A stretch of 64,000 nucleotides of DNA from an uncultured Oscillospiraceae bacterium (GTDB lineage Bacteria > Bacillota > Clostridia > Oscillospirales > Oscillospiraceae), in the NCBI GenBank assembly GCA_944387035.1, contig CALXDJ010000001.1:124001-188000 (forward strand), in the 5' to 3' direction. Of the stretch, positions 1-64,000 are shown one piece after another. Each line of letters starts with the position of its first letter. Positions within the stretch are counted from its first letter, which is position 1. A program made the position numbers and the translations under genes. The notes beneath the pieces are model-generated. The model was given only the letters and a program-made list of their open reading frames with translations, searched no databases and was not told the DNA's origin.

Positions 1-1
1 A

Positions 2-1258
2 ATTGTTGCATTCGTGTGCGCCCTGCTACTGCTGGGAACACTTCCCGCCGCCGCCCTGGAGGGGGAAGCCACACGCGCAGCCGATATTCTTACCACACTC
101 AACCTCCTGGACACCTTCCCGGATCAGGATCTGGACGCTCCCGCCACCCGTGCCCAGGCGGCCGTGCTGCTGGTAGAACTGGCCGGTGCCCAGTCTGCCG
201 CCGAGCATGACCTTTGGATCTCCGGCTTTCGGGACGTCCCCGCCTGGGCGGAAACCGCCGTTACCTATGCAGCACATCAGAACTGGATCTCCGGTGTGAC
301 CGTCACCACCTTCCGTCCCGATGATCCCATCAGTGCCGACGGCTGGTGCACCTTCCTGCTGCGGATGCTGGGGTACAGTGACAAGGAAGGCGACTTCACC
401 GTCAATGGTGCCGCAGTCTTTGCCCAGCACATCGGCTTGATCTCCCGGTCTTATTCCGGCCCCCTGACCCAGGCGGACCTGTTTGAAATCGCCGTGGATG
501 CGCTCTCCTTCCCCATGTCCAATGGTATGACGGTCATTGAGCACCTGGTCGAAGAGGGTGTCTGCACCCGGTCCGCAGCCAATGCCATGGGCCTTTTGAA
601 CGAGTCCCTCACCGCCCGCCAGATTTCGGACCGTTATATGTCGGCCGTATTCTGCCTGTCTGCTTATCACACGGACCGCGAGGTCTATGAAAACACGCCC
701 GCCAACAATGCCAGCGGTTTCTTCATCTCCTCTGACGGTATCGCCGTCACGAATTACCACACGATTGTGGATGCCATCTACGCCGTGGCTACCCTCTCCA
801 CCGGAGAGGCCTATCCTGTGGAATCTGTTCTCTGGTATGACGCCGACATGGACCTGGCTGTTTTGCAGATTGCCCGCAGATCCACGCAGGGAATTTCCAC
901 TTCCGCTTTTGCCAGCCTGGAGCTGGTGGGAACTTCCGACATCCGGGCCGGAGACACAGTCTACACTCTGGGCAATCCCCTGGGACTGGGTCTGGCCGTA
1001 AGCTCCGGCATCATCAGCGCCACGGCCCGCACTGTGGAGCGCTACTCCCAGCCGTGCATCATGAACACCGCCGACATTTCCCAGGGCAGCAGCGGCGGCG
1101 CGCTTCTCAACGAAAAGGGACAGGTGATCGCCGTTACCTCCGGCGCCTACGCTTACGGCAACAACATGTATCTGGCCGTTCCGGTGGACCCGGTCATGAC
1201 ATTGGACCTGTCTGGTCCGGGCGTCACGCTGGCGGAAATCGTTGCTTCCAAAAGCTGA
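2..1258 (+). CDS. SLH-domain, trypsin-like (HtrA-type) serine protease, 5' end outside window
   Basis: Exported or cell-wall-associated serine protease; 418 residues are visible. The reading frame is open to the first bases of the window, and the visible N-terminus is a hydrophobic stretch ending in an Ala-rich cleavage-like site, so the true start lies upstream and the GTG at 14 is probably internal to the signal peptide. Residues about 25-200 resemble S-layer-homology repeats (an FRDVP...W motif followed by a GVT..TFRPDDPI motif), which usually bind secondary cell-wall polymers. The C-terminal half is a chymotrypsin-fold protease: His in the NYH motif (about residue 253), Asp in DMDLAVL (about 284), Ser in QGSSGG (about 364). 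No PDZ domain follows the protease domain, unlike classical DegP/HtrA. The substrate is unknown. It is followed at once by a strong hairpin terminator. Confidence 0.85.
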   Translation: MVAFVCALLLLGTLPAAALEGEATRAADILTTLNLLDTFPDQDLDAPATRAQAAVLLVELAGAQSAAEHDLWISGFRDVPAWAETAVTYAAHQNWISGVTVTTFRPDDPISADGWCTFLLRMLGYSDKEGDFTVNGAAVFAQHIGLISRSYSGPLTQADLFEIAVDALSFPMSNGMTVIEHLVEEGVCTRSAANAMGLLNESLTARQISDRYMSAVFCLSAYHTDREVYENTPANNASGFFISSDGIAVTNYHTIVDAIYAVATLSTGEAYPVESVLWYDADMDLAVLQIARRSTQGISTSAFASLELVGTSDIRAGDTVYTLGNPLGLGLAVSSGIISATARTVERYSQPCIMNTADISQGSSGGALLNEKGQVIAVTSGAYAYGNNMYLAVPVDPVMTLDLSGPGVTLAEIVASKS

Positions 1259-1280
1259 TCAAACTGATCCATATTGCTGA

Positions 1281-1336
1281 AAACCTGCGGCCGGGAGAAG
1301 TATCTCCCGGCCGCAGGTTTTCATTTCATTTTTTAT
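1281..1336. terminator. Bidirectional rho-independent terminator
   Basis: A perfect 18-bp inverted repeat (1281-1298 with 1303-1320, loop AGTA) sits between two convergent genes. It is followed on the + strand by a T-rich run and is therefore a good intrinsic terminator for the protease gene; it may also serve the phosphatase gene reading the other way. Confidence 0.85.
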
Positions 1337-1337
1337 T

Positions 1338-1994
1338 TTAGTGAGTGAGAATGTACGTTTCCAATTCCTCTGGCGTGCGCACCACAGCCACCGCGCCGGC
1401 CTCATGCAGCTCTCCCGAAGCGGCATATCCGAAAAATTCCACGCCCACGCAGGCAATCCCGCAGGCTGCGGCTCCCTGCACATCAAACTTCCGGTCACCC
1501 ACCATCAGCACATGGGGATAATCCTGCTCCGTCAGCCCCAGGCGGCGCATAGCCTCCCGGATCACATCGGCCTTTTCCCAGTCTCCTGTCGGCGGGCTTC
1601 CGGCAATCACAGCCAGAGACGGCGCAAAGCCGAATTTCTCACAAATGGGAACACACATCTCCTCCGGCTTGGAGGAAGCCAGCGCCAGGACATATCCCTG
1701 CTCCTTCAGCCGGGCACACAGCTCCGCCATCCCCGAAGCCGCCGTATTTTCAAACTTTCCAAGCGTACTGTACCGGCTGCGGAAAATCCGCACGGCCTCT
1801 GCTGCCTGTTCCCGGTCAAAGCCGCAGTATTCCATAAAGGAGTCCTGCAGCGGCGGACCAATGAACTTGAGCAGGGTCTGTTCCGGCGGGACAGGCACTC
1901 CCAGCGTATCCAAAGCATACCGGATACAATTGAAGATTCCTTCCTTGGAGTCCGTCAACGTGCCGTCCAAATCAAATAAAATATACTGATACAT
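1338..1994 (-). CDS. HAD-superfamily phosphatase, phosphoglycolate phosphatase-like
   Basis: Cytoplasmic haloacid-dehalogenase-type hydrolase, 218 residues. Motif I is FDLDGTLTD near the N-terminus (nucleophile Asp, acid/base Asp), motif II is the S of LASSK, and motif III/IV is the VGDRKFDV segment that binds magnesium. A helical cap lies between motifs I and II, as in Gph/PGP-like enzymes. The physiological substrate cannot be read from sequence. I chose the ATG at 1994 because an AGGGGAG ribosome site lies a few bases upstream; a longer in-frame extension has no such signal and no family similarity. The gene is monocistronic, bracketed by terminators on both sides. Confidence 0.85.
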   Translation of the reverse strand: MYQYILFDLDGTLTDSKEGIFNCIRYALDTLGVPVPPEQTLLKFIGPPLQDSFMEYCGFDREQAAEAVRIFRSRYSTLGKFENTAASGMAELCARLKEQGYVLALASSKPEEMCVPICEKFGFAPSLAVIAGSPPTGDWEKADVIREAMRRLGLTEQDYPHVLMVGDRKFDVQGAAACGIACVGVEFFGYAASGELHEAGAVAVVRTPEELETYILTH

Positions 1995-2145
1995 CGTCTT
2001 TCTCCCCTTTACGGGGGTGATTGTATCATCAATTTTCCCTCTCCGCAAGAGGCACAGCACACTTCCCATCCAATGGGCCCGCGGATACACCGTCTCCGGC
2101 AGGCGATGTATCGGGTTTTCATCCCCGTCTGCCTGCATCCCATAT

Positions 2146-2178
2146 AAAAAGAGGGAACCGGTCTCCCGGTTCCCTCTT
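2146..2178 (-). terminator. Rho-independent terminator of the rubrerythrin gene
   Basis: An 11-bp GC-rich stem (2151-2161 with 2166-2176) with an A5 run on its left on the + strand, which becomes a U-run on the minus-strand transcript. It lies just after the stop codon of the rubrerythrin gene. Confidence 0.85.
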
Positions 2179-2208
2179 GATCGCATTCTTTACGCAGAAT
2201 GCAGCCGC

Positions 2209-2778
2209 TTACTTGTTGAAGTAACGCTTCAGCAGACCCTCGAAAGCCTTGCCGTGGCGGGCCTCGTCGCGAGCCATCTCGTGCACGGTGTCGTGGATGG
2301 CATCCAGGTTGTACTGCTTGGCCAGCTTGGCCAGCTCGAACTTGCCGGCGGTAGCGCCGTTCTCGGCCTCGACGCGCATCTCCAGGTTCTTCTTGGTGGA
2401 GTCGGTCACCACATCACCCAGCAGCTCAGCGAACTTGGCAGCATGCTCGGCCTCTTCGTAAGCAGCCTTCTCCCAGTACAGGCCGATCTCGGGATAGCCC
2501 TCGCGATGAGCCACGCGAGCCATGGCCAGATACATACCAACCTCGGTGCACTCGCCAGCAAAGTTGGCGTTCAGGCCATCGATGATCTCCTTCTGGACCT
2601 CGGCGGGAACATTATCACCAAAGGACTTGCCCACACCCACAACGTGCTCGGCAGCCCAGCTCATCTCACCCTTCTGCTCCGTGAACTTGGAGGCGGGGAC
2701 ACCGCACTGGGGGCACTTCTCGGGGGGATTCTCGCCCTCGAACACATAACCGCAAACCTGGCAAACCCACTTCTTCAT
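2209..2778 (-). CDS. Reverse rubrerythrin (N-terminal rubredoxin domain plus diiron ferritin-like domain)
   Basis: Peroxide-scavenging iron protein of anaerobes, 189 residues, cytoplasmic. The rubredoxin-type Fe(Cys)4 site is at the N-terminus (CQVC at residues 6-9 and CPQC at 22-25), the reverse of classical rubrerythrin, where it is C-terminal. The rest is a four-helix ferritin-like domain carrying diiron ligands in EC/EVG, YEEAEH and a C-terminal ARDEARH motif. Reverse rubrerythrins in clostridia reduce hydrogen peroxide and oxygen using NADH through rubredoxin or FdI-type carriers. The start is supported by an AGGAGGA site 8 bases upstream. A promoter-like -10 and two palindromes lie upstream. 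A separate rubredoxin gene is present near 56.4 kb. Confidence 0.93.
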
Positions 2779-2844
2779 ATTGTGATCCTCCTCATAAAAA
2801 TTTGAAAAGTGTTTCGTTTTTTCATATCCCCTTGGGATGGTATG

Positions 2845-2881
2845 AGTATAACAGGATATTCGAATATTAGCCAGTTGCTAA
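2845..2881 (-). promoter_or_regulatory. Rubrerythrin promoter with palindromic candidate operators
   Basis: On the minus strand a TATACT -10 element (2845-2850) lies upstream of the rubrerythrin gene. Just upstream are a perfect 12-bp palindrome, ATATTCGAATAT (2856-2867), and a 5-5-5 inverted repeat, TTAGC-N5-GCTAA (2867-2881), at the expected -35 position. No good TTGACA match is present, which suggests activator or repressor control. The regulator is unknown; the arms of the second repeat match those of the MarR operator near 17.98 kb, but the spacing differs. Confidence 0.5.
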
Positions 2882-3000
2882 TGCAACAAAATAAAAAATT
2901 TGAAGATTCCACTCTTTTGTAAAATCCCCATAAAACGTTTGCAAGCATCCCTGCGCAGCTGCGATGTCGTGCATGATACCGGCTGCCGGTCCACTGCGGA

Positions 3001-3042
3001 GAAACGAAAAGGAATGGCATGGCCCATAGGCCATGCCATTCC
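3001..3042 (-). terminator. Rho-independent terminator of the EF-G-like gene
   Basis: A perfect 14-bp stem (3011-3024 with 3029-3042, loop CATA) with an A-rich flank on its left, giving a U-rich tail on the minus-strand transcript. It lies 40 bases downstream of the EF-G-like stop codon. Confidence 0.8.
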
Positions 3043-3082
3043 TCACATCATCCTTCTAATGCTTTTCAGCCGATCGGAAACG

Positions 3083-5158
3083 TTACTCCTTTTCCGCCAG
3101 GGCCTTCGCCTCGGCGATGGCCTTCTCCTGAGCTGCCGGCGGGCAGTCCTCATAACGGACAAAGTGGAAGGTGAAGCTGCCGCGGCTCTGGGTCATGGAC
3201 CGCAGATCGATGGCATACGTTCCCATCTCTGCCATGGGTACCTCGGCGGTGATCACCTGGCTGCCGTCACCGGTGGGATCCATGCCCATCACGCGGCCCC
3301 GGCGCTTGTTCAGATCGCCGATCACATCACCCATATAGTTATCGGGCACCGTGACCTTCAGCTCACCCACAGGCTCCAGCAGCACGGGGCTGGCCTCCGG
3401 CAAAGCGGCCTTATACGCCAGCTGCGCCGCGGTCTTGAATGCGATTTCGGAAGAATCCACCGGGTGATAGGAGCCATCGTACAGCACGGCCTTCAGATTC
3501 ACCACGGGATATCCCGCCAGGGGACCGTGAGCACAGGCCTCCCGCAGGCCCTTCTCCACTGCCGGGAAGAAGTTCTTGGGCACAGAGCCGCCGAACACTT
3601 CTTCAGCAAAGATCATATCGTCAGACTCGGTCTGGGGCTCGAAGCGGATCCACACGTCACCGAACTGGCCGCTGCCGCCGGTCTGCTTCTTATGACGGCC
3701 CTGCTTCTGCACGGTCTTGCGGATCTTCTCACGGTAAGGCACCCGCACGGGCTTGAGTTCCGCCTCCACGTTGAAGCGGGACTTGAGCTTGCTGATCAGC
3801 ACATCCACCTGCATATCGCCGGCACCGGAGAGTACCATCTGGTGGGTCTCACCATTGTTGGTCACGCTGAAGGAGGGATCTTCTTCGTTGAGACGGCTCA
3901 AGCCCTGGGCAATCTTATCCTCCTGACCGCGGACCTTGGGCACGATGGCCACGGAATAGCAGGGCTCGGCAAAGGGAATGTTCTTCAGCGCCACCACCTT
4001 ACGGGCATCGCACAGGGTATCGCCGGTTTTCACCTTCTCCATCTTGGCAATGGCACCGATATCGCCGCAGGAGAGCTCCTTGACCTCGGTGGCCTTTTTG
4101 CCGCGCATGATATACAGGCGTCCTAGTTTCTCCGTTGCGCCGGTACGGGCGTTGACCATGGACAGATCCGGCGTCAGGGTTCCGGAGAGGACCTTGACAA
4201 AGGAGTACTTGCCGTACTGGTCGGAAACGGTCTTGAACACGAAGGCCGTCGGCACGCCGCCGGGAGAAACCACGAATTCCTCCGTCTCGCCGTCGGCACG
4301 GGTTGCCTTGTGATAGTTGCCTTCCATGGGATTGGGCAGCAGGTCCACAATGTTGTCCATCAGCATGAGAGAACCCATGCACGTCACAGCGGAACCGCAC
4401 AGCACCGGGAACAGACTCAGCTCCCGCACGCCCTGACGCAGGCCCTGGATCATTTCCGCATAGGTGAAATCCTCACCGCTGAAGAACTTGTCCATAAAGG
4501 CTTCGCTGGTCTCCGCCACAGATTCCTTCAGCGCGTCATTGAACTCGGTAATGACCGCTTCCTTATCCTCCGGAACCTCGATCTCGACCCGCTTGAGATC
4601 CTGCATCTCGAAAGCGCGCTTATTGAGCACGTCGATGATGCCGGTCACCCGCTTGTTCTCATCCCAAATGGGGACCACCACCGGCGCGATCTTCTTGCCG
4701 AAGCGTTCCCGCAGTGCCTCAAACGTCGCGTTATAATCGCTGTTCTCCTCATCCGTCTTGGAGATGTATACAAAGCGGGGCATATTCCGCTCTTCGCAGT
4801 ATTTCCATGCCTTCTCCAGGCCAACGGAAATGCCGTCCTTGGCAGAGCAGACAATCACGGCGGCGTCGGCGGCCCGCAGGGCCTCCATCACTTCACCGGA
4901 AAAATCAAAAGCACCCGGGGTATCCAGAACATTGATCCGGCAGCCCTTGTACTCCAGCGGCGCAACGGCGGTGGAGATGGAAATCTGACGCTTGACCTCT
5001 TCGGGATCATAGTCGCAGACGGTATTTCCGTCCGCCACGCGGCCCATGCGGTCAATGGCGCCGGTGATGTAAATCAGACTTTCGGCCAGGGCGGTCTTCC
5101 CGCTGCCGCTATGTCCCAGCAAGCAGACATTCCGGATGTTCTGTACAGAATAGCTCAT
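3083..5158 (-). CDS. Elongation factor G-like translation GTPase (non-canonical)
   Basis: Ribosome-associated GTPase of the EF-G family, 691 residues, with the full EF-G architecture: G domain, domain II, domain III, domain IV with an AYKAALPEA-like segment, and a domain V ending. The P-loop is GHSGSGKT (about residues 14-21). The G3 motif reads DTPGAFDF rather than DTPGHVDF, so the histidine that normally positions the attacking water is Ala. G4 reads SKTD instead of NKxD. These changes fit the clostridial EF-G-like paralogue group rather than the housekeeping fusA, which normally sits beside tuf and rpsL/rpsG. The ATG at 5158 has an AAGGAG site. Its role is unknown; candidates are stress or recycling functions on the ribosome. 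Confidence 0.88.
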   Translation of the reverse strand: MSYSVQNIRNVCLLGHSGSGKTALAESLIYITGAIDRMGRVADGNTVCDYDPEEVKRQISISTAVAPLEYKGCRINVLDTPGAFDFSGEVMEALRAADAAVIVCSAKDGISVGLEKAWKYCEERNMPRFVYISKTDEENSDYNATFEALRERFGKKIAPVVVPIWDENKRVTGIIDVLNKRAFEMQDLKRVEIEVPEDKEAVITEFNDALKESVAETSEAFMDKFFSGEDFTYAEMIQGLRQGVRELSLFPVLCGSAVTCMGSLMLMDNIVDLLPNPMEGNYHKATRADGETEEFVVSPGGVPTAFVFKTVSDQYGKYSFVKVLSGTLTPDLSMVNARTGATEKLGRLYIMRGKKATEVKELSCGDIGAIAKMEKVKTGDTLCDARKVVALKNIPFAEPCYSVAIVPKVRGQEDKIAQGLSRLNEEDPSFSVTNNGETHQMVLSGAGDMQVDVLISKLKSRFNVEAELKPVRVPYREKIRKTVQKQGRHKKQTGGSGQFGDVWIRFEPQTESDDMIFAEEVFGGSVPKNFFPAVEKGLREACAHGPLAGYPVVNLKAVLYDGSYHPVDSSEIAFKTAAQLAYKAALPEASPVLLEPVGELKVTVPDNYMGDVIGDLNKRRGRVMGMDPTGDGSQVITAEVPMAEMGTYAIDLRSMTQSRGSFTFHFVRYEDCPPAAQEKAIAEAKALAEKE

Positions 5159-5261
5159 GATCGTACCACTCCTTAATTTGTGCTGTTTACACGGCTGAAA
5201 AACGATTGCTTCCAGCCGGGATCGGTATTTCCAAACGATAACTGGATTCACCAATGTAGAA

Positions 5262-5290
5262 ATTATACAGCGAATGCCAGGTTAATACAA
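5262..5290 (-). promoter_or_regulatory. SigA-type promoter of the EF-G-like gene
   Basis: On the minus strand, TTGTAT (5285-5290), a 17-base spacer, and a consensus TATAAT (5262-5267). It leaves a leader of about 100 nt that contains a short CGGCTG/CAGCCG hairpin. Confidence 0.7.
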
Positions 5291-5361
5291 CTAAAATTTT
5301 GGCAGATTTCACATTTTGGGCAGGAGGGAGAATTTTCAGCCGGATTTTTTGGCAACAGCGC

Positions 5362-5396
5362 AAAAAAAGGAGAGCCCTTCGGCTCTCCTTTTGCAA
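5362..5396 (-). terminator. Rho-independent terminator of the pseudo-P-type ATPase gene
   Basis: A 12-bp stem (5365-5376 with 5381-5392, loop CTTC) flanked by an A-run on the left of the + strand. It terminates the minus-strand transcript from the gene ending at 5434. The stretch 5159-5433 otherwise holds only this element and the EF-G-like promoter and leader. Confidence 0.8.
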
Positions 5397-5433
5397 TTTA
5401 CACTTTCTTCCGTTTTCCGCTCCGTCCGGCCAA

Positions 5434-7629
5434 TCAGTACCGTCCGGTCCAATCCGACAGGACCAGTGCCGGCAGAGTCCACAGCAGCAAAAATGTCTCC
5501 AGTGTCAGCGGCGTGATCAGCTCATATGCGGCCATCCCCACCAGGTAGTAGGCCAGCACTACACCGGCTGCGCTGCCCAGCAATCCCAGTACGGTAGACC
5601 GGCGCACCGCCTTGCACAGCCGGCGGCTGCCGGCCACTGTCTCCGCATAGGGAAGCAGGCCTTCCCGGAAAATCAGGGCCCGGGGCAATCCCTGGTCCAT
5701 CTGCGCCTCGCTGAGCGCTACCCGGGCCGTCAGATCGGGATACTCCACGCGCACCTTCTTATAGAATTTGCGCTTGAGCAGCGCAGGGTTGATATTGGGA
5801 TCCCGGGATGCCAGGATGGGTGTAATGTGGCTGCGGCGCATCATCCGCAGGGCAAAGTCCACATTTTCCGAAGGGTGGTACTTCACCGCGAACACTGCGC
5901 TCAGCTGCCGGTCCACCGCCAGAAATACACCGGTTTTCAGATTGATGTTTCCCGGCAGGCGCACATCCATCTTGCGCATAAAGGAGGCCGTTCCCATCAG
6001 CACGGACTCTCCCTTGATGGTGGCACCCCAGCCGCCCTCTTCATAGAAGCTGAATTCCTCAGCGTGGAGATAATGTCCGCCTTCGCTGCGCAGCAGGCCG
6101 TCAAAAAGCCATTCCAAACCGCTGCCGGCTGCCCGGGCCATCGTGGCAGCGTAGGAACGGACCTTATTCAGCTCTTCACCAAACACCTTGACCCCGTTAA
6201 GCTGGATCGTGCCCGGCGGGAAAAGATCCGCATCCGTCAGGATCATGCTCCGGCGGCTGCTGATCTTCTCAGCGCCGGACCATCCCGCCACGGCGCTTCC
6301 GGTCTTCTGCAGATGGGCCGCCAGCTTGGAAAAGGGCAGGCTCCAGCAAAGAGGCAGAGCAAATCCTGCGCCCGCGGCCAGAATGGCCGACCAGTTGAGC
6401 CAAAAGTCTGCACCCCGCTCCTGTCCCAGAGAGCTCAGTCCGGCAAACACCAACGAAGCCACCAGAATCAGCGGCAGCAGCGCCGTCTGCCAAAGGGTCG
6501 TCACATCGTCCCGCACCGCCGCCGTATAAAATCCGGGAACACTGCCCTGCTGTTTGCAGGCACCTTTTTCCGTTTCTGTCACCAGATAGGGCGGCTCGTC
6601 ATCCACCGAAGCTGTGCGGAAGGTATCATAATACCCCCGGCTCTCCCGGCTGTCCCCCCACAGGGCAAACACCAGCGCCAGGCAGCTCACCGACGCATAA
6701 ACCGGTACCGGGGTGCGATCGGCCGATACAAGACGGGACACACAGTCTGCCGCCGTTACAATGGCGGAGAGGGAAATCAGCAGCTCACTGACGCAGCGCT
6801 TGCGCAGCAGGGTCCGCACGCCCTTGACAAAGACGCTCCGGCAAAGCAGTGCCACCACGGCCAGACAGCCCAACATGGCTGCCGTCTGCATCCGCGGATC
6901 TTCCGACCAATACGGGATCTGAATGCCCCGCTGCTGCAGCAGCAGAGGAATGGAGGGAAGCACCGCCACCACGGCCGCAGCGGTCAACCCGCCCCGGCGG
7001 CGGTGATACTCTGTCCGGCACACCTCCGCCGCATCATGCAGATCCGGCTCCGGCGGTATGGGCTCCGGTTCGGGTTCCGGCTCCGGCGGATCATACAGCG
7101 TCTCCGTGTCTTCCTCTTCCATTTTGCGCCGGGAAAACAAACCGCGGCGCCGGGGCTTGAGCAGCGGTTCCTCCTGCTCCTCCATGACCGCATCCACCGT
7201 ACTGCCCACCACTTCCTCCAAGGAAATGGGCCGGGGCTGCTCCGGCAGCTCCCGGCGCAGCTTTTCCAGATCCATCACCTCGATGGAAATGCGCTTTGCG
7301 GATGAGGAATCCGCCTCCTTGGGGGCTGCCTGATCGGAAGGCTCCCGGGCAGGCTGCGGCGCTGCCTCCGATTTTTCAGCAGGGGGTGAAGACGGTTCCT
7401 CTGCCCCCAGCGGCAGTGTATGTTCCTGAGTTTTCTGTGGCGCCGGATCGCCGGTTTCCCGGGCCGTTACTTTTTCCTCCACATCCCGCAGGATCTTCTG
7501 TCCCCGTCCTGCACCATACTCCGCCAGGATCTCTTCCAGAAGATACTCCTCGTCTGACGGAGGGACATCCGTTCCGGAGGACAGGGATTCGAGGGTGTCA
7601 TACAACGTTTTCTCGTCCTTGGGGGTCAT
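5434..7629 (-). CDS. Membrane protein resembling a degenerate P1-type ATPase (predicted pseudoenzyme)
   Basis: 731 residues, inner membrane. The first ~200 residues are acidic, Pro/Glu-rich and probably disordered and cytoplasmic. About six hydrophobic segments follow, the last pair ending in an LPLCWSLP-like stretch where heavy-metal P-type ATPases have CPC. The next part follows P-type ATPase order: MILTDADLFPPGT where DKTGTLT is expected, a GESVLMGTASF / FLAVDRQLSAVFAVKY nucleotide-domain pattern, then HITPILASRD where a TGD motif is expected. The GDGxND hinge is absent. I therefore read it as a fold relative that has lost phosphorylation and hydrolysis motifs. It starts 14 bases after rlmB, so they are probably co-transcribed. 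Function unknown; a scaffold or sensor role is a guess. Confidence 0.75.
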   Translation of the reverse strand: MTPKDEKTLYDTLESLSSGTDVPPSDEEYLLEEILAEYGAGRGQKILRDVEEKVTARETGDPAPQKTQEHTLPLGAEEPSSPPAEKSEAAPQPAREPSDQAAPKEADSSSAKRISIEVMDLEKLRRELPEQPRPISLEEVVGSTVDAVMEEQEEPLLKPRRRGLFSRRKMEEEDTETLYDPPEPEPEPEPIPPEPDLHDAAEVCRTEYHRRRGGLTAAAVVAVLPSIPLLLQQRGIQIPYWSEDPRMQTAAMLGCLAVVALLCRSVFVKGVRTLLRKRCVSELLISLSAIVTAADCVSRLVSADRTPVPVYASVSCLALVFALWGDSRESRGYYDTFRTASVDDEPPYLVTETEKGACKQQGSVPGFYTAAVRDDVTTLWQTALLPLILVASLVFAGLSSLGQERGADFWLNWSAILAAGAGFALPLCWSLPFSKLAAHLQKTGSAVAGWSGAEKISSRRSMILTDADLFPPGTIQLNGVKVFGEELNKVRSYAATMARAAGSGLEWLFDGLLRSEGGHYLHAEEFSFYEEGGWGATIKGESVLMGTASFMRKMDVRLPGNINLKTGVFLAVDRQLSAVFAVKYHPSENVDFALRMMRRSHITPILASRDPNINPALLKRKFYKKVRVEYPDLTARVALSEAQMDQGLPRALIFREGLLPYAETVAGSRRLCKAVRRSTVLGLLGSAAGVVLAYYLVGMAAYELITPLTLETFLLLWTLPALVLSDWTGRY

Positions 7630-7643
7630 CTGCCTGTCCTTTC

Positions 7644-8414
7644 TCAGTCAAGCCGCTGGCGTACCGCCTCATAGAGCAAAATGGCCGCCGCAGCGGAAGC
7701 ATTGAGGGAATTGAGTTTCCCCCGCATGGGAATACTCACCAGGAAATCACAGTTTTCCATGGCCAAACGGGTCATGCCATCTCCCTCGCTGCCAATCACG
7801 ATGGCTGCCGGCCCCCGCAGGTCCGCATGGTACAGATCGGTAGTTCCCGCTGCCGCCGTGCCGAACACCCAAACGCCTTGTTTCTTGAGGTCCTTCAAAA
7901 GTGCCGGAATGTTGGGCACCCGGGCCACCGGCATATGCGCCACTGCCCCGGCGGAGGTCTTGGCCACCACCGCCGTCAGTCCCGCGCTGCGCCGCTTGGG
8001 AATCACCACACCGTGGGCGCCGGCGCACTCCGCCGTACGGATGATGGCACCCAGATTGTGCGGATCGGAAATCTCGTCGCACACCACGATCAGCGGCGCC
8101 TCTCCCCGGTCGGCGGCGGACTGGAGAATGCTTTCCACACTGACGTATTCCCGCACGGCCGCCAGGGCAATCACGCCCTGATGGGCGTGGGTCCGGCTCA
8201 TGGCGTCCAGCTTGCGCTTGTCCGCCTCCACCACGACCACGCCCGCCGCCCGGGCCTTGGAGGCAATATGACCCAGGGTCTTATCGGTGTCGCCTTTTTG
8301 CAGATAGATCTTGTCAATGGTCTCTCCCGCACGCAGCGCCTCAATGACGGCGTTGCGCCCTTCGATGACGCCGTCAGCTTCGGCGGCGGAAGCGTTTTTC
8401 CTCTGTTCGTCCAT
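7644..8414 (-). CDS. rlmB: 23S rRNA (guanosine-2'-O-)-methyltransferase RlmB/TrmH-type (SpoU family)
   Basis: S-adenosylmethionine-dependent ribose 2'-O-methyltransferase, 256 residues, with a trefoil-knot SpoU fold. The N-terminal VIEGRNAVIEALRAG segment is the RNA-binding substrate domain typical of RlmB/YacO. SpoU motifs are present: a DPHNLGAIIRTAE motif 1 with the conserved Asn and Arg, a VIGSEGDGM motif 2, and an IPMRGKLNSLNASAA motif 3. The ATG at 8414 has an AAGGAG site 8 bases upstream, and the longer in-frame extension is not family-like. In B. subtilis relatives the gene lies near cysS/mrnC; here it is the first gene of a two-gene unit with the pseudo-P-type ATPase. Exact target nucleotide (G2251-type) is inferred from family. 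Confidence 0.88.
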   Translation of the reverse strand: MDEQRKNASAAEADGVIEGRNAVIEALRAGETIDKIYLQKGDTDKTLGHIASKARAAGVVVVEADKRKLDAMSRTHAHQGVIALAAVREYVSVESILQSAADRGEAPLIVVCDEISDPHNLGAIIRTAECAGAHGVVIPKRRSAGLTAVVAKTSAGAVAHMPVARVPNIPALLKDLKKQGVWVFGTAAAGTTDLYHADLRGPAAIVIGSEGDGMTRLAMENCDFLVSIPMRGKLNSLNASAAAAILLYEAVRQRLD

Positions 8415-8526
8415 AGCGTCTCCTTGCTGAAAAATTTTGTCGCATACATGAGGTAGTATATCATACCCAGCGGACACAATAAAGTGTGAATTTACAGAAA
8501 CTTCACGAAAAAAACGACCCGTATCC

Positions 8527-8555
8527 TTGAGGTTCCGCCGCCGGTATGGTATACT
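8527..8555 (+). promoter_or_regulatory. SigA-type promoter of ftsH
   Basis: TTGAGG (8527-8532), a 17-base spacer and TATACT (8550-8555), with a TG extended -10 dinucleotide. It lies about 50 bases upstream of the ftsH start codon. On the other strand a TATACT preceded by TGA, near 8455-8460, probably drives rlmB. Confidence 0.75.
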
Positions 8556-8602
8556 GCTAATACTTTTATGACGGGTTTTCCTTGAAAGGAGTTTTCCAAT
8601 AC

Positions 8603-10849
8603 ATGGATCAAAATGACAAAAAAAATACACCCAACCGTCCCGGCGGCGGAAAAAACAGCAATGTGCGCAGCATCATCTCTCTGGTAAGCTGGGCACTGCT
8701 GCTGACCATTCTCATCAGTTATGCCAGCACTTACATGTCCAGCGCCGGAAATCAGTCCTCCTCCATCACGGTGGAATACAGCGAATTTAAGGACATGGTG
8801 GCCGAGGGCCAGGTGGCTCAGGTGGAATTCGACACCTCGGAGAACATTCTCCACATCACACCGGCCGACGGATACACCTATACCAACAAGGACGGTGTCT
8901 CTTACACCAAGTCCACCGATGAAAAGGGTGCCATTTACACCTATACCGATCAGACCGGACGGGAACAGACTGTCCGCCTGGATCTGTTCACCGTACAGCT
9001 GGAATCCGATGACGCAGTCATTGCCTATTTGGACGCCAACAATGTGACGGAATACGGTATGGACTATCAGCCGCCCGTCAGCCCCCTGATGGCTGCTCTG
9101 GTCTCTTATGTCCTGCCCTTCGTCTTCTTCCTGCTCATGATCTCCCTGGCCATGCACTGGATGACGAAAAAGGGCGGCATGGGCGGAATCGGTGGAATCG
9201 GCGGCGTGGGCAAGGCCAACGCTAAGGTGTATATGGAAAAGTCCACCGGCGTCACCTTCCGGGATGTGGCCGGCCAGGACGAAGCCAAGGAGTCCCTCAC
9301 CGAAATCATCGACTTCCTGCACAATCCCCAGAAATACACGGAGATCGGTGCAAAGCTGCCCAAGGGCGCGCTGCTGGTCGGCCCTCCGGGCACCGGTAAA
9401 ACCCTGCTGGCCAAAGCCGTGGCCGGTGAGGCCAACGTCCCCTTCTTCTCCATTTCCGGTTCCGACTTCGTGGAGATGTTTGTAGGCGTGGGTGCCAGCC
9501 GCGTGCGTGACCTGTTCAAGGAAGCCAGCAAGGTCGCCCCCTGCATCGTCTTTATCGACGAGATCGACACCATCGGCAAATCCCGCGACAACCGCATGGG
9601 CGGCAATGACGAGCGGGAACAGACCCTCAACCAGCTGCTGGCGGAAATGGATGGCTTCGATCCCACCAAGGGCATCATCCTGCTGGCCGCCACCAACCGT
9701 CCCGAAGTCCTGGACCAGGCCCTGCTGCGTCCCGGCCGTTTTGACCGGCGCATCATCATCGACCGGCCCAATCTGGCCGGCCGTCTGGCCACGCTTCAGG
9801 TCCACACCCGGAACATCCGTCTGGCTGAGGACGTCAACCTCAAAAAGGTCGCCCTGGCAACCGCCGGCTGCGTGGGCGCGGATCTTGCCAACCTGGTCAA
9901 CGAAGCCGCTCTGCGGGCCGTGCGCAAGGGCCGCAAGCTGGTCACCCAGGAAGATCTGCTGGCCGCGTTTGAACTGGTCATCGCCGGTACGGAGAAAAAG
10001 GGCAGCGTCCTGACCGAGTTTGAAAAGAAGCTGGTGGCCTACCACGAGGTGGGACACGCCATGGTGGCCTACAAGCAGAAAAATTCCGAACCGGTGCAGA
10101 AAATCACCATCGTCCCCCACACCCAGGGCGCTCTGGGCTATACCCTGCTGATGCCCGAAGAGGACAAGACCGAGCTGCGCACAAGAGAGGAGCTCATGGC
10201 CAAGATCGCCGTCTCCATGGGCGGCCGTGCGGCGGAGGAAGTGGTGCTCCACACCATGACCAACGGTGCCTCCCAGGATATTCAGGAGGCCACCAACGTG
10301 GCCCGGAACATGGTGGCCATGTTCGGCATGAGCGACGAGTTCGGCATGATGGCCCTGGCCTCCCGCCGTAACCAGTACCTCGACGGCGGCTACGGCATGG
10401 ACTGCGCGCAGGACACCGCCGCCCGGATGGATCTGGCCGTCAAGGAGATTCTGGATCAGTGCTACCGCTCCGCGGTGGACGTGATTGAAAACAACCGCGA
10501 GGATATGGACAAGGTCGTGGCGTACCTGCTGCAGAAGGAAACCATCACCGGTGCGGAAATGGTGGCCATCATCGAAGGCCGTGACCCGGAGCTGGTTGAG
10601 GACGCTTACGCCTCCACCCAGTCCCAGGAGGGCTTCCGTCCCTCCACGCCGGACGTGATCGAGCCTGCGGCCAAAAAGGTCCACATGATCTCTCAGAAGA
10701 TCGAGGCACCGGAGCCGCAGACGGAAGACACTTCCGATAAGCCGGAGGAGCCTTCCGCTCCCGCGGAACAGTCCCAGGACTCTGACAGTCAACCGGCTGA
10801 CGCGGTTTTCCCGGAGTCGGATGAATCCCAGCCTCCCCAGCAGCCCTGA
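8603..10849 (+). CDS. ftsH: ATP-dependent zinc metalloprotease FtsH
   Basis: Membrane-anchored AAA+ protease that extracts and degrades misfolded or regulatory membrane and cytosolic proteins; 748 residues. Two transmembrane helices (about residues 30-50 and 160-185) flank an extracytoplasmic domain. The AAA module has Walker A GPPGTGKT (about residue 260), Walker B IVFIDEID, and a second region of homology ending in RPGRFDR. The zinc site is HEVGH (about residue 481) with a downstream acidic ligand. The linker after the second membrane helix is unusually Gly-rich ([11 protein letters not shown]). The C-terminus has a Pro/Glu/Ser-rich tail, probably disordered. The start at 8603 has an AAAGGAG site; a TTG further upstream overlaps that site. 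Monocistronic. Confidence 0.96.
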
Positions 10850-10859
10850 ATACAAAATA

Positions 10860-10900
10860 CAGCGCGGCATGGATTGATCCATGCCGCGCTGATTTTTTAT
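10860..10900. terminator. Rho-independent terminator after ftsH
   Basis: A perfect 14-bp stem (10860-10873 with 10878-10891, loop TTGA) followed by ATTTTTTAT on the + strand. It terminates ftsH and lies between convergent genes. Confidence 0.88.
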
Positions 10901-12243
10901 AGCTCCCGCAGCTGTTTGCGGCAGATAAAGAAGAAATACGTAATCTCCGCCACAGCCGTAATGATCCAGGAGAAAATATAGAGCAGATACAGAGACGGTA
11001 CCGTTTGAAAATATGCAAATACCGTGTAAATCCAGGCAATTCGAAACACACACGAGCCCAAAATCACAATGATGGTGGGCACCAGGCTCTTCCCCAGTCC
11101 CCGGGACGCGGCAATGGTGCAGTCCATAAAGGCAGACGTCCCATAGGATAGGCTCATAATGGTCAGCCGCTTCATGCCCGCATCCACCACTGCCGGATCT
11201 TCCGTAAACAAGGACAAGAAGGACGGACCCACTGCCAGGATCGCCAGCCCCATGGCCGTGCCGATGCCAAAGGAATAGGCCATGGAGATGAGGTAGCTCC
11301 TGCGCACCCGGTCTTTCTGCCGGGCACCGTAGTTTTGTCCAATGAAACTGCCGCAGGCCGTATAGAAGGCGGCCATCACATCGTAAATCAGCGCATCCTC
11401 ATTCGCAGCAGCGGAATTGCCCGCCACCATAGTGGCATCAAAGGAGTTCACGCCCATCTGAATAAAGAGATTGGCCAGGGCAAAAATCCCGTATTGCATG
11501 CCTGCCGGCAGGCCAATGGAGAGGATCGCCCGGCTGCGGCTGCGGTGCAGGCGCAGCCGCAGGAAATGCAGTCCATACATCTCATCATGGCTGCGGAACA
11601 GCGCCGTCACCACCAGCCCGGCTGAGAGATACTGGGCAATGACGCTGGCCGTGGCTACTCCCGCCACGTCCATGCCGCACACAATTACAAAAAACAGGTT
11701 CAGTACGATGTTTACCACACCGGCCAGGGACAAATACCGCAGCGGCCGCCGGGTATCGCCCACAGCGCTGAACACCGCATTGCCGAAGTTGTAAAGTCCC
11801 AGGGCCGGCATACCCAAGAAGTAAATCCGCAGATACAGAGCCGCGCCGTCAATGAGTTCTTCCTTGGTGTTGAGCAGTTCCAAGATAGAGCGTGCAAAGC
11901 CCACACCCACCACCATCAGGATCAATCCCGTCCCCAGGCAGATCAGAATGGCTGAGTGAATGGTATCCGACAGCTCCCGGCGGCTTTTGGCACCAAAGTG
12001 CAGTGCAGTCAGAACGTTGACGCCGTTGGACATGCCGATGACAAATCCCGTGAAGAGGGTCACCAGCGTGGTCGTGGAACCTACCGCACCCAATGCCAAA
12101 GGACCGGCAAAGCGTCCTACCACCGCCACATCCGACATATTGAACAACACCTGCAGCAGGTTGGACGCAATCAACGGAAGACTGAACAGCAGAATCTGTT
12201 TGGCCAGGGGACCTTGCGTCAGGTCCCGCAGCTGCGCATGCAT
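10897..12243 (-). CDS. MATE-family multidrug efflux transporter
   Basis: Inner-membrane drug/cation antiporter, 448 residues with about 12 hydrophobic helices in two homologous halves. The N-terminal pattern QILLFSLPLIASNLLQVLFNMSDVAVVGRF is characteristic of the NorM/DinF-like clostridial MATE group, which uses sodium or proton gradients to export cationic drugs. The ATG at 12243 is set by an AGGAGGG site 7 bases upstream. The divergent neighbour, separated by 205 bases, is a transmembrane XRE-type regulator; together they may be a sensor and its efflux target, but that is inference from orientation only. The substrate is unknown. Confidence 0.88.
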   Translation of the reverse strand: MHAQLRDLTQGPLAKQILLFSLPLIASNLLQVLFNMSDVAVVGRFAGPLALGAVGSTTTLVTLFTGFVIGMSNGVNVLTALHFGAKSRRELSDTIHSAILICLGTGLILMVVGVGFARSILELLNTKEELIDGAALYLRIYFLGMPALGLYNFGNAVFSAVGDTRRPLRYLSLAGVVNIVLNLFFVIVCGMDVAGVATASVIAQYLSAGLVVTALFRSHDEMYGLHFLRLRLHRSRSRAILSIGLPAGMQYGIFALANLFIQMGVNSFDATMVAGNSAAANEDALIYDVMAAFYTACGSFIGQNYGARQKDRVRRSYLISMAYSFGIGTAMGLAILAVGPSFLSLFTEDPAVVDAGMKRLTIMSLSYGTSAFMDCTIAASRGLGKSLVPTIIVILGSCVFRIAWIYTVFAYFQTVPSLYLLYIFSWIITAVAEITYFFFICRKQLREL

Positions 12244-12337
12244 TCCCAATCCCTCCTAAATGTGATACTCCCTGTCCCACTTCCCATTGGGCAGACGCCC
12301 CACAGTCTAACACAGCAGCATGGACTCCACAACCCCC

Positions 12338-12377
12338 ATTTTGACAAAATTTCTCTGCTAACCGCAGGTTGACAAAA
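12338..12377. promoter_or_regulatory. Candidate operator in the MATE/XRE divergent intergenic region
   Basis: Two direct copies of TTGACAAAA (12341-12349 and 12369-12377), 28 bases apart. The first lies within the perfect palindrome ATTTTG-A-CAAAAT (12338-12350). A TATACT -10 element for the regulator gene lies at 12418-12423 without a clear -35. The arrangement fits an operator for the adjacent HTH protein; no direct proof. Confidence 0.4.
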
Positions 12378-12448
12378 CGAGTGGCAGCGGTTGGTGGCCA
12401 GATCCCCTCATTTTTGTTATACTCACCCTAGAAAAAGGAGGGCTGTGC

Positions 12449-13801
12449 ATGACAACAGGACAGCGCATTGCGCAAAAGAGGAAGGAATTGGGCCTGTCCC
12501 AGGAGGCCCTGGGCGACCGGTTGGGGGTTACCCGCCAGTCGATTTATAAATGGGAATCTGACTCCGCTCTGCCGGAGATTGAAAAGCTGGTGGCTCTGAG
12601 CCGTCTGTTCGGCGTATCCATCGGATGGCTGCTGGGGGTGGAAGAACCCGCGCCGGCATCCGTTGGAAAAAACGCTTCAGACGGCAGCGCTCCCGTTTCC
12701 GGCAGCCCACATTCCGATGAAACGGGCTCCGGTAATCCGTCCGCCAGCGGACCGCAGGAGCTGACGCCTGCACAGCTTCAAATGGTGGAGGCCATTGTGG
12801 AACGCTATACCGCCTCCCTGCCCAAGCCCCTGTCCCGCCAGAAGCGCAGGGTGGCAAAAGCAGGCATTGCGCTGGGTGCCTTATGCCTGCTGGGCGGCCT
12901 GCTTGGCCTTTCCAACCGGTTGGACGAAATGGACCTGCGCCAGGAGAGTATTTTTCAGAACATCTCCCGGGTAGAATCCAGTGTGGACCGTCAGATCGGC
13001 TCTATCTCCAGTCAGGTGGAATCCATTCTCAAGGCACAGAACAGTCTGGTAGCGGATTACAGCGCGGAAATTCTCTCGGCCGACCTGGCAAACAATACGG
13101 TCACCTTTTCTGTCCGGGCCGTGCCCAAGACCTATACAGACGGCTTGACCGTCTCCTTCCTGGCCGATACCGGCACCGAACCCACCCATAGCGTTCCCGG
13201 GACACAATCGCCTGACGGCAGCTATACCGCAGCCCTCACGTGCCCGCTGACGGACAGCATCACGCTCAGCGCCGTTCTCATACCTTCAGACGGCACCCGC
13301 TCCACCCAGCTGCTGGAGCAGTTTTCCAGCCTGTACAGCGCCTCTTTGCCCGCGGTGGAACTGCTGGGGTACTCCAGCGGAGAGCTGCTGGATCTGGAAG
13401 CGGATGCCAACGGCACGTTGACCCTGCCGGAACTGTATATCACCGCACACCCGGGAACGTCCGTCTATGCTGTCAACCAGGCCATCGGCTGCTCGGACAT
13501 TGCGGAAATCCGGGTGGGACTGTTCCAAAATCAGACGCTCCTCACCTGGCTGGAAGGCTGCGCACAGCCGGACCATTTTCACGGCGATTACGGCGACGCC
13601 GCTTTTTTCCATCTGCCCCAGGGACAGACTGTCACCATGACAGACCCCAGTGACGCCCTGTGCGCCGCTGCCGTGATTACCGACACCTACGGACGGGAAG
13701 CCGTATACAGCGACATTCCCTATGTGCTGCGGGACGGCGTCCTGACTTGGCCGGATGTCTCGGATATCAGCGATCACGATCCCGCCAACTGGAAATACTG
13801 A
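12449..13801 (+). CDS. XRE-family regulator with a transmembrane helix and extracytoplasmic domain
   Basis: 450-residue one-component membrane regulator. Residues 5-62 form a Cro/cI-type helix-turn-helix (QRIAQKRKELGLSQEALGDRLGVTRQSIYKWE). A Ser/Pro-rich linker follows, then one transmembrane helix (about residues 138-156), a short amphipathic coiled-coil-like stretch with QESIFQNISRVESSVDRQI heptads, and a ~250-residue extracytoplasmic domain that I do not recognise. This design suggests direct sensing outside the membrane with DNA binding inside. It is divergent from the MATE exporter. An AAAGGAGG ribosome site precedes the ATG. The ligand is unknown. Confidence 0.85.
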   Translation: MTTGQRIAQKRKELGLSQEALGDRLGVTRQSIYKWESDSALPEIEKLVALSRLFGVSIGWLLGVEEPAPASVGKNASDGSAPVSGSPHSDETGSGNPSASGPQELTPAQLQMVEAIVERYTASLPKPLSRQKRRVAKAGIALGALCLLGGLLGLSNRLDEMDLRQESIFQNISRVESSVDRQIGSISSQVESILKAQNSLVADYSAEILSADLANNTVTFSVRAVPKTYTDGLTVSFLADTGTEPTHSVPGTQSPDGSYTAALTCPLTDSITLSAVLIPSDGTRSTQLLEQFSSLYSASLPAVELLGYSSGELLDLEADANGTLTLPELYITAHPGTSVYAVNQAIGCSDIAEIRVGLFQNQTLLTWLEGCAQPDHFHGDYGDAAFFHLPQGQTVTMTDPSDALCAAAVITDTYGREAVYSDIPYVLRDGVLTWPDVSDISDHDPANWKY

Positions 13802-13820
13802 TTCCTCGTTTCTGCAAGCA

Positions 13821-13868
13821 AACCCCCCGGCGCGGCAGTCTGCCGCGCCGGGGGGTTATCTTATTTTG
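13821..13868. terminator. Bidirectional rho-independent terminator
   Basis: A perfect 17-bp stem (13821-13837 with 13841-13857, loop GTC), followed by ATCTTATTTTG on the + strand, between the convergent XRE regulator and ABC exporter genes. Confidence 0.82.
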
Positions 13869-13897
13869 TATTCATATTCAGATTCCAGCCGTGCAGC

Positions 13898-15793
13898 TCA
13901 GTCCAGTTCCGCCTGGCCGGTATAGAGCTGATAGTACCGGCCGTGCTGGGCAATCAGATCATCGTGGTCGCCCCGCTCGATGATCCGCCCCTGCTCCAGA
14001 ACCATGATGGCCTTGGCATTGCGGACCGTGGAGAGGCGGTGGGCGATGACAAACACGGTACGTCCGGCCATCAGCCGGTCCATGCCCCGCTCAATGAGCT
14101 TTTCCGTCCGGGTATCAATGGAACTGGTGGCCTCATCCAGAATCAGAACCGGAGGATTGGCACAGGCCGCCCGGGCAATGTTGAGCAGCTGCCGCTCACC
14201 CTGGGAGAGGTTTCCGCCGTCCCCGGAGAGGATCGTATTGTACCCGTGGGGCAGATGCCGGATAAAGGTATCTGCACCCGCCAGCTGCGCGGCCGCTTCC
14301 ACTTCCTCATCCGTGGCATCCAGCCGGCCATAGCGGATGTTATCCGCCACGGTGCCGGTAAAGAGGTGCGTATCCTGCAGCACCACGCCCAGAGACCGGC
14401 GCAGCGAATCCTTCCGGATATCCCGCACATCGATGCCGTCATAGGTGATGGTTCCGCTCTGGATCTCATAGAAGCGGTTGATGAGGCTGGTGATGGTGGT
14501 CTTTCCTGCGCCGGTGGAGCCCACGAAGGCAATTTTCTGGCCCGGCTTTGCAAACAAAGAGATGTCATGGAGAATCACTTTGCGCTCATCATAGCCAAAG
14601 ACCACATGGTCAAACCGCACATCTCCCCGCAGTGGAACCAGGGTACCGTCTGGTTTCTTCCAGGCCCAGGCGCCGGAATCAAAGGACGCTTCCGAAAGCG
14701 TTCCCTCCGCGTCCTGTTTGACCCGCACCAAGGTGACTTCACCCGCATCCGGCTCCGGCTGGGCTTCCATGACTTCAAATACCCGCTCCGCACCGGCAAC
14801 GGCGGAAAGAATGGTATTGACCTGCTGTGACATCTGCGTAATGGGCTGGCTGACCTGCCGGGTACACTGCAGAAACAGCGCCAGATCGCCCAGCTGGAAG
14901 CTGCCGCCCCCAATGGCCAGCATAGCCCCCACGCAGCAAGTCAGGGCATAGTTGATATAGCTGAGGTTTCCCATGGCCGGCATCATCACACCGGCAAAAA
15001 TCTGGGCGCGGGTCGCCGCCTGCTGGTAGGCCTCATTGCGGACATTGAACCCCTCCCGGGCGGCCTGCTCGTGATTGAAGACCTTGATGACCTTCTGGCC
15101 TTCCATCATCTCCTCAATATAACCGTTGACCTCGCCCACAGCCTTTTGCTGCATGGCAAAATACCGCCGGGAGCGGCTGCCCACAGCCTTCACTACAACC
15201 AGCATGACCACCAGCACACCGATGGTCACCAACGTCAGCAGCGGATTGATCACCAGCATCATCAGCAGTGTGCCGGAAAAGTTCAGAGCACAGGAAATCA
15301 GGCTGGCAAAGCTGTTGTTCAAAGCCTCCGATACCGTTTCAATATCATTGGTATACCGGCTCATCAGTTCGCCGTGAGTATGGGTATCAAAATATTTCAG
15401 TGGCAGAGCCTGCATCTTGTCAAACAGATCTGCCCGAAGCTGCGCCACGGTATTCTGGGAAACATGAACCATCAGCCGGGCATATCCAAACGAACACCCT
15501 GCTCCCAGGATATACACTCCTGCCATGACCGCCAGCATACGGGCAAGCCCCGGAAAATCGCCCGGAAGAATATAGTCATTGATCAGGGGCTTGAGCAGAT
15601 ACGATCCGCCGATGGTGCAGGCAGAGCTGGCAAACAGCAGCACAATCACCAGTACAAGATGTGCCCGGTACCGCCCCAGATACCGCATGAGTTTGCGCAG
15701 GGTTCCCCGCATATCCTTGGGCTTTTGAAAACCATGGCGTCCGGGGCCATGACCGCCCGGCCTCATGGGCCGTTCCTTTTTTTCAACCACCAA
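13898..15793 (-). CDS. ABC exporter, catalytically competent half of a heterodimer
   Basis: Membrane domain fused to an ATP-binding domain, 631 residues, type IV (MDR/MsbA-like) exporter. Six transmembrane helices precede a nucleotide-binding domain with Walker A GSTGAGKTT, signature LSQGER, and Walker B LILDEATSS with the catalytic Glu. An insertion of about 35 residues lies before the ATPase domain. The N-terminus is rich in Gly, His and Arg. The start is TTG 15793 (or GTG 15790), both preceded by AAGGAG; the gene overlaps the upstream partner by 11 bases, indicating translational coupling. The partner has a degenerate site, as in TM287/288 or BmrCD. A MarR regulator heads the operon, suggesting export of a toxic compound. 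Confidence 0.88.
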   Translation of the reverse strand: MVVEKKERPMRPGGHGPGRHGFQKPKDMRGTLRKLMRYLGRYRAHLVLVIVLLFASSACTIGGSYLLKPLINDYILPGDFPGLARMLAVMAGVYILGAGCSFGYARLMVHVSQNTVAQLRADLFDKMQALPLKYFDTHTHGELMSRYTNDIETVSEALNNSFASLISCALNFSGTLLMMLVINPLLTLVTIGVLVVMLVVVKAVGSRSRRYFAMQQKAVGEVNGYIEEMMEGQKVIKVFNHEQAAREGFNVRNEAYQQAATRAQIFAGVMMPAMGNLSYINYALTCCVGAMLAIGGGSFQLGDLALFLQCTRQVSQPITQMSQQVNTILSAVAGAERVFEVMEAQPEPDAGEVTLVRVKQDAEGTLSEASFDSGAWAWKKPDGTLVPLRGDVRFDHVVFGYDERKVILHDISLFAKPGQKIAFVGSTGAGKTTITSLINRFYEIQSGTITYDGIDVRDIRKDSLRRSLGVVLQDTHLFTGTVADNIRYGRLDATDEEVEAAAQLAGADTFIRHLPHGYNTILSGDGGNLSQGERQLLNIARAACANPPVLILDEATSSIDTRTEKLIERGMDRLMAGRTVFVIAHRLSTVRNAKAIMVLEQGRIIERGDHDDLIAQHGRYYQLYTGQAELD

Positions 15794-17519
15794 TGCTCAC
15801 TCCTTCCTGCTGAGACTGATACACGTCCCGATAAATCTCGCAGCGTGCCATCAGTTCCTCATGGGTCCCCTGATCCACCACACGTCCTGCATCCATCACC
15901 AGAATCCGGTCTGCCTGACAAATGGAGGTGACCCGCTGGGCAATGATGATCTTGGTGGTATGCTTGAGCTCATTGGCAAAAGCGCTGCGGATCTTGGCGT
16001 CCGTTGCGGTATCCACTGCGCTGGTGGAGTCGTCCAGAATCAGCACTTTGGGCTGCTTCAAGATGGCGCGGGCGATGCAAAGCCGCTGCTTTTGTCCGCC
16101 GGAAACATTCACGCCGCCCTGGCCCAGGTCCGTATCCAGTCCATCGGGCATCCGTTCCAGGAACTCATCGGCACAGGCCGCCCGGCAGGCTGCCCAGAGC
16201 TGTTCTTCCGTGGCATTGGGATCGCCCCAGAGGAGGTTTTCCCGAATGGTGCCGGAAAAGAGCGTATTTTTTTGCAGCACCACGCTCACTGCGTCCCGCA
16301 GATGCTCCATGGTATAGCTGTCCACCGGTCTGCCGCCTACCAGGACAGTTCCTTCGGTGGCCTCATACAGGCGGGGAATCAGAGACACCAACGTACTCTT
16401 GCCGCTGCCCGTTCCGCCCAGAATGCCCACGGTGGCACCGGAGGGAATCTGCAGATCCACATCCCGCAAGATCCACTCCGGACTCTCAGGATCATACTTG
16501 AAGGAAACATGCTGGAACTCGATGGTCCCATCCTGAACCCGGGCACCTTCCTGTGCCTTCTCATTGTCAATGGACGGGTGCTCTTCCAAAACCTCGGCAA
16601 TCCGGCGGGCACAGGCAACCGACCGGGTCAGCATCATAAAGACCATGGACACCATCATCAGCGACACCATGATCTGCGTGATATAGGTGAAATAGGTCAT
16701 CAGCTTACCGGTATCCAACGTACCGGCAAACACCATCTTGCCGCCAAACCACATCACTGCAATGATGGTACCATAGATAATCAGCATCATGATGGGCATG
16801 TTGATGACAACCATGCCGAACGCACGCTCAGAAGTGTGTTTGAGATCCAGATTGCGGCGGGCAAACTTCTCCCGCTCATGATCTTCCCGCACAAAGGATT
16901 TGACCACCCGGATTCCCGTCAGGTTCTCCTGCACCACCAGATTCAATGCGTCAGTCTTTTCCTGGAGGGAGCGGAACATCGGGCCCACCTTGATCAAAAG
17001 GCTTCCCACCAGAACCACCAGCAGCGGCAGCGCCACCAGGAAGACATTGCTCAGCTGGTAGCTGATGCTCACCGACAGGATCAGAGCCGAAACCAGCATC
17101 ACCGGCGCCCGTACCAGCAGACGCATTCCCATCATCAAAGACAGCTGCATGCTGTTGACATCACTGGTCAGGCGGGTCACCAGGGATGCGGTGGAAAACT
17201 TTTCAATGTTGGAAAAAGCAAATTCCTGGATGTGGTCGTACTCCGCCCGGCGCAGATTCGCGCCGAAGCCCTGACCTGCCACAGACGAACAAGCCGCGCT
17301 GCCCAGGCCAAAGCACAGTGACACCAGCGCCATCACCACCATCAGGCCGCCCTTTTGCAGGATATAGGTCTGATCCCCATTGGCAATGCCGATATCCACA
17401 ATATCACTCATCACCAGCGGAATCAGCAGCTCAAACACTGCCTCCGCCGCCGAACAGAGGATGCCCGCCAAAATCCAGGGGGCATACGGTCTGGCCTGTG
17501 GCCAGAGTTTTTTGATCAT
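15783..17519 (-). CDS. ABC exporter, degenerate-site half of a heterodimer
   Basis: 578 residues: six transmembrane helices followed by a nucleotide-binding domain. Walker A is GGTGSGKST and the signature is VSGGQKQR, but Walker B reads LILDDSTSA, with Asp in place of the catalytic Glu. This substitution is the usual mark of the non-hydrolysing site in heterodimeric exporters such as BmrC/LmrC/TM287. The companion gene overlaps its 3' end and carries the canonical Glu. Its own start overlaps the marR stop by 4 bases (ATGA-type coupling). The exporter substrate is unknown; drug or peptide export is likely from family and the MarR context. Confidence 0.9.
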   Translation of the reverse strand: MIKKLWPQARPYAPWILAGILCSAAEAVFELLIPLVMSDIVDIGIANGDQTYILQKGGLMVVMALVSLCFGLGSAACSSVAGQGFGANLRRAEYDHIQEFAFSNIEKFSTASLVTRLTSDVNSMQLSLMMGMRLLVRAPVMLVSALILSVSISYQLSNVFLVALPLLVVLVGSLLIKVGPMFRSLQEKTDALNLVVQENLTGIRVVKSFVREDHEREKFARRNLDLKHTSERAFGMVVINMPIMMLIIYGTIIAVMWFGGKMVFAGTLDTGKLMTYFTYITQIMVSLMMVSMVFMMLTRSVACARRIAEVLEEHPSIDNEKAQEGARVQDGTIEFQHVSFKYDPESPEWILRDVDLQIPSGATVGILGGTGSGKSTLVSLIPRLYEATEGTVLVGGRPVDSYTMEHLRDAVSVVLQKNTLFSGTIRENLLWGDPNATEEQLWAACRAACADEFLERMPDGLDTDLGQGGVNVSGGQKQRLCIARAILKQPKVLILDDSTSAVDTATDAKIRSAFANELKHTTKIIIAQRVTSICQADRILVMDAGRVVDQGTHEELMARCEIYRDVYQSQQEGVSIGG

Positions 17520-17953
17520 CGTGTCTCATCCTCCTCGAGATTCCGAATCACCCGGGAAAGCAGAGTCCGCAGGGTTTCCTGCTCCTCCGCTGTGAATCCC
17601 CGAACCATTTGCTGTTCCGCTTCCTGAAAGTGCCGCTGGAACAGCGTCTGCTGTTGGCTTCCCTTCTCCGTCAGGGTAATCAGACGGCGACGGGCATCCG
17701 TTCCGCTGACGCTGCGCACCACCATCCCCTTTTCCTCCAAACGATCCAGGATTCCATTGGCTGTAGGGGGCTTTACCCGCAAAAATCCAGTCAATTCACA
17801 CTGCGGCACCTGTCCGCCATTCCGCCCCAGATACAGCAGCACGTGCATTTGCGCCGGTGTCACATCATATTGAGCCAGCCGGACATCCAGTCTGGTCCGG
17901 GCCAGATGCGCCGCCCGTCCCAGCGTGGGCCCCAGTGCGTTGATCATTCGCAT
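17516..17953 (-). CDS. MarR-family transcriptional regulator of the adjacent ABC exporter
   Basis: 145-residue winged-helix dimeric repressor. The DNA-binding core is in the middle (a TPAQMHVLLYLGRNGGQVPQ helix pair, recognition helix around KPPTANGILDRLEEKGMV, and a wing with the conserved DARRRLITLT). I chose ATG 17953 because the AAGGGG site lies 8 bases upstream of it and would overlap the alternative GTG at 17962. First gene of a three-gene operon with the two exporter halves. Its promoter carries two perfect palindromes, so negative autoregulation with relief by a substrate of the pump is the likely scheme. Confidence 0.88.
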   Translation of the reverse strand: MRMINALGPTLGRAAHLARTRLDVRLAQYDVTPAQMHVLLYLGRNGGQVPQCELTGFLRVKPPTANGILDRLEEKGMVVRSVSGTDARRRLITLTEKGSQQQTLFQRHFQEAEQQMVRGFTAEEQETLRTLLSRVIRNLEEDETR

Positions 17954-17970
17954 ATCATGCACCCCTTATT

Positions 17971-18026
17971 TTAGCCTGCTAAAAATTAGCACGCTAAATA
18001 CTAGCACAGGACACATTTTCTGTCAA
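17971..18026 (-). promoter_or_regulatory. marR-ABC promoter with tandem palindromic operators
   Basis: Minus-strand SigA promoter: TTGACA (18021-18026), 17-base spacer, TAGTAT (17998-18003) with an extended TG. Immediately downstream, over the start site, lie two copies of TTAGC-NN-GCTAA (17971-17982 and 17986-17997) spaced 15 bases centre to centre. A third half-site overlaps the -10. The layout fits repression by the MarR protein encoded next to it. Confidence 0.82.
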
Positions 18027-18119
18027 TGTATATTTCGCCCCATTATTTGAACGTTTTATGAATAAAACTCGGAAAATCATAACCTTTGTAAACAATTTGT
18101 GAAGCATCCTCCGCACCCG

Positions 18120-18148
18120 TTGACTTTCCGGAATTCACTCGGTATGAT
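18120..18148 (+). promoter_or_regulatory. SigA-type promoter of a candidate small RNA
   Basis: TTGACT (18120-18125), a 17-base spacer, TATGAT (18143-18148). No gene starts downstream before a strong terminator at 18211-18258, and the next gene has its own promoter at 18293. Confidence 0.68.
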
Positions 18149-18154
18149 AAATCC

Positions 18155-18258
18155 ATCAAGCAACAAGCTTGAATTTGTACACCACTTTCCCTCTCCTTTC
18201 TCTATATCATATGACACGGCGGACGGTTCCCATGAATCGTCCGCCGTGTCATGTTTTT
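18155..18258 (+). ncRNA. Candidate intergenic small RNA with pyrimidine-rich anti-Shine-Dalgarno stretch
   Basis: About 105 nt between a good promoter and a strong intrinsic terminator. It begins with a small hairpin (TCAAGC/GCTTGA, 18156-18161 with 18167-18172), continues with an uninterrupted 19-nt pyrimidine tract (18185-18203) that includes CTCCTTT, the complement of an AAAGGAG ribosome site, and ends in the terminator stem. Firmicute regulatory RNAs often present C/U-rich single-stranded loops to ribosome sites. An 18-codon ATG frame at 18211 has no ribosome site. Targets and expression are unknown; a leader for the downstream DUF2975 operon is the main alternative. Confidence 0.5.
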
Positions 18259-18260
18259 GC
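18211..18260 (+). terminator. Strong rho-independent terminator ending the candidate small RNA
   Basis: A 19-bp stem with a single wobble pair (18211-18229 with 18234-18252, loop CCAT), followed by GTTTTTG on the + strand. No annotated + strand gene lies upstream of it, so it ends an otherwise unannotated transcript. The whole 17954-18343 interval is accounted for by the marR promoter, this small RNA unit and the next promoter. Confidence 0.8.
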
Positions 18261-18292
18261 CTTTTGATTTATCGAAAAACAATAAAAAATAA

Positions 18293-18321
18293 TTGACAAA
18301 CAATAATTGCCATGGTACGAT
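18293..18321 (+). promoter_or_regulatory. SigA-type promoter of the DUF2975 operon
   Basis: TTGACA (18293-18298), a 17-base spacer and TACGAT (18316-18321) with an extended TG. The transcript starts only about 15 bases before the ribosome site of the DUF2975 gene. Confidence 0.72.
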
Positions 18322-18343
18322 ACCGGCAAAGGAGGAATGTTTC

Positions 18344-18916
18344 ATGGAAGCATCCGGTGTACAAAAAATCGCCCGGGTTTTAAATAGTCTGGTGGCAATC
18401 ACACTTCTCTGCAACCTGATCGCCCTGCCGCTGGTTCCCGGAATTGTGTATTTCCGCTTTGCACAAGAAGGTGTTCCTTTCTCCAGTCTGCAGGCCACCT
18501 TTGCTTATGACGTGGACGATGGGCTGGGGAATCTGCTGTCCATCTATTTGCGGGATGTCTGGGCAGAACCCTATACACTGACTTTGACGCTCTTTTTGCT
18601 CTTTTCCGGCATCTGTACTGCGGTGATCCTTCAGCAGGGCCGCCGGGTCCTGGCCATCATTCTGCAGGGGACCCCCTTCTCCCTGGAAAATGCCGCCGCT
18701 CTCCACCGGGCTGCCGTCGCCTCTTTTATCATTGCTGTTGCAGCGCTGGTACGGGTGATCTTCAGCGTATGCTTTTTCCACTCTCCTCTGCCGATCCTCA
18801 CCTATAACGCCCTGTTCGTCCCCATTTTTTCCATGTTCGGCCTGCTGTGCCTGGTCATGTCCGCCCTATTCCGCCAAGCGGCGGAGATGAAAGCGGAACA
18901 GGATCTGACGATTTGA
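18344..18916 (+). CDS. DUF2975-like four-helix membrane protein
   Basis: 190 residues, four predicted transmembrane helices (about residues 10-35, 75-95, 125-148, 153-180), short loops, no catalytic motif visible. The architecture and its position directly before a small Cro-like regulator match the widespread DUF2975/YoaS plus YozG pair of Firmicutes. The ATG at 18344 has an AAAGGAGG site; the frame extends upstream without support. The next gene begins 11 bases after the stop. Function unknown; it may sense or modulate the regulator at the membrane. Confidence 0.75.
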   Translation: MEASGVQKIARVLNSLVAITLLCNLIALPLVPGIVYFRFAQEGVPFSSLQATFAYDVDDGLGNLLSIYLRDVWAEPYTLTLTLFLLFSGICTAVILQQGRRVLAIILQGTPFSLENAAALHRAAVASFIIAVAALVRVIFSVCFFHSPLPILTYNALFVPIFSMFGLLCLVMSALFRQAAEMKAEQDLTI

Positions 18917-18927
18917 GGAGGCGGATT

Positions 18928-19143
18928 ATGGCAATTGTGGTGAATTTGGACGTCATGATGGCCAAACGCAAAATGACGCTTTCTCAACTGTCGGAAAAGG
19001 TGGACATCACCTTGGCCAATCTGTCGATTCTGAAAAACAACAAGGCCAAAGCGGTGCGGTTTTCCACACTGGAGGCCATCTGTGCCGCACTGGATTGTCA
19101 GCCCGGGGATATTCTGGAGTACGTCCCGGACGATCCGCCGTAA
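18928..19143 (+). CDS. Small Cro/cI-type helix-turn-helix regulator (YozG-like)
   Basis: 71-residue DNA-binding protein consisting of little more than the HTH: LDVMMAKRKMTLSQLSEKVD, followed by the recognition helix ANLSILKNNKAKAVRF and a C-terminal helix ending in GDILEY. This pattern is typical of the HTH_26/YozG group, which nearly always follows a DUF2975 gene. A GAGGAGG site lies just upstream of the ATG. The operon contains only membrane proteins besides this regulator, suggesting control of its own operon. Confidence 0.85.
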   Translation: MAIVVNLDVMMAKRKMTLSQLSEKVDITLANLSILKNNKAKAVRFSTLEAICAALDCQPGDILEYVPDDPP

Positions 19144-19199
19144 ATCCAACCATGATTTCCGTCTAATACCGCACTTTGTGCAAAGGAGGTTCTTGGATC

Positions 19200-19514
19200 A
19201 TGGGCAATATTTGGTACCTACTCAATCCGCTGAGTCTTTTGCTGGGGCTGGCAGCCTGGGTACTTCCCTTCATGGCAATGTCCCGCCGTCTCCGGCTGGG
19301 CAAAGCATTGGCCGCCAGCAGTCTGTGCTGTTCTGCCTCACTCTGGTTTCAGCTGGTCTATCAGGACCATCTGGTCACCGTGCAGGACTGGTCCGCCCTG
19401 CTGGATACCTCCGGCGCACTGGTACGGGTGGCGGCAGTATTAATCGCGGTCACCGCCCTGCTGCAATTGGGGGCCGCCGTTCTGGCCGGAAACCCCCGGT
19501 CATCCAACTCATGA
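19200..19514 (+). CDS. Small hydrophobic membrane protein
   Basis: 104 residues with three hydrophobic segments (about residues 5-28, 35-55, 70-95) separated by short loops and no conserved polar motif. I do not recognise a family. An AAAGGAGG site lies 11 bases upstream of the ATG. Its TGA stop overlaps the ATG of the next small gene (ATGA), so the two are probably translationally coupled. It belongs to the DUF2975/HTH cassette. Confidence 0.7.
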   Translation: MGNIWYLLNPLSLLLGLAAWVLPFMAMSRRLRLGKALAASSLCCSASLWFQLVYQDHLVTVQDWSALLDTSGALVRVAAVLIAVTALLQLGAAVLAGNPRSSNS

Positions 19515-19636
19515 AGCGGCGAATAACCGCCCTGGCCGGGGCTGTAATCTGTGTGGCCGTATTGACCTGCTTCTTTTTTCTGGTAGTCCTGATCGCCCTG
19601 GCACTGTTCACCCCAGGCAATTGGGCCGCCCGCTGA
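19511..19636 (+). CDS. 41-residue single-pass membrane peptide
   Basis: Small gene beginning at the ATGA overlap with the preceding stop codon. The peptide has a basic N-terminus (MKRRI), one transmembrane helix of about 26 residues rich in Val, Leu and Phe, and a short polar end (TPGNWAAR). The coupling and the membrane helix argue that it is real, but no upstream ribosome site other than coding sequence is evident and no family is recognised. Confidence 0.5.
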   Translation: MKRRITALAGAVICVAVLTCFFFLVVLIALALFTPGNWAAR

Positions 19637-19699
19637 ACCATCCACCCATTTTACGAAATCTGTCCACGTAGTATGGACAGTCTCAAAAGGAGTCTGCAT

Positions 19700-21226
19700 A
19701 TGTCTGATCATATTGCCCCCCTGCCGGCAGGAGGGCCGGCGAAGCCTACCCAAATTTCCTCATCCACCCCTGAAATTGCGTTCCGGGACCGGCTGTTTCT
19801 GCTGTTCACCTTGTGTTTTTGTGTGCTGCTGGCGGACGCCTTTTTCTGGCATGGTCCCACCGCCTCCCTGGGAATTGCCGTGGCAGCCTGGGATGTGCTG
19901 CTGGGCTGCTATGTGGGCCGGCGGGTTTTGTTTGGCCGCAAGAGTCTGGCGCTGCTTCTTTACAACCTGATTCTGGCCGCCTCACTGGCCCTTGGTTCAA
20001 ACTGGTATTTCCGGCTGTGGAATCTGCTGGCGCTGCTGGTACTGCTGCCGGTCCATGCCATCGGGCTTTCCGGTGCGGCCTCCCTGCCCTGGTTCCGTCC
20101 CGCTATGCTCTGGGAACGGTTTTGTCTGCTGCTGAGCAACCTGTTCGGCGGACTGGGCGCCTTCTTCGCCGCCCTGACCCCCACCGGAAACTCCGCCTCC
20201 CGGTCCCGGCGTCTGCCGGCCATTCTGTTTGGCGGAACCGGTGCTGTCATCCTGCTGTGCATTCTGGTGCCGGTCCTGGCCTCCGGAGACGCGCTGTTTG
20301 CCGCCGTCACGGCAGATCTGCGAATCTTTGTCCGCTCCCATTTCACTTTGGCCATCACCAAGCTGGTATGCGGCATGGCCCTGACCCCCTTTGTCTTTGG
20401 CTTTTTGTATCGTCTGCGCCATCCCAAACCGCTTACCCGTTCCATGGCAGGCGCGCCCACGGCAGACCCTTTGGGCTTTGTTCTGATTCTCGCGGCGCTG
20501 GATGCCCTGTACCTGTTGTTTTTGGCAGTGCAGTCCACCGGCATTCTGGGAGGCGAGGCCTACCTCGCCCAGCGCGGCATCTCGTATGCCCAATGGGCTC
20601 GCAGCGGTTTTTTCCAGATAGTAGGTGTCACAGTGGTCAATCTCACCGCCATCCTCACTGCACTCTGGGCCGCCCGCCCCAACGGCCGCCTCTGGACGGT
20701 CCTGCGCAGCCTGTCCGCCTTGCTGCTGGCGGAGAGCTTAGTGCTGCTGGGCTGCGCCGCCTGGCGGATGACGCTCTATGTCCAGGCCTACGGGTTATCG
20801 TTTAAGCGGTGCCTGACCTACTGGGGCATGGTCATGATGGCTCTGTTTTTCCTGACTGCGGCAGCCAAGCTGATTCAGCCCAGCCGCTCCTTCTGCCGCA
20901 TCGCCTTCCCCCTGGCCCTGGCGGGATGGCTGGTTCTCAATTGCATCCCTGTGGATTTTCTGGTGGCCAAAAACCAGGTAGACCGCTATCTCAATGGGGA
21001 AAGCCCCACCATCAGCGTTCACTATTTGGCCTACTCCCTCTCCTACGATACCCTCTCCCAACTGGAGCGGCTGGACCCCGATCTCCCGCTCTCCCGCTGT
21101 GAGGGAGAGTGGTGGTCCTCCGAAGATACCGTCGGTTCCCTGCTGACACAGCGCCGGAACGCTGCCCGGGAAGAATGTGCTGACTGGCACACCTGGTCCC
21201 TTTCCGCCTTTCTGGCCTCCCGCTGA
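19700..21226 (+). CDS. DUF4173/DUF4153-like polytopic membrane protein
   Basis: 508 residues with about 12 hydrophobic helices, starting after a ~35-residue polar N-terminus. The C-terminal signature (VDFLVAKNQVDRYLNG followed by an SVHYLAYSLSYDTL-like stretch) is characteristic of the DUF4173/DUF4153 group, whose members commonly sit beside DUF2975 and YozG-like genes. The N-terminal half contains an FGGLGAFF segment typical of this group. The ATG at 19700 has an AAAAGGAG site. It is the last gene of the cassette, 63 bases after the small peptide, and ends at a terminator. Function is not known. Confidence 0.72.
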   Translation: MSDHIAPLPAGGPAKPTQISSSTPEIAFRDRLFLLFTLCFCVLLADAFFWHGPTASLGIAVAAWDVLLGCYVGRRVLFGRKSLALLLYNLILAASLALGSNWYFRLWNLLALLVLLPVHAIGLSGAASLPWFRPAMLWERFCLLLSNLFGGLGAFFAALTPTGNSASRSRRLPAILFGGTGAVILLCILVPVLASGDALFAAVTADLRIFVRSHFTLAITKLVCGMALTPFVFGFLYRLRHPKPLTRSMAGAPTADPLGFVLILAALDALYLLFLAVQSTGILGGEAYLAQRGISYAQWARSGFFQIVGVTVVNLTAILTALWAARPNGRLWTVLRSLSALLLAESLVLLGCAAWRMTLYVQAYGLSFKRCLTYWGMVMMALFFLTAAAKLIQPSRSFCRIAFPLALAGWLVLNCIPVDFLVAKNQVDRYLNGESPTISVHYLAYSLSYDTLSQLERLDPDLPLSRCEGEWWSSEDTVGSLLTQRRNAAREECADWHTWSLSAFLASR

Positions 21227-21255
21227 CATGCCGCGCTCTGCGCCACCTTTTATAC

Positions 21256-21304
21256 AGTAAAAAAGCACGGCTCCCGCATCCTCTTTCGGATGCGGGAGCC
21301 GCGT
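21256..21304. terminator. Bidirectional rho-independent terminator
   Basis: A 14-bp stem (21268-21281 with 21288-21301, loop of 6) with an A-run on its left, positioned between the DUF4173-like gene and the convergent SDR gene; strongest for the minus-strand transcript. Confidence 0.8.
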
Positions 21305-21327
21305 CAATATCGCTGTATTTTTCAAAC

Positions 21328-22137
21328 TTAGTATTTCGTGTCATACTCCCACGGTGTGCCGCCGCACAAGCAGCCGCCGTCAATGTGATAGGTCTGCCCC
21401 GTCATATAGCTGGAGGCATCGGAAGCCAGCAAGATGGCCATGCCCACCAGCTCCTCCGGCTGGCCGCCCCGCTCCATGGCGATGCGTTCCCGCATGTACG
21501 GCGCCCGATTGGGACTGTCCCAGCTGACCTGGGTCAGTTCCGTAATAATATGGCCCGGACTGATGGCATTACAGCGAATCCCATACCGGGCACACTCCAC
21601 GGCCAGGGACCGGGTAATGGCAATGACGCCGCTCTTGGCCGCACCGTATACCGAGCAGCCGCCCAGCATGGCCGTGTCATTGTGGGAACCGATGTTGATG
21701 ATGCTGCCACTCTTGCGCTTGTACATCTCCCGGGCCACTGCCTGGCTGACAAAATAAACACCCTTGAGGTTGGTGTTCATGATCCGGTCGTAGGTCTCTT
21801 CTTCCACATCCAGAAGTCCTTCCCGCTTGTTGATTCCCGCCACGTTGAACAGCACATCAATCTTGCCGTACCGGGCAACAATCTCCTCCACGCGGGGTAC
21901 AATCTCCGACATGTCGGACACATCCAGATGGTAGGCAGTGGCTTTTCCGCCGTTGGCATTGATCCGATCCGCCAGGGCCTGGCATTTTTCCAGCGTCCGT
22001 CCGCACAGGGCCACTTCCGCTCCGGCGTAGGCCAGTCCCTCACTGATGGCCGCACCGATGCCGCCGGCCGCACCGGTAATCATTGCCGTTTTCCCCTCCA
22101 GGCCAAATACCGACTTGAGATACGCGCCGTGATCCAT
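21328..22137 (-). CDS. Short-chain dehydrogenase, gluconate/KDG 5-dehydrogenase-like
   Basis: NAD(P)-dependent Rossmann-fold oxidoreductase, 269 residues. The cofactor motif is TGAAGGIG (about residues 21-28), followed by NVAG and the catalytic SHND...YGAAK set (Ser, Tyr, Lys). Its closest family by pattern is the KduD/IdnO group (LEGKTAMITGAAGGIGAAI; DVLFNVAGINKR), which interconverts keto sugar acids such as 5-keto-gluconate or 2,5-diketo-3-deoxygluconate. The C-terminal QTYHIDGG is typical of classical SDRs. It follows the IclR gene by 64 bases on the same strand without a terminator, so it is probably co-transcribed. Substrate assignment is inference. Confidence 0.8.
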   Translation of the reverse strand: MDHGAYLKSVFGLEGKTAMITGAAGGIGAAISEGLAYAGAEVALCGRTLEKCQALADRINANGGKATAYHLDVSDMSEIVPRVEEIVARYGKIDVLFNVAGINKREGLLDVEEETYDRIMNTNLKGVYFVSQAVAREMYKRKSGSIINIGSHNDTAMLGGCSVYGAAKSGVIAITRSLAVECARYGIRCNAISPGHIITELTQVSWDSPNRAPYMRERIAMERGGQPEELVGMAILLASDASSYMTGQTYHIDGGCLCGGTPWEYDTKY

Positions 22138-22201
22138 ACTGCTCCCAACCTTTCTGCCTTGTTCAATTTTGATTTTTTATGTGGATAGGGGAACTGCCCC
22201 G

Positions 22202-22969
22202 TTATCCCCGATACCCCAGCAGCCGGGAAATACTTTGGGCGGTGCGGCGCACCTCCCGGATCATAACCTCCTGATCCGCCTGCATCCGGTAATCCGGACC
22301 GGAGACACTGACCGCGCCCACTGCCCGGCCATTCATATCGCAGATGGGTGCCGCCATGCAGATCAGCCCCTCCTCAATCTCTCCGTCATCCATGGCATAC
22401 CCGTGAAGCCGGGCAGCCGCCAGCTCCCGGCGCAGACGTTCCGGGTCTGTAATGGTATTGGCCGTGAGGGGCCGAGCCGCCTGCTCCATCCAGCGGCAGT
22501 ACTCATCGATATAATCATCACTCTGACAGGCCAGAATTGCCTTGCCGGCACTGGTGGCATAAGCCGGTGCCCGGCTGCCCACCTGTGTATTGCAGACAAT
22601 GGACCGGTGGGTTTCCACTTTATCCAGATAGAAAATATCCCGCTCCAGGAGCATGCTCAAATTGATGGTCTCCTGCAGCGTATCGCTCAAACGCTCCAGC
22701 TCCGGCCGGGCCGTGCGGCGCAGATCCGACTGTCCCAGAATTGCGCTGGAGAGCAGCAGCAGCCGGGGGCCCGGCCGATAGCTTTTGCGGACAGGATCCT
22801 GCTCCAGATATCCCCGCTCCGCCAACGTGGATACCTGCCGGAATACCGTAGTCGTGGGCAGGCCCAGCTGCTCCACCAGGGCCTTGAGCGTCCACTCCGT
22901 CCGGCTGTCCATAAAACATTCCAGAATTTGGAGTGCCCTCAAAATACTGGATACCTGCTCTTTTGCCAT
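22202..22969 (-). CDS. IclR-family transcriptional regulator
   Basis: 255 residues: an N-terminal winged helix (residues about 5-65, with ALQILECF...LPTTTVFRQVSTLAERGYLE) and a C-terminal GAF-like effector domain with the IclR signature around GKAILA and AVGAVSVSGP. IclR proteins such as KdgR and IclR respond to small organic acids. It is divergent from PFOR (240 bases apart) and upstream of an SDR of the sugar-acid group, which hints at a sugar-acid or keto-acid effector. A GGAGGG site precedes the ATG. Confidence 0.88.
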   Translation of the reverse strand: MAKEQVSSILRALQILECFMDSRTEWTLKALVEQLGLPTTTVFRQVSTLAERGYLEQDPVRKSYRPGPRLLLLSSAILGQSDLRRTARPELERLSDTLQETINLSMLLERDIFYLDKVETHRSIVCNTQVGSRAPAYATSAGKAILACQSDDYIDEYCRWMEQAARPLTANTITDPERLRRELAAARLHGYAMDDGEIEEGLICMAAPICDMNGRAVGAVSVSGPDYRMQADQEVMIREVRRTAQSISRLLGYRG

Positions 22970-23025
22970 CTTTCCCTCCGCCTTTCACCCCAACGGTTCC
23001 TCCGTTTGGGGGATTTGATCCACGC

Positions 23026-23054
23026 TTGACAACCCCTGTCAAAAAGCCTATGAT
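23026..23054 (+). promoter_or_regulatory. PFOR promoter with inverted repeat over the -35
   Basis: TTGACA (23026-23031), 17-base spacer, TATGAT (23049-23054). The -35 is part of a 6-5-6 inverted repeat TTGACA-N5-TGTCAA (23026-23042), a plausible repressor site between this gene and the divergent IclR gene. Confidence 0.72.
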
Positions 23055-23147
23055 AAATATACCACAATGCAGGCAGATTGTGAATATTTTTATGCAATTT
23101 TCCCGAAATTTCATTCCGCAACATGGAAACTCATTCTGCTTGCAGTC

Positions 23148-23171
23148 ACAGCCGGCCCCGGTGCCGGCTGT
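23148..23171 (+). other. Hairpin in the PFOR mRNA leader
   Basis: A 9-bp stem (23148-23156 with 23163-23171) about 40 bases before the start codon in the ~150-nt leader. No U-run follows, so it is not a terminator; it may stabilise the long mRNA. Confidence 0.35.
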
Positions 23172-23209
23172 ATGCGGGTACATAATTTAAATGAGAAAGG
23201 AATCGAACC

Positions 23210-26734
<3,525 letters not shown>

Positions 26735-26749
26735 GGAGGAACTATACAT

Positions 26750-27193
26750 ATGTCTGAAGTCAAAACGCTGACCCACGAGCAGGTGATGGAAATTATTCCG
26801 CACCGGGACCCCATGCTGCTCATCGATGAAGCCACCGAGTTCGTTCCCGGCGAGCGCATCGTCGCTAAGTTCTGGGTTGATCCCGCCCGCGACATCTTCC
26901 GCGGCCATTTCCCCGGCGATCCCGTGCTGCCCGGCGTCTACTCCGTGGAGGCCTCTGCCCAGGCCAGCGATCTGGTGCTCATGACCAAGGAATCCTATGT
27001 GGGCAAGACCCCCCTCTTCCTGGGCATCAACAACGTCCGCTTCCGTAAGAAGATCCTGCCCGGCGACACCCTGGAAATCCACTCTGAGCTGGCTTCCGAG
27101 CGTCCGGAAAAGGCCATCGCCACCTGCAAGTGCTCCATCTACACCGACGGTGACCTGGCTGTGGAGTCCGAAGTCACCATTGCCATGCGCTGA
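26750..27193 (+). CDS. 3-hydroxyacyl-ACP dehydratase FabZ-like hot-dog protein
   Basis: 147-residue hot-dog fold protein. It contains the FabZ signature GHFPGDPVLPGV with the catalytic His, followed by the EASAQ motif with the catalytic Glu, and begins with the typical IPHRDPMLLIDE stretch. FabZ dehydrates 3-hydroxyacyl-ACP in type II fatty acid synthesis. Unlike the usual fab operon location it sits 15 bases after PFOR, with an AAGGAGG site and a common terminator. It could be a second FabZ or a related dehydratase in another pathway; sequence alone does not decide. Confidence 0.85.
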   Translation: MSEVKTLTHEQVMEIIPHRDPMLLIDEATEFVPGERIVAKFWVDPARDIFRGHFPGDPVLPGVYSVEASAQASDLVLMTKESYVGKTPLFLGINNVRFRKKILPGDTLEIHSELASERPEKAIATCKCSIYTDGDLAVESEVTIAMR

Positions 27194-27214
27194 TCCCGGC
27201 AAATCAAATGAAAC

Positions 27215-27252
27215 AACCTGCCGCCCCGGATATCCGGGGCGGCAGGTTTTCT
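27215..27252 (+). terminator. Rho-independent terminator of the PFOR-fabZ unit
   Basis: A nearly loopless 16-bp palindromic stem (27215-27230 with 27233-27248) ending in TTTT, just after the dehydratase gene. Confidence 0.8.
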
Positions 27253-27362
27253 ATATTGATTATTGGATGCATTTCGGCCACTGTGGTACAGCCGGCATCT
27301 GCAGGCCAACCGATCAGTTGCCGCAGCCTGTCAGTGATCGGTCCAGGACATTTTCAGGCAAT

Positions 27363-28514
27363 TCAGGCGGGAATGGCGCAGCACACCTCAGCGGAGTCTC
27401 CGGCGGTACCGGCGTCATCCAGTTCCGGCGGATAGCCCAGGGACTGCGTGGTCTCCCGGCTGAAGAGGTGGATGTGCTCGCTGTCCAGCGCAAAGGACAC
27501 CACGCCGCCCGGCGCACAGGGCAGCCGGTCGCAGATGCACACGATTTCTGTGTCTCCCACGGAGACATAGGCACCCCGCTTATTGCCGTAGTCCTCCACA
27601 TACCGCAGCGTTCCCAGAATGGCATTTTCCGCCGCCCCAGCCTGCAGGTGCACATGCTCCGGCCGGATGCCCAGACACAGCTGGGTTTCTCCACTCTGCG
27701 CCGCCACCCGGTTCCAGCAATCCGGCAGAGTAATGCGCTGGCCCAAAATCCGCAGGGCGCCGTCGCTCCAATCCGCATCCAGGATGTTGGTGGAGGGAGA
27801 GCCGATGAACTTGGCAGTAAAGATGTTGGCCGGACGGTTGTAGACCCGGTAGGGGGTATCCACCATCTGCAGCTGGCCCTGATTCATCAGGGCCACCCGC
27901 TGGCCCACCGTCATGGCCTCCACCTGGTCGTGGGTGACATAGACAAAGGTCTGTTTGTACAGTTCATGGATCTTCACCAGCTCCTTGCGGGCCTGCACCC
28001 GGAGCTGGGCATCCAGGTTGGACAGCGGTTCGTCCAGCAGCAGATAGCGCGACTGCTTGACCAGAGCCCGGGCCAGGGCCACCCGCTGACGCTGGCCGCC
28101 GGAGAGCTCCCGGGGCTTGCGCTCGATGTAGGGCTCCAGACCCAGAATCTCCAGCACCGTCTGGAGACGGCGGTTGAGCTCCTGCTGCTCCAGCTTGTGC
28201 ACCCGCAGGGCATAGGTGATGTTCTCCCGCACCGTCATGTGGGGATAGAGAGCATAGTTCTGGAACACCATGGAGATATCCCGCTTGCCGGAAGGCACCT
28301 CGTTGACCCGCCGGTCGCCCATCCGCAGCTCGCCGCCGCTGATCTCCTCCAGTCCCGCAATCATCCGCAGGGTGGTGGACTTGCCGCAGCCGGAGGGCCC
28401 CAGCAAAATCAGCCGCTGACCGGCAGGGATGGTCAGATTCAGGTCCTCGATCACCTTGTTTTTTTGATAGATCTTTTCCACGTGATCAAACACGATGGTA
28501 TTTTTTCCTTCCAT
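27363..28514 (-). CDS. ABC importer ATPase, UgpC/MalK type
   Basis: 383-residue cytoplasmic ATPase of a carbohydrate-type (CUT1) importer. Walker A is GPSGCGKST (about residue 38), signature LSGGQRQR, Walker B LLLDEPLSNLDA, plus the H-loop THDQ. A C-terminal TOBE/MalK-like regulatory domain follows (about residues 235-360) containing LGIRPEHVHL. The ATG at 28514 has an AAAGGAG site. It is the last gene of a five-gene operon with two permeases, a binding protein and a phosphodiesterase. Such ATPases may be shared by several importers. Confidence 0.92.
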   Translation of the reverse strand: MEGKNTIVFDHVEKIYQKNKVIEDLNLTIPAGQRLILLGPSGCGKSTTLRMIAGLEEISGGELRMGDRRVNEVPSGKRDISMVFQNYALYPHMTVRENITYALRVHKLEQQELNRRLQTVLEILGLEPYIERKPRELSGGQRQRVALARALVKQSRYLLLDEPLSNLDAQLRVQARKELVKIHELYKQTFVYVTHDQVEAMTVGQRVALMNQGQLQMVDTPYRVYNRPANIFTAKFIGSPSTNILDADWSDGALRILGQRITLPDCWNRVAAQSGETQLCLGIRPEHVHLQAGAAENAILGTLRYVEDYGNKRGAYVSVGDTEIVCICDRLPCAPGGVVSFALDSEHIHLFSRETTQSLGYPPELDDAGTAGDSAEVCCAIPA

Positions 28515-28533
28515 AATCAGGCTCCTTTCCGCC

Positions 28534-29367
28534 TCATCCCTTGATGCCGGAAGAGGCAAACGTACTCATGATATAGCGCTGGAAAATCAGATAGAGCAGC
28601 ACCGGGATCAGCATGGACAGCACCGCCATGGCCATGACCGTGGTGAACTCCGTTCCCGCCTCCGAGCTGCTGAACAGCTGCATGGCCAGGGAGAGGGTGT
28701 AATTGTCCTTGCTGCGCAGGATCAGCGTGGGCCAGACATACTCATTCCAGGAGTTGATGAAAAAGATGATGCCGGTAGCCACGATGGAGGGACGGCAGAT
28801 GGGAAGAATGATGTCCCAAAGGGTCCGCATCCGGCCAATGCCGTCCAGCCCCGCAATCTCAATGAGGGATTTGGGAATGGAACGCATAGTCTGGCGCAGG
28901 AGGAAAATACCCGTGGCATCCGCCAGCTGGGGCAGCACAATGCCCAGCACACTGTCAAAGAGATTCAGCCGGGAAACCGTGATGTAGTTGGGAATCATGG
29001 TCACCGTAAACGGGATGAAGATTGTGCTGATGAGGATGAAATAGAAGATGTTCTTGCCCCGGAACTCCGTAAAGACAAACGCATAGGCCGCAAGGATACT
29101 GGTCAGGAGCTTGCACGCCGTCACCAGCACTGCCACGGTCAGGGTATTGAGGGTGATGCGGACGATGGGCAGCTGCCGGGCAATCTCCCGGAAATTTTCC
29201 AGAGTGAAGCCGGAAAGGAGCCCGGCATCTCCGTAAATGCTCTGCAGAGATTTGAAGGAATAGAACACCGCGAACAGCACCGGCACCAGGGAGACCGCCA
29301 CCAAAAACGCCAGCGGGATATGCCAGCCCACCTGCCGGTCCAGGGCAGCTCTGGTCTTAGTTTTCAT
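28534..29367 (-). CDS. ABC importer permease, UgpE/MalG type
   Basis: 277-residue inner-membrane protein with six transmembrane helices. The EAA loop, which docks onto the ATPase, reads EIAGLDGIGRMRTLWDIILPICRP. Family: CUT1 permease component 2. It overlaps the upstream permease gene by 11 bases. ATG 29367 is preferred over GTG 29376 because the AAAAGAG site is at a proper distance only from the former. Substrate is inferred from the context (phosphodiesterase gene) as possibly a glycerophospho-compound. Confidence 0.9.
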   Translation of the reverse strand: MKTKTRAALDRQVGWHIPLAFLVAVSLVPVLFAVFYSFKSLQSIYGDAGLLSGFTLENFREIARQLPIVRITLNTLTVAVLVTACKLLTSILAAYAFVFTEFRGKNIFYFILISTIFIPFTVTMIPNYITVSRLNLFDSVLGIVLPQLADATGIFLLRQTMRSIPKSLIEIAGLDGIGRMRTLWDIILPICRPSIVATGIIFFINSWNEYVWPTLILRSKDNYTLSLAMQLFSSSEAGTEFTTVMAMAVLSMLIPVLLYLIFQRYIMSTFASSGIKG

Positions 29368-30298
29368 AGTACACACTCTTTTCCACGAACTTGAACTCCA
29401 AAAACAGCAAAAAACCGAACAGCAGCATCATCAAAATGGCATATGCGGAGGCCGTACCGGTTTTGAAAAATCCAAAAGCCTGATCATACACGGCGTAAAT
29501 GAGGTTGGTGCTGGCATTGTCCGGTCCGCCTTTGGTCACCATGTTGATGGGGGTAAAGATCTGCTGCATACCGGTGACAATGGACAAAATCAGCACGTAG
29601 ATGCCGGTAGAGCTGCTCATGGGCACCACGATGTTCAAAAAGATCCGCCAGGTTGGAATGTTGTCCAGGCGGGCAGCCTCCACCACCTCCATGGGCACGC
29701 TGGACACACCGGCCATCACCACAATGAAGTTATAGCCGAAAATCTTCCAGCTGGTCATGATGCTCAGCACCACGATCACCAATCCCTGGGTGTTGCTCCA
29801 GATCGGGACTGTCAATCCCAGCGCCTTGGCCACCGTAGCCACCGGCCCGGAAATGGGGTTGAGGATCCACACGAAGATCATGGTCCCCACCACCAGGGAG
29901 ATGACGCTGGGCAGGAAAATGGCGCTTTTGTAGAAGTTCTTTCCTTTTTTTACCACAAAGGACAAGATAAAGGAAAACACATACGGTGCGGCAAAGTCAA
30001 ATACCAGCAGCAGCAAAATATACAGCCCCGTATTCCCCATGATCTTGCCAAATGCCGGGTCGGTAAATACGGAAATATAGTTGTCCAATCCCACAAACTC
30101 CTTGGTGGGGCGGGTCATATTCCAGTCGAAGAAGCTCAGGTACAGCGTATAGAGCAGAGGGTAAAACATGAAGATGGCAAAGAGCACGGTTGCCGGGGCC
30201 AGCAGTCCGTAAGAGACCACCCGCTCCCGCCAGCTGCGCCGCAGCCCCAGCCGGTACGGTGCCCGTCCGGCTGTCAAAACAGCATGCATATCAGGCAA
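29357..30298 (-). CDS. ABC importer permease, UgpA/MalF type
   Basis: 313-residue permease with six transmembrane helices and the EAA-loop sequence EAARLDNIPTWRIFLNIVVP. It follows the binding-protein gene and overlaps the next permease. The start is likely TTG 30298, 9 bases after a strong AAAGGAG site; the first ATG, 30289, is 18 bases away from it. The N-terminal extension further upstream is not supported. Confidence 0.88.
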   Translation of the reverse strand: MPDMHAVLTAGRAPYRLGLRRSWRERVVSYGLLAPATVLFAIFMFYPLLYTLYLSFFDWNMTRPTKEFVGLDNYISVFTDPAFGKIMGNTGLYILLLLVFDFAAPYVFSFILSFVVKKGKNFYKSAIFLPSVISLVVGTMIFVWILNPISGPVATVAKALGLTVPIWSNTQGLVIVVLSIMTSWKIFGYNFIVVMAGVSSVPMEVVEAARLDNIPTWRIFLNIVVPMSSSTGIYVLILSIVTGMQQIFTPINMVTKGGPDNASTNLIYAVYDQAFGFFKTGTASAYAILMMLLFGFLLFLEFKFVEKSVYYEN

Positions 30299-30320
30299 AG
30301 CAATTCTCTCCTTTAAAGCT

Positions 30321-30349
30321 GGGGATCCCGCACAGGATGCGGGATCCCC
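30321..30349 (-). other. Intercistronic hairpin between binding protein and permease genes
   Basis: A perfect 12-bp stem (30321-30332 with 30338-30349) without a U-run, between the first and second transporter genes. Such elements usually stabilise the upstream mRNA segment, giving more binding protein than permease, as in the malE-malF spacer. Confidence 0.6.
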
Positions 30350-30363
30350 GGCAGTCTTGCAGA

Positions 30364-31680
30364 TCAGTCCTCGATGAAGGCCTGCACCTTGGCCTGGCAC
30401 TCATCCATGGCGGTGCTCACGTCCTTGGTGCCGCCCAGAACCTGGTCCCGCATATCGATCAGGGCCTGCTGGGCCTCCAGGGCAGAACCAGGCCATGCCG
30501 TCCACTGCACGGCGTCAGCGCGCTGATCCATGGCCGCCTGCATCAGGGGATTCTGCTCCAGATAGTCCTTGAGAATCTGGGAGTTTTCCGCACCCTTGGT
30601 CGCAGGGACATAACCGGTGCCGGCCACCCACTTGGCGGCGTTGTCATCGCTGCACAGGAACTTGATGAACTCCCAGGCAGCCTTCTGCTCCTCGGGATCC
30701 TGGGCGGTAATGGCCAGGTAGCAGCCGCCGGCAGGAACCGCGCGGTCCTCGCCCTCAAAGGCAGGGAACGTGGTGGAGCGTACATCGAAGTTGGCGGAAC
30801 TCATGATATTGGTGGCTTTGGCAATGGAGCCGATATACATGGCGATCTCGCCGTCGTTGAAGGCCTGGATGCCCTCGTCGTTGTTGGTCAGATGCACGGC
30901 AGACTCATCGGTGAGGACCATGTCGGCATAGGACTGCATGGCAGCCTTTCCCTTTTCAGAGTTGAACGTGGCCGTGGCGGTGTCACCGTCCCGGGTCAGC
31001 ATGGAGGCGCCGCCGGATTCCAGGATAGCCTGAAGCACCCAGGTATCGCCCTCCTGAAGATACGCGCCGTACTTGCCGGTCTTTTCCTTCACCGTCTTGG
31101 CAAAGGAGACAAACTCATCCCAGCTCTGGGGACCATCCTCGGAAAGCCCCGCCTCCCGCAGAAGATCGGCGTTGTAGAACAGCACGGGATTGGAGACGGA
31201 ATACGGCACGCCGGCCAGCACGCCCTCACTGTTCCGGGCCAGATCCAGGATACTGTCGGAGAAGGTATCCGTGAGGAAGCTCTCATCTTCCGGGAAGTAC
31301 TCCGAAACAATCTCCTCGGGGCTGATGTAAGAGAAGTTGGCGGGGAAATACTCAATGTTGGACCAGGACACCTGGACGATAGAGGGCGCATTGCCCGCAG
31401 CGGTATCGGCCTGGAGGTTCTTGAGCAGTTCATCATAGCTGGCGTTGAACCGGCCCTCTACCTCGATCTCATCCTGGCTGGCGTTGAACGTGTCGATGAA
31501 CTCCTGCACCGCGGCGCCGCCTTGGTTTTCACTGTTGATGTGCCAATACTGAATCTGAATCTTTTCGCCGTCGGCGGCTTCGTCATTGCCCGCGGCGGAA
31601 GCACCGCAGCCAGCCAGAGTGCCGGCCATCAAAGCCGCAGACAGCGCGGCAGCCAAAATCCGTTTCTTCTGAATCATCAT
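30364..31680 (-). CDS. Extracellular solute-binding lipoprotein, UgpB-like
   Basis: 438-residue ABC importer binding protein. The signal peptide ends in a lipobox (AGTLAGC, Cys about residue 25), so the mature protein is lipid-anchored to the outer face of the membrane. The mature part shows the CUT1 (family 1) binding-protein pattern: QIQYWHINSENQGG near the N-terminus, a GVPYSVSNPVLFYNADLL hinge-region motif and a late WEFIKFL stretch. An AAAAGGAG site precedes ATG 31680. The gene follows the metallophosphoesterase by 54 bases. Ligand not proven; glycerol-3-phosphate or a glycerophosphodiester is a guess from context, sugars are an alternative. Confidence 0.9.
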   Translation of the reverse strand: MMIQKKRILAAALSAALMAGTLAGCGASAAGNDEAADGEKIQIQYWHINSENQGGAAVQEFIDTFNASQDEIEVEGRFNASYDELLKNLQADTAAGNAPSIVQVSWSNIEYFPANFSYISPEEIVSEYFPEDESFLTDTFSDSILDLARNSEGVLAGVPYSVSNPVLFYNADLLREAGLSEDGPQSWDEFVSFAKTVKEKTGKYGAYLQEGDTWVLQAILESGGASMLTRDGDTATATFNSEKGKAAMQSYADMVLTDESAVHLTNNDEGIQAFNDGEIAMYIGSIAKATNIMSSANFDVRSTTFPAFEGEDRAVPAGGCYLAITAQDPEEQKAAWEFIKFLCSDDNAAKWVAGTGYVPATKGAENSQILKDYLEQNPLMQAAMDQRADAVQWTAWPGSALEAQQALIDMRDQVLGGTKDVSTAMDECQAKVQAFIED

Positions 31681-31734
31681 ACTTACTCCTTTTTGCTCGT
31701 TAAGCGTTCCTGTATCAAATCCGACCTGATTTTC

Positions 31735-32529
31735 TCAAAAGGGCAGGCGGCAAATTTCGGGATGGAAGGGAAACACCTGGTGCGGATGGGTGATGATTTC
31801 CCGGTCTTCCAGCCAGCAGGTGTTGTATCCCCGGGTCTCGGTGTAAATCACTTCCGTGGGACTGACCGTTTCCACACCGAAGGCAAAGGACTCTGCCGTA
31901 ATCTGGCGAACTCCCAGCACCGTGCGGTCCTCGGCGTAGTGGGCATGTCCGCACAGATAGGCGATGACATCACTCTTGGCGAGTACCGCTCCCAAAGATT
32001 CGGGATAATCTGTGTGGAACCAGGCCTGGCGGCTGGCAAGCGGATGGTGCCCCAGCAAAATGGTACCCTGGCCGTACGGCTGAGCCAGTTCCTCAGCCAG
32101 CCACTGCACCTGCTCCTGAGAAATCACGCCGCAGCCGTTGCCTTCCTGCGCCGTATCCATTACCAGGAAGCGATATCCGCCCAGCTCATAGCGGGCCGTG
32201 TAGCTGCCGGTGCGTTCTTCTCCCAGATAGCCCCGGTAAAACGCCTGCTTGAAATCGTGATTGCCCAGCACCGGAATCACCGGGATTCCGCTGCACTCCC
32301 GTTCGATCAGCTCCCGCAGGTAACGGTAGTCCTCCTCGGTTCCCTCATGGACCAGATCTCCGGTGAGCACGACCACATCCGGATGGGCCGCCACCGCCTC
32401 CCGGATCCCGGCAAGAACATAGTTGACCGGCGGCACCGGCTGGCGCAGGGGCGCCCGGTCCAGCATGGATCCGTTATAATCCCGTAAGATATGCAGATCC
32501 GAAAGATGCGCAATTTGAAGTGTTGCCAT
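31735..32529 (-). CDS. Calcineurin-like metallophosphoesterase (GpdQ/CpdA-like)
   Basis: 264-residue two-metal phosphoesterase. All five motifs are visible: DLH (residues 10-12), GDLVHEG, GNHD, GHHP and GHAH. The layout matches class III cyclic-nucleotide or glycerophosphodiester phosphodiesterases (CpdA, GpdQ). No signal peptide, so probably cytoplasmic. ATG 32529 is set by an AAAGGAG site. As first gene of the Ugp-type operon it probably hydrolyses the imported phosphodiester; this is inference from neighbourhood. Confidence 0.85.
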   Translation of the reverse strand: MATLQIAHLSDLHILRDYNGSMLDRAPLRQPVPPVNYVLAGIREAVAAHPDVVVLTGDLVHEGTEEDYRYLRELIERECSGIPVIPVLGNHDFKQAFYRGYLGEERTGSYTARYELGGYRFLVMDTAQEGNGCGVISQEQVQWLAEELAQPYGQGTILLGHHPLASRQAWFHTDYPESLGAVLAKSDVIAYLCGHAHYAEDRTVLGVRQITAESFAFGVETVSPTEVIYTETRGYNTCWLEDREIITHPHQVFPFHPEICRLPF

Positions 32530-32732
32530 GTGTCTCCTTTCCGTGCGGGACACCAGGAGTTTGCAAAGGTCTCCCGCTCAAACCAACGGTGTCAGTATAC
32601 CGTTTGCCTTGTCAAGATCGTTACCACCACTCTGTTAAAAATGGCCATTGGGGCCGATTCATAGCTCTTTCCGGCCGCATGCACAAATCCATCCGCTCGT
32701 TCTCCCACTGCGTTCCGGTAATTCTTCACACA

Positions 32733-32771
32733 AAAAAGCCGCCTTCTCCCCATTTGGGAAGAGGGCGGCTG
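32733..32771 (-). terminator. Orphan rho-independent terminator
   Basis: A 16-pair stem with one mismatch and one wobble in the segment 32739-32771, with an A6 run on its left that becomes U6 on the minus-strand transcript. It lies about 210 bases before the metallophosphoesterase start and after the terminator of the HAD gene, so it either backs up that terminator or attenuates the downstream operon. Confidence 0.65.
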
Positions 32772-32918
32772 GAAACAGCAAGTACACGCGCGGACACACA
32801 TGTTAAGTCTCTGGTCTGCCATTCCTGGAAACATCAAATTCTGATCTGCTTTTCGAAAAATTCTCCCAGACCCAGAGTGTCTTTTTGTTGCGCGCCTCAC
32901 AGGTAATCGTTTTCAGGC

Positions 32919-32946
32919 AAAAAAAGAACCGGCCGCAAGGCCGGTT
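32919..32946 (-). terminator. Rho-independent terminator of the HAD phosphatase gene
   Basis: Perfect 8-bp GC-rich stem (32927-32934 with 32939-32946, loop GCAA) with a run of seven A on its left, giving a U7 tail on the minus strand. Confidence 0.8.
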
Positions 32947-32975
32947 TTGCAATACATTTTTAATTGGGCCCGCAG

Positions 32976-33638
32976 TCAGTCCTGCTCCAACTGCTCCAAT
33001 AGGGGCAGCAGCTGGTCCATCCGCTGAATCTGTGCGTCGGTTTGCTCCAGCACCTGATGGTTTTTCCCCTCATTGAGAAATCCCACGGTAAACATCTCCG
33101 CCCGATGCAGCGCCAACGTGCCGGGTTCGCTGTCCTCCACACCAACCGCACAGCAGGCCGGAACCCCCGCCTGTGCCAGGGCGTACTGATAAATATCCGG
33201 CGCAGGCTTCAGATTCTTCACCTGATTCTGCGTCACAAAGAAATCGATATACGGCGTCACCTTCAGATAGTCCGCCACCTCCCGGACAAAGGATTCATCC
33301 GAAGAGGACACGATAGCCATCCGGTATCCCCGCTCCCGCAGGGTCTGCAGAGTCGGCGTCAAACCGGGAGCCTCCGGAATGCGCTCCGCTTTCACAATCT
33401 CCAGCGTAATGGCAAAATGCTCCCGCGCGATTTCCTCAATATCGGCCTCCACGCCTGCCAGGCGGCACAATTCTTCCCAACGCCTCCGCACGGAATACCC
33501 GGTCAACCGCCCCAAGCGGGTGTGATCCACCCCCAGCTTGATGCCCAGACGACGGTTTGCCTCAGCATGTGCCCATTCATCATCCAGCATGGTCCCATCA
33601 AGATCAAAGGTTACCAGCTGAATCTTTTTCGTATCCAT
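32976..33638 (-). CDS. HAD-superfamily phosphatase, beta-phosphoglucomutase-like
   Basis: 220-residue HAD hydrolase: motif I FDLDGTMLD, cap domain with helices, motif II IVSSSD, motif III Lys in KNLKPAPDIY, motif IV VGVEDSEPG. The LKPAPD..VGVEDS pattern is typical of subclass IA enzymes such as beta-phosphoglucomutases and small sugar-phosphate phosphatases. Substrate cannot be assigned. ATG 33638 has a GGGGGG-type site upstream. It appears monocistronic. Confidence 0.85.
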   Translation of the reverse strand: MDTKKIQLVTFDLDGTMLDDEWAHAEANRRLGIKLGVDHTRLGRLTGYSVRRRWEELCRLAGVEADIEEIAREHFAITLEIVKAERIPEAPGLTPTLQTLRERGYRMAIVSSSDESFVREVADYLKVTPYIDFFVTQNQVKNLKPAPDIYQYALAQAGVPACCAVGVEDSEPGTLALHRAEMFTVGFLNEGKNHQVLEQTDAQIQRMDQLLPLLEQLEQD

Positions 33639-33760
33639 ATCATCCCCCCGCTTCAACACAGCATATTTGCCGTCCTGTCATTATATCGGTCCCGCCGGGA
33701 GAAAGTCAACGGGCTTATGATGTTTTTTCTGTTCAACTCCTGTAAAGTTGCGCGGACGAA

Positions 33761-33796
33761 AACGCCCCCGGCCATTCGGCCGGGGGTGTTTCTTTC
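33761..33796. terminator. Terminator between HAD and altronate dehydratase-like genes
   Basis: A 13-bp stem with one wobble (33761-33773 with 33778-33790, loop ATTC), downstream of the minus-strand dehydratase operon. The U-run on that strand is short (GTTTT). Confidence 0.6.
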
Positions 33797-33818
33797 TTAT
33801 GGTACTATGCCGCAAACA

Positions 33819-34979
33819 TTAGACGTAGTTGCAGGCACGGGCGATTGCCATTTCAGTATAGCCCAGGGACTCCGCCTTGGTCTGCTTGCCGCTGGCCACT
33901 TCCACCAGCAGCTTGAGCAGTTCGTCGCCCATCTCCTTGAGGTCGCCGCCGTAGATCAGCGGAGAGGCATCCACATCGATGTTGTCGATCATGTTGGCAT
34001 ACGTGATGCGGTTGCCGGTAATCTTAATGACCGGAGCAATGGGGTTGCCGGTAGGCGTACCGCGGCCGCTGGAGAACACCACCACCTGGGCGCCGCCGGC
34101 CACCATGGCCGCCACGGAAGAGGGGTCGTGGCCCGGGGTATCCATAATGACCAGGCCCTTCTTGGCCTCCACCTGCTTGGCATAATCATAAACTTCCATC
34201 ACGGGAGAGTGACCGCCCTTGTGGATGCAGCCCAGAGACTTCTCCTCCAGGGTGGTAATGCCGCCGGCCTTGTTGCCGGGAGAGGGATTGCCCTTGCGGA
34301 CTTCCTCGCCCACCATCTGGAGCGCCTTTTCATAGCGGTGCACGATCTCGAAGATCCGATCCCGCACCTCGGGCGTGGCAGCCCGGCGGGCCAGGATGTG
34401 CTCGGCACCGATGAACTCCGTGGTCTCAGAGAGAATAGAGGTCGCGCCGGCCTGAACCAGCAGATCGGAGAGCTGGCCGATGAGCACGTTGGCGGCAAGG
34501 CCGCTGGTGGGATCCGAACCGCCGCACTCCGTGCCCAGAATCAGCTCGGAAATGGGGAACTTCTCCTTCTGGAGCAAGGAGGCCTCCTCCACCATTTCCT
34601 TGGCATAGCGCACAGCCTTGTCGATGGCCTTGAGGGTGCCGCCGGACTCCTGAATGATCACCTGCTTGAGCGGCTTGTTGGTGCGCTGGCGAATGGCGTC
34701 CACCACCAGATCCATCTGGCAGTTCTCACAGCCCAGAGACACCACCACCGTGCCGTAAATATTGGGGTTGGCCGCATAACCGGCCATGACGTCCATGGTC
34801 AGCTGCTGGTCCGGCGCCACCTGGGCGCAGCCCTGCTGGTTGTTGAAAGTAACAGAGCCCGTCACCTGCTGGGCAATAATCCGAGTGGTATCCGAAGCGC
34901 AGACGCTGGCAGGCAGAATCAGCACCTTATTGCGGACGCCTACACGCCCATCCGGGCGGCGATAACCATAAAATTCCAT
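33819..34979 (-). CDS. UxaA-family sugar-acid dehydratase, large (catalytic) subunit
   Basis: 386 residues matching the second domain of altronate/galactarate dehydratases (UxaA/GarD family), iron-dependent enzymes that remove water from sugar acids to give 2-keto-3-deoxy acids. Features: N-terminal GYRRPDGRVGVRN, Cys residues in SLGCENCQ, the TECGGSD motif typical of UxaA and its homologues, a GGITTLEEKSLGCIHKGGHSP segment and an FSSGRGTPTGNPIAPVIKITGN motif near the C-terminus. The N-terminal SAF domain is encoded by the separate gene just upstream, 15 bases away. Substrate not determined. Confidence 0.88.
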   Translation of the reverse strand: MEFYGYRRPDGRVGVRNKVLILPASVCASDTTRIIAQQVTGSVTFNNQQGCAQVAPDQQLTMDVMAGYAANPNIYGTVVVSLGCENCQMDLVVDAIRQRTNKPLKQVIIQESGGTLKAIDKAVRYAKEMVEEASLLQKEKFPISELILGTECGGSDPTSGLAANVLIGQLSDLLVQAGATSILSETTEFIGAEHILARRAATPEVRDRIFEIVHRYEKALQMVGEEVRKGNPSPGNKAGGITTLEEKSLGCIHKGGHSPVMEVYDYAKQVEAKKGLVIMDTPGHDPSSVAAMVAGGAQVVVFSSGRGTPTGNPIAPVIKITGNRITYANMIDNIDVDASPLIYGGDLKEMGDELLKLLVEVASGKQTKAESLGYTEMAIARACNYV

Positions 34980-34994
34980 ATGTTCCCCTCGCTT

Positions 34995-35285
34995 TCAGAC
35001 TTTCTCTTCCAGATTTTCCCGGTGTCCCTCCACATTGTGGACATGGACGTGTTCTCCGGTCCGAATGTCCTGGGAGGCAATGCCGATATGCTCACCGTAC
35101 TTGACCACCGGTTCTCCCTTGGGGATATCCCGGATCGCAATCTTATGATAAATGATGATGTCCTGTGCCGCAGTCAGGCTGACATCCTGGCCGTTTGCAG
35201 CATACGTAACGGTATCGCCCTTGGCGATGGGCTCGATGGCGACGGCAACATTGTCCTTGCCGTCAATGATCATGGCATTGCGCAT
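34995..35285 (-). CDS. UxaA-family dehydratase small subunit (SAF domain)
   Basis: 96-residue SAF-domain protein, the N-terminal domain of altronate dehydratases as a separate polypeptide. The sequence VAVAIEPIAKGDTVTY and the final HNVEGHR motif are typical. It forms the substrate-binding lid with the large subunit in split enzymes such as (R)-sulfolactate or galactarate-type dehydratases. The ATG at 35285 has an AAAGGAG site. Second gene of the LarA-like operon. Confidence 0.88.
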   Translation of the reverse strand: MRNAMIIDGKDNVAVAIEPIAKGDTVTYAANGQDVSLTAAQDIIIYHKIAIRDIPKGEPVVKYGEHIGIASQDIRTGEHVHVHNVEGHRENLEEKV

Positions 35286-35337
35286 GATGTACACTCCTTT
35301 TTTCTTGGATATTTTCTCCGGCAGGCATTCGCAGCGT

Positions 35338-36621
35338 TCAGAACAGGTTTCCGTTCTCGTCGAAGGCCAGCTCGTAGGGTTCTGAGAGGATCTCGATATT
35401 GGGGTTGGCCTTGGCCAGCGGCAGCATGCCTTCGGAAATCTCGATGACATCGATATGGGCCGTATTGGGGATGCGGATCATCTTCATGTTGGTCTGATCC
35501 TCGGCATCCGGGCAGCAGCAAAGCGCCAGCTGCAGAGCCTCACGGTCATTGTCCATAATCATCGGAATTTTCATCAGATGCAGGAAGGTGTTGGTGACAC
35601 CGGTGGGATACGTCATCTCCAGCTTCATTTTGTTGAACAGGCGCCGGGTGGTAACCTCCGCCAAGCCAATGCCCTGGGCATTGCCGTGGGTCTCATCGCT
35701 CAGATCCAGAATGACCACCTTCTCAGCGTCAATGCCGCCGGAGCAGTATTGAGGCTGAACGAAGCGTCCGGAGATGTTGGGATCCATCCCGTCACCGGAG
35801 AAGTTCTTTCCGATCTTGTCCACTACCAGCACATCACACTCATCAAAAAGCAGATGGGCAATGGTCTCATAGGACAGATCCCGGAGCTTCGGCTCTTCGG
35901 TGATGATCTCCTCCGGGCTGAGGCCCTTGACCAAATAGGTCTCATCGTAGGCGTTTTCCACAATGGCAATGCCGCCCAAAATGGGGCAGTTTTCCATCAC
36001 GGCCCGGCCGTACTCCTCCACCAGCTCGTGCATGATACCCGGGCTTTGGTGGTGAATGTTCTCCGCGCCGTGCTGCTTGCCCAGGCCAATGGCCATCATC
36101 TTCATCAGGCCGCTTTCATACCGGCCCCGGAAAGACGTATGCGGCTTGACCCGGTTGAACAGCAAAATGCCATCTGCCTCAGAGGCATATTTGTCAATTC
36201 GCACCGGCTGCTTGCGCACCGCGGAAAGACCGATCTCCACCGTTTCCATGGAACTCTTTACCGGGCATCCCATGGCCTCCTCGGTGATGCCGTAATCCCG
36301 CAGAATCTGCAGCTGGCCCTCAGCCGTTGCGCCGCCATGGCTGCCCATGGAAGCGACAATGTACGGCTCAGCACCTTTGGATTTGACAAAATCCACCATT
36401 GCCCGGGCCATCACGGCATAATGGGTGATGCCCCGGCTGCCGCAAGTGATGGCGATTTTCTGCCCAGGCAGAATCTTTCCCCCGATCTCTTCCCGGTCCA
36501 GCTCTCTGGTTACTACACCTGCCAGCTCGGTCTCCGGGATATGGGTCCGGTCAAAATTCTGGCGAATCTTCACCATTTTCGGAATCGGAACGTCTCGGAT
36601 CAGGTCAGTAATCGTCTCCAT
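35338..36621 (-). CDS. LarA-like (DUF2088) nickel-pincer racemase/epimerase family protein
   Basis: 427 residues with similarity in pattern to lactate racemase LarA, an enzyme using a nickel-pincer nucleotide to racemise or epimerise 2-hydroxy acids. Likely equivalents of the catalytic set: His in MGSHGG, His in VKPHTSF, and Lys/His in the MKMMAIGLGKQHGAENIHH region. LarA homologues act on various hydroxy acids beyond lactate. No larB, larC or larE maturation gene lies in the window. It is the first gene of the three-gene operon with the split UxaA-type dehydratase, so it may set the stereochemistry of the acid that the dehydratase uses; this is inference. Confidence 0.78.
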   Translation of the reverse strand: METITDLIRDVPIPKMVKIRQNFDRTHIPETELAGVVTRELDREEIGGKILPGQKIAITCGSRGITHYAVMARAMVDFVKSKGAEPYIVASMGSHGGATAEGQLQILRDYGITEEAMGCPVKSSMETVEIGLSAVRKQPVRIDKYASEADGILLFNRVKPHTSFRGRYESGLMKMMAIGLGKQHGAENIHHQSPGIMHELVEEYGRAVMENCPILGGIAIVENAYDETYLVKGLSPEEIITEEPKLRDLSYETIAHLLFDECDVLVVDKIGKNFSGDGMDPNISGRFVQPQYCSGGIDAEKVVILDLSDETHGNAQGIGLAEVTTRRLFNKMKLEMTYPTGVTNTFLHLMKIPMIMDNDREALQLALCCCPDAEDQTNMKMIRIPNTAHIDVIEISEGMLPLAKANPNIEILSEPYELAFDENGNLF

Positions 36622-36686
36622 AACTTTCCTCCTTACGGCTGTCCGGCGGTGGATGATTTCCTTCCGGTCTGTCGCTCTCCTCCCTT

Positions 36687-36718
36687 AGTTTACGAACCCT
36701 GCCCCCGCTTGTCAAGCG
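36687..36718 (-). promoter_or_regulatory. Promoter of the larA-like/uxaA operon with palindromic operator
   Basis: Minus-strand SigA promoter: TTGACA (36710-36715), 17-base spacer, TAAACT (36687-36692). The -35 lies within the 13-bp palindrome CGCTT-GAC-AAGCG (36706-36718), a likely operator for an unidentified sugar-acid regulator. Confidence 0.72.
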
Positions 36719-36779
36719 TTTATGGTCCAATTCTGATAAAAACCCTGCTAAGTTCCCGTTTCATTTCCGGCATTTCGCA

Positions 36780-36822
36780 CACAGCTCCTCCGCATCCTGT
36801 TTCTGGAAGCGGAGGAGCTGTG
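36780..36822. other. Long-stem hairpin downstream of the SGNH hydrolase gene
   Basis: A 14-bp stem (36780-36793 with 36809-36822) with a 15-base loop. No U-run on either strand; it may end the SGNH transcript or protect its 3' end. Confidence 0.45.
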
Positions 36823-36880
36823 CATCCCCATGAAATTTCGAAAACCAGCAGCCGGAATCTCCGGTGCAGGGAACGAAGCG

Positions 36881-37768
36881 TTATACCGAGTGTGTGCGCA
36901 GATAATCCAGCCAGATCCGGCAGCCCTGCGTATTCAAATGCACGCCGTCAAACGTCAGCTCCGGGCGCAGGCAGCCATCCTCTCCCGTCACCGCCTCCGC
37001 CACATTGACATAGGCGCAATCCTTCTCCTCTGCCAGGGCCATAATGGCTTCGTTGTAGGTCTGGATTCTCTGATTGTTCACATAGGTCTTTTTCGCGTCC
37101 TGCTTGGCACTGACCGGCAGGATGGACTGAAGTACAATCTGTGCGTCGGGGTGATCCTCCCGGAGACGGTCAATGACCTTGGCATATTGATTCTGGAACG
37201 TCTCGACTTTGACCCAGCCCAGTTCATTGACGCCCAGCATCACATAGATCTTTCCGCACGGTTCCTCCGCCATGGCGTCCAGCAAGGGAACTTTGCTTCC
37301 ATCTTCCATGGTCCACGCATTTTTGGAAAAAACCGACTCCACCGTCGCGCCCACGGAATAGAAATAGGTTCCTTCCTTCAGGCCGCTGTACAGGGAAAAT
37401 CCTTCCGTACGGGAGTCTCCCAAAAAGATCACATCCTGAAAGTATGTATCTTCCACTGCCTCCGATTCCGGCACAGGGGCCCAGGGAGCCTCCTGCACAA
37501 CCGCCTCTTGGGACTGTACCGCATCCGGCTCTTCCGCAGGCGGATCCGACACGGCCTGCTCCGGCATCTTTCCCGGCTGCCGCTTCTGAACCGGCCGCTT
37601 AGGCGTCTGCGGTACCGTGACTTCCGGAGGTTCCGGCTCACTGACCGGAGACTCGATTGCCTTTCCCGGTCCTACCGGAGAAAAAAGGACCGCCATGATT
37701 GCCATTAATCCCAGGATTCCCGGAATCCGGATTCCCCATCTTTTCTTCTTTTCCCGTCTGCCCGCCAT
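36881..37768 (-). CDS. Membrane-anchored SGNH/GDSL-family hydrolase
   Basis: 295 residues: a basic N-terminus, one membrane helix (about residues 13-32), a Pro/Glu/Val-rich linker, and an SGNH esterase domain outside the cell. Catalytic blocks: block I FLGDSRTEG (nucleophile Ser), block II Gly in the SVGATV segment, block III Asn in LGVNELG, and block V DGVHLNTQG with Asp and His. Similar proteins remove acetyl groups from cell-wall or exopolysaccharide. A TATAAT element lies upstream. Substrate unknown. Confidence 0.85.
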   Translation of the reverse strand: MAGRREKKKRWGIRIPGILGLMAIMAVLFSPVGPGKAIESPVSEPEPPEVTVPQTPKRPVQKRQPGKMPEQAVSDPPAEEPDAVQSQEAVVQEAPWAPVPESEAVEDTYFQDVIFLGDSRTEGFSLYSGLKEGTYFYSVGATVESVFSKNAWTMEDGSKVPLLDAMAEEPCGKIYVMLGVNELGWVKVETFQNQYAKVIDRLREDHPDAQIVLQSILPVSAKQDAKKTYVNNQRIQTYNEAIMALAEEKDCAYVNVAEAVTGEDGCLRPELTFDGVHLNTQGCRIWLDYLRTHSV

Positions 37769-37885
37769 AGCTCCCGCCTCCTGCGCTGGAATTTTCTTTT
37801 CTACTATTATAGACGGTTCAGGTCGGGAAAAGTCGAAACAAATTGATGAAAAAAGAGTATCAAATTGTCACACGTTTTTATGCAG

Positions 37886-37920
37886 CCGCCCCCTGCAGCC
37901 ATTTGGGCCGCAGGGGGCGG
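37886..37920. other. GC-rich hairpin downstream of the nucleotidyltransferase gene
   Basis: An 11-bp stem (37886-37896 with 37910-37920) in the 207-base interval between two minus-strand genes. No U-run follows on either strand; it may act as a weak terminator. Confidence 0.4.
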
Positions 37921-37975
37921 AATCAATTCCCAGTTTCCGCGCAGAAGCTTTCCCGCTCCAGCGCTTTTGGAAGCC

Positions 37976-38893
37976 TCACTCCCGCAAGGACGGAGGATAG
38001 ACTCCCTGCTCATGCAGGCGCAGCAATTCCTGACGCACCAGCTCCCGGTCCTCCCGGTAGGTCATGCCAAACCACTTGTCTGCCGAATGCAGCACGGAAA
38101 CCTCCAGGGCCCCCGCTTTCATCTGCTGGTCCACCATCACCGGCAGCAAGCACTCGGCCTTGAGATTCTCCCCTGCCTCGTTTTGCAAAAACTCCTCAAA
38201 ATACGTCCGCAGAGCCGGGAAAATACTGGGGGTAAAGCCCCAGAAGTTCATGGAGACCACCGTATCCGGGTCCAGATTCCGGTCCTCAGCCAGATCCCGC
38301 AGAGTGCCGTCGGCGTACAGCTGCACCTTGAGCGCTTCCCGCACCGAACGCAGCTTTCCATCCTCCACCGTGCACACGCCGCGGGAAACCGTACCATGCA
38401 GACTGGCCGTGTTTTTCAGAAGATATCCCACCATGGTGGCCTTGCCCTCCGGCGGCAGCTGCGTCAGCTCCTGGTAGATCGTCCGGTACGCATCAATGCC
38501 GTAATAGTCATCGGCATTGATGACGCAGCTGGGCTCATGCACCACATCCGCCGCGCACAGCAGGGCGTGAACCGTACCAAAGGGCTTCGTCCGCTCCGCC
38601 GGGATGTGGTAAAACGACGGCACGGAGGAAAAATCCTGAAAGGCGTACGCCACTTCCACCGGACGACCGTCCAACGCCGTCCGCCGGGCCACCGTATCGC
38701 CGCACAGCTGGCGCACCATTTCCTCCATCTCCGGCTTGATGATAAACACTACTTTATTGAATCCGGCCCGCAGCGCATCATAAATGGAGTACTCCATTAA
38801 AATTTCCCCGTTGGGGCCGACTCCATCCACCTGCTTGCTGCCGCCGTAGCGGGAACCCAGTCCCGCCGCCATAATGACCAATGAAGCGTTCAT
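37976..38893 (-). CDS. Sugar-phosphate nucleotidyltransferase-like protein
   Basis: 305 residues with a GT-A-like NTP-transferase fold. The N-terminal signature MAAGLGSRYGGSKQVDGVGPNGE corresponds to the nucleotide-binding loop of glucose-1-phosphate thymidylyl/uridylyltransferases; INADDYYG holds the metal-binding Asp residues. The GGSKQ..GVGPNGE form is characteristic of an uncharacterised clostridial group often found outside polysaccharide operons. The product nucleotide sugar cannot be predicted. An AAGGAG site precedes ATG 38893. It is divergent from the Fur-family gene. Confidence 0.8.
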   Translation of the reverse strand: MNASLVIMAAGLGSRYGGSKQVDGVGPNGEILMEYSIYDALRAGFNKVVFIIKPEMEEMVRQLCGDTVARRTALDGRPVEVAYAFQDFSSVPSFYHIPAERTKPFGTVHALLCAADVVHEPSCVINADDYYGIDAYRTIYQELTQLPPEGKATMVGYLLKNTASLHGTVSRGVCTVEDGKLRSVREALKVQLYADGTLRDLAEDRNLDPDTVVSMNFWGFTPSIFPALRTYFEEFLQNEAGENLKAECLLPVMVDQQMKAGALEVSVLHSADKWFGMTYREDRELVRQELLRLHEQGVYPPSLRE

Positions 38894-38991
38894 TGTCTCT
38901 CTCCTTGTTTGTAATCCAATCTTGCGTATCCTTGCGCAACGTTTTGGCCTTTCTATACCATACTCTATCCCCGCTTTTTTTGCAACTACTC

Positions 38992-39040
38992 TTGACTTTT
39001 TTCTCCACCAGCCTATAATACGAAAATGATTTTCAATTTC
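38992..39040 (+). promoter_or_regulatory. Promoter and Fur/Zur-type box of the metal-import operon
   Basis: TTGACT (38992-38997), 16-base spacer, consensus TATAAT (39014-39019). Immediately downstream, 39022-39040, a 19-base site matches 14 of 19 positions of the classical Fur box; its left part GAAAAT-G-ATTTTC is a perfect palindrome. A bound Fur-family dimer would block transcription start. Confidence 0.8.
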
Positions 39041-39064
39041 AAATTCACATAGGGAGGCTCGGCC

Positions 39065-39484
39065 GTGTCATATAGTACCAAACAACAGCAAGCCGTGCTG
39101 CAGTGTCTGGAACAGTGCAGTGAAGAGCCCATCAGCGCAGCGGCCCTGGCAGAACAGCTGCGGCACAGCGGAAATCCCGTGGGATTGGCCACGGTATACC
39201 GGCAATTGGAAAAGCTGGAACAGGCTGGACAGATTCATAAAATCCGCACTGAGGAGGGGGCTTTTTATCAGATCTGCCCCCATCGGGCCGCCCAGGGGCG
39301 GGAGTGCTTTCTGCTCCGCTGTGAGCGGTGCGGCCATGTGGTCCATCTGGACTGCGGCCATCTTCACGCACTCTACGAACATCTGGAGGCGGAGCATCAC
39401 TTCCGGATTGATCCCCGCCGCACGATCCTGACAGGGTTATGTCAGGCCTGCGCCGGAAAGGAGGATCCCCATGGAACCCAATGA
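39065..39484 (+). CDS. Fur-family metalloregulator, probably zinc-responsive (Zur)
   Basis: 139-residue winged-helix dimeric repressor. The helix-turn-helix includes LATVYRQLEKLEQAGQI with the conserved TVYR pattern. Two Cys pairs, CERC and CQAC, form the structural zinc site; His residues in HLDCGHLH form the sensing site. GTG start at 39065 after an AGGGAGG site. The genes that follow encode a zinc-type ABC importer, which supports Zur over PerR or Fur. Operator visible at the promoter, implying autorepression under metal-replete conditions. Confidence 0.85.
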   Translation: MSYSTKQQQAVLQCLEQCSEEPISAAALAEQLRHSGNPVGLATVYRQLEKLEQAGQIHKIRTEEGAFYQICPHRAAQGRECFLLRCERCGHVVHLDCGHLHALYEHLEAEHHFRIDPRRTILTGLCQACAGKEDPHGTQ

Positions 39485-40181
39485 ACTGATTGTCTGTCGG
39501 GACGTGTCCCTGGGATACGAGGGACAGAGCGTCCTGACCCACCTGGACCTGACCATCCGGGCGGGAGATTATCTTTGTATTGTAGGAGACAACGGCTCCG
39601 GAAAGTCCACCTTGCTGCGGGGCCTTCTGGGATTGCTGACACCGCAAAGCGGCCGGATCGAGCGGGCGGAGGAGCTGCGCCGGGGCGCCATCGGGTATCT
39701 TCCCCAGCAGACCCGGGCCCAGCGGGACTTCCCCGCCACGGTATTTGAGGTAGTGCTCTCCGGCTGCCTCAACCGGGGTGTCCGGTTTTTCTACTCCCCG
39801 GCCCAAAAATCCCAGGCGCTGATGAACATGGGAAAGCTGGGTATCCTGGAACTCAAGGACCAGTGCTACCGGGAGCTCTCCGGCGGTCAGCAGCAGCGGG
39901 TGCTGCTGGCCCGTGCCCTATGCGCCGCCGGAAAGCTGCTGATTCTGGACGAACCCATTACCGGCCTGGATCCGGCGGCGGCCCAGGATCTCTACAAGAC
40001 CCTTTCTTACCTCAATGAAAAGGAAGGCATGGCCGTGGTCATGGTGACCCATGATCTCAAGGCCGCTTTGCGCAGCGCCCGCACCGTGCTGCACATTGGA
40101 CGCAGCAGCGTATTCCTCGGCACTGTGGCCGACTATCTCGCCTCCCCCCAGGGACGGCGCTTCCGGGAGGCGGAGTCATGA
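39471..40181 (+). CDS. Metal ABC importer ATPase, ZnuC-like
   Basis: 236-residue ATPase: Walker A GDNGSGKST (about residue 39), Q-loop LPQQTR, signature LSGGQQQR, Walker B LLILDEPITGLD, H-loop THD. Family: zinc/manganese (ZnuC/MntB) type. It overlaps the regulator gene by 14 bases and the permease gene by 4. The solute-binding lipoprotein (ZnuA) is not in this operon within the window. Confidence 0.9.
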   Translation: MEPNELIVCRDVSLGYEGQSVLTHLDLTIRAGDYLCIVGDNGSGKSTLLRGLLGLLTPQSGRIERAEELRRGAIGYLPQQTRAQRDFPATVFEVVLSGCLNRGVRFFYSPAQKSQALMNMGKLGILELKDQCYRELSGGQQQRVLLARALCAAGKLLILDEPITGLDPAAAQDLYKTLSYLNEKEGMAVVMVTHDLKAALRSARTVLHIGRSSVFLGTVADYLASPQGRRFREAES

Positions 40182-40990
40182 TCATCCTGCAAATGCTTTC
40201 CTATCCCTTCATGCAGCGGGCCCTCATTGCCGGCGTGCTGGTCAGCCTGTGCGCTGCACTGCTGGGCGTCTCTCTGGTGCTCAAGCGCTACTCCATGATC
40301 GGCGACGGCCTCAGCCATGTCTCCTTCGGCGCCCTGGCCATTGCCGTGGCCCTGGGGATCACGCCGCTGTACTTCTCCATTCCGGTGGTCATTCTGGCGG
40401 CGTTTTTGCTGCTGCGCATGGCCAGCCATCCGCGGTTCAACAGTGACGCCGCCATCGCCGCCACCAGCGCATCCGCCCTGGCCATCGGCATTCTGGTCAT
40501 CTCCCTGACCACCGGCATGACCACCGACGTGGACAATTACATGTTCGGCAGTGTTCTGGCCATGTCCGATCAGGATGTGATATTGTCCGTCATTCTGAGC
40601 GTAGCGGTGCTGGTGCTGTTTGTGCGGTTCTATCACCAGCTCTTTGCCGTCACCTTTGACGAAAGCTTCTCCCGTGCCACAGGGTTGCACGTAGACCGCT
40701 ACAATACCCTTCTGGCTGTCCTGACTGCACTGACCATTGTGTTGGGCATGCGGATGATGGGCGCCATGCTGATCTCCTCTTTGGTCATTTTCCCCGCCCT
40801 GACAGCCATGCGCCTATTCAAAAGTTTCCGGGGCGTCATTCTCTGCGCCGCAGTGACAGCGGTGGTGTGCTTTTGTGTGGGACTGCTGATTTCTTTCGCC
40901 TGGTCCACCCCGGTAGGTGCCACGGTGGTGGCAGCGGACCTGGTGCTATTTTTGCTCTCCTGCGCTGCTGCTTCTGTACGCCGGAGATAA
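40178..40990 (+). CDS. Metal ABC importer permease, ZnuB-like
   Basis: 270-residue inner-membrane protein with about eight helices and the ABC-3 family patterns (SLVLKRYSMIGDGLSHVSFG near the N-terminus; ALTIVLGMRMMGAMLISSLVIFPA in the second half). Transports zinc or manganese with the ATPase encoded upstream. ATGA overlap of 4 bases signals coupling. Confidence 0.9.
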   Translation: MIILQMLSYPFMQRALIAGVLVSLCAALLGVSLVLKRYSMIGDGLSHVSFGALAIAVALGITPLYFSIPVVILAAFLLLRMASHPRFNSDAAIAATSASALAIGILVISLTTGMTTDVDNYMFGSVLAMSDQDVILSVILSVAVLVLFVRFYHQLFAVTFDESFSRATGLHVDRYNTLLAVLTALTIVLGMRMMGAMLISSLVIFPALTAMRLFKSFRGVILCAAVTAVVCFCVGLLISFAWSTPVGATVVAADLVLFLLSCAAASVRRR

Positions 40991-40992
40991 CC

Positions 40993-41033
40993 CCGGGGGC
41001 GGACGGAATCCATTTGGTACCGTCCGCCCCCGG
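40993..41033 (+). terminator. Candidate terminator of the metal-import operon
   Basis: A perfect 14-bp GC-rich stem (40993-41006 with 41020-41033) with a 13-base loop directly after the permease gene. No U-run follows, so termination efficiency is uncertain. Confidence 0.5.
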
Positions 41034-41092
41034 AACTGGGGAAAAAAGTGGGACAAAGGCGGAAAAAACTTCTCTTTTCTCCTGCAAAAGGC

Positions 41093-41121
41093 TTGCACTT
41101 TCTCATAGTCTGTGGTATATT
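41093..41121 (+). promoter_or_regulatory. Promoter of the rimP-nusA-infB operon
   Basis: TTGCAC (41093-41098), 17-base spacer, TATATT (41116-41121) with an extended TG. It precedes a short leader with a terminator-like hairpin. Confidence 0.72.
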
Positions 41122-41143
41122 TGCATATGTTAGAGTATGTAAG

Positions 41144-41176
41144 CAGCGGAGTGGACCCTGGGTCCGCTCTTTTTAT
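41144..41176 (+). terminator. Leader terminator upstream of rimP (possible NusA autoregulation)
   Basis: An AGCGGA/TCCGCT stem (41144-41149 with 41162-41167) with a partly self-complementary loop followed by CTTTTTATT, placed about 20 bases after the predicted start site and ~65 bases before rimP. In Bacillus subtilis the ylxS-nusA leader holds a NusA-dependent terminator through which NusA limits its own synthesis; the position here is analogous. Confidence 0.55.
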
Positions 41177-41236
41177 TGGCCTTTTTTCCCTGGTCAAAAT
41201 TTGAAAATGCTGTCAAAAGAAGGGAGGGATCTTTCC

Positions 41237-41698
41237 ATGAAGAAAATCACGGAACTGACCGCCGAACTGGCCGCCCCCGCCATTGCCGAGGCCGGCTGCA
41301 CCCTCTGGGACGTGGAGTATGTTCGGGAGGCCGGCACCTGGTACCTGCGGGTCCTTCTGGACAAGGAAGGCGGCGTGGACATTCTGGACTGCGAGGCCGT
41401 CTCCCGCAAGCTCAGCGATCTTCTGGATGAGGCGGACCCCATTGAGGGCAGCTATACGCTGGAGGTTGGCTCAGCCGGCGCCGAACGGGCGCTTAAGCGG
41501 CCTGGAGACTTCCAGCGCTATCTGGGCAGCCCCGTTTTGGTAAAGCTTTACCGCAACCGGGACGGCCGGAAGGAGTTTGCCGGCTACCTCAAAGCTTATG
41601 ACGAGGCCACCGGTGCCGTTACAGTCACAGTGGGGAACCAGGAACTCACATTTGAGAAAAAAGATGTGGCTCTGGTCCGCCTGCGGGTGGAGTTTTAA
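41237..41698 (+). CDS. rimP: Ribosome maturation factor RimP
   Basis: 153-residue assembly factor for the small ribosomal subunit. The two-domain RimP pattern is clear: an N-terminal part with CTLWDVEYVREAGTWYLRVLLDKEGGV, the DCEAVSRKLSDLLDE helix, LEVGSAGAERALKRPGDFQRYLG, and a C-terminal SH3-like barrel. First gene of the conserved transcription/translation operon, 73 bases before nusA. ATG 41237 is preceded by a GGGAGGG site. Confidence 0.94.
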   Translation: MKKITELTAELAAPAIAEAGCTLWDVEYVREAGTWYLRVLLDKEGGVDILDCEAVSRKLSDLLDEADPIEGSYTLEVGSAGAERALKRPGDFQRYLGSPVLVKLYRNRDGRKEFAGYLKAYDEATGAVTVTVGNQELTFEKKDVALVRLRVEF

Positions 41699-41771
41699 GC
41701 ACATGGAATGCGGCAGCGCCGCAAATCCCGACAACGTAACGTATTATTTAAAATAAGGAGAATCACAACAG

Positions 41772-42950
41772 ATGAAAGGCAAGAAGCAGAAGGAGCCCGT
41801 GGGCATGAATCCTGCGGAGATCTTCGCCGCTGTGGCAATGCTGGAAAAAGAGCGGGGGATCCCTCAGTCCTTCATGATGGGCAAAATCATTCAGGCAGTC
41901 ACCACCGCTTACAAGCGGGACCATGAGGGCGTGGAAAACGTGATCGTGGAGGCCGACGAAGAGCATCAGACGCTCAAGATGTTCGTCCAGAAGACCGTGG
42001 TGGATGAAGAGGACTATGTGGATCCTGCCAACGAAATGACCCTGGCTGAAGCCAAGCATCTTTCCGCCAAGTATGAAATCGGCGACATCGTCAACATCCC
42101 CGTGGACAACGTGGAATTCGGCCGCATTGCTGCCGGCAACGGCAAGCAGGTCATCATCCAGGGTCTGCGGGAAGCCGAGCGCGGCATGGTGTATGACGAG
42201 TTCAACTCCAAGCAGCACGAGATTCTCACCGGCGTGGTGACCCGGATCGATCCCCGCACCGGCAATGCTTCCCTGCGCATCGGCACCGGCACCGAGTCCA
42301 CCGAGGCTCTGCTCATGGCCGGCGAGCAGGTTCCCGGCGAAGAGCTGGAAGAGGGCATGCACATCAAGGTCTACGTGGTGGACGTCCGCCGTCTGACCCG
42401 GGGCCCGCAGGTCCTGATCTCCCGGACTCATCCGGGCCTGGTCAAGCGTCTGTTCGAGCTGGAAGTGCCCGAAATCTACGACGGCACCGTCGAGGTCAAG
42501 TCCATCGCCCGGGAAGCCGGCAGCCGCACCAAGATGGCTGTGTGGTCCAACGATGAAAACGTGGATCCCATCGGTGCGTGCGTGGGTCCCAAGGGTGCCC
42601 GTGTAGCCGCCATTGTCGAAGAGCTCCGGGGCGAGAAGATCGACATCATCAAGTACAGTGAGGATCCCGCCCAGTTCATTGCCGCCGCTCTGGCTCCCGC
42701 CGACGTGGTGGACGTGTGGATGGCGGACGAGGGCAAGGCCTGCCGCGTGCTGGTGCCGGACGATCAGCTGTCCCTGGCCATCGGCAAGGAGGGTCAGAAT
42801 GCCCGTTTGGCAGCCCGCCTCACCGGTTATAAAATTGATATCAAACCCCAGAGCTATCAGGACTCCGACGCGGACGCCGCTCCCGAAGCTTCTTCTGAAG
42901 AAGAGGAAGTTCTTGCGGAGGAGACCGGCGAGACTCCGGCGGAATCCTAA
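41772..42950 (+). CDS. nusA: Transcription termination/antitermination factor NusA
   Basis: 392 residues that bind RNA polymerase and nascent RNA and modulate pausing, termination and antitermination. Order of domains: N-terminal polymerase-binding domain, S1 domain (about 135-200), KH1 with VGPKGARVAAIVEELRGEKIDI and KH2 with AIGKEGQNARLAARLTGYKIDI. The C-terminus is an acidic tail and no acidic-repeat (AR) domains follow, as in most Firmicutes. AAGGAG site. Confidence 0.96.
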   Translation: MKGKKQKEPVGMNPAEIFAAVAMLEKERGIPQSFMMGKIIQAVTTAYKRDHEGVENVIVEADEEHQTLKMFVQKTVVDEEDYVDPANEMTLAEAKHLSAKYEIGDIVNIPVDNVEFGRIAAGNGKQVIIQGLREAERGMVYDEFNSKQHEILTGVVTRIDPRTGNASLRIGTGTESTEALLMAGEQVPGEELEEGMHIKVYVVDVRRLTRGPQVLISRTHPGLVKRLFELEVPEIYDGTVEVKSIAREAGSRTKMAVWSNDENVDPIGACVGPKGARVAAIVEELRGEKIDIIKYSEDPAQFIAAALAPADVVDVWMADEGKACRVLVPDDQLSLAIGKEGQNARLAARLTGYKIDIKPQSYQDSDADAAPEASSEEEEVLAEETGETPAES

Positions 42951-42969
42951 GAGAAAGGCGGCCTGACAA

Positions 42970-43251
42970 ATGCCAAAAGTGAAAAAAATTCCCCAGCGGC
43001 AGTGTGTCGGCTGCCGGGAAATGAAAGACAAAAAGGCGCTTTTGCGTGTGGTCAAAGCTCCCGACGGCTCCGTGAGCCTGGATTTCGGCGGCAAAAAGCC
43101 CGGCCGGGGCGCCTATGTATGCCACGATGTGGCGTGCCTGCGCAAGGCCCGGAAAAGCCGGGCCTTGGAGCGGGCATTTGAAACCGCCATCCCTCCAGAG
43201 GTCTATGACGCCATGGAGAAGGAGCTGGGAGGTGAGAGCCGTGAGCAATGA
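42970..43251 (+). CDS. rnpM: RNA-binding protein YlxR/RnpM (DUF448)
   Basis: 93-residue basic protein with the YlxR signature RQCVGCREMKDKKALLRVVK, followed by a PGRGAYVC motif. YlxR/RnpM binds RNase P RNA in B. subtilis and modulates its activity. Lies 19 bases after nusA and overlaps the next gene by 11. Confidence 0.93.
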   Translation: MPKVKKIPQRQCVGCREMKDKKALLRVVKAPDGSVSLDFGGKKPGRGAYVCHDVACLRKARKSRALERAFETAIPPEVYDAMEKELGGESREQ

Positions 43252-43858
43252 CCGGATACTCTCGCTTCTGGGGCTCGCCCTGCGGGGCGGACGTCTGGTA
43301 TTGGGCGAGGAACCGGTGGAGTCCGTGGCCCGGGCCCGGGACGCCCGGCTGATCCTGCTGGCCTGTGACGCGGCGGACAATACCCGCCGCCGGGTACGGC
43401 ACTTTGCCGATGCCGGACAATGTCTCTGGTTCCAGATTCCCTACACGAAAGAGCAGCTGGGGCAGGCCACCGGCCGCACCAGCGTCGCCATCGCGGCGCT
43501 GACCGACATCGGGCTGGCCTCAACCATTGCGCACCGGCTGGCGGAGGAGGATCCCGCCCGTTATGAAGAAAGCGCCCGCCGGCTGGACCGCAAGGCCGCC
43601 CGGGCCGCTCAGCGCCGGGCTGAGCAGCTGGCCCATGAGAAAAATCTCCGCCGGGGTCGGCGCAAACCCGCTCAGCATGCCGACGCGGCCCCCTCGGCCG
43701 TGCCGTCTGAAGCGGCTCCGGCGCCCAAGCGGGGCACTCAGTCCCGCACAAAGTCTCACCCTTCCAGGGATCACCGCCCCAGACCGGGGGCTTCCCCTTA
43801 CGCCCACAGCCGCCCTGTCAAAAAGGGCAAGGGTTCCTTCCGCAAGAAGGCGACGTAA
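43241..43858 (+). CDS. L7Ae-like ribosomal protein YlxQ with long basic tail
   Basis: 205 residues. The first ~100 form an L7Ae/L30e/S12e/Gadd45-type RNA-binding fold (LLGLALRGGRLVLGEEPV...ARLILLACDAADNTRRRV), which binds kink-turn RNA. Unlike the ~100-residue B. subtilis YlxQ, it carries a ~100-residue Arg/Lys/Ala/Pro-rich tail, probably disordered. GTG start at 43241, overlapping rnpM, with a GGAGGTGAG site. Confidence 0.87.
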   Translation: MSNDRILSLLGLALRGGRLVLGEEPVESVARARDARLILLACDAADNTRRRVRHFADAGQCLWFQIPYTKEQLGQATGRTSVAIAALTDIGLASTIAHRLAEEDPARYEESARRLDRKAARAAQRRAEQLAHEKNLRRGRRKPAQHADAAPSAVPSEAAPAPKRGTQSRTKSHPSRDHRPRPGASPYAHSRPVKKGKGSFRKKAT

Positions 43859-43924
43859 GCGGACCGATCGAACAAATTCTCCCCAGCCCCCGGGTTGGAG
43901 CATAACGAGGTGTTTTTATTGGGT

Positions 43925-46288
43925 ATGGAAAAATATAGAGTCCATGAGGTGGCCAAAGACTTCGGTCTGCCCACCAAGACCATTACAGAAATTCTGACCA
44001 AATATGTGGCGGCTCCGAAAAACCACATGCAGGTCCTGGACGATCACGAGCTGTCTGTGATCTTTGATTACCTGACACAGCACAATCAGGTTTCCAGCAT
44101 TCAAGCCATCTTTGCAGACACGTATCAGGCGAAGTCTGCTCCCGCCCAGGCGGACGCTCCGGCCGACGCTCACAAGAGCGCTGCGCCGGCGGAAAAGCAG
44201 CCCGCTCAGGCTGCGGAAGTCCGCAAGAATGCTGATACGCCGGCCAAGCAGCCCGCTGACACGCAGAAGGCCGCCGCTCCCGTGCAGCAGCCCTCCACCC
44301 GGGTTCCCCAGAAGAAGATCGTGGACACCCGCAAGGGCGGCGACGTGAACCTGGCCAAGTACGACGAGCGCCTGGAGACTCTGGGCGGCGAGCGTGCCGA
44401 GCGGATGCAGCAAAAGGGCGGCAAGGAAAAGTTCCGCAACAGCAATCAGCGCCGGGGCAACATGACCTTCTCCAACAAGCGCAAGCAGGACGAGGCCGAA
44501 CGGATGCGCCGCCTGCAGCTGGAGATTGCCAAAAAAGCGCCCGTCAAGGTCCAGATCCCCGATGAGATCTCTGTGGGTGAGCTGGCCAGCCGGATGAAGA
44601 AAACCGGCGCCGAGGTGGTCAAATGCCTGATGAAAAACGGCGTCATGGCCTCTCTGAGCCAGCTGATCGACTTTGACACCGCTGCCATCATCGCTGAGGA
44701 AATGGGCTGCAAGGTGGAAAAGGAAGTCGTCGTCACCATCGAGGAAAAGCTCATCGATGTCCATGAGGATAAGCCGGAGGACCTGGTTCCCCGGGCTCCC
44801 GTGGTGGTGGTCATGGGCCACGTCGACCACGGCAAGACCTCCCTGCTGGATACCATCCGCAATACCTCCGTGGCAGCCGGTGAGGCCGGCGGCATCACCC
44901 AGCACATCGGCGCCTATCAGGTGCAGGTCAACGGCAAGCCCATTACCTTCCTGGATACCCCGGGCCACGAGGCATTTACCTCCATGCGGGCCCGCGGCGC
45001 CATGATTACGGATATTGCCATTCTGGTGGTGGCGGCGGATGACGGCATCATGCCCCAGACCATCGAATCCATCAACCATGCCAAGGCCGCAGAGATCCCC
45101 ATCATTGTGGCCATCAACAAAATTGACCGGGAGAACGCCAACCCCGACCGTGTCATGCAGCAGCTGACGGAATACGGCCTGGTGCCCGAAGAGTGGGGCG
45201 GCCAGACCATCTGCTGCAAGATCTCCGCCAAGAAGCATATCGGCATTGAAAACCTGCTGGAGATGGTGACCCTCACCGCCGAGATGGAAGAGCTCAAGGC
45301 CAACCCCAACCGGGCCGGTCAGGGCACTGTCATCGAGGCCCGGCTGGACAAGGGCCGCGGCCCCGTGGCAACGCTGCTGGTCCAAAACGGCACCCTCAAG
45401 CAGGGCGATATCATCATCGCCGGTACTGCTGTGGGCCGCGTACGGACTATGATGAACTACAAGGGCGCCCGTCTCACCGAGGCCGGTCCCTCCGTCCCCG
45501 TGGAGATTGCCGGTCTTTCCGAGGCTCCCACCGCAGGCAGTCCCTTCTTCGCCGTGGCCGACGAGCGTATGGCCCGGGAACTGGTGGAGCAGCGCAAGGC
45601 CGAGGAGAAGGCCAAGGCCGCCGCGCCGGTGCAGAAGGTCTCCCTGGAGAACCTTTTCGATCAGATCCAGGCCGGCGAGCGCAAGGAACTGGCCCTGATC
45701 GTCAAGGCCGACGTACAGGGCAGCGTGGAAGCCGTGAAAGCCTCTCTGGAGAAGCTCTCCAACGACGAGGTCAACGTCCGGGTCATCCACGGCGGTGTCG
45801 GCGCTATCAGCGAGTCTGATATCATGCTGGCTGCGTCTTCCAACGCCATCATCGTGGGCTTCAATGTCCGCCCCGATGCTGCCGCCCGGGACGGCGCCAT
45901 CCGCCAGAACGTGGATATGCGGATGTACCGGGTCATCTACGACTGCATTGACGAAATCGAAGCCGCTATGAAGGGCATGCTGGCTCCCAAGTACCGCGAA
46001 GTGGTGCTGGGCCACGCCGAAGTCCGGCAGACCTACAAGGTCTCCGGCATCGGCACCGTGGCCGGCTGCTACGTGCAGGACGGCAAGATCGTCCGCGCCT
46101 GCTCCGTGCGGGTGGTTCGCGACGGCATCGTGATTCACGAGGGCCAGCTGGCCTCCCTGAAGCGCTTCAAGGATGACGCCAAGGAGGTCGCGGAAAACTA
46201 TGAGTGCGGCATGACCGTGGAGAAGTTCAACGACATCAAGGAAGGCGACATCATCGAAGCCTTCACCATGGAAGAGATTCCTCGTTAA
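43925..46288 (+). CDS. infB: Translation initiation factor IF-2
   Basis: 787-residue GTPase that positions initiator tRNA on the 30S subunit. An N-terminal helical IF2_N domain ([13 protein letters not shown]), an Ala/Pro/Lys-rich linker, a second IF2_N domain, then the G domain with [16 protein letters not shown] and NKID motifs, followed by domains II to IV including the C-terminal tRNA-binding barrel. The start is ATG 43925; an in-frame TTG at 43919 has better spacing (8 bases) from a weak ACGAGG site and is possible. 66 bases after ylxQ. Confidence 0.95.
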
Positions 46289-46327
46289 CCCTCTCTTCGT
46301 CGCACAGAACGTTTTATCTATCGCACC

Positions 46328-46360
46328 GGGCGGGCGGCTTCGCCCGCCCGCGTGTTCTTT
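46328..46360 (+). other. GC-rich hairpin between infB and rbfA
   Basis: An 8-bp GC stem (46328-46335 with 46342-46349) followed by CGTGTTCTTTT. It may partly terminate or process the long operon transcript between the initiation factor and the downstream genes. Confidence 0.5.
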
Positions 46361-46419
46361 TCCGCCCCGGTGCCGGGTGCGGAACCCACCCCATTTTTCA
46401 AGTGAAAGGAGGCCCATTC

Positions 46420-46809
46420 ATGTCCAGCAATCGAATTGGCCGCATCAACGAAGAAATTCAGCGGGAGCTCAGTGACCAGCTCCGCCGCCTGAAGGATCCC
46501 CGGGTGTCTGCCACCGGCATGGTCTCCATTACCCGGGTAGATACCACCGGTGATCTGCGCTATGCCCGGATCTATATCAGCACGTTGGACAAGACACGGG
46601 AAACCGAGGTCCTCAAGGGTCTCAAATCCGCCGCCGGGTTCCTGCGCCGGGAACTGGGCCGTGCCCTGCAGCTGCGCTACACGCCGGAGCTGCAGTTCAT
46701 CGCCGACGACTCCATCGCCCACGGCGCTCATATTCTGGAGGTACTGCGGAAGGTGGAACGGGAGGACGAGTCCCGCGGTCAAGCGGAAACGGAGGAAGGT
46801 TCATGCTGA
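46420..46809 (+). CDS. rbfA: 30S ribosome-binding factor RbfA
   Basis: 129-residue KH-type protein that helps mature 16S rRNA and supports cold growth. The RbfA pattern is intact: RIGRINEEIQRELSDQLRRLKDPR near the N-terminus, an RVDTTGDLRYARIYIS strand pair and LRYTPELQFIADDSI. An AAAGGAGG site precedes the ATG. Overlaps nrnA by 7 bases. Confidence 0.95.
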   Translation: MSSNRIGRINEEIQRELSDQLRRLKDPRVSATGMVSITRVDTTGDLRYARIYISTLDKTRETEVLKGLKSAAGFLRRELGRALQLRYTPELQFIADDSIAHGAHILEVLRKVEREDESRGQAETEEGSC

Positions 46810-47759
46810 GTGTTTTGGAAGCGGCAAACCTGCTGCGTTCCCTGGACCGGGTTCTGATTCTCACCCACGTCCGGCCCGACGGTGATACGGTCGGCTGCGC
46901 GGCGGCGCTGTGTGCCGGTCTGCGGTCCCTGGGCAAGACGGCGTACCTGCTGCCCAATCCCGGTCTTACCGACACCACCGCCCCCTATTTCGCCCCCTAT
47001 GCCGCCCCGGAAGAGTTCGTGCCGGATCATGTAGTCTCCACGGACATTGCCACCGTGGGACTCTTTCCGGACAATGCCCTGCCCTATGCCGACCGGGTGG
47101 ATCTGGCCATTGACCACCACCCCTCCTTTACGCATTTCGGCAAAGCCAACATCGTCCGGCCGGAGGCTGCTGCCTGCGGTGAGCTGATCTATGACCTGCT
47201 GGCCGCTCTGGGCCCCATCACAGCCGAAATGGCCCTGCCCCTCTATGTGGCCGTGTCCACCGATACCGGCTGCTTCGCCTATGCCAACACCACCGCCCAT
47301 ACCCACGCCGTGGCAGCCGCTTTGCTGCGCACCGGGATCGACTATAAGACCGTCAACAAGGTCTTTTTCCGCACCAAAACCCGCAAGCGCATGCAGCTGG
47401 AAGGCGCCATGCTGGCCCAGGCGGAATTTTACGACTGCGACCGCATTGCCGTGCTCTCCGTCCCCCTTTCCCTGATGGAGCAGCTGCAGGCCACAGAGAG
47501 TGACGCCGAGGAGCTCTCCTCCCTGGGCGGACAGATCGAGGGGGTCGACTGCGCCGTTACCATGCGGGAACTGCGGTCGGATGTCTGGAAGATCTCCCTG
47601 CGCACCGGCAGCCGGGTCAATGCCACTGAGGTTTGCTCCCTGCTGGGCGGCGGCGGCCATGCCGCCGCTGCGGGCTGCACGGTAGAGGCCCCCTGGTCCC
47701 AGGCCCGGGACCGGGTGCTGGCCGCCATCCGGCAGGTGGTGCCGGATTGTCAGGTGTAA
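46803..47759 (+). CDS. nrnA: DHH-family nanoRNase/bifunctional oligoribonuclease and pAp phosphatase NrnA
   Basis: 318-residue DHH/DHHA1 phosphoesterase that degrades 2-5 nt RNA and dephosphorylates 3'-phosphoadenosine 5'-phosphate. Motifs: THVRPDGDTVG, an STD of motif II, DHH in AIDHHPS, a later Asp in VAVSTDTG, and the DHHA1 signature GGGGHAAAAG. Directly coupled to rbfA by overlap, and truB begins 7 bases after its stop. Confidence 0.93.
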   Translation: MLSVLEAANLLRSLDRVLILTHVRPDGDTVGCAAALCAGLRSLGKTAYLLPNPGLTDTTAPYFAPYAAPEEFVPDHVVSTDIATVGLFPDNALPYADRVDLAIDHHPSFTHFGKANIVRPEAAACGELIYDLLAALGPITAEMALPLYVAVSTDTGCFAYANTTAHTHAVAAALLRTGIDYKTVNKVFFRTKTRKRMQLEGAMLAQAEFYDCDRIAVLSVPLSLMEQLQATESDAEELSSLGGQIEGVDCAVTMRELRSDVWKISLRTGSRVNATEVCSLLGGGGHAAAAGCTVEAPWSQARDRVLAAIRQVVPDCQV

Positions 47760-47765
47760 CTGCCC

Positions 47766-48632
47766 ATGGCCAACGGAATCCTCATCATTGATAAGCCCCA
47801 GGATTGGACCAGCATGGACGTGTGTGCCAAGCTCCGGGGCATTTTGCAGGAACGTCGGATCGGGCATGGCGGCACGCTGGATCCCATGGCGACCGGTGTC
47901 CTGCCCGTGTTTGTGGGACAGGCCACCCGGGCGGTGGAGTTTGCGGAAAACGGGGAAAAGGAATACGTGGCGGGTCTGCGGCTGGGTATTGTGACCAACA
48001 CCCAGGATGTTACCGGCGAAGTGCTGGAAACCCATCCGGTTCAGGTCTCCCGGGAGGATGTCGCAATGGTGCTCAGCCGCTTTCTGGGCCCCCAGGAGCA
48101 AATTCCCCCCATGTACTCCGCGGTAAAGATCGGCGGAAAAAAGCTCTACGAGCTGGCCCGAAAAGGGCAGGAAGTTGCCCGGAAGCCCCGGAACATCACC
48201 ATCTGGGAGCTGGAACTTCTGGACCAGACCGGTCCGGCGGACTTTCTTCTGCGCTGCCGCTGTTCCAAGGGAACGTATATCCGCACCCTCTGTCATGATC
48301 TTGGTCAAGCACTGGGCTGCGGCGGCACCCTGGCTTCCCTGCGCCGCACCATGGCCGCGGGCTTTACCCTGGAGGACGCCGTCACCCTGGAGGATGTGCA
48401 AGCGCAGGGAGAAGCCCTGCTGCTTCCCACCGACAGTCTGTTTGCAGACTCTCCCATTCTGCTGCTGAAGACGGACCGGGAAGAAAAGCGCGTCCGCTGC
48501 GGCAACCCCATCACGATGCCCGGAATTCCAGACGGCACCTACCGGGTCTACGGTCAGGACCGGACGTTTCTCTGCCTCTCCCGGGCCGAAAACGGAACTC
48601 TGACATCCATCAAGAATTTCTTTGGAGCGTAA
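47766..48632 (+). CDS. truB: tRNA pseudouridine-55 synthase TruB
   Basis: 288-residue pseudouridine synthase for U55 of the tRNA T-loop. Catalytic Asp lies in HGGTLDPMATGVLPV; the YEYVAG-type helix and CSKGTYIRTL motif V are present. The C-terminal PUA-like region is recognizable (MPGIPDGTYRVYG). Part of the operon, followed 5 bases later by ribF. Confidence 0.95.
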   Translation: MANGILIIDKPQDWTSMDVCAKLRGILQERRIGHGGTLDPMATGVLPVFVGQATRAVEFAENGEKEYVAGLRLGIVTNTQDVTGEVLETHPVQVSREDVAMVLSRFLGPQEQIPPMYSAVKIGGKKLYELARKGQEVARKPRNITIWELELLDQTGPADFLLRCRCSKGTYIRTLCHDLGQALGCGGTLASLRRTMAAGFTLEDAVTLEDVQAQGEALLLPTDSLFADSPILLLKTDREEKRVRCGNPITMPGIPDGTYRVYGQDRTFLCLSRAENGTLTSIKNFFGA

Positions 48633-48636
48633 CGTT

Positions 48637-49545
48637 ATGTCCATCAAGGAAAAAGTGATTGCCCTGGGCTTCTTTGACGGAGTCCATCTGGGCCATGCCG
48701 CCCTGCTGCGGCGGACTGTGGAGGAGGCCAAGGCCCGGGGTGCAACCCCGGCGGTCTTTACCTTTGACCGTCCTCCCAAGGAAGTCATCACTGGAAAGCC
48801 CTGCCCGCTGATCAATTCTCCCGAGGACCGGCGGGATCTGGTTCGCCGCCTCTTCGGCATCCGGGAGGTCATCATGGTTCCTTTCGACCACGAGATGATG
48901 ACCACCCCCTGGGATGACTTCGTCACCAACATTCTGGTTCGCCGCTACCATGCCGTCCATTTGGTGGCCGGGCACGACCACCACTTCGGCCATAAAAACG
49001 AGGGCTCTCCGGAACGGCTGCAGGAAAAATGCAAGGAGCTGGGTCTGGGCTGCGACATCATTCCCAAGGTGGAAATCTGCGGTACCATCGTCAGCTCCAC
49101 TTACATCCGCCGTCTGGTGGAGCTGGGACAGATCGAGCGGGCCAACTCCTTTCTGGGCCACCCCCACGTGCTGACGGGAGTCGTGCGCCACGGAAGAGGC
49201 ATCGGTTCTTCCCGGCTCTTTCCCACTGCCAACCTGCCCATCCCGCCTCACGTTCTGATCCCCAGCCACGGCGTATACGTCACCCGGGTCACTCTGGAAG
49301 ACGGGACATCCTACCCTGCTGTCACCAATGTAGGCACCCGCCCCACTGTCAACAACGGCACGGATGTGACGGTGGAGGCCTGTCTGCTGGACTTCCAGGG
49401 CGATCTCTACGGCCGCACGCTGCGGCTGGAGTTCTTCCGCCACCTGCGGGACGAAGTCCGGTTTGACTCTCTGGATGCTCTCAAAGCCCAGATCGCCTCG
49501 GATGCCGATGCCACCCGGCGTTACTTTGAGGCAGAACAGGCCTAA
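48637..49545 (+). CDS. ribF: Bifunctional riboflavin kinase/FAD synthetase RibF
   Basis: 302-residue enzyme making FMN and FAD. The N-terminal nucleotidyltransferase has GFFDGVHLGHAALL and the later SSTYIRRLVELG motif; the C-terminal riboflavin kinase has GIGSSRLFPTANLPIP and VTNVGTRPTVN. ATG 48637 has a GGAG site. Last gene of the operon, closed by a terminator. Confidence 0.95.
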   Translation: MSIKEKVIALGFFDGVHLGHAALLRRTVEEAKARGATPAVFTFDRPPKEVITGKPCPLINSPEDRRDLVRRLFGIREVIMVPFDHEMMTTPWDDFVTNILVRRYHAVHLVAGHDHHFGHKNEGSPERLQEKCKELGLGCDIIPKVEICGTIVSSTYIRRLVELGQIERANSFLGHPHVLTGVVRHGRGIGSSRLFPTANLPIPPHVLIPSHGVYVTRVTLEDGTSYPAVTNVGTRPTVNNGTDVTVEACLLDFQGDLYGRTLRLEFFRHLRDEVRFDSLDALKAQIASDADATRRYFEAEQA

Positions 49546-49569
49546 TGAATATCCGATAAGATAAAAAGC

Positions 49570-49611
49570 ACACCCCCGAAGGGCATAGCCCTTCGGGGGT
49601 GTTGGTTTTAT
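49570..49611. terminator. Terminator of the rimP-ribF operon
   Basis: A perfect 15-bp stem (49570-49584 with 49588-49602, loop ATA) followed by TGGTTTTAT on the + strand and preceded by an A-run, so it can work for both converging transcripts. Confidence 0.85.
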
Positions 49612-49630
49612 AACAGCATCTTGGGAGGCA

Positions 49631-51178
49631 TCACGCCAGATACGGCGCTGCGATTCCCTCCAGGCCATCCGGATTCTGCGCATTCCAGTCCGCAAAGCTC
49701 AAGCCGCCGGCAGCCACGGTCTTGCCCAGTTCCACCACGAACTCCGGCACCCGGCTTTCCAGAATGGTTCCCAGCTCCCGGCCCATGGTCTCACCGCCCT
49801 GGCGGCTTTCTCCGTGAACAAAGAGTGCAAAGGCAGACTGCGGCTTGCCGTCTACCAGCTTGGATGCACCCCGCAGGCCGATCACGCCGGTCTGATGGGT
49901 TCCGCAGGAGGACATGCAGCCGGAAATATACATCTGGGGCAGCGCGCCATCGGGCACGCCCGCAGCCCGCACTGCTTCCACACAGGCGCTCAGCAGTCCC
50001 TGAGAATCCCGCACGCCCACCTGGCAGGTCTTGCCGCCAATGCAGCTGACGGAGCACTCAAATGCACTCCGGGCGCCGTCTGCGGTCAGCGCCAGCACCC
50101 GCTGCGCTTCTTCCCCGTTGAGGTTGATGATATAAACCGTCTGGTCCGGAGACAGGCGCAGTTCCGTTCCCGGAATCTGAGCCAGGGCAGCACTCAGGTC
50201 ACAAAACGCCTGCTTGTCCACCTGGCCGCCGATGGGATGCCAGGCTACCGCATACAGGCCCGGCTGCTTTTGCGCAATGACCCGGGGGCCATCCACCACC
50301 ACACCGTCGCCTTCCTTGGAAACAGCGGGAATCTCCACCGTCAGATCCAGATTTTCACCGGAAGCTTCCACTTCCGCCAACTTCTCCCGGAATGCCTTGG
50401 CGTAGGCCTCCGGGCCGCCCAGCGTCTCCTGCATGTAGCGGCTGCGGGCCTTGCCCCGGTTTTCGTAGTTGCCATAGGCCCGGAAGGTCAGCCACATGGC
50501 CTTGATATAATACAGAATCTTTTCGGGTGCCACTGCCTCGGCCACTTTTACGCCGAAGCGGGGATTATTGCCCAGGCCGCCGGCACTGTACACGTCAAAG
50601 CAGCCATCCGGCCGGGCCACAAAGCCCAGATCCCGATAGGTGGCGTGAGTGACATTGGCGGGAGAATTGGAGAAGCCCACTTTCAGCTTGCGGGGCATCT
50701 TCTCGGCCTTGATGAAGTTCATGAGATAGGCGCCGGCCGCTTCCGCCCAGGGCAGCACATCAAAATACTCCCCCTTCTCTACACCGGACAGGGGAGAGCA
50801 GGTGACATTGCGGGGGAAATCTCCGCCGCCGCCCATGGTGACAATCCCATGGTCCAGTGCTTCCTCCATCACATCACACACGGTGTCCTGATCCAGATCA
50901 TGGAGCTGAACGGTCTGGCAAGTGGTCAGATGGACCCGGGGCACGGGGTAGCGAACCAGCACATCCGCAATGAACGCCATTTTCTCCTTGCTCATCCGGC
51001 CTGCCGTCATCCGCAGGCGCAGCATGCTGGCCTTTCCGTCCTTCTGAGCATAGCTGCCATAAAGTCCGGAAAATCCCTTATAGGAAGCCTTGTCCAACGT
51101 ACCGGCGTAAAACTCCGCCGTCTTTTCCCGAAACGCGGGCAAATCCTGTTTCCAGGACTGTGGATCGATGGTATGCAT
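49631..51178 (-). CDS. Siroheme- and [4Fe-4S]-dependent nitrite/sulfite reductase
   Basis: 515-residue assimilatory-type reductase performing six-electron reduction of nitrite or sulfite. It has the duplicated ferrodoxin-like domains: TAGRMSKEKM and LTTCQTVQLHDLD in the first half, and in the second half the cluster/siroheme Cys set, CIGGKTC (C-x5-C) and CMSSC (C-x3-C). Electrons probably come from ferredoxin. Nitrite versus sulfite cannot be settled from sequence; no other nir or cys gene is adjacent. Single-gene unit with its own promoter. Confidence 0.88.
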   Translation of the reverse strand: MHTIDPQSWKQDLPAFREKTAEFYAGTLDKASYKGFSGLYGSYAQKDGKASMLRLRMTAGRMSKEKMAFIADVLVRYPVPRVHLTTCQTVQLHDLDQDTVCDVMEEALDHGIVTMGGGGDFPRNVTCSPLSGVEKGEYFDVLPWAEAAGAYLMNFIKAEKMPRKLKVGFSNSPANVTHATYRDLGFVARPDGCFDVYSAGGLGNNPRFGVKVAEAVAPEKILYYIKAMWLTFRAYGNYENRGKARSRYMQETLGGPEAYAKAFREKLAEVEASGENLDLTVEIPAVSKEGDGVVVDGPRVIAQKQPGLYAVAWHPIGGQVDKQAFCDLSAALAQIPGTELRLSPDQTVYIINLNGEEAQRVLALTADGARSAFECSVSCIGGKTCQVGVRDSQGLLSACVEAVRAAGVPDGALPQMYISGCMSSCGTHQTGVIGLRGASKLVDGKPQSAFALFVHGESRQGGETMGRELGTILESRVPEFVVELGKTVAAGGLSFADWNAQNPDGLEGIAAPYLA

Positions 51179-51226
51179 TTGATCGCCCTCTCTTTCCTGT
51201 TCATATACTTGTCAATTGGCGGCATT

Positions 51227-51255
51227 ATTCTATCATGCTGACAGGGCTTACGCAA
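51227..51255 (-). promoter_or_regulatory. Promoter of the nitrite/sulfite reductase gene
   Basis: Minus strand TTGCGT (51250-51255), 17-base spacer, TAGAAT (51227-51232), about 45 bases before the start codon. Confidence 0.6.
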
Positions 51256-51344
51256 GCAATACTTGATAAAATGCCCCTCCTGCCGTCCCCTTTTCTCTCA
51301 TTTCCTGTGGAATTCCTGTAAATCCCGTTCTTTTTTCCAACAGT

Positions 51345-51382
51345 GCAACCAAGCCGGGCACTTTCGTGCCCGGCTTGGTTGC
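51345..51382. other. 17-bp perfect hairpin downstream of the ECF operon
   Basis: A perfect stem (51345-51361 with 51366-51382, loop TTTC) directly after the last gene of the minus-strand sigma operon. No U-run follows on the minus strand, so it may be a weak terminator or a 3' stabiliser. Confidence 0.5.
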
Positions 51383-51393
51383 ATCTTAACACG

Positions 51394-51708
51394 TTACCAT
51401 CCGTACAGTTCCCAGGGACAATGGGTCCAGTACCACGCAGCCGCGGCCAGCGCCAGACCTCCCAGTCCCACCAGGAAGCACAGCAGCATACCCGCCCAGT
51501 CATAGCGGACCCGCTGATCTCCCCGGGCCGCCAGCAGGGTTTCCACCCCCAGGCTGATGAGGATGAATGGAGCGCCTTTGATGGCCCAGCGCAGATCCAG
51601 CTGCGGCCAAAAGAGTGACACCGCCATCAAAATGCCTGTCACCACCAGCACCACGCCCAGCGTAAAGGTGCCTACCCGGCGTCCGCTGGGACGGTTTTCA
51701 TCCTGCAT
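51394..51708 (-). CDS. Small three-helix membrane protein of the ECF sigma operon
   Basis: 104 residues with three hydrophobic helices (about 15-36, 44-60, 70-92) and no recognised domain. The length and helix order recall LiaI/DUF5668-type envelope stress proteins, but no signature is present. It overlaps the upstream gene by 11 bases and is the last gene of the four-gene operon, so it may be an effector of the sigma factor regulon. Confidence 0.65.
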   Translation of the reverse strand: MQDENRPSGRRVGTFTLGVVLVVTGILMAVSLFWPQLDLRWAIKGAPFILISLGVETLLAARGDQRVRYDWAGMLLCFLVGLGGLALAAAAWYWTHCPWELYGW

Positions 51709-52333
51709 GGTCCGCCTCCTCTTCCGCAGGTTCCGCCTGGTTTTCTACCGGCTCCCCGGATACCCGCTGTCCAACGGGCGGCTCTTCCGGCGGGGCAAAG
51801 GGCGGAATTTCCTCTTTGCGGTTTTTGGGTCCCCGGATAAACCAAAGCCCCAGCGCAATGATCCCCACCGTTGCCACCAGACGGGGTACGTCATAGGTCA
51901 GGATCCGATACAGCCACCACGTATCCTGGAAGAACACCCCCAAGACATCCACCAGCCACGCCGATACAATGCTGTACAGTCCCCAGACGCCCAGAATCAC
52001 CAGCAGCCATCCAATGATGCTGGAGCGCTTCTTGCACAGCCGCCCCAACTTTTCTTCATCCATATCGAAAAGGCCGAAGAGGTAAGCATCCGGATTGGCC
52101 GCCGCCTCCTCATCCGTCTGTCCCCGCAGATTATAGCTGTCGAAGAAGGAGAACATCCAGATCGGCAGCAGCAGTACCGCCAAAGCGCCCACTTCCAGAA
52201 AAATTGCTATGGTCAGAAGGCCATAGAATACCGTAAGAATGGAAATTCCCCGCTTCATATATCCCTGATACATCTCCCCGCATCCGGGAATACAGGATGC
52301 GATAAACAGCAGCAGTCCGTGTTTGCGTCTCAT
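51698..52333 (-). CDS. Multi-helix membrane protein of the ECF sigma operon
   Basis: 211 residues. The N-terminus (LLLFIASCIPGCGEMYQGYMKRGISIL) resembles TM2-domain or phage-shock-like small membrane modules with a GxGxxYxGxxxRG pattern. Four hydrophobic helices precede a Pro/Glu-rich cytoplasmic tail. ATG 52333 has AAGGAGG. It overlaps the anti-sigma gene by 4 bases, supporting a role in the same envelope response. Function unknown. Confidence 0.68.
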   Translation of the reverse strand: MRRKHGLLLFIASCIPGCGEMYQGYMKRGISILTVFYGLLTIAIFLEVGALAVLLLPIWMFSFFDSYNLRGQTDEEAAANPDAYLFGLFDMDEEKLGRLCKKRSSIIGWLLVILGVWGLYSIVSAWLVDVLGVFFQDTWWLYRILTYDVPRLVATVGIIALGLWFIRGPKNRKEEIPPFAPPEEPPVGQRVSGEPVENQAEPAEEEADHAG

Positions 52334-52809
52334 GAATGTTGTCCTCCTTGTTGGGTGAGATTCGATTGACGGGCCCCCCGCCCGCTCAGCCATGTATTCC
52401 ATCCGGAAACCACCTGATTCAGCGCATCACTCCAGCGCTGCGCCCAGGAAGGATCTGAAGCCGTCTGGGCTGCCGGAGCTTCATGGGTTTGAACCTCCGG
52501 CGGGATCAGCGATCCGCTGCCCCATACCACCGTCAGCGCCAAAGCCACGGCAGCCGCCGCTGTGGCGTATCGGCTGGTAATGAGGTGCAAAGTCCGCTCC
52601 CGAATCCGCCGCATGAGGCTCTCCCGGCACGAGCGGCTGGGAGTCAGCAGAGGCTGCGGCTCCAGTGCCAATGTATAGCGCTGCAGGCACAAATCGCAAA
52701 ATGCCAGATGTTCCGCAATCTCCAGGCGGGAAAGATCGTCCAATGACTCGCCGGCCAGGGCGGTCAATGCTTCATCGGTCAAATGTCCATCATCACGGAA
52801 CAACTTCAT
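52330..52809 (-). CDS. Anti-sigma factor with zinc-binding ZAS motif
   Basis: 159 residues: a cytoplasmic N-terminus with the ZAS signature H-x3-C-x2-C (HLAFCDLC) that clamps ECF sigma factors, one transmembrane helix (about residues 82-100), and a short extracytoplasmic part with several Trp residues. ATG 52809 overlaps the sigma gene end by 17 bases. Probably holds the neighbouring sigma factor inactive until an envelope signal triggers release. Confidence 0.83.
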   Translation of the reverse strand: MKLFRDDGHLTDEALTALAGESLDDLSRLEIAEHLAFCDLCLQRYTLALEPQPLLTPSRSCRESLMRRIRERTLHLITSRYATAAAAVALALTVVWGSGSLIPPEVQTHEAPAAQTASDPSWAQRWSDALNQVVSGWNTWLSGRGARQSNLTQQGGQHS

Positions 52810-53311
52810 GGCTTTCACTCCTTTCCAGCTGCTGGCGCAGGAAGGCTTTTCCCCGGCGCAGCTGCGTATGAACGGTTTTGACAGGTCTGCCCAATGCCAG
52901 GGCCGTCTCCTCCACGGACCGCTCCTCCAGCAGACACATGCGGCACACCGGCCGATAGGGCTCGGAAAGCCGTCCGATGGCGTCGGCGATTTCCGCCGCC
53001 CCGGCACGCCCCAGCACTTCTTCCTCCGCCGGTGGGGCAAGTCCCGGCGGCAGCGCCTCATCTCCCGGCAGTACCGTATGGCGGTTCCAGGCACTTTGCA
53101 GATAGTCCTTGGCCTTATTGGCGGCGATCCGGCCCAGCCATTGCCGCTCATATCCCTCCGGCATGGTATCCCGGTGGAGGTACGCCGCCAGGAACGTCTC
53201 CTGCGTCAGATCCTCTGCGGCCGGAGCACTGCGGACCAGCTGAAAACAGATCGTATAGACCAGCCGCTCGTACTGGATTACCAGCTGGGAAAACTGCTCT
53301 TTGCTTTTCAA
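52793..53311 (-). CDS. ECF-type RNA polymerase sigma factor
   Basis: 172 residues with region 2 (VYTICFQLVRSAPAAEDLTQETFLAAY) and region 4 (EERSVEETALALGRPVKTVHTQLRRGKAFLRQQL), and no region 3, as usual for ECF factors. I propose the TTG at 53311, which follows an AAAGGAGG site; the longer GTG form adds 40 residues without similarity. Heads a four-gene operon with its anti-sigma factor and two membrane proteins. Confidence 0.85.
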   Translation of the reverse strand: MKSKEQFSQLVIQYERLVYTICFQLVRSAPAAEDLTQETFLAAYLHRDTMPEGYERQWLGRIAANKAKDYLQSAWNRHTVLPGDEALPPGLAPPAEEEVLGRAGAAEIADAIGRLSEPYRPVCRMCLLEERSVEETALALGRPVKTVHTQLRRGKAFLRQQLERSESHEVVP

Positions 53312-53421
53312 GCCGTCCGCCGCCTCCTTTGTGCATTCACTGTCTATGATACGATGCAGCAGGCTGCTTTTCTTCAGAAAATCGTAAATTTTCCCACCGT
53401 CTCCCGCAGCCGCTGTTGCAC

Positions 53422-53451
53422 TTGCAAACACTAGGGTTTCCGTGCTACAAT
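53422..53451 (+). promoter_or_regulatory. Promoter of the dCMP deaminase-like gene
   Basis: TTGCAA (53422-53427), 18-base spacer and TACAAT (53446-53451) with an extended TG; about 35 bases upstream of the start codon. Confidence 0.6.
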
Positions 53452-53485
53452 CATGTCATCCTATACACAAAGTGAGGGGCTGCCT

Positions 53486-53977
53486 ATGGACCGGATCAGC
53501 AAAGAAAACTACTATCTTGATATCGCCGAAACCGTCTTGGAACGGGCCACCTGCCTGCGGCGGGTGTACGGCGCGATCATTGTGAAAAATGACGAGATTA
53601 TTTCCACCGGTTATAACGGCGCCCCCCGGGGCCGGGCCAACTGCGTGGATCTGGGGTATTGCTCCCGGGAGGCCATGCAGGTTCCCCGCGGCGAGCGGTA
53701 CGAACTGTGCCGCAGCGTACACGCTGAGGCCAATGCCATCATCTCCGCTTCCCGGAGAGACATGGTGGGCGGCACGCTTTATCTGGTGGGCCGGGATGGC
53801 CGTACCGGCGCTCTGCTGCCGGATGCCACTTCCTGCTCCATGTGCCGCCGCCTGGTCATCAACGCGGGCCTGGAAAAGGTCGTCATCCGGCGGACCCAGA
53901 CCGAGTTTGACGTCGTAGAGGTTGCCGACTGGATTGCCGAAGATGATCTCCTTGCTCCTCCGCTGGACAAGCCTTAA
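53486..53977 (+). CDS. dCMP deaminase/ComEB-like zinc deaminase
   Basis: 163-residue cytidine/deoxycytidylate deaminase. The catalytic zinc site is HAEANAI plus the CSMC pair; a second Cys/His-containing loop (NCVDLGYCSRE) is typical of dCMP deaminases, which make dUMP for thymidylate synthesis. In B. subtilis the homologue ComEB sits in a competence operon; here it precedes an unrelated fusion gene by 18 bases. ATG 53486 follows a GAGGGG site. Confidence 0.88.
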   Translation: MDRISKENYYLDIAETVLERATCLRRVYGAIIVKNDEIISTGYNGAPRGRANCVDLGYCSREAMQVPRGERYELCRSVHAEANAIISASRRDMVGGTLYLVGRDGRTGALLPDATSCSMCRRLVINAGLEKVVIRRTQTEFDVVEVADWIAEDDLLAPPLDKP

Positions 53978-53995
53978 AGAAAGGAAGACTCTGGT

Positions 53996-56299
53996 TTGAA
54001 AGCAGGACTTGTCACCTTTTACCATATTCATCACTACGGCGCATTGCTGCAGGCCGCCGCGACGGAGCGCGCGGTGGAATCCCTGGGCGGAGAATGCGAA
54101 ATCATTGACTATTACGTCAATCAAAACAACGCGCTCTTCCGCCGCCCCACTGGGGTCGGCTCCGCAGCAGCGGATGCCCACACGGCACTGCATTATTCTG
54201 CGCTCAAGCGCCGCTATGACCGCTTCGAGCAATTTTCCGCAGACCATCTGCACATTTCCGCCCAGCACTATGAAAACCGCTGGGCTCTGGCAGGTGCATC
54301 CCTTCCCTATGACGTACTGCTCTCCGGCAGCGATCAGATCTGGAACCCCACCATTTTCCCGGATGGGCGATTTGATCCCGTCTTTTTCGGAGCCTTTTCT
54401 TCCCTGCGCAAAATTGCCTATGCACCGTCTTTCGGCATTTCCCATATTCCCGAGCGGATGGAAGAGGAGCTCCAATCCTATCTGAAGAGCTTTTCCCATC
54501 TCTCGGTCCGGGAACGGCAAGGCCAGACCATCATCCGGGACCTGACCGGGCAGACGGTCCCTGTGGTGCTGGATCCCACACTGCTTCTCACGGGACAGGG
54601 ATGGTCCACCATGGCCAATCCGGCCGGAGCAGGCCCGGAAGGCGGATATATTCTCTGCTACTGTATCAGCAAGCCCGGTGCTCTGATCCCCTATATTCGG
54701 ATGCTGGCCGAAAAAACGGGCCTGCCGGTGGTGCAGCTGTGCGGCATCCGGCAGCGGATCGTCCCGGGTGCCCGGTGCGTACTGGATGCCGGACCGGCCG
54801 AGTTTTTATCCCTGTTTCAGAATGCCTCCTATGTCTGCACCAATTCCTTCCACGGCACGGTATTTTCTGTGCAGTTCCACCGTCCCTTCTTTACGTCTGT
54901 AGCCCCCAGTGAACTGGCTGAGCCGGAGCATTCCCGCACCTTCAGCATTCTCAGCCGCCTGGGTCTGACCAATCGGATCGTGGGCAAGGGCGATACCGCC
55001 AAGCTCTTTGATGCCGTGGACTGGTCCGATGTGGATGTGCGGCTGCAGCAGGCACGGCAATCCTCCCTCGCCTATCTGCGTGACGCCCTGACCAACGCAT
55101 CCCCTGCGCCGCTTTCCGAGGCAGCGGCTGAGGCGTCCGCCCTCCCCCAGCTGGCAGACCACAACCACTGCACCGGCTGCGGAGCATGCTTCAGCGTCTG
55201 CCCCCGGGATGCCATCACCATGAAGCGGGATCAGGAGGGCTTTGCCTATCCGGCTGTCAATGCCGATACCTGTATCCATTGCGGACGCTGCACTGCTGTA
55301 TGCCCTCCGCTTCATCCCCGGCCCCAGGGACCGCTGCCGGCAGTCTATGCCGCCTGGAACCGGGACGATGCCGTCCGTAAGGACTCCACCTCCGGCGGTG
55401 TCTTTACCGCCTTGGCCGAGTATGTGCTGGAAGACGGCGGAGTCGTCTATGGTGCAGCCATGGACGGCCACCAGCACCTGAGCCACATCGCGGTGTTCCG
55501 CAAGGAAGATCTGTGGCGGCTGCGGGGCAGCAAGTATGTCCAAAGCGACCTGGGCAATACCTTCCGGGAAATTCGGGAGGTATTGAAAAACCGGCCGGTG
55601 CTCTTTACCGGCACGCCCTGCCAGGTGGATGGTCTTTATCGCTTTCTTGGACAGCGGCCGGAAAATCTGCTCACCTGCGATTTGGTCTGTCACGGTGTCC
55701 CCTCTCCCGGCGTGTGGGAGGATATGGTCCATTCCATTGAAACCCGGAAGGGCAAGGGTGTGCAGGCCGTGCGGTTCCGCAACAAGGTCACCGGCTGGAA
55801 AGACGGCCATTTCACCACCGTTTACGATGACGGCAGTGTGGATACGGCCCCCCTGTTCCGCACAGAATATGGCCGGGCCTTTGGCCGGGCACTGTTCCTG
55901 CGGCCCAGCTGCCACCGCTGTCCCTACACCTCCATGACCCGCCCGGGTGATTTCACACTGGGTGATTTCTGGGGCCTGCATCCGGACGAACTGCCGGAAC
56001 AGCAGCAGTTGGGAGTCAGCCTTCTGATCGTCAATACGCCCCACGCCAGCCACATTTTTGATCAGCTTCCCGTGGCACGCAAAGCCTTTCCGCCGGAGCG
56101 GGCCATTGCAGGCAATCCCCGGCTGGCCTCCCCCATCCCCGCATCTCCGGAGCGATCCGCCTTTTTTGCAGCGTATGCCCTGGAACCCTTCGATGCTGTC
56201 CGCAAGCGGTTTTTCGCATTGCCGGCCCTGCCGGTTCGGATTGCCGCCCGGGTACTCTCTCCGGAAATCAAAGCGCAGCTGCGCAAAAAAATTCGCTAA
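53996..56299 (+). CDS. Fusion of polysaccharide pyruvyltransferase and FrhB-like Fe-S oxidoreductase
   Basis: 767 residues. The first ~370 match the CsaB/WcaK-type pyruvyltransferase family (TFYHIHHYGALLQAAA...LSGSDQIWN...TNSFHGTVFSV). A linker leads to two 4Fe-4S motifs, CTGCGACFSVCP and CIHCGRCTAVCP, and then an FrhB-like coenzyme F420 hydrogenase beta-subunit domain (TSGGVFTALAEYVLE, FTGTPCQVDGL, CHGVPSPGVWEDM, the CHRCPYTS segment). These two families are frequent neighbours in gut polysaccharide clusters; here they are one polypeptide without other glycan genes. TTG start with AAAGGAAG site. The fusion may add ketal pyruvate to a glycan with redox chemistry; that is unproven. Confidence 0.85.
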   Translation: MKAGLVTFYHIHHYGALLQAAATERAVESLGGECEIIDYYVNQNNALFRRPTGVGSAAADAHTALHYSALKRRYDRFEQFSADHLHISAQHYENRWALAGASLPYDVLLSGSDQIWNPTIFPDGRFDPVFFGAFSSLRKIAYAPSFGISHIPERMEEELQSYLKSFSHLSVRERQGQTIIRDLTGQTVPVVLDPTLLLTGQGWSTMANPAGAGPEGGYILCYCISKPGALIPYIRMLAEKTGLPVVQLCGIRQRIVPGARCVLDAGPAEFLSLFQNASYVCTNSFHGTVFSVQFHRPFFTSVAPSELAEPEHSRTFSILSRLGLTNRIVGKGDTAKLFDAVDWSDVDVRLQQARQSSLAYLRDALTNASPAPLSEAAAEASALPQLADHNHCTGCGACFSVCPRDAITMKRDQEGFAYPAVNADTCIHCGRCTAVCPPLHPRPQGPLPAVYAAWNRDDAVRKDSTSGGVFTALAEYVLEDGGVVYGAAMDGHQHLSHIAVFRKEDLWRLRGSKYVQSDLGNTFREIREVLKNRPVLFTGTPCQVDGLYRFLGQRPENLLTCDLVCHGVPSPGVWEDMVHSIETRKGKGVQAVRFRNKVTGWKDGHFTTVYDDGSVDTAPLFRTEYGRAFGRALFLRPSCHRCPYTSMTRPGDFTLGDFWGLHPDELPEQQQLGVSLLIVNTPHASHIFDQLPVARKAFPPERAIAGNPRLASPIPASPERSAFFAAYALEPFDAVRKRFFALPALPVRIAARVLSPEIKAQLRKKIR

Positions 56300-56303
56300 A
56301 CAG

Positions 56304-56332
56304 TTGTAGAAACAACAGACACCGGCTATCAT
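56304..56332 (+). promoter_or_regulatory. Rubredoxin promoter with inverted repeat over the -35
   Basis: TTGTAG (56304-56309), 17-base spacer, TATCAT (56327-56332). The -35 is part of a GTTGT-N4-ACAAC inverted repeat (56303-56316), and the -10 overlaps ATATC-N-GATAT (56331-56341). Confidence 0.55.
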
Positions 56333-56388
56333 ATCTGATATACTCGGACACGTAAAAGCCAATACGAGGCTGAAAGGAGGAAACGCAA

Positions 56389-56547
56389 ATGAAGCAGTAT
56401 GAGTGCAAGCCCTGCGGCTATATCTATGATGAGGCCGCCGGTGATCCCGACAACGGCATTGCTCCCGGCACCAAGTGGGAAGATCTCCCCGCCGATTGGG
56501 TCTGCCCCCTGTGCGGTGCAGGCAAGGAAGAGTTTGAGGCTCTGTAA
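56389..56547 (+). CDS. Rubredoxin
   Basis: 52-residue iron-sulfur electron carrier. Two CPxCG-type knuckles (CKPCGYIYD at residues 6-14 and [11 protein letters not shown] at 39-49) hold the single iron; the sequence between them ([18 protein letters not shown]) is typical. AAAGGAGG site. Probable redox partner of the reverse rubrerythrin encoded near 2.5 kb. Too short for most gene lists but fully convincing. Confidence 0.96.
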
Positions 56548-56550
56548 TTT

Positions 56551-56588
56551 AAAAGAGGACGTGCTCTATGAGCGCGTCCTCTTTTTTG
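56551..56588. terminator. Rho-independent terminator of the rubredoxin gene
   Basis: A 12-bp stem with one wobble (56555-56566 with 56570-56581, loop TAT), followed by TTTTTTG on the + strand and preceded by AAAA on the left. Confidence 0.85.
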
Positions 56589-56592
56589 CTTG

Positions 56593-57102
56593 TTATGACT
56601 TGACCGCCCGGCGGCACAGCGCCTTGTTCTGGGACACCCAGTGCAGCAGCGGCAGCCCCAGCACGAAGCATACACCGGCCTCTCCCAGGCCCACCGTCAC
56701 AAAGTTCAGACCGAAGGCCGGCCAGAAGGCGGCACCGTCCTGCACGGAAAACCAGGCAATCTCCGCGCCCACAATGACAGCGTTGCAGACCACCGGCGGC
56801 ACCGGCGCCAGATAGCGATTCTTCAGCCGGGACGTCCACAGCGCCGCCAGCAGGGTGGCCAAGGTGCCGAACACCCAGTCCAGCACAAAGGGGGAACCCA
56901 GCAGGTTTGCCAGGAAGCACCCCACTGCCAGGCCGGGAATCGCCTCCGGGAAAAAGAAGGGCAGCACGGTCATGGCCTCTGCCACCCGGAACTGGATTCC
57001 GCCGTACTGCGGAATGGGCAGCAGCAGGGTCAGCGCGGCATACACAGCGGCAATGATACCGGCTGTGGCCATCTGACGGGTCGTAAAACGGGATTGAGAC
57101 AT
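56593..57102 (-). CDS. queT: Queuosine-precursor ECF transporter substrate-binding protein QueT
   Basis: 169-residue membrane protein with about five helices, the S component of an energy-coupling-factor importer for queuine precursors. The family signature is clear: TLLLPIPQYGGIQFRVAEAMTVLPFF and FLANLLGSPFVLDWVFGTLATLLAAL. It works with a shared EcfA/A'/T module encoded elsewhere. ATG 57102 is preceded by an AGGAGGT site 8 bases upstream that can be masked by leader pairing. Confidence 0.9.
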   Translation of the reverse strand: MSQSRFTTRQMATAGIIAAVYAALTLLLPIPQYGGIQFRVAEAMTVLPFFFPEAIPGLAVGCFLANLLGSPFVLDWVFGTLATLLAALWTSRLKNRYLAPVPPVVCNAVIVGAEIAWFSVQDGAAFWPAFGLNFVTVGLGEAGVCFVLGLPLLHWVSQNKALCRRAVKS

Positions 57103-57175
57103 AAAAAAAGACCTCCTGTTTGGAGGCATACCGACAGCAGTAAAATACGCAGGAAAAGGTCCTACGCAGCCTCCA
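57103..57175 (-). promoter_or_regulatory. Switch-like leader RNA upstream of queT
   Basis: On the minus strand three elements can pair in exclusive ways. TGGAGGC (57169-57175) can pair with GCCTCCA (57121-57127), enclosing a smaller hairpin. GCCTCC can instead pair with the AGGAGGT ribosome site (57111-57117) across a 3-6 base loop. The first pairing frees translation; the second masks it. QueT genes are often under preQ1 riboswitches, so a preQ1-type sensor is plausible; I could not match a known class with certainty. Confidence 0.6.
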
Positions 57176-57270
57176 TTTTTTTGTTTAGAGAACGGCGGCC
57201 GTATACACGGTCCCGAACGAACGCCCCAATTTGAGACGCTTGGACAGGGAGATGGCACCTGTCGGGAGGT

Positions 57271-57299
57271 AGTATAGCACACTGTTTTTCAAAACGCAA
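57271..57299 (-). promoter_or_regulatory. Promoter of queT
   Basis: Minus strand TTGCGT (57294-57299), 17-base spacer, TATACT (57271-57276) with an extended TG. Gives a leader of about 160 nt, long enough to contain an aptamer. Confidence 0.75.
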
Positions 57300-57302
57300 G
57301 CA

Positions 57303-57334
57303 GAAAAAAACAGGCGCCGGTTTCGGCGCCTGTT
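57303..57334 (-). terminator. Terminator of the dusB-sigma-anti-sigma operon
   Basis: An 11-bp stem (57309-57319 with 57324-57334) with an A7 run on the left of the + strand, giving a U7 tail on the minus strand, just upstream of the queT promoter. Confidence 0.85.
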
Positions 57335-57355
57335 CAGGCTTGTATCCACGCGGAT

Positions 57356-58438
57356 TTATCCTTCAGCAGACAGCACCACGATGCAGCACTGCTCAGTTGT
57401 GCGGTCCGGATTTGCCTGGGTCTCCAAGGACGATTTCCCTGCCGTCTCCAGGATCCGTTGATACTCCTCCAGCTCCATGGCATAGCCTGTGCCCAGCACA
57501 CCTTCCTCCGGACGCTGTGCGTCGGAATACGGCTTGCCCGTATATCCTTCCAGGGCCTCGCCCACTTCTTCCCGGGTCAAAAAGGCCACCTGGGCAAACA
57601 CCACATTGTCGTATGCCACCCACGCGTCCGTTCCTTCTTCACCGATATAAACAGATGCCGAAGGCCCAACGGCCTGCTCTTGCTGGCTGCCGCCCTCTTC
57701 CGAAGCGTCCTGGGATATTGGCTCCCCGGTCGTGGCCGCCGTCACGCTGCCCGGTGTGTTGGGCTCCTGCTCCTGCGCAGTCTCGTCTTTGTTCGCAGCT
57801 GCACCATTCTCCGCCGAATCTGCCGCCTGTGTTCCGGCAGATGCCGGATTCTGTTCAGGTGCCGGTTCCGACGCCTGCTCGGCCACAGGGTTTTGCCGGG
57901 TGTTGGCAGGTGCTTCTTCCGGAATGATGTCCGCTGCAATCTCGGGCTCCGTCTCCGTTGCCGCAGCCCCAAACTGTTTGGGAGAAATTTCACCGGACGC
58001 GGAATCTCCCGAAGCAGGTTCCGTCTGCGGCTCTGCCTGAACGGACTCCTCTGCCGCCACATCCTGGGCCACCTGCGCCGCCTCCTGCCGGGAATGCTCC
58101 CAGGGCTGCAGAGGCGCTACCAATACCGCCACTGCAATACACGCCGCCAAGGGCGCCAAAACCTTGATCCAGCGGCGTCCGGTTTTCCGGCGCGCAGTTT
58201 TTCCGGGTGCGGGAGATGCTGCCCGAATGGCCTCCATCACCCCGTCGGCAAATCCCGCGGGTACGGGAGTCTCCTCCACATCCGGGAACGCCGCCCGAAT
58301 CTCCAGGATCTCATCCACATAACGCCGGCAATCCGGGCACTGGTCCAGATGTTCCTGCACAGCGGCCATCTCCTCCGGAGAAAGCTCGCCATCTACATAC
58401 AGGTCCAGCAGGGCCGCGTATTCTTCACAATATTTCAT
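57356..58438 (-). CDS. Anti-sigma factor with zf-HC2 domain and long extracytoplasmic part
   Basis: 360 residues. The N-terminus has a zinc-finger anti-sigma domain (HLDQCPDC, with an additional Cys at residue 4), followed by one transmembrane helix (about residues 92-110). The outer part has a ~150-residue stretch of Glu, Ala, Pro, Ser and Gln with low complexity, then a folded C-terminal domain of about 100 residues beginning near PSASVYIGEEGTDAWV that I do not recognise. Overlaps the sigma gene by 4 bases. Confidence 0.85.
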   Translation of the reverse strand: MKYCEEYAALLDLYVDGELSPEEMAAVQEHLDQCPDCRRYVDEILEIRAAFPDVEETPVPAGFADGVMEAIRAASPAPGKTARRKTGRRWIKVLAPLAACIAVAVLVAPLQPWEHSRQEAAQVAQDVAAEESVQAEPQTEPASGDSASGEISPKQFGAAATETEPEIAADIIPEEAPANTRQNPVAEQASEPAPEQNPASAGTQAADSAENGAAANKDETAQEQEPNTPGSVTAATTGEPISQDASEEGGSQQEQAVGPSASVYIGEEGTDAWVAYDNVVFAQVAFLTREEVGEALEGYTGKPYSDAQRPEEGVLGTGYAMELEEYQRILETAGKSSLETQANPDRTTEQCCIVVLSAEG

Positions 58439-59043
58439 TTGCAGCCCTCCTTTTCTGTTTCTTTGGACGCAGCTGCGCCGGAAAAGTTCCCGCTTTCCAA
58501 AAGAAATTTACGCAGCTGCCGGCGCCCCCGGCTGATTCGGGATTTCACTGTTCCCACATCCAGAGAAAGCACCTGTGAAATCTCATCATAACTGAGCTGA
58601 TGTATTTCCCGCAGCACCAAAACCTGCCGGTGCTCCGGCGACAACGCCGCCAGGCCTGCTTCCACCTGCTCACGCAGCTCCCGGCGCTCCGCCACATCCT
58701 GCGGAGACGGCGCCGGATCCACCGCGTCAATCTTCATCTCCTCATCATCCAGAGAGGCTCCGGCCGCAGCCCGGTGGCGCCCCTCCCGGCGCAGCAGATC
58801 CACACAGGCATTGGAGGCCAGACGGTAGAGCCAGGTGGAAAAACTGGCCTCCCCCCGGAAAAACCGCAGCCCCTGCCAGGCTGAAAGAAATGCCTCCTGT
58901 GCCGCCTCTGCAGCATCTTCCGGATTGCGGCACATCCGGCTTGTCAGGGCAAACACCCGCTTTTCATACAGCCGCACCAGCTCGGCAAAGGCATCCTGAT
59001 CCCCCTGCCGGGCAGCTTCAATCCATTCTTCTTCCCGCATCAT
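58435..59043 (-). CDS. ECF-type RNA polymerase sigma factor (SigW-like)
   Basis: 202 residues with clear region 2 (DAFAELVRLYEKRVFALTSRMCRNPEDAAEAAQEAFLSAW) and region 4 (LSYDEISQVLSLDVGTVKSRISRGRRQLRKFL) as in the SigW/RpoE group. The start overlaps the dusB stop by 4 bases (ATGA), so the sigma factor is translated from the dusB transcript. Partner of the downstream anti-sigma factor. Confidence 0.9.
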   Translation of the reverse strand: MMREEEWIEAARQGDQDAFAELVRLYEKRVFALTSRMCRNPEDAAEAAQEAFLSAWQGLRFFRGEASFSTWLYRLASNACVDLLRREGRHRAAAGASLDDEEMKIDAVDPAPSPQDVAERRELREQVEAGLAALSPEHRQVLVLREIHQLSYDEISQVLSLDVGTVKSRISRGRRQLRKFLLESGNFSGAAASKETEKEGCK

Positions 59044-60008
59044 ACCAAATCCCTTTTGATCCCCCTCGTCACCCGATAGACATCCTCCAGGGTATTCATC
59101 TGTACAATCTGCTCTTTGTAGTATCCCGAGTGCGGCACCCCCTTGAGGTACCAGCAGTAATGCCGCCGTGCCTCCAGCACCGCCACCCGTTCTCCCTTGG
59201 CCTGGGCTGCCAGCTCGAACTGGCGTACCGCCGTGTCACACCGTGCCGCCAGATCCGGCAGGGGCGGAATGGGCCGGCCCTCCAGCGCCGCCTTGGCCTG
59301 CTCAAAAATCCAGGGATTCCCAAAGCATCCCCGGCCAATCATCGCCATGTCCGCTTTTGTGTGCTGCAAGATGCGGACCGCATCCTCCGGTTTCCAGATG
59401 TCGCCGTTGGCAATGACCGGAATGGAAACCGCCTCTTTGACCTGACGGATGCAGTTCCAGTTGGCCTCGCCGCTGTACACCTGGGCCCGGGTCCGGCCAT
59501 GGACCGCCACAGCGCTGACCCCGGCCTGCTCCAGTACCTGAGCAAATTCCACACAGTTGCAGTTTCCCATATCCCAGCCTCTGCGGAATTTGGCTGTCAC
59601 CGGAACGGAGACCGCCCGCACCACCGCTTCCGCGATCCGTCCGGCCTTTTCCGGGTCCTTCATCAGTGCCGCGCCGTCCCCATTGTTGACGATCTTCCCC
59701 ATGGGGCAGCCCATATTCAGATCCACGATGTCCGCTCCTGTATGCTCAATGGCAATCTGAGCCGCCTCTGCCATGCACACCGGATCGCTGCCGAAGATTT
59801 GCACCGCGGCAGGATGTTCTCCCGGAAACTGCTGGAGCAGGGAGAAAGTCTTTTTGTCATGATAGCAAAGCGCCTTGGAGGAAATCAGCTCCGTACATGT
59901 CAGTCCGGCTCCCAACTCGGAGCAGATCTGCCGGAATGCCACATCCGTCACCCCTGCCATGGGGGCCAGAGCCAGCCGGGAGTCAATTTCAACAGTTCCG
60001 ATCCGCAT
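59040..60008 (-). CDS. dusB: tRNA dihydrouridine synthase, DusB type
   Basis: 322-residue FMN enzyme reducing uridine to dihydrouridine in tRNA. The TIM barrel begins with LAPMAGVTDVAFR; the catalytic Cys lies in DLNMGCPM; flavin-binding patterns VAVHGRTR, IANGDIW and GRGCFGNPW follow, then a helical C-terminal domain. First gene of the operon with the ECF sigma and anti-sigma genes. AAAGGA site before ATG 60008. Confidence 0.94.
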   Translation of the reverse strand: MRIGTVEIDSRLALAPMAGVTDVAFRQICSELGAGLTCTELISSKALCYHDKKTFSLLQQFPGEHPAAVQIFGSDPVCMAEAAQIAIEHTGADIVDLNMGCPMGKIVNNGDGAALMKDPEKAGRIAEAVVRAVSVPVTAKFRRGWDMGNCNCVEFAQVLEQAGVSAVAVHGRTRAQVYSGEANWNCIRQVKEAVSIPVIANGDIWKPEDAVRILQHTKADMAMIGRGCFGNPWIFEQAKAALEGRPIPPLPDLAARCDTAVRQFELAAQAKGERVAVLEARRHYCWYLKGVPHSGYYKEQIVQMNTLEDVYRVTRGIKRDLV

Positions 60009-60043
60009 ATCGTATATCCTTTCATAGGAAAAAAGTTTTGTCT

Positions 60044-60072
60044 ATCATACCATGCCGCCAGAGAAAAGTCCA
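60044..60072 (-). promoter_or_regulatory. Promoter of the dusB-sigma operon
   Basis: Minus strand TGGACT (60067-60072), 17-base spacer, TATGAT (60044-60049) with an extended TG. Confidence 0.55.
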
Positions 60073-60079
60073 CTCTCGC

Positions 60080-60106
60080 CGGGAAATGGCACGCCTCCAT
60101 TTCCCG
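60080..60106. other. Hairpin in the dusB/spoIIE intergenic region
   Basis: A 10-bp stem (60080-60089 with 60097-60106) with a 7-base loop between divergent genes, without a U-run. May act in the regulation of either gene; no family matched. Confidence 0.4.
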
Positions 60107-60169
60107 ACGGGCTTTTCCGATGCGTCAGGGTAAAATGGGGGAAACTCTTGGATTTTGGAGGGACAAGCT

Positions 60170-62215
60170 GTGCGATACGGGCAGATCACGTTGGAAAAGG
60201 AGCAGTCGGCACGGCTGCTGGGCTGGGGAATTCGGTTTTTTCTTACGGCGGCGCTGACCGCCAGCCGTACCCCCGGCGGATACGCCCCCTTTGCTCTGGG
60301 CTGTATTGCGGCGGCGGGCCCCGGAGCAGACGGCGGCGCTGCGCTGTTGGGCGGACTGGTGGGCGCGGTCCTGTTTGTGGACTTCGCCGATGCGCTTCCC
60401 TTTCTGGCCGCCGGAATTTTGATTCTCACCGCCGCAACGGCCTTTCAGGGAACCCGCTTCCTGTCCGGACGGCGGGTTATGGCCCTGACGGCCGCGGTGC
60501 TATTCTTGGTTGTAAGCGGAATCTATGTACTTCAATCTCTCTCCCCCTGGGACCGCCTGACCCCCTGCCTGGCGGCTGCCGGTCTGACTGGTGCAGCCGC
60601 CTGGTTCTTCATTCCCTTGTTCCAGCCCCGGGAGGCCCACCCCGATGCCGAAGGGATACTGTTTCTGACCGCGGCATTGCTGCTGGCGCTGGAGGACCTG
60701 GAAATTTTGGGGCTGTCCATTGGGCGGACACTGCTGTGTGTCCTGCTGGCCTACACCGCCTACGAGCGGGGTCCGGTGGCCGGAGCCTCTGTCGGGCTGG
60801 GACTGGGCCTGACCGCGGACCTGTGTGCCGGTACAGGCAGCGGTATCTTTACCGCGGGATTGGGGCTTGCGGGTCTGCTGACGGGCAGCCGGGCAGGCCG
60901 GGGACGCAGCAGCGCGGCGCTGGCCTTTGTGGCCGCTGCCATGGCAGCACTGCTGCCCGCCCGGGATCCCCTGGCACAGCCACTGCTGTTTGAAAGTCTG
61001 GCAGGTGCAGGCGGCTTTTTGCTGCTGCCCGGACGGCTGTTCGGCGGCAAGCGGATTCGCCGCCAGGAATCCGCCGCGCCGGCCGTCATTGCCCCCCACC
61101 TCAAAGAGCAGCTCAATCGGGCGGCCACCGCCCTGCGGGAACTCTATGACAGCATGAACCGAACCCCCGGCCGCTCCTCGGAGGAAAATCCCGCTGTCGT
61201 CTTTGACCGGGCGGCGGAGCGGGTATGCCGGGAGTGCGCTCTGTGCAATCTCTGCTGGCAGCGGGAGTATACCAGTACATTCAACGCCCTCAACGATGCC
61301 ACTCCCACGCTGCTGGAACGCGGCCGGGCCATGGCCAAGGATTTTCCCCCCTATTTTGCTGACCGGTGCATCCACCTGCCGGACTTTCTCACCGCCATCA
61401 ACGGGGAGCTGTCCGCCTTTTTGCTCCGGCGGCAGTACCGGCGGCAGCTGGAGGAAGCCCGCCGCAGTGCCCGGGGCCAGTACGCCCAGCTCTCCGAACT
61501 GCTCACCGCCACAGCGGCCGGGTTGGGCGAGACTGCCGCCGTCAGCGCTTCGGAGCCCTTTTCCTGCCGGGTGGGCGCGGTTCTGCGTCCCAAACAGGGA
61601 GAGCGGGTGTGCGGCGACACCCTCATGTCGTTTCAGACCGAGGACGGAACATGGTGCCTGCTGTTGTGCGACGGCATGGGCAGCGGCGAGGGGGCCAGGA
61701 AGGAGTCCTCCCTCACCTGCCGGCTGCTGCGGCAGTTTCTGGAGGCCGGCATTGCGCCGGAAGCGGCACTGAAAACCCTCAACTCCGCCATGTCCCTGCG
61801 GGGTGCGGAGACCGGAAGTTTCACCACCATTGATCTTTGCACCTGCTCCCCCGCCACCGGCGAACTGGTATTCTATAAGTTCGGTGCTGCTCCCAGCTAT
61901 CTGAAAAAGGGCGGCACGGTACGCCGGATCACGGGAGGCAGCCTGCCGGCCGGATTGCGGGCCGGAGCCGCTGCGCCGGATGTAACCCGGGCATGTCTGG
62001 AACCGGGCGGCTTTGCCGTGATGATCAGTGACGGCGTGGCAGACCCGGCCCGCGATGAATGGCTGCAGAATCTGCTGGCCGGCTGGGATGGCACCGATCC
62101 CCAGGAACTGGCCGGTCTCATTCTCACGGAAAGCATCCAGCGCGAACAGCTTCAGGATGACTGCGGGATTCAGGTCTTGTGCCGTGCCCCGGAAAAATCC
62201 AGCACAGCGGTATAA
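60170..62215 (+). CDS. spoIIE: Stage II sporulation protein E (SpoIIE) PP2C-type phosphatase
   Basis: 681 residues. About ten N-terminal transmembrane helices (residues 15-300), a central regulatory region with a Cys-rich CRECALCNLCW patch, and a C-terminal PP2C/SpoIIE phosphatase domain with LLLCDGMGSGEGARKES, TGSFTTIDL and MISDGVAD motifs that bind two metals. SpoIIE dephosphorylates SpoIIAA to release sigma F in the forespore and takes part in polar division. GTG 60170 follows a GGAGGG site 7 bases upstream. This is good evidence of a spore former. A promoter could not be assigned. Confidence 0.92.
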   Translation: MRYGQITLEKEQSARLLGWGIRFFLTAALTASRTPGGYAPFALGCIAAAGPGADGGAALLGGLVGAVLFVDFADALPFLAAGILILTAATAFQGTRFLSGRRVMALTAAVLFLVVSGIYVLQSLSPWDRLTPCLAAAGLTGAAAWFFIPLFQPREAHPDAEGILFLTAALLLALEDLEILGLSIGRTLLCVLLAYTAYERGPVAGASVGLGLGLTADLCAGTGSGIFTAGLGLAGLLTGSRAGRGRSSAALAFVAAAMAALLPARDPLAQPLLFESLAGAGGFLLLPGRLFGGKRIRRQESAAPAVIAPHLKEQLNRAATALRELYDSMNRTPGRSSEENPAVVFDRAAERVCRECALCNLCWQREYTSTFNALNDATPTLLERGRAMAKDFPPYFADRCIHLPDFLTAINGELSAFLLRRQYRRQLEEARRSARGQYAQLSELLTATAAGLGETAAVSASEPFSCRVGAVLRPKQGERVCGDTLMSFQTEDGTWCLLLCDGMGSGEGARKESSLTCRLLRQFLEAGIAPEAALKTLNSAMSLRGAETGSFTTIDLCTCSPATGELVFYKFGAAPSYLKKGGTVRRITGGSLPAGLRAGAAAPDVTRACLEPGGFAVMISDGVADPARDEWLQNLLAGWDGTDPQELAGLILTESIQREQLQDDCGIQVLCRAPEKSSTAV

Positions 62216-62268
62216 ATCCTCCTTTGCTGCGGCAAACTGGAACTATCAACGAAGGAGGCGCAATTCGG

Positions 62269-62541
62269 ATGGTGAAAGGTATTTCCAGAAGAGTGGTGGT
62301 CGTAGACTCCCCGGACCAAAGATTTTTTGAGCAGGCAATCTTCATTGTGCGCAACGACGCGGTCGGCGGCGGAGTCACCGCCGGAGAACTGGTGGAAGAG
62401 GCACGGCGGGTCGCCCGCAACTACGCCGCCGGAGACCGCAGCCGGCTCAGCCGGGCAATGCGGGATCTCAATCCCGCACTCTACACCATCATGGGAGCCG
62501 CCGGAATCGGCTTGGTGTGGCTGACCGTAACCCTGGTATAA
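62269..62541 (+). CDS. Small conserved-looking protein with C-terminal membrane helix
   Basis: 90 residues: a basic/hydrophobic N-terminal segment (KGISRRVVVVDSPDQRFFEQAIFIV), a predicted alpha helix around GVTAGELVEEARRVARNY, and a C-terminal hydrophobic helix from residue 72 to the end (LYTIMGAAGIGLVWLTVTLV). The AAGGAGG site is strong. It lies 53 bases after spoIIE on the same transcript, closed by a shared terminator. I do not recognise the family; a sporulation role is only a guess from position. Confidence 0.7.
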   Translation: MVKGISRRVVVVDSPDQRFFEQAIFIVRNDAVGGGVTAGELVEEARRVARNYAAGDRSRLSRAMRDLNPALYTIMGAAGIGLVWLTVTLV

Positions 62542-62542
62542 G

Positions 62543-62588
62543 AAACCCGCCGTGGAGCAGCTGCTCCACGGCGGGTTTTGTTTTGGCT
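62543..62588. terminator. Perfect palindromic terminator, bidirectional
   Basis: A perfect 36-base palindrome (62543-62578), 18 bp per arm without spare loop, with T-runs on the right for the + strand and AAA on the left for the minus strand. It lies between the spoIIE unit and the convergent AEC transporter gene. Confidence 0.88.
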
Positions 62589-62596
62589 TCCTGCTC

Positions 62597-63601
62597 TTAC
62601 AGCAATGCCAGCGACCGCAGGACATAGATGATGCAAAAAAGCGACACCATGGACAGTACACTGGTCCACACCACCAGCTGGTTGGCCAGCTGATCGTCGC
62701 AGCCTATCTCCTGGGCCATGACGGCACTGGATACCGCCACCGGCGTTGAGCTGATTGCCACCAGTGTAGGCATCTCCAAAGACGTCAGCCCCAGCGGTCC
62801 TCCCAGCGCCACCGCAATGGCAATCACCGCCACCGGGCAGATCACAAGACGCAGGGCCGTGCCCAAAACCAGGCGCGGCAGCAGATCCCGTACCGCGCCG
62901 AAATTCAGCCGGGTTCCCAGAACAAACAGCATCACCGGAGAGGCCACCTGCGAAAGGTTGGTTACCACCTGAAATACGGAGGGCATCTGGTTTTCAATGG
63001 TAAAGATCGCCTCTCCGTCCACCACCGGCAAAAACTGCCGGATGATCACCACCGCCAGGCCGGACAGAGCCCCCAGAATCAACGGATTGGTCAGCACGCG
63101 CCACGCCAATGTCCGGACAGTGGGTTTGTGGGCACCGTCTCCTCCGAAAACCGTCAGCACAATCACCGCCAGCACATTGAACAGCGGGACACAGACAGAC
63201 GTGGCCATAGAGGCAAATCCCATGGCAGCCGCACCGCCCAATGCATTGGCCAGGGGCAGGCCCAAAATGGCCTGGTTAGACCGAAAGGACACCTGTATAA
63301 TGACGCCCTGCTGGCGCCGGTCCGGTACCAGCAGACGCGCTGCAACCAGTCCCACCAGCAGGCAGAAAAACACGCTGCCGAACAGGTAGCCGATCATCTT
63401 CCAGTTCATGGAAGACAGATCCTCGATGGCATACACATTGCAAAACAGCTGAATCGGAAGAAACAACCGGAAGCAAAGACTGTTGAGCTGCCGGTAAAAT
63501 TCATCAGACCACGTACCCACACGCCGCACACAATATCCCAACAGAATTGTAAGCAGGATGGGCAGGATGGCATGAAGGGTATAGAAAAACGTCTCCCGCA
63601 C
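62597..63601 (-). CDS. AEC-family (auxin efflux carrier-like) transporter
   Basis: 334-residue membrane protein with about ten helices in two inverted halves, typical of AEC permeases such as MleP/YfdV. Features: LLTILLGYCVRRVGTWS near the start, FRSNQAILGLPLANALGG, and the late SSTPVAVSSAVMAQEIGCDDQLA motif. Such proteins carry malate, malonate or other carboxylates. GTG 63601 follows a GGGAGG site 7 bases upstream; the longer frame lacks support. Confidence 0.82.
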   Translation of the reverse strand: MRETFFYTLHAILPILLTILLGYCVRRVGTWSDEFYRQLNSLCFRLFLPIQLFCNVYAIEDLSSMNWKMIGYLFGSVFFCLLVGLVAARLLVPDRRQQGVIIQVSFRSNQAILGLPLANALGGAAAMGFASMATSVCVPLFNVLAVIVLTVFGGDGAHKPTVRTLAWRVLTNPLILGALSGLAVVIIRQFLPVVDGEAIFTIENQMPSVFQVVTNLSQVASPVMLFVLGTRLNFGAVRDLLPRLVLGTALRLVICPVAVIAIAVALGGPLGLTSLEMPTLVAISSTPVAVSSAVMAQEIGCDDQLANQLVVWTSVLSMVSLFCIIYVLRSLALL

Positions 63602-63755
63602 AAAATCGCCTCCCAAAACTCGTGCAGCTGTCTCAGCGGCCGCGCGGCTCGCTTCCATCCGAAAGCACTTCTTTTTATTGTAGTACAGCCAGTCCCATTT
63701 TTCAACGCCATCCGCCAAAATTGGAAAACGGCACGGTCCGGCAGGGGCTCTTCTA

Positions 63756-63784
63756 TTGAAAAATCTGGATGCGCAGGATATAAT
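63756..63784 (+). promoter_or_regulatory. Promoter of the sugar-acid kinase gene
   Basis: TTGAAA (63756-63761), 17-base spacer, consensus TATAAT (63779-63784), 45 bases before the start codon. Confidence 0.78.
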
Positions 63785-63828
63785 GAAACATATCCGACTG
63801 CGCCCGGAATGTGAAAGGAGGACTCCAC

Positions 63829-64000
63829 ATGGAACACCGAAATCCCCTTCTGCACGGTGAAAGCGACAGCAAATTCATTACCATCGGCGAAATTATGCTG
63901 CGCCTGACCCCGCCAAACTACGAGAAAATCCGCATGACCACCAGCTTTGAGGCCAGTTACGGCGGCAGTGAGGCCAATATTGCCCTGGCTCTGGCCAATC
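63829..64000 (+). CDS. PfkB-family carbohydrate kinase, KDG kinase-like, 3' end outside window
   Basis: First 57 residues of a ribokinase-family enzyme. ITIGEIMLRLTPPNYEKI followed by ASYGGSEANIALALAN is the N-terminal substrate-binding pattern of 2-dehydro-3-deoxygluconokinases and related sugar kinases. The product of UxaA-type dehydratases is a KDG-like acid, so this gene fits the sugar-acid theme of the window. AAAGGAGG site. The catalytic GxGD motif lies beyond the end. Confidence 0.85.
   Translation, partial: MEHRNPLLHGESDSKFITIGEIMLRLTPPNYEKIRMTTSFEASYGGSEANIALALAN

Follow-up and report, generated by a model that had tools for sequence, protein, structure and literature searches.

The closest described systems are two in which a two-component system uses RNAs that block translation starts: the csRNAs of streptococci, controlled by CiaRH (Marx et al. 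2010, PMC3091779), and LhrC1-5 of Listeria, controlled by LisRK (PMC4132741). The locus described here lies in a 64-kb stretch of DNA, analysed as a whole (the window), and judging from its sequence is likely to encode a small RNA (sRNA) of similar design, which would be induced by a response regulator, act in trans by base pairing and repress translation starts. RsaE/RoxS and FsrA, to which the initial annotation had likened it, are under different regulators (SrrAB/ResD and Fur, respectively).

The initial annotation had placed a promoter, a 5' hairpin, a C/U tract and a terminator with a U-run at this locus, and direct reading, a pattern scan and folding recovered each of them at the positions given (Table 1). 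The terminator is strong and is followed by its U-run, and its stem was counted at about 20 bp. The promoter is a joint-best sigma-70 match within 15000-22000 of the window by pattern scan. The RNA folds at -44.8 kcal/mol, 9 standard deviations below its shuffled versions (-17.1 +/- 3.0), and its predicted shape consists of the 5' hairpin, an open stretch in which the tract is unpaired, and the long terminator. The pyrimidine run is uninterrupted and the longest in the window; by itself it is just mildly unusual, since 0.25 pyrimidine or purine runs of 19 are expected per 64 kb. What raises the unit above chance is the conservation of its 17-nt spacing, of its compensated terminator pairs and of a near-invariant core. 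A single full copy is present in the source genome, the other match being the terminator stem against itself on the opposite strand, and a repeat or mobile element was rejected on the basis of this copy number.

Table 1. Features of the sRNA locus and its neighbours (positions in the window)
Feature	Position	Strand	Basis
MarR-family regulator, divergent neighbour, then two ABC exporter genes	17516-17962	-	Pfam PF12802/PF01047
Promoter-like site of the left neighbour	18026-17998	-	pattern scan
Upstream degenerate repeat copy TTGAACGTTTTATGAAT; genus form TTGAAC-GATTT-GTGAAC; ~11-bp period	18047-18063	+	genus comparison by eye
Direct repeat TGTAAA-CAATT-TGTGAA, putative OmpR/PhoB-family response-regulator site	18087-18103	+	genus comparison
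Sigma-70-type promoter TTGACT-17-TATGAT	18120-18148	+	read directly and pattern scan
-35 box TTGACT (17 nt to the -10 box)	18120-18125	+	
-10 box TATGAT	18143-18148	+	
sRNA gene, about 104 nt	18154-18258	+	start inferred from -10 box, end from terminator
5' hairpin TCAAGC-AACAA-GCTTGA	18156-18172	+	fold
Conserved unpaired core ACACCACTTTCCCTCTCCTTTCTCTATATCAT; complement is Shine-Dalgarno-spacer-start codon	18179-18210	+	alignment
Anti-start-codon position: CAC here (anti-GUG)	18183-18185	+	CAU (anti-AUG) in 47/62 relatives
19-nt pyrimidine tract CTTTCCCTCTCCTTTCTCT, anti-Shine-Dalgarno, complement AGAGAAAGGAGAGGGAAAG	18185-18203	+	read directly
Intrinsic terminator, ~20-bp stem, 4-nt loop, U-run	18209-18258	+	pattern scan and fold
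Terminator stem, 20 counted pairs	18209-18254	+	pattern scan
U-run	18254-18258	+	pattern scan
Promoter-like site of the right neighbour	18293-18321	+	pattern scan
DUF2975 membrane protein, downstream neighbour	18344-18916	+	Pfam PF11188
HTH_26 gene after the DUF2975 gene	18928-19143	+	Pfam PF13443

Of 99 related genomes, 43 matched the unit in a DNA search, every one of them from a single genus. A covariance model, biased to close relatives because its MAFFT-aligned sequences were picked by similarity, found it in at least 65 of the 86 Oscillibacter/Dysosmobacter genomes, mostly as one copy each (61 genomes at 64 bits or more, and G021, G010, G117 and G108 with weaker matches that were inspected visually); many of the remaining genomes are incomplete. 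Weaker matches of the model outside the genus were mostly hairpins only. The exact core 19-mer matched 51 loci across 84,980 species, 47 of them in Oscillibacter, Dysosmobacter or unnamed members of the group, including O. valericigenes Sjm18-20 and O. ruminantium GH1. The other four (L298, L304, L312 and L317) showed no unit whose promoter could be recognised and were set aside as chance matches; L298 lies in a contig labelled 'uncultured cyanobacterium' and is either a chance match or a mislabelled MAG. Loss of promoter and terminator in related genomes, which the initial annotation had named as evidence against the unit, was not seen: both are kept across the genus, and the promoter spacer is 17 nt in all 62 distinct genus sequences. 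The covariation that it had proposed to look for is present, with compensated double changes in 15 of the 17 consensus terminator pairs, so that the sequence varies and the pairing is kept. The 5' stems of relatives likewise differ yet pair (for example, ACAGGCG/CGCCTGT and ATCAAGT/ACTTGAT), and the genus alignment shows an invariant TTTCCCTCTCCTTTCTCTA within a longer well-kept core. Rfam 15 gave no family at gathering score in the window, and a permissive search returned sub-threshold chance matches only; identity with a known RNA family was therefore rejected. A literature search found no paper on small RNAs of Oscillibacter/Dysosmobacter. The sRNA is an undescribed, genus-wide family of this group.

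The complement of the core reads AGAAAGGAG-AGGGAAA-AUG-GU, which places a Shine-Dalgarno sequence and a start codon in register at a normal spacing. The complement of the tract contains AAAGGAG, in line with the earlier reading of the tract, and the segment at 18185-18203 is presumably an anti-Shine-Dalgarno sequence, judged by the usual form of the 16S rRNA tail, which was looked for in the assembly and not found. Among the 62 distinct sequences the start-codon complement is CAU in 47, CAA in two and another triplet in twelve, and the CAC of the source species appears to fit a GUG start codon. The tract is predicted to be fully unpaired in 44 of these 62 sequences and is on average 90% unpaired. 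Other loci of the source genome with a C/U tract and a terminator are mostly complements of adjoining gene starts, and none has the sRNA architecture. To judge by its register, the core is suited to masking the ribosome-binding site of an mRNA together with its start codon.

The sRNA most likely blocks translation starts, a mechanism inferred from anatomy and precedent because the target scans match their controls. A trans-acting translational repressor, as first suggested, fits the anatomy well; the target prediction recommended with it yielded, in scans of the source genome, no match above shuffled-flank controls. Near-perfect sites for Shine-Dalgarno plus AUG numbered three non-self against four matches to the reversed pattern in that genome, where no perfectly complementary target exceeded the control, and rankings of its start regions by energy and by contiguous helix showed no excess over shuffled versions. 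mraY heads both rankings, with 15 contiguous pairs, the longest duplex in the genome, and walK, tadE and ftsW stand high, but shuffled-flank controls score as well as all four. The mraY start region in 30 species lies on average at the 88th percentile for complementarity (above the 99th in six), in a test confounded by the choice of mraY from the source species and by the shared ancestry of the relatives; the exact mraY 12-mer is not kept across relatives. A start-site match of walK is present in the source genome and was not found again in relatives among the matches listed that could be compared with walK positions. mraY may tentatively be taken as the best target candidate. The sRNA probably has several targets and would recognise them through 12-15 nt, the Shine-Dalgarno sequence included; mraY and other envelope genes count as no more than candidates.

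The absence of an mRNA target that stands out above controls, together with an invariant stretch of about 30 nt that exceeds the usual seed length, would also suit a core that binds a protein, for example ribosomal protein S1 or a cold-shock protein, or that acts by titrating a different RNA. Such a non-base-pairing or sponge role is rather unlikely, because the invariant stretch matches Shine-Dalgarno, spacer and AUG in register, which a protein site would not need, and because csRNAs and LhrC have a like design and pair with mRNAs.

The genes on either side bear on two further alternatives. In most loci MarR and ABC exporter genes lie to the left, with the repeat between the MarR and sRNA genes, and the sRNA might thus be coupled in cis to the divergent MarR-ABC operon, either through a shared regulator site or as antisense to its 5' end. 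Such coupling is very improbable: one clade that has an unrelated plus-strand gene on the left keeps box, promoter, core and spacing, and the sRNA does not overlap the MarR gene. To the right, the DUF2975 gene is next downstream in about half of the loci (28 of the 48 tallied), which would favour a cis-acting leader or attenuator of the DUF2975/HTH cassette, the alternative offered in the initial annotation. This second reading is already largely refuted and hardly credible, since the remaining loci have another next gene, one on the opposite strand or one at a distance varying by hundreds of nucleotides (DUF2975 is absent or shifted by as much as ~900 nt), the fold shows a strong terminator and no conserved alternative structure, and the cassette has a separate promoter-like site. 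The cassette (18344-19143) is duplicated in some relatives. Least probable of all, and likewise largely refuted, is a short mRNA for a small peptide: short reading frames are present in the source sequence, but no ATG start lies upstream of the core, ATG-started frames begin at or past the terminator foot, length differences in the 5' part are not multiples of three, and in place of a Shine-Dalgarno sequence there is its complement, the tract. The neighbours vary on both sides while promoter and terminator are kept whatever the neighbours, which makes a leader or cis role unlikely. Together with the conserved structure and core, and with the promoter-like sites of the flanking genes that had been noted earlier, this strongly supports the stand-alone reading: on the comparison of loci, the sRNA gene is free-standing, and the MarR-ABC and DUF2975/HTH genes lie outside its unit.

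Three features had been overlooked in the initial annotation: the direct repeat at 18087-18103, a second repeat at ~18047-18063 and the anti-start-codon part of the core. In each of the 62 distinct genus sequences, the box TGTAAACAAATTGTGAA or a close variant lies upstream of TTGAC at a distance of exactly 16 nt, a spacing on which the search placed no constraint. OmpR/PhoB-family regulators typically have direct repeats with an 11-bp period as their sites, and the box agrees with known sites of two kinds, those of WalR and Pho. The WalR (YycF) consensus, TGTWAH-N5-TGTWAH (quoted in PMC9210968 and PMC4168254), is matched at 11 of 12 positions, with a G at one W position, and a WalRK-like pair is encoded in the source genome; Pho boxes consist of two 11-nt direct repeat units (PMC4415409). 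A position-weight matrix from the box sites scored nothing in the source genome above 20 bits apart from the box of the sRNA itself. Perfect TGTDAA-N5-TGTDAA intergenic sites number six there, including those of the sRNA, of a second sRNA-like unit (unit B) and of the pstS promoter, and sites with one mismatch precede genes for an HtrA-type protease, an Na/Pi cotransporter and rodA, the genes in this survey being called by a self-trained script rather than taken from curated annotation. The pstS site, TTTACA-N5-TTAACA, is the sRNA box motif read on the other strand, and its orientation relative to the promoter differs; it lies in the promoter of the pstS-pstCAB-phoU operon (G000:C1:24724-24740; L143 ~4724-4740), which is followed by response regulator and kinase genes. 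Three tandem half-sites, TTTGAA-N5-TGTGAA-N5-TGTAAC, stand between oxidoreductase-like and HtrA-type protease genes (G000:C21:31711-31738; L172), and repeat-like sites lie upstream of two Na/Pi-cotransporter-type genes (G000:C26:28535 and C46:8654). A two-component stress system, with a regulator that may be WalR-like, PhoB-like or another, probably activates the sRNA.

Under the favoured reading of a translation-blocking sRNA, a membrane sensor kinase would activate a response regulator of the OmpR/PhoB family, which would turn on the sigma-70 promoter by binding the direct repeat, whose centre lies ~60 nt upstream of the transcription start, as the box sequence and its fixed spacing suggest. 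The transcript would end at the strong terminator, and the two hairpins, whose structure is shown by covariation, would protect the RNA and hold the core open. The core would then pair antiparallel with the translation start of a target mRNA, so that the Shine-Dalgarno sequence is masked and often the start codon as well, and its complementarity suggests that ribosome binding would thereby be blocked.

Units of related layout are present elsewhere. Unit B (G000:C19:~4381-4525, plus strand; locus L116 1501-1645) has the box TTTACA-N5-TTCACA, a -10-like TATTGT/TATCAT, the tract TTTTCTCCCTCCT and a terminator, and lies upstream of an NAD synthase gene; 72 of the 86 genus genomes conserve it as a block of ~150 bp. 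Two further genera of the family (g69 and g118) have the arrangement box-16-TTGAC-17-TANNNT ahead of a C/U stretch (in the first 80 letters of each match), and in a third genus a unit with box and spacing identical to those of the sRNA adjoins the same ABC gene (L071). In a divergent copy of the unit, L112 (G036:C87), a single RNA contains two C/U tracts in tandem, TTTCTCTCTCCTTTCT and TTTCCCCCCTCTCTCCTTTC. Looser units of a C/U tract and a terminator in other family genera (L070, L072, L080, L086 and L091), several of which have direct repeats of the GTTCACA type close to the -35 box, suggest a wider theme of box-driven anti-Shine-Dalgarno RNAs. It is conceivable, though doubtful, that one response regulator of a stress circuit in Oscillospiraceae drives at least two unrelated RNAs of this kind, the present sRNA and unit B, and so damps the translation of envelope-synthesis genes as an independent clostridial arm like that of csRNAs or LhrC. 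Oscillibacter and Dysosmobacter are common in gut data sets, and an sRNA with an anti-Shine-Dalgarno/anti-AUG stretch and a putative box offers a direct handle on their stress control.

The csRNAs and the present sRNA share two hairpins that flank an unpaired stretch complementary to the Shine-Dalgarno sequence and start codon (here AAAGGAG-AGGGAAA-AUG/GUG, between hairpin and terminator), and both are stand-alone intergenic genes with an 11-bp-period response-regulator direct repeat at the promoter. The anti-start codon is CAU in 53 of 61 csRNAs, with anti-GUG/UUG in some, compared with 47 of 62 here (PMC3091779). The box of csRNAs is TTTAAG-N5-TTTAAG (NTTAAG in the first half), ten nt before the -10 box, whereas the sRNA has TGTAAA-N5-TGTGAA, with a full -35 box 16 nt downstream of it; no CiaR repeat was found ten nt before its -10 box, and the named matches, almost all Oscillibacter, Dysosmobacter or Oscillospiraceae, include no streptococcus, which speaks against CiaRH dependence. 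Moreover, csRNAs have about five copies per genome and the sRNA usually one strong copy, with a GC-rich terminator, in a different class of Firmicutes and with no sequence homology shown. LhrC shares the C/U-rich single-stranded stretch between two stem-loops, the predicted block of the Shine-Dalgarno sequence and control of the two-component type (putative here), but is multicopy and has three redundant CU motifs, including both loops; of the CU/UCCC positions of LhrC (loop A, linker and terminator loop), the sRNA has a single tract in the linker and none in the loops. RsaE/RoxS and FsrA are looser parallels: as cited in PMC4132741, they too have a pyrimidine-rich region that pairs with the Shine-Dalgarno sequence, but their structures differ and the sRNA has no Rfam match. 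The sRNA is thus a separate family that resembles csRNAs and LhrC and departs from them in defining regulator, motif or sequence. If the proposed mechanism is true, it would be the third case, after csRNAs and LhrC, of a two-component system that uses translation-start-blocking RNAs, which would suggest convergent evolution of the design.
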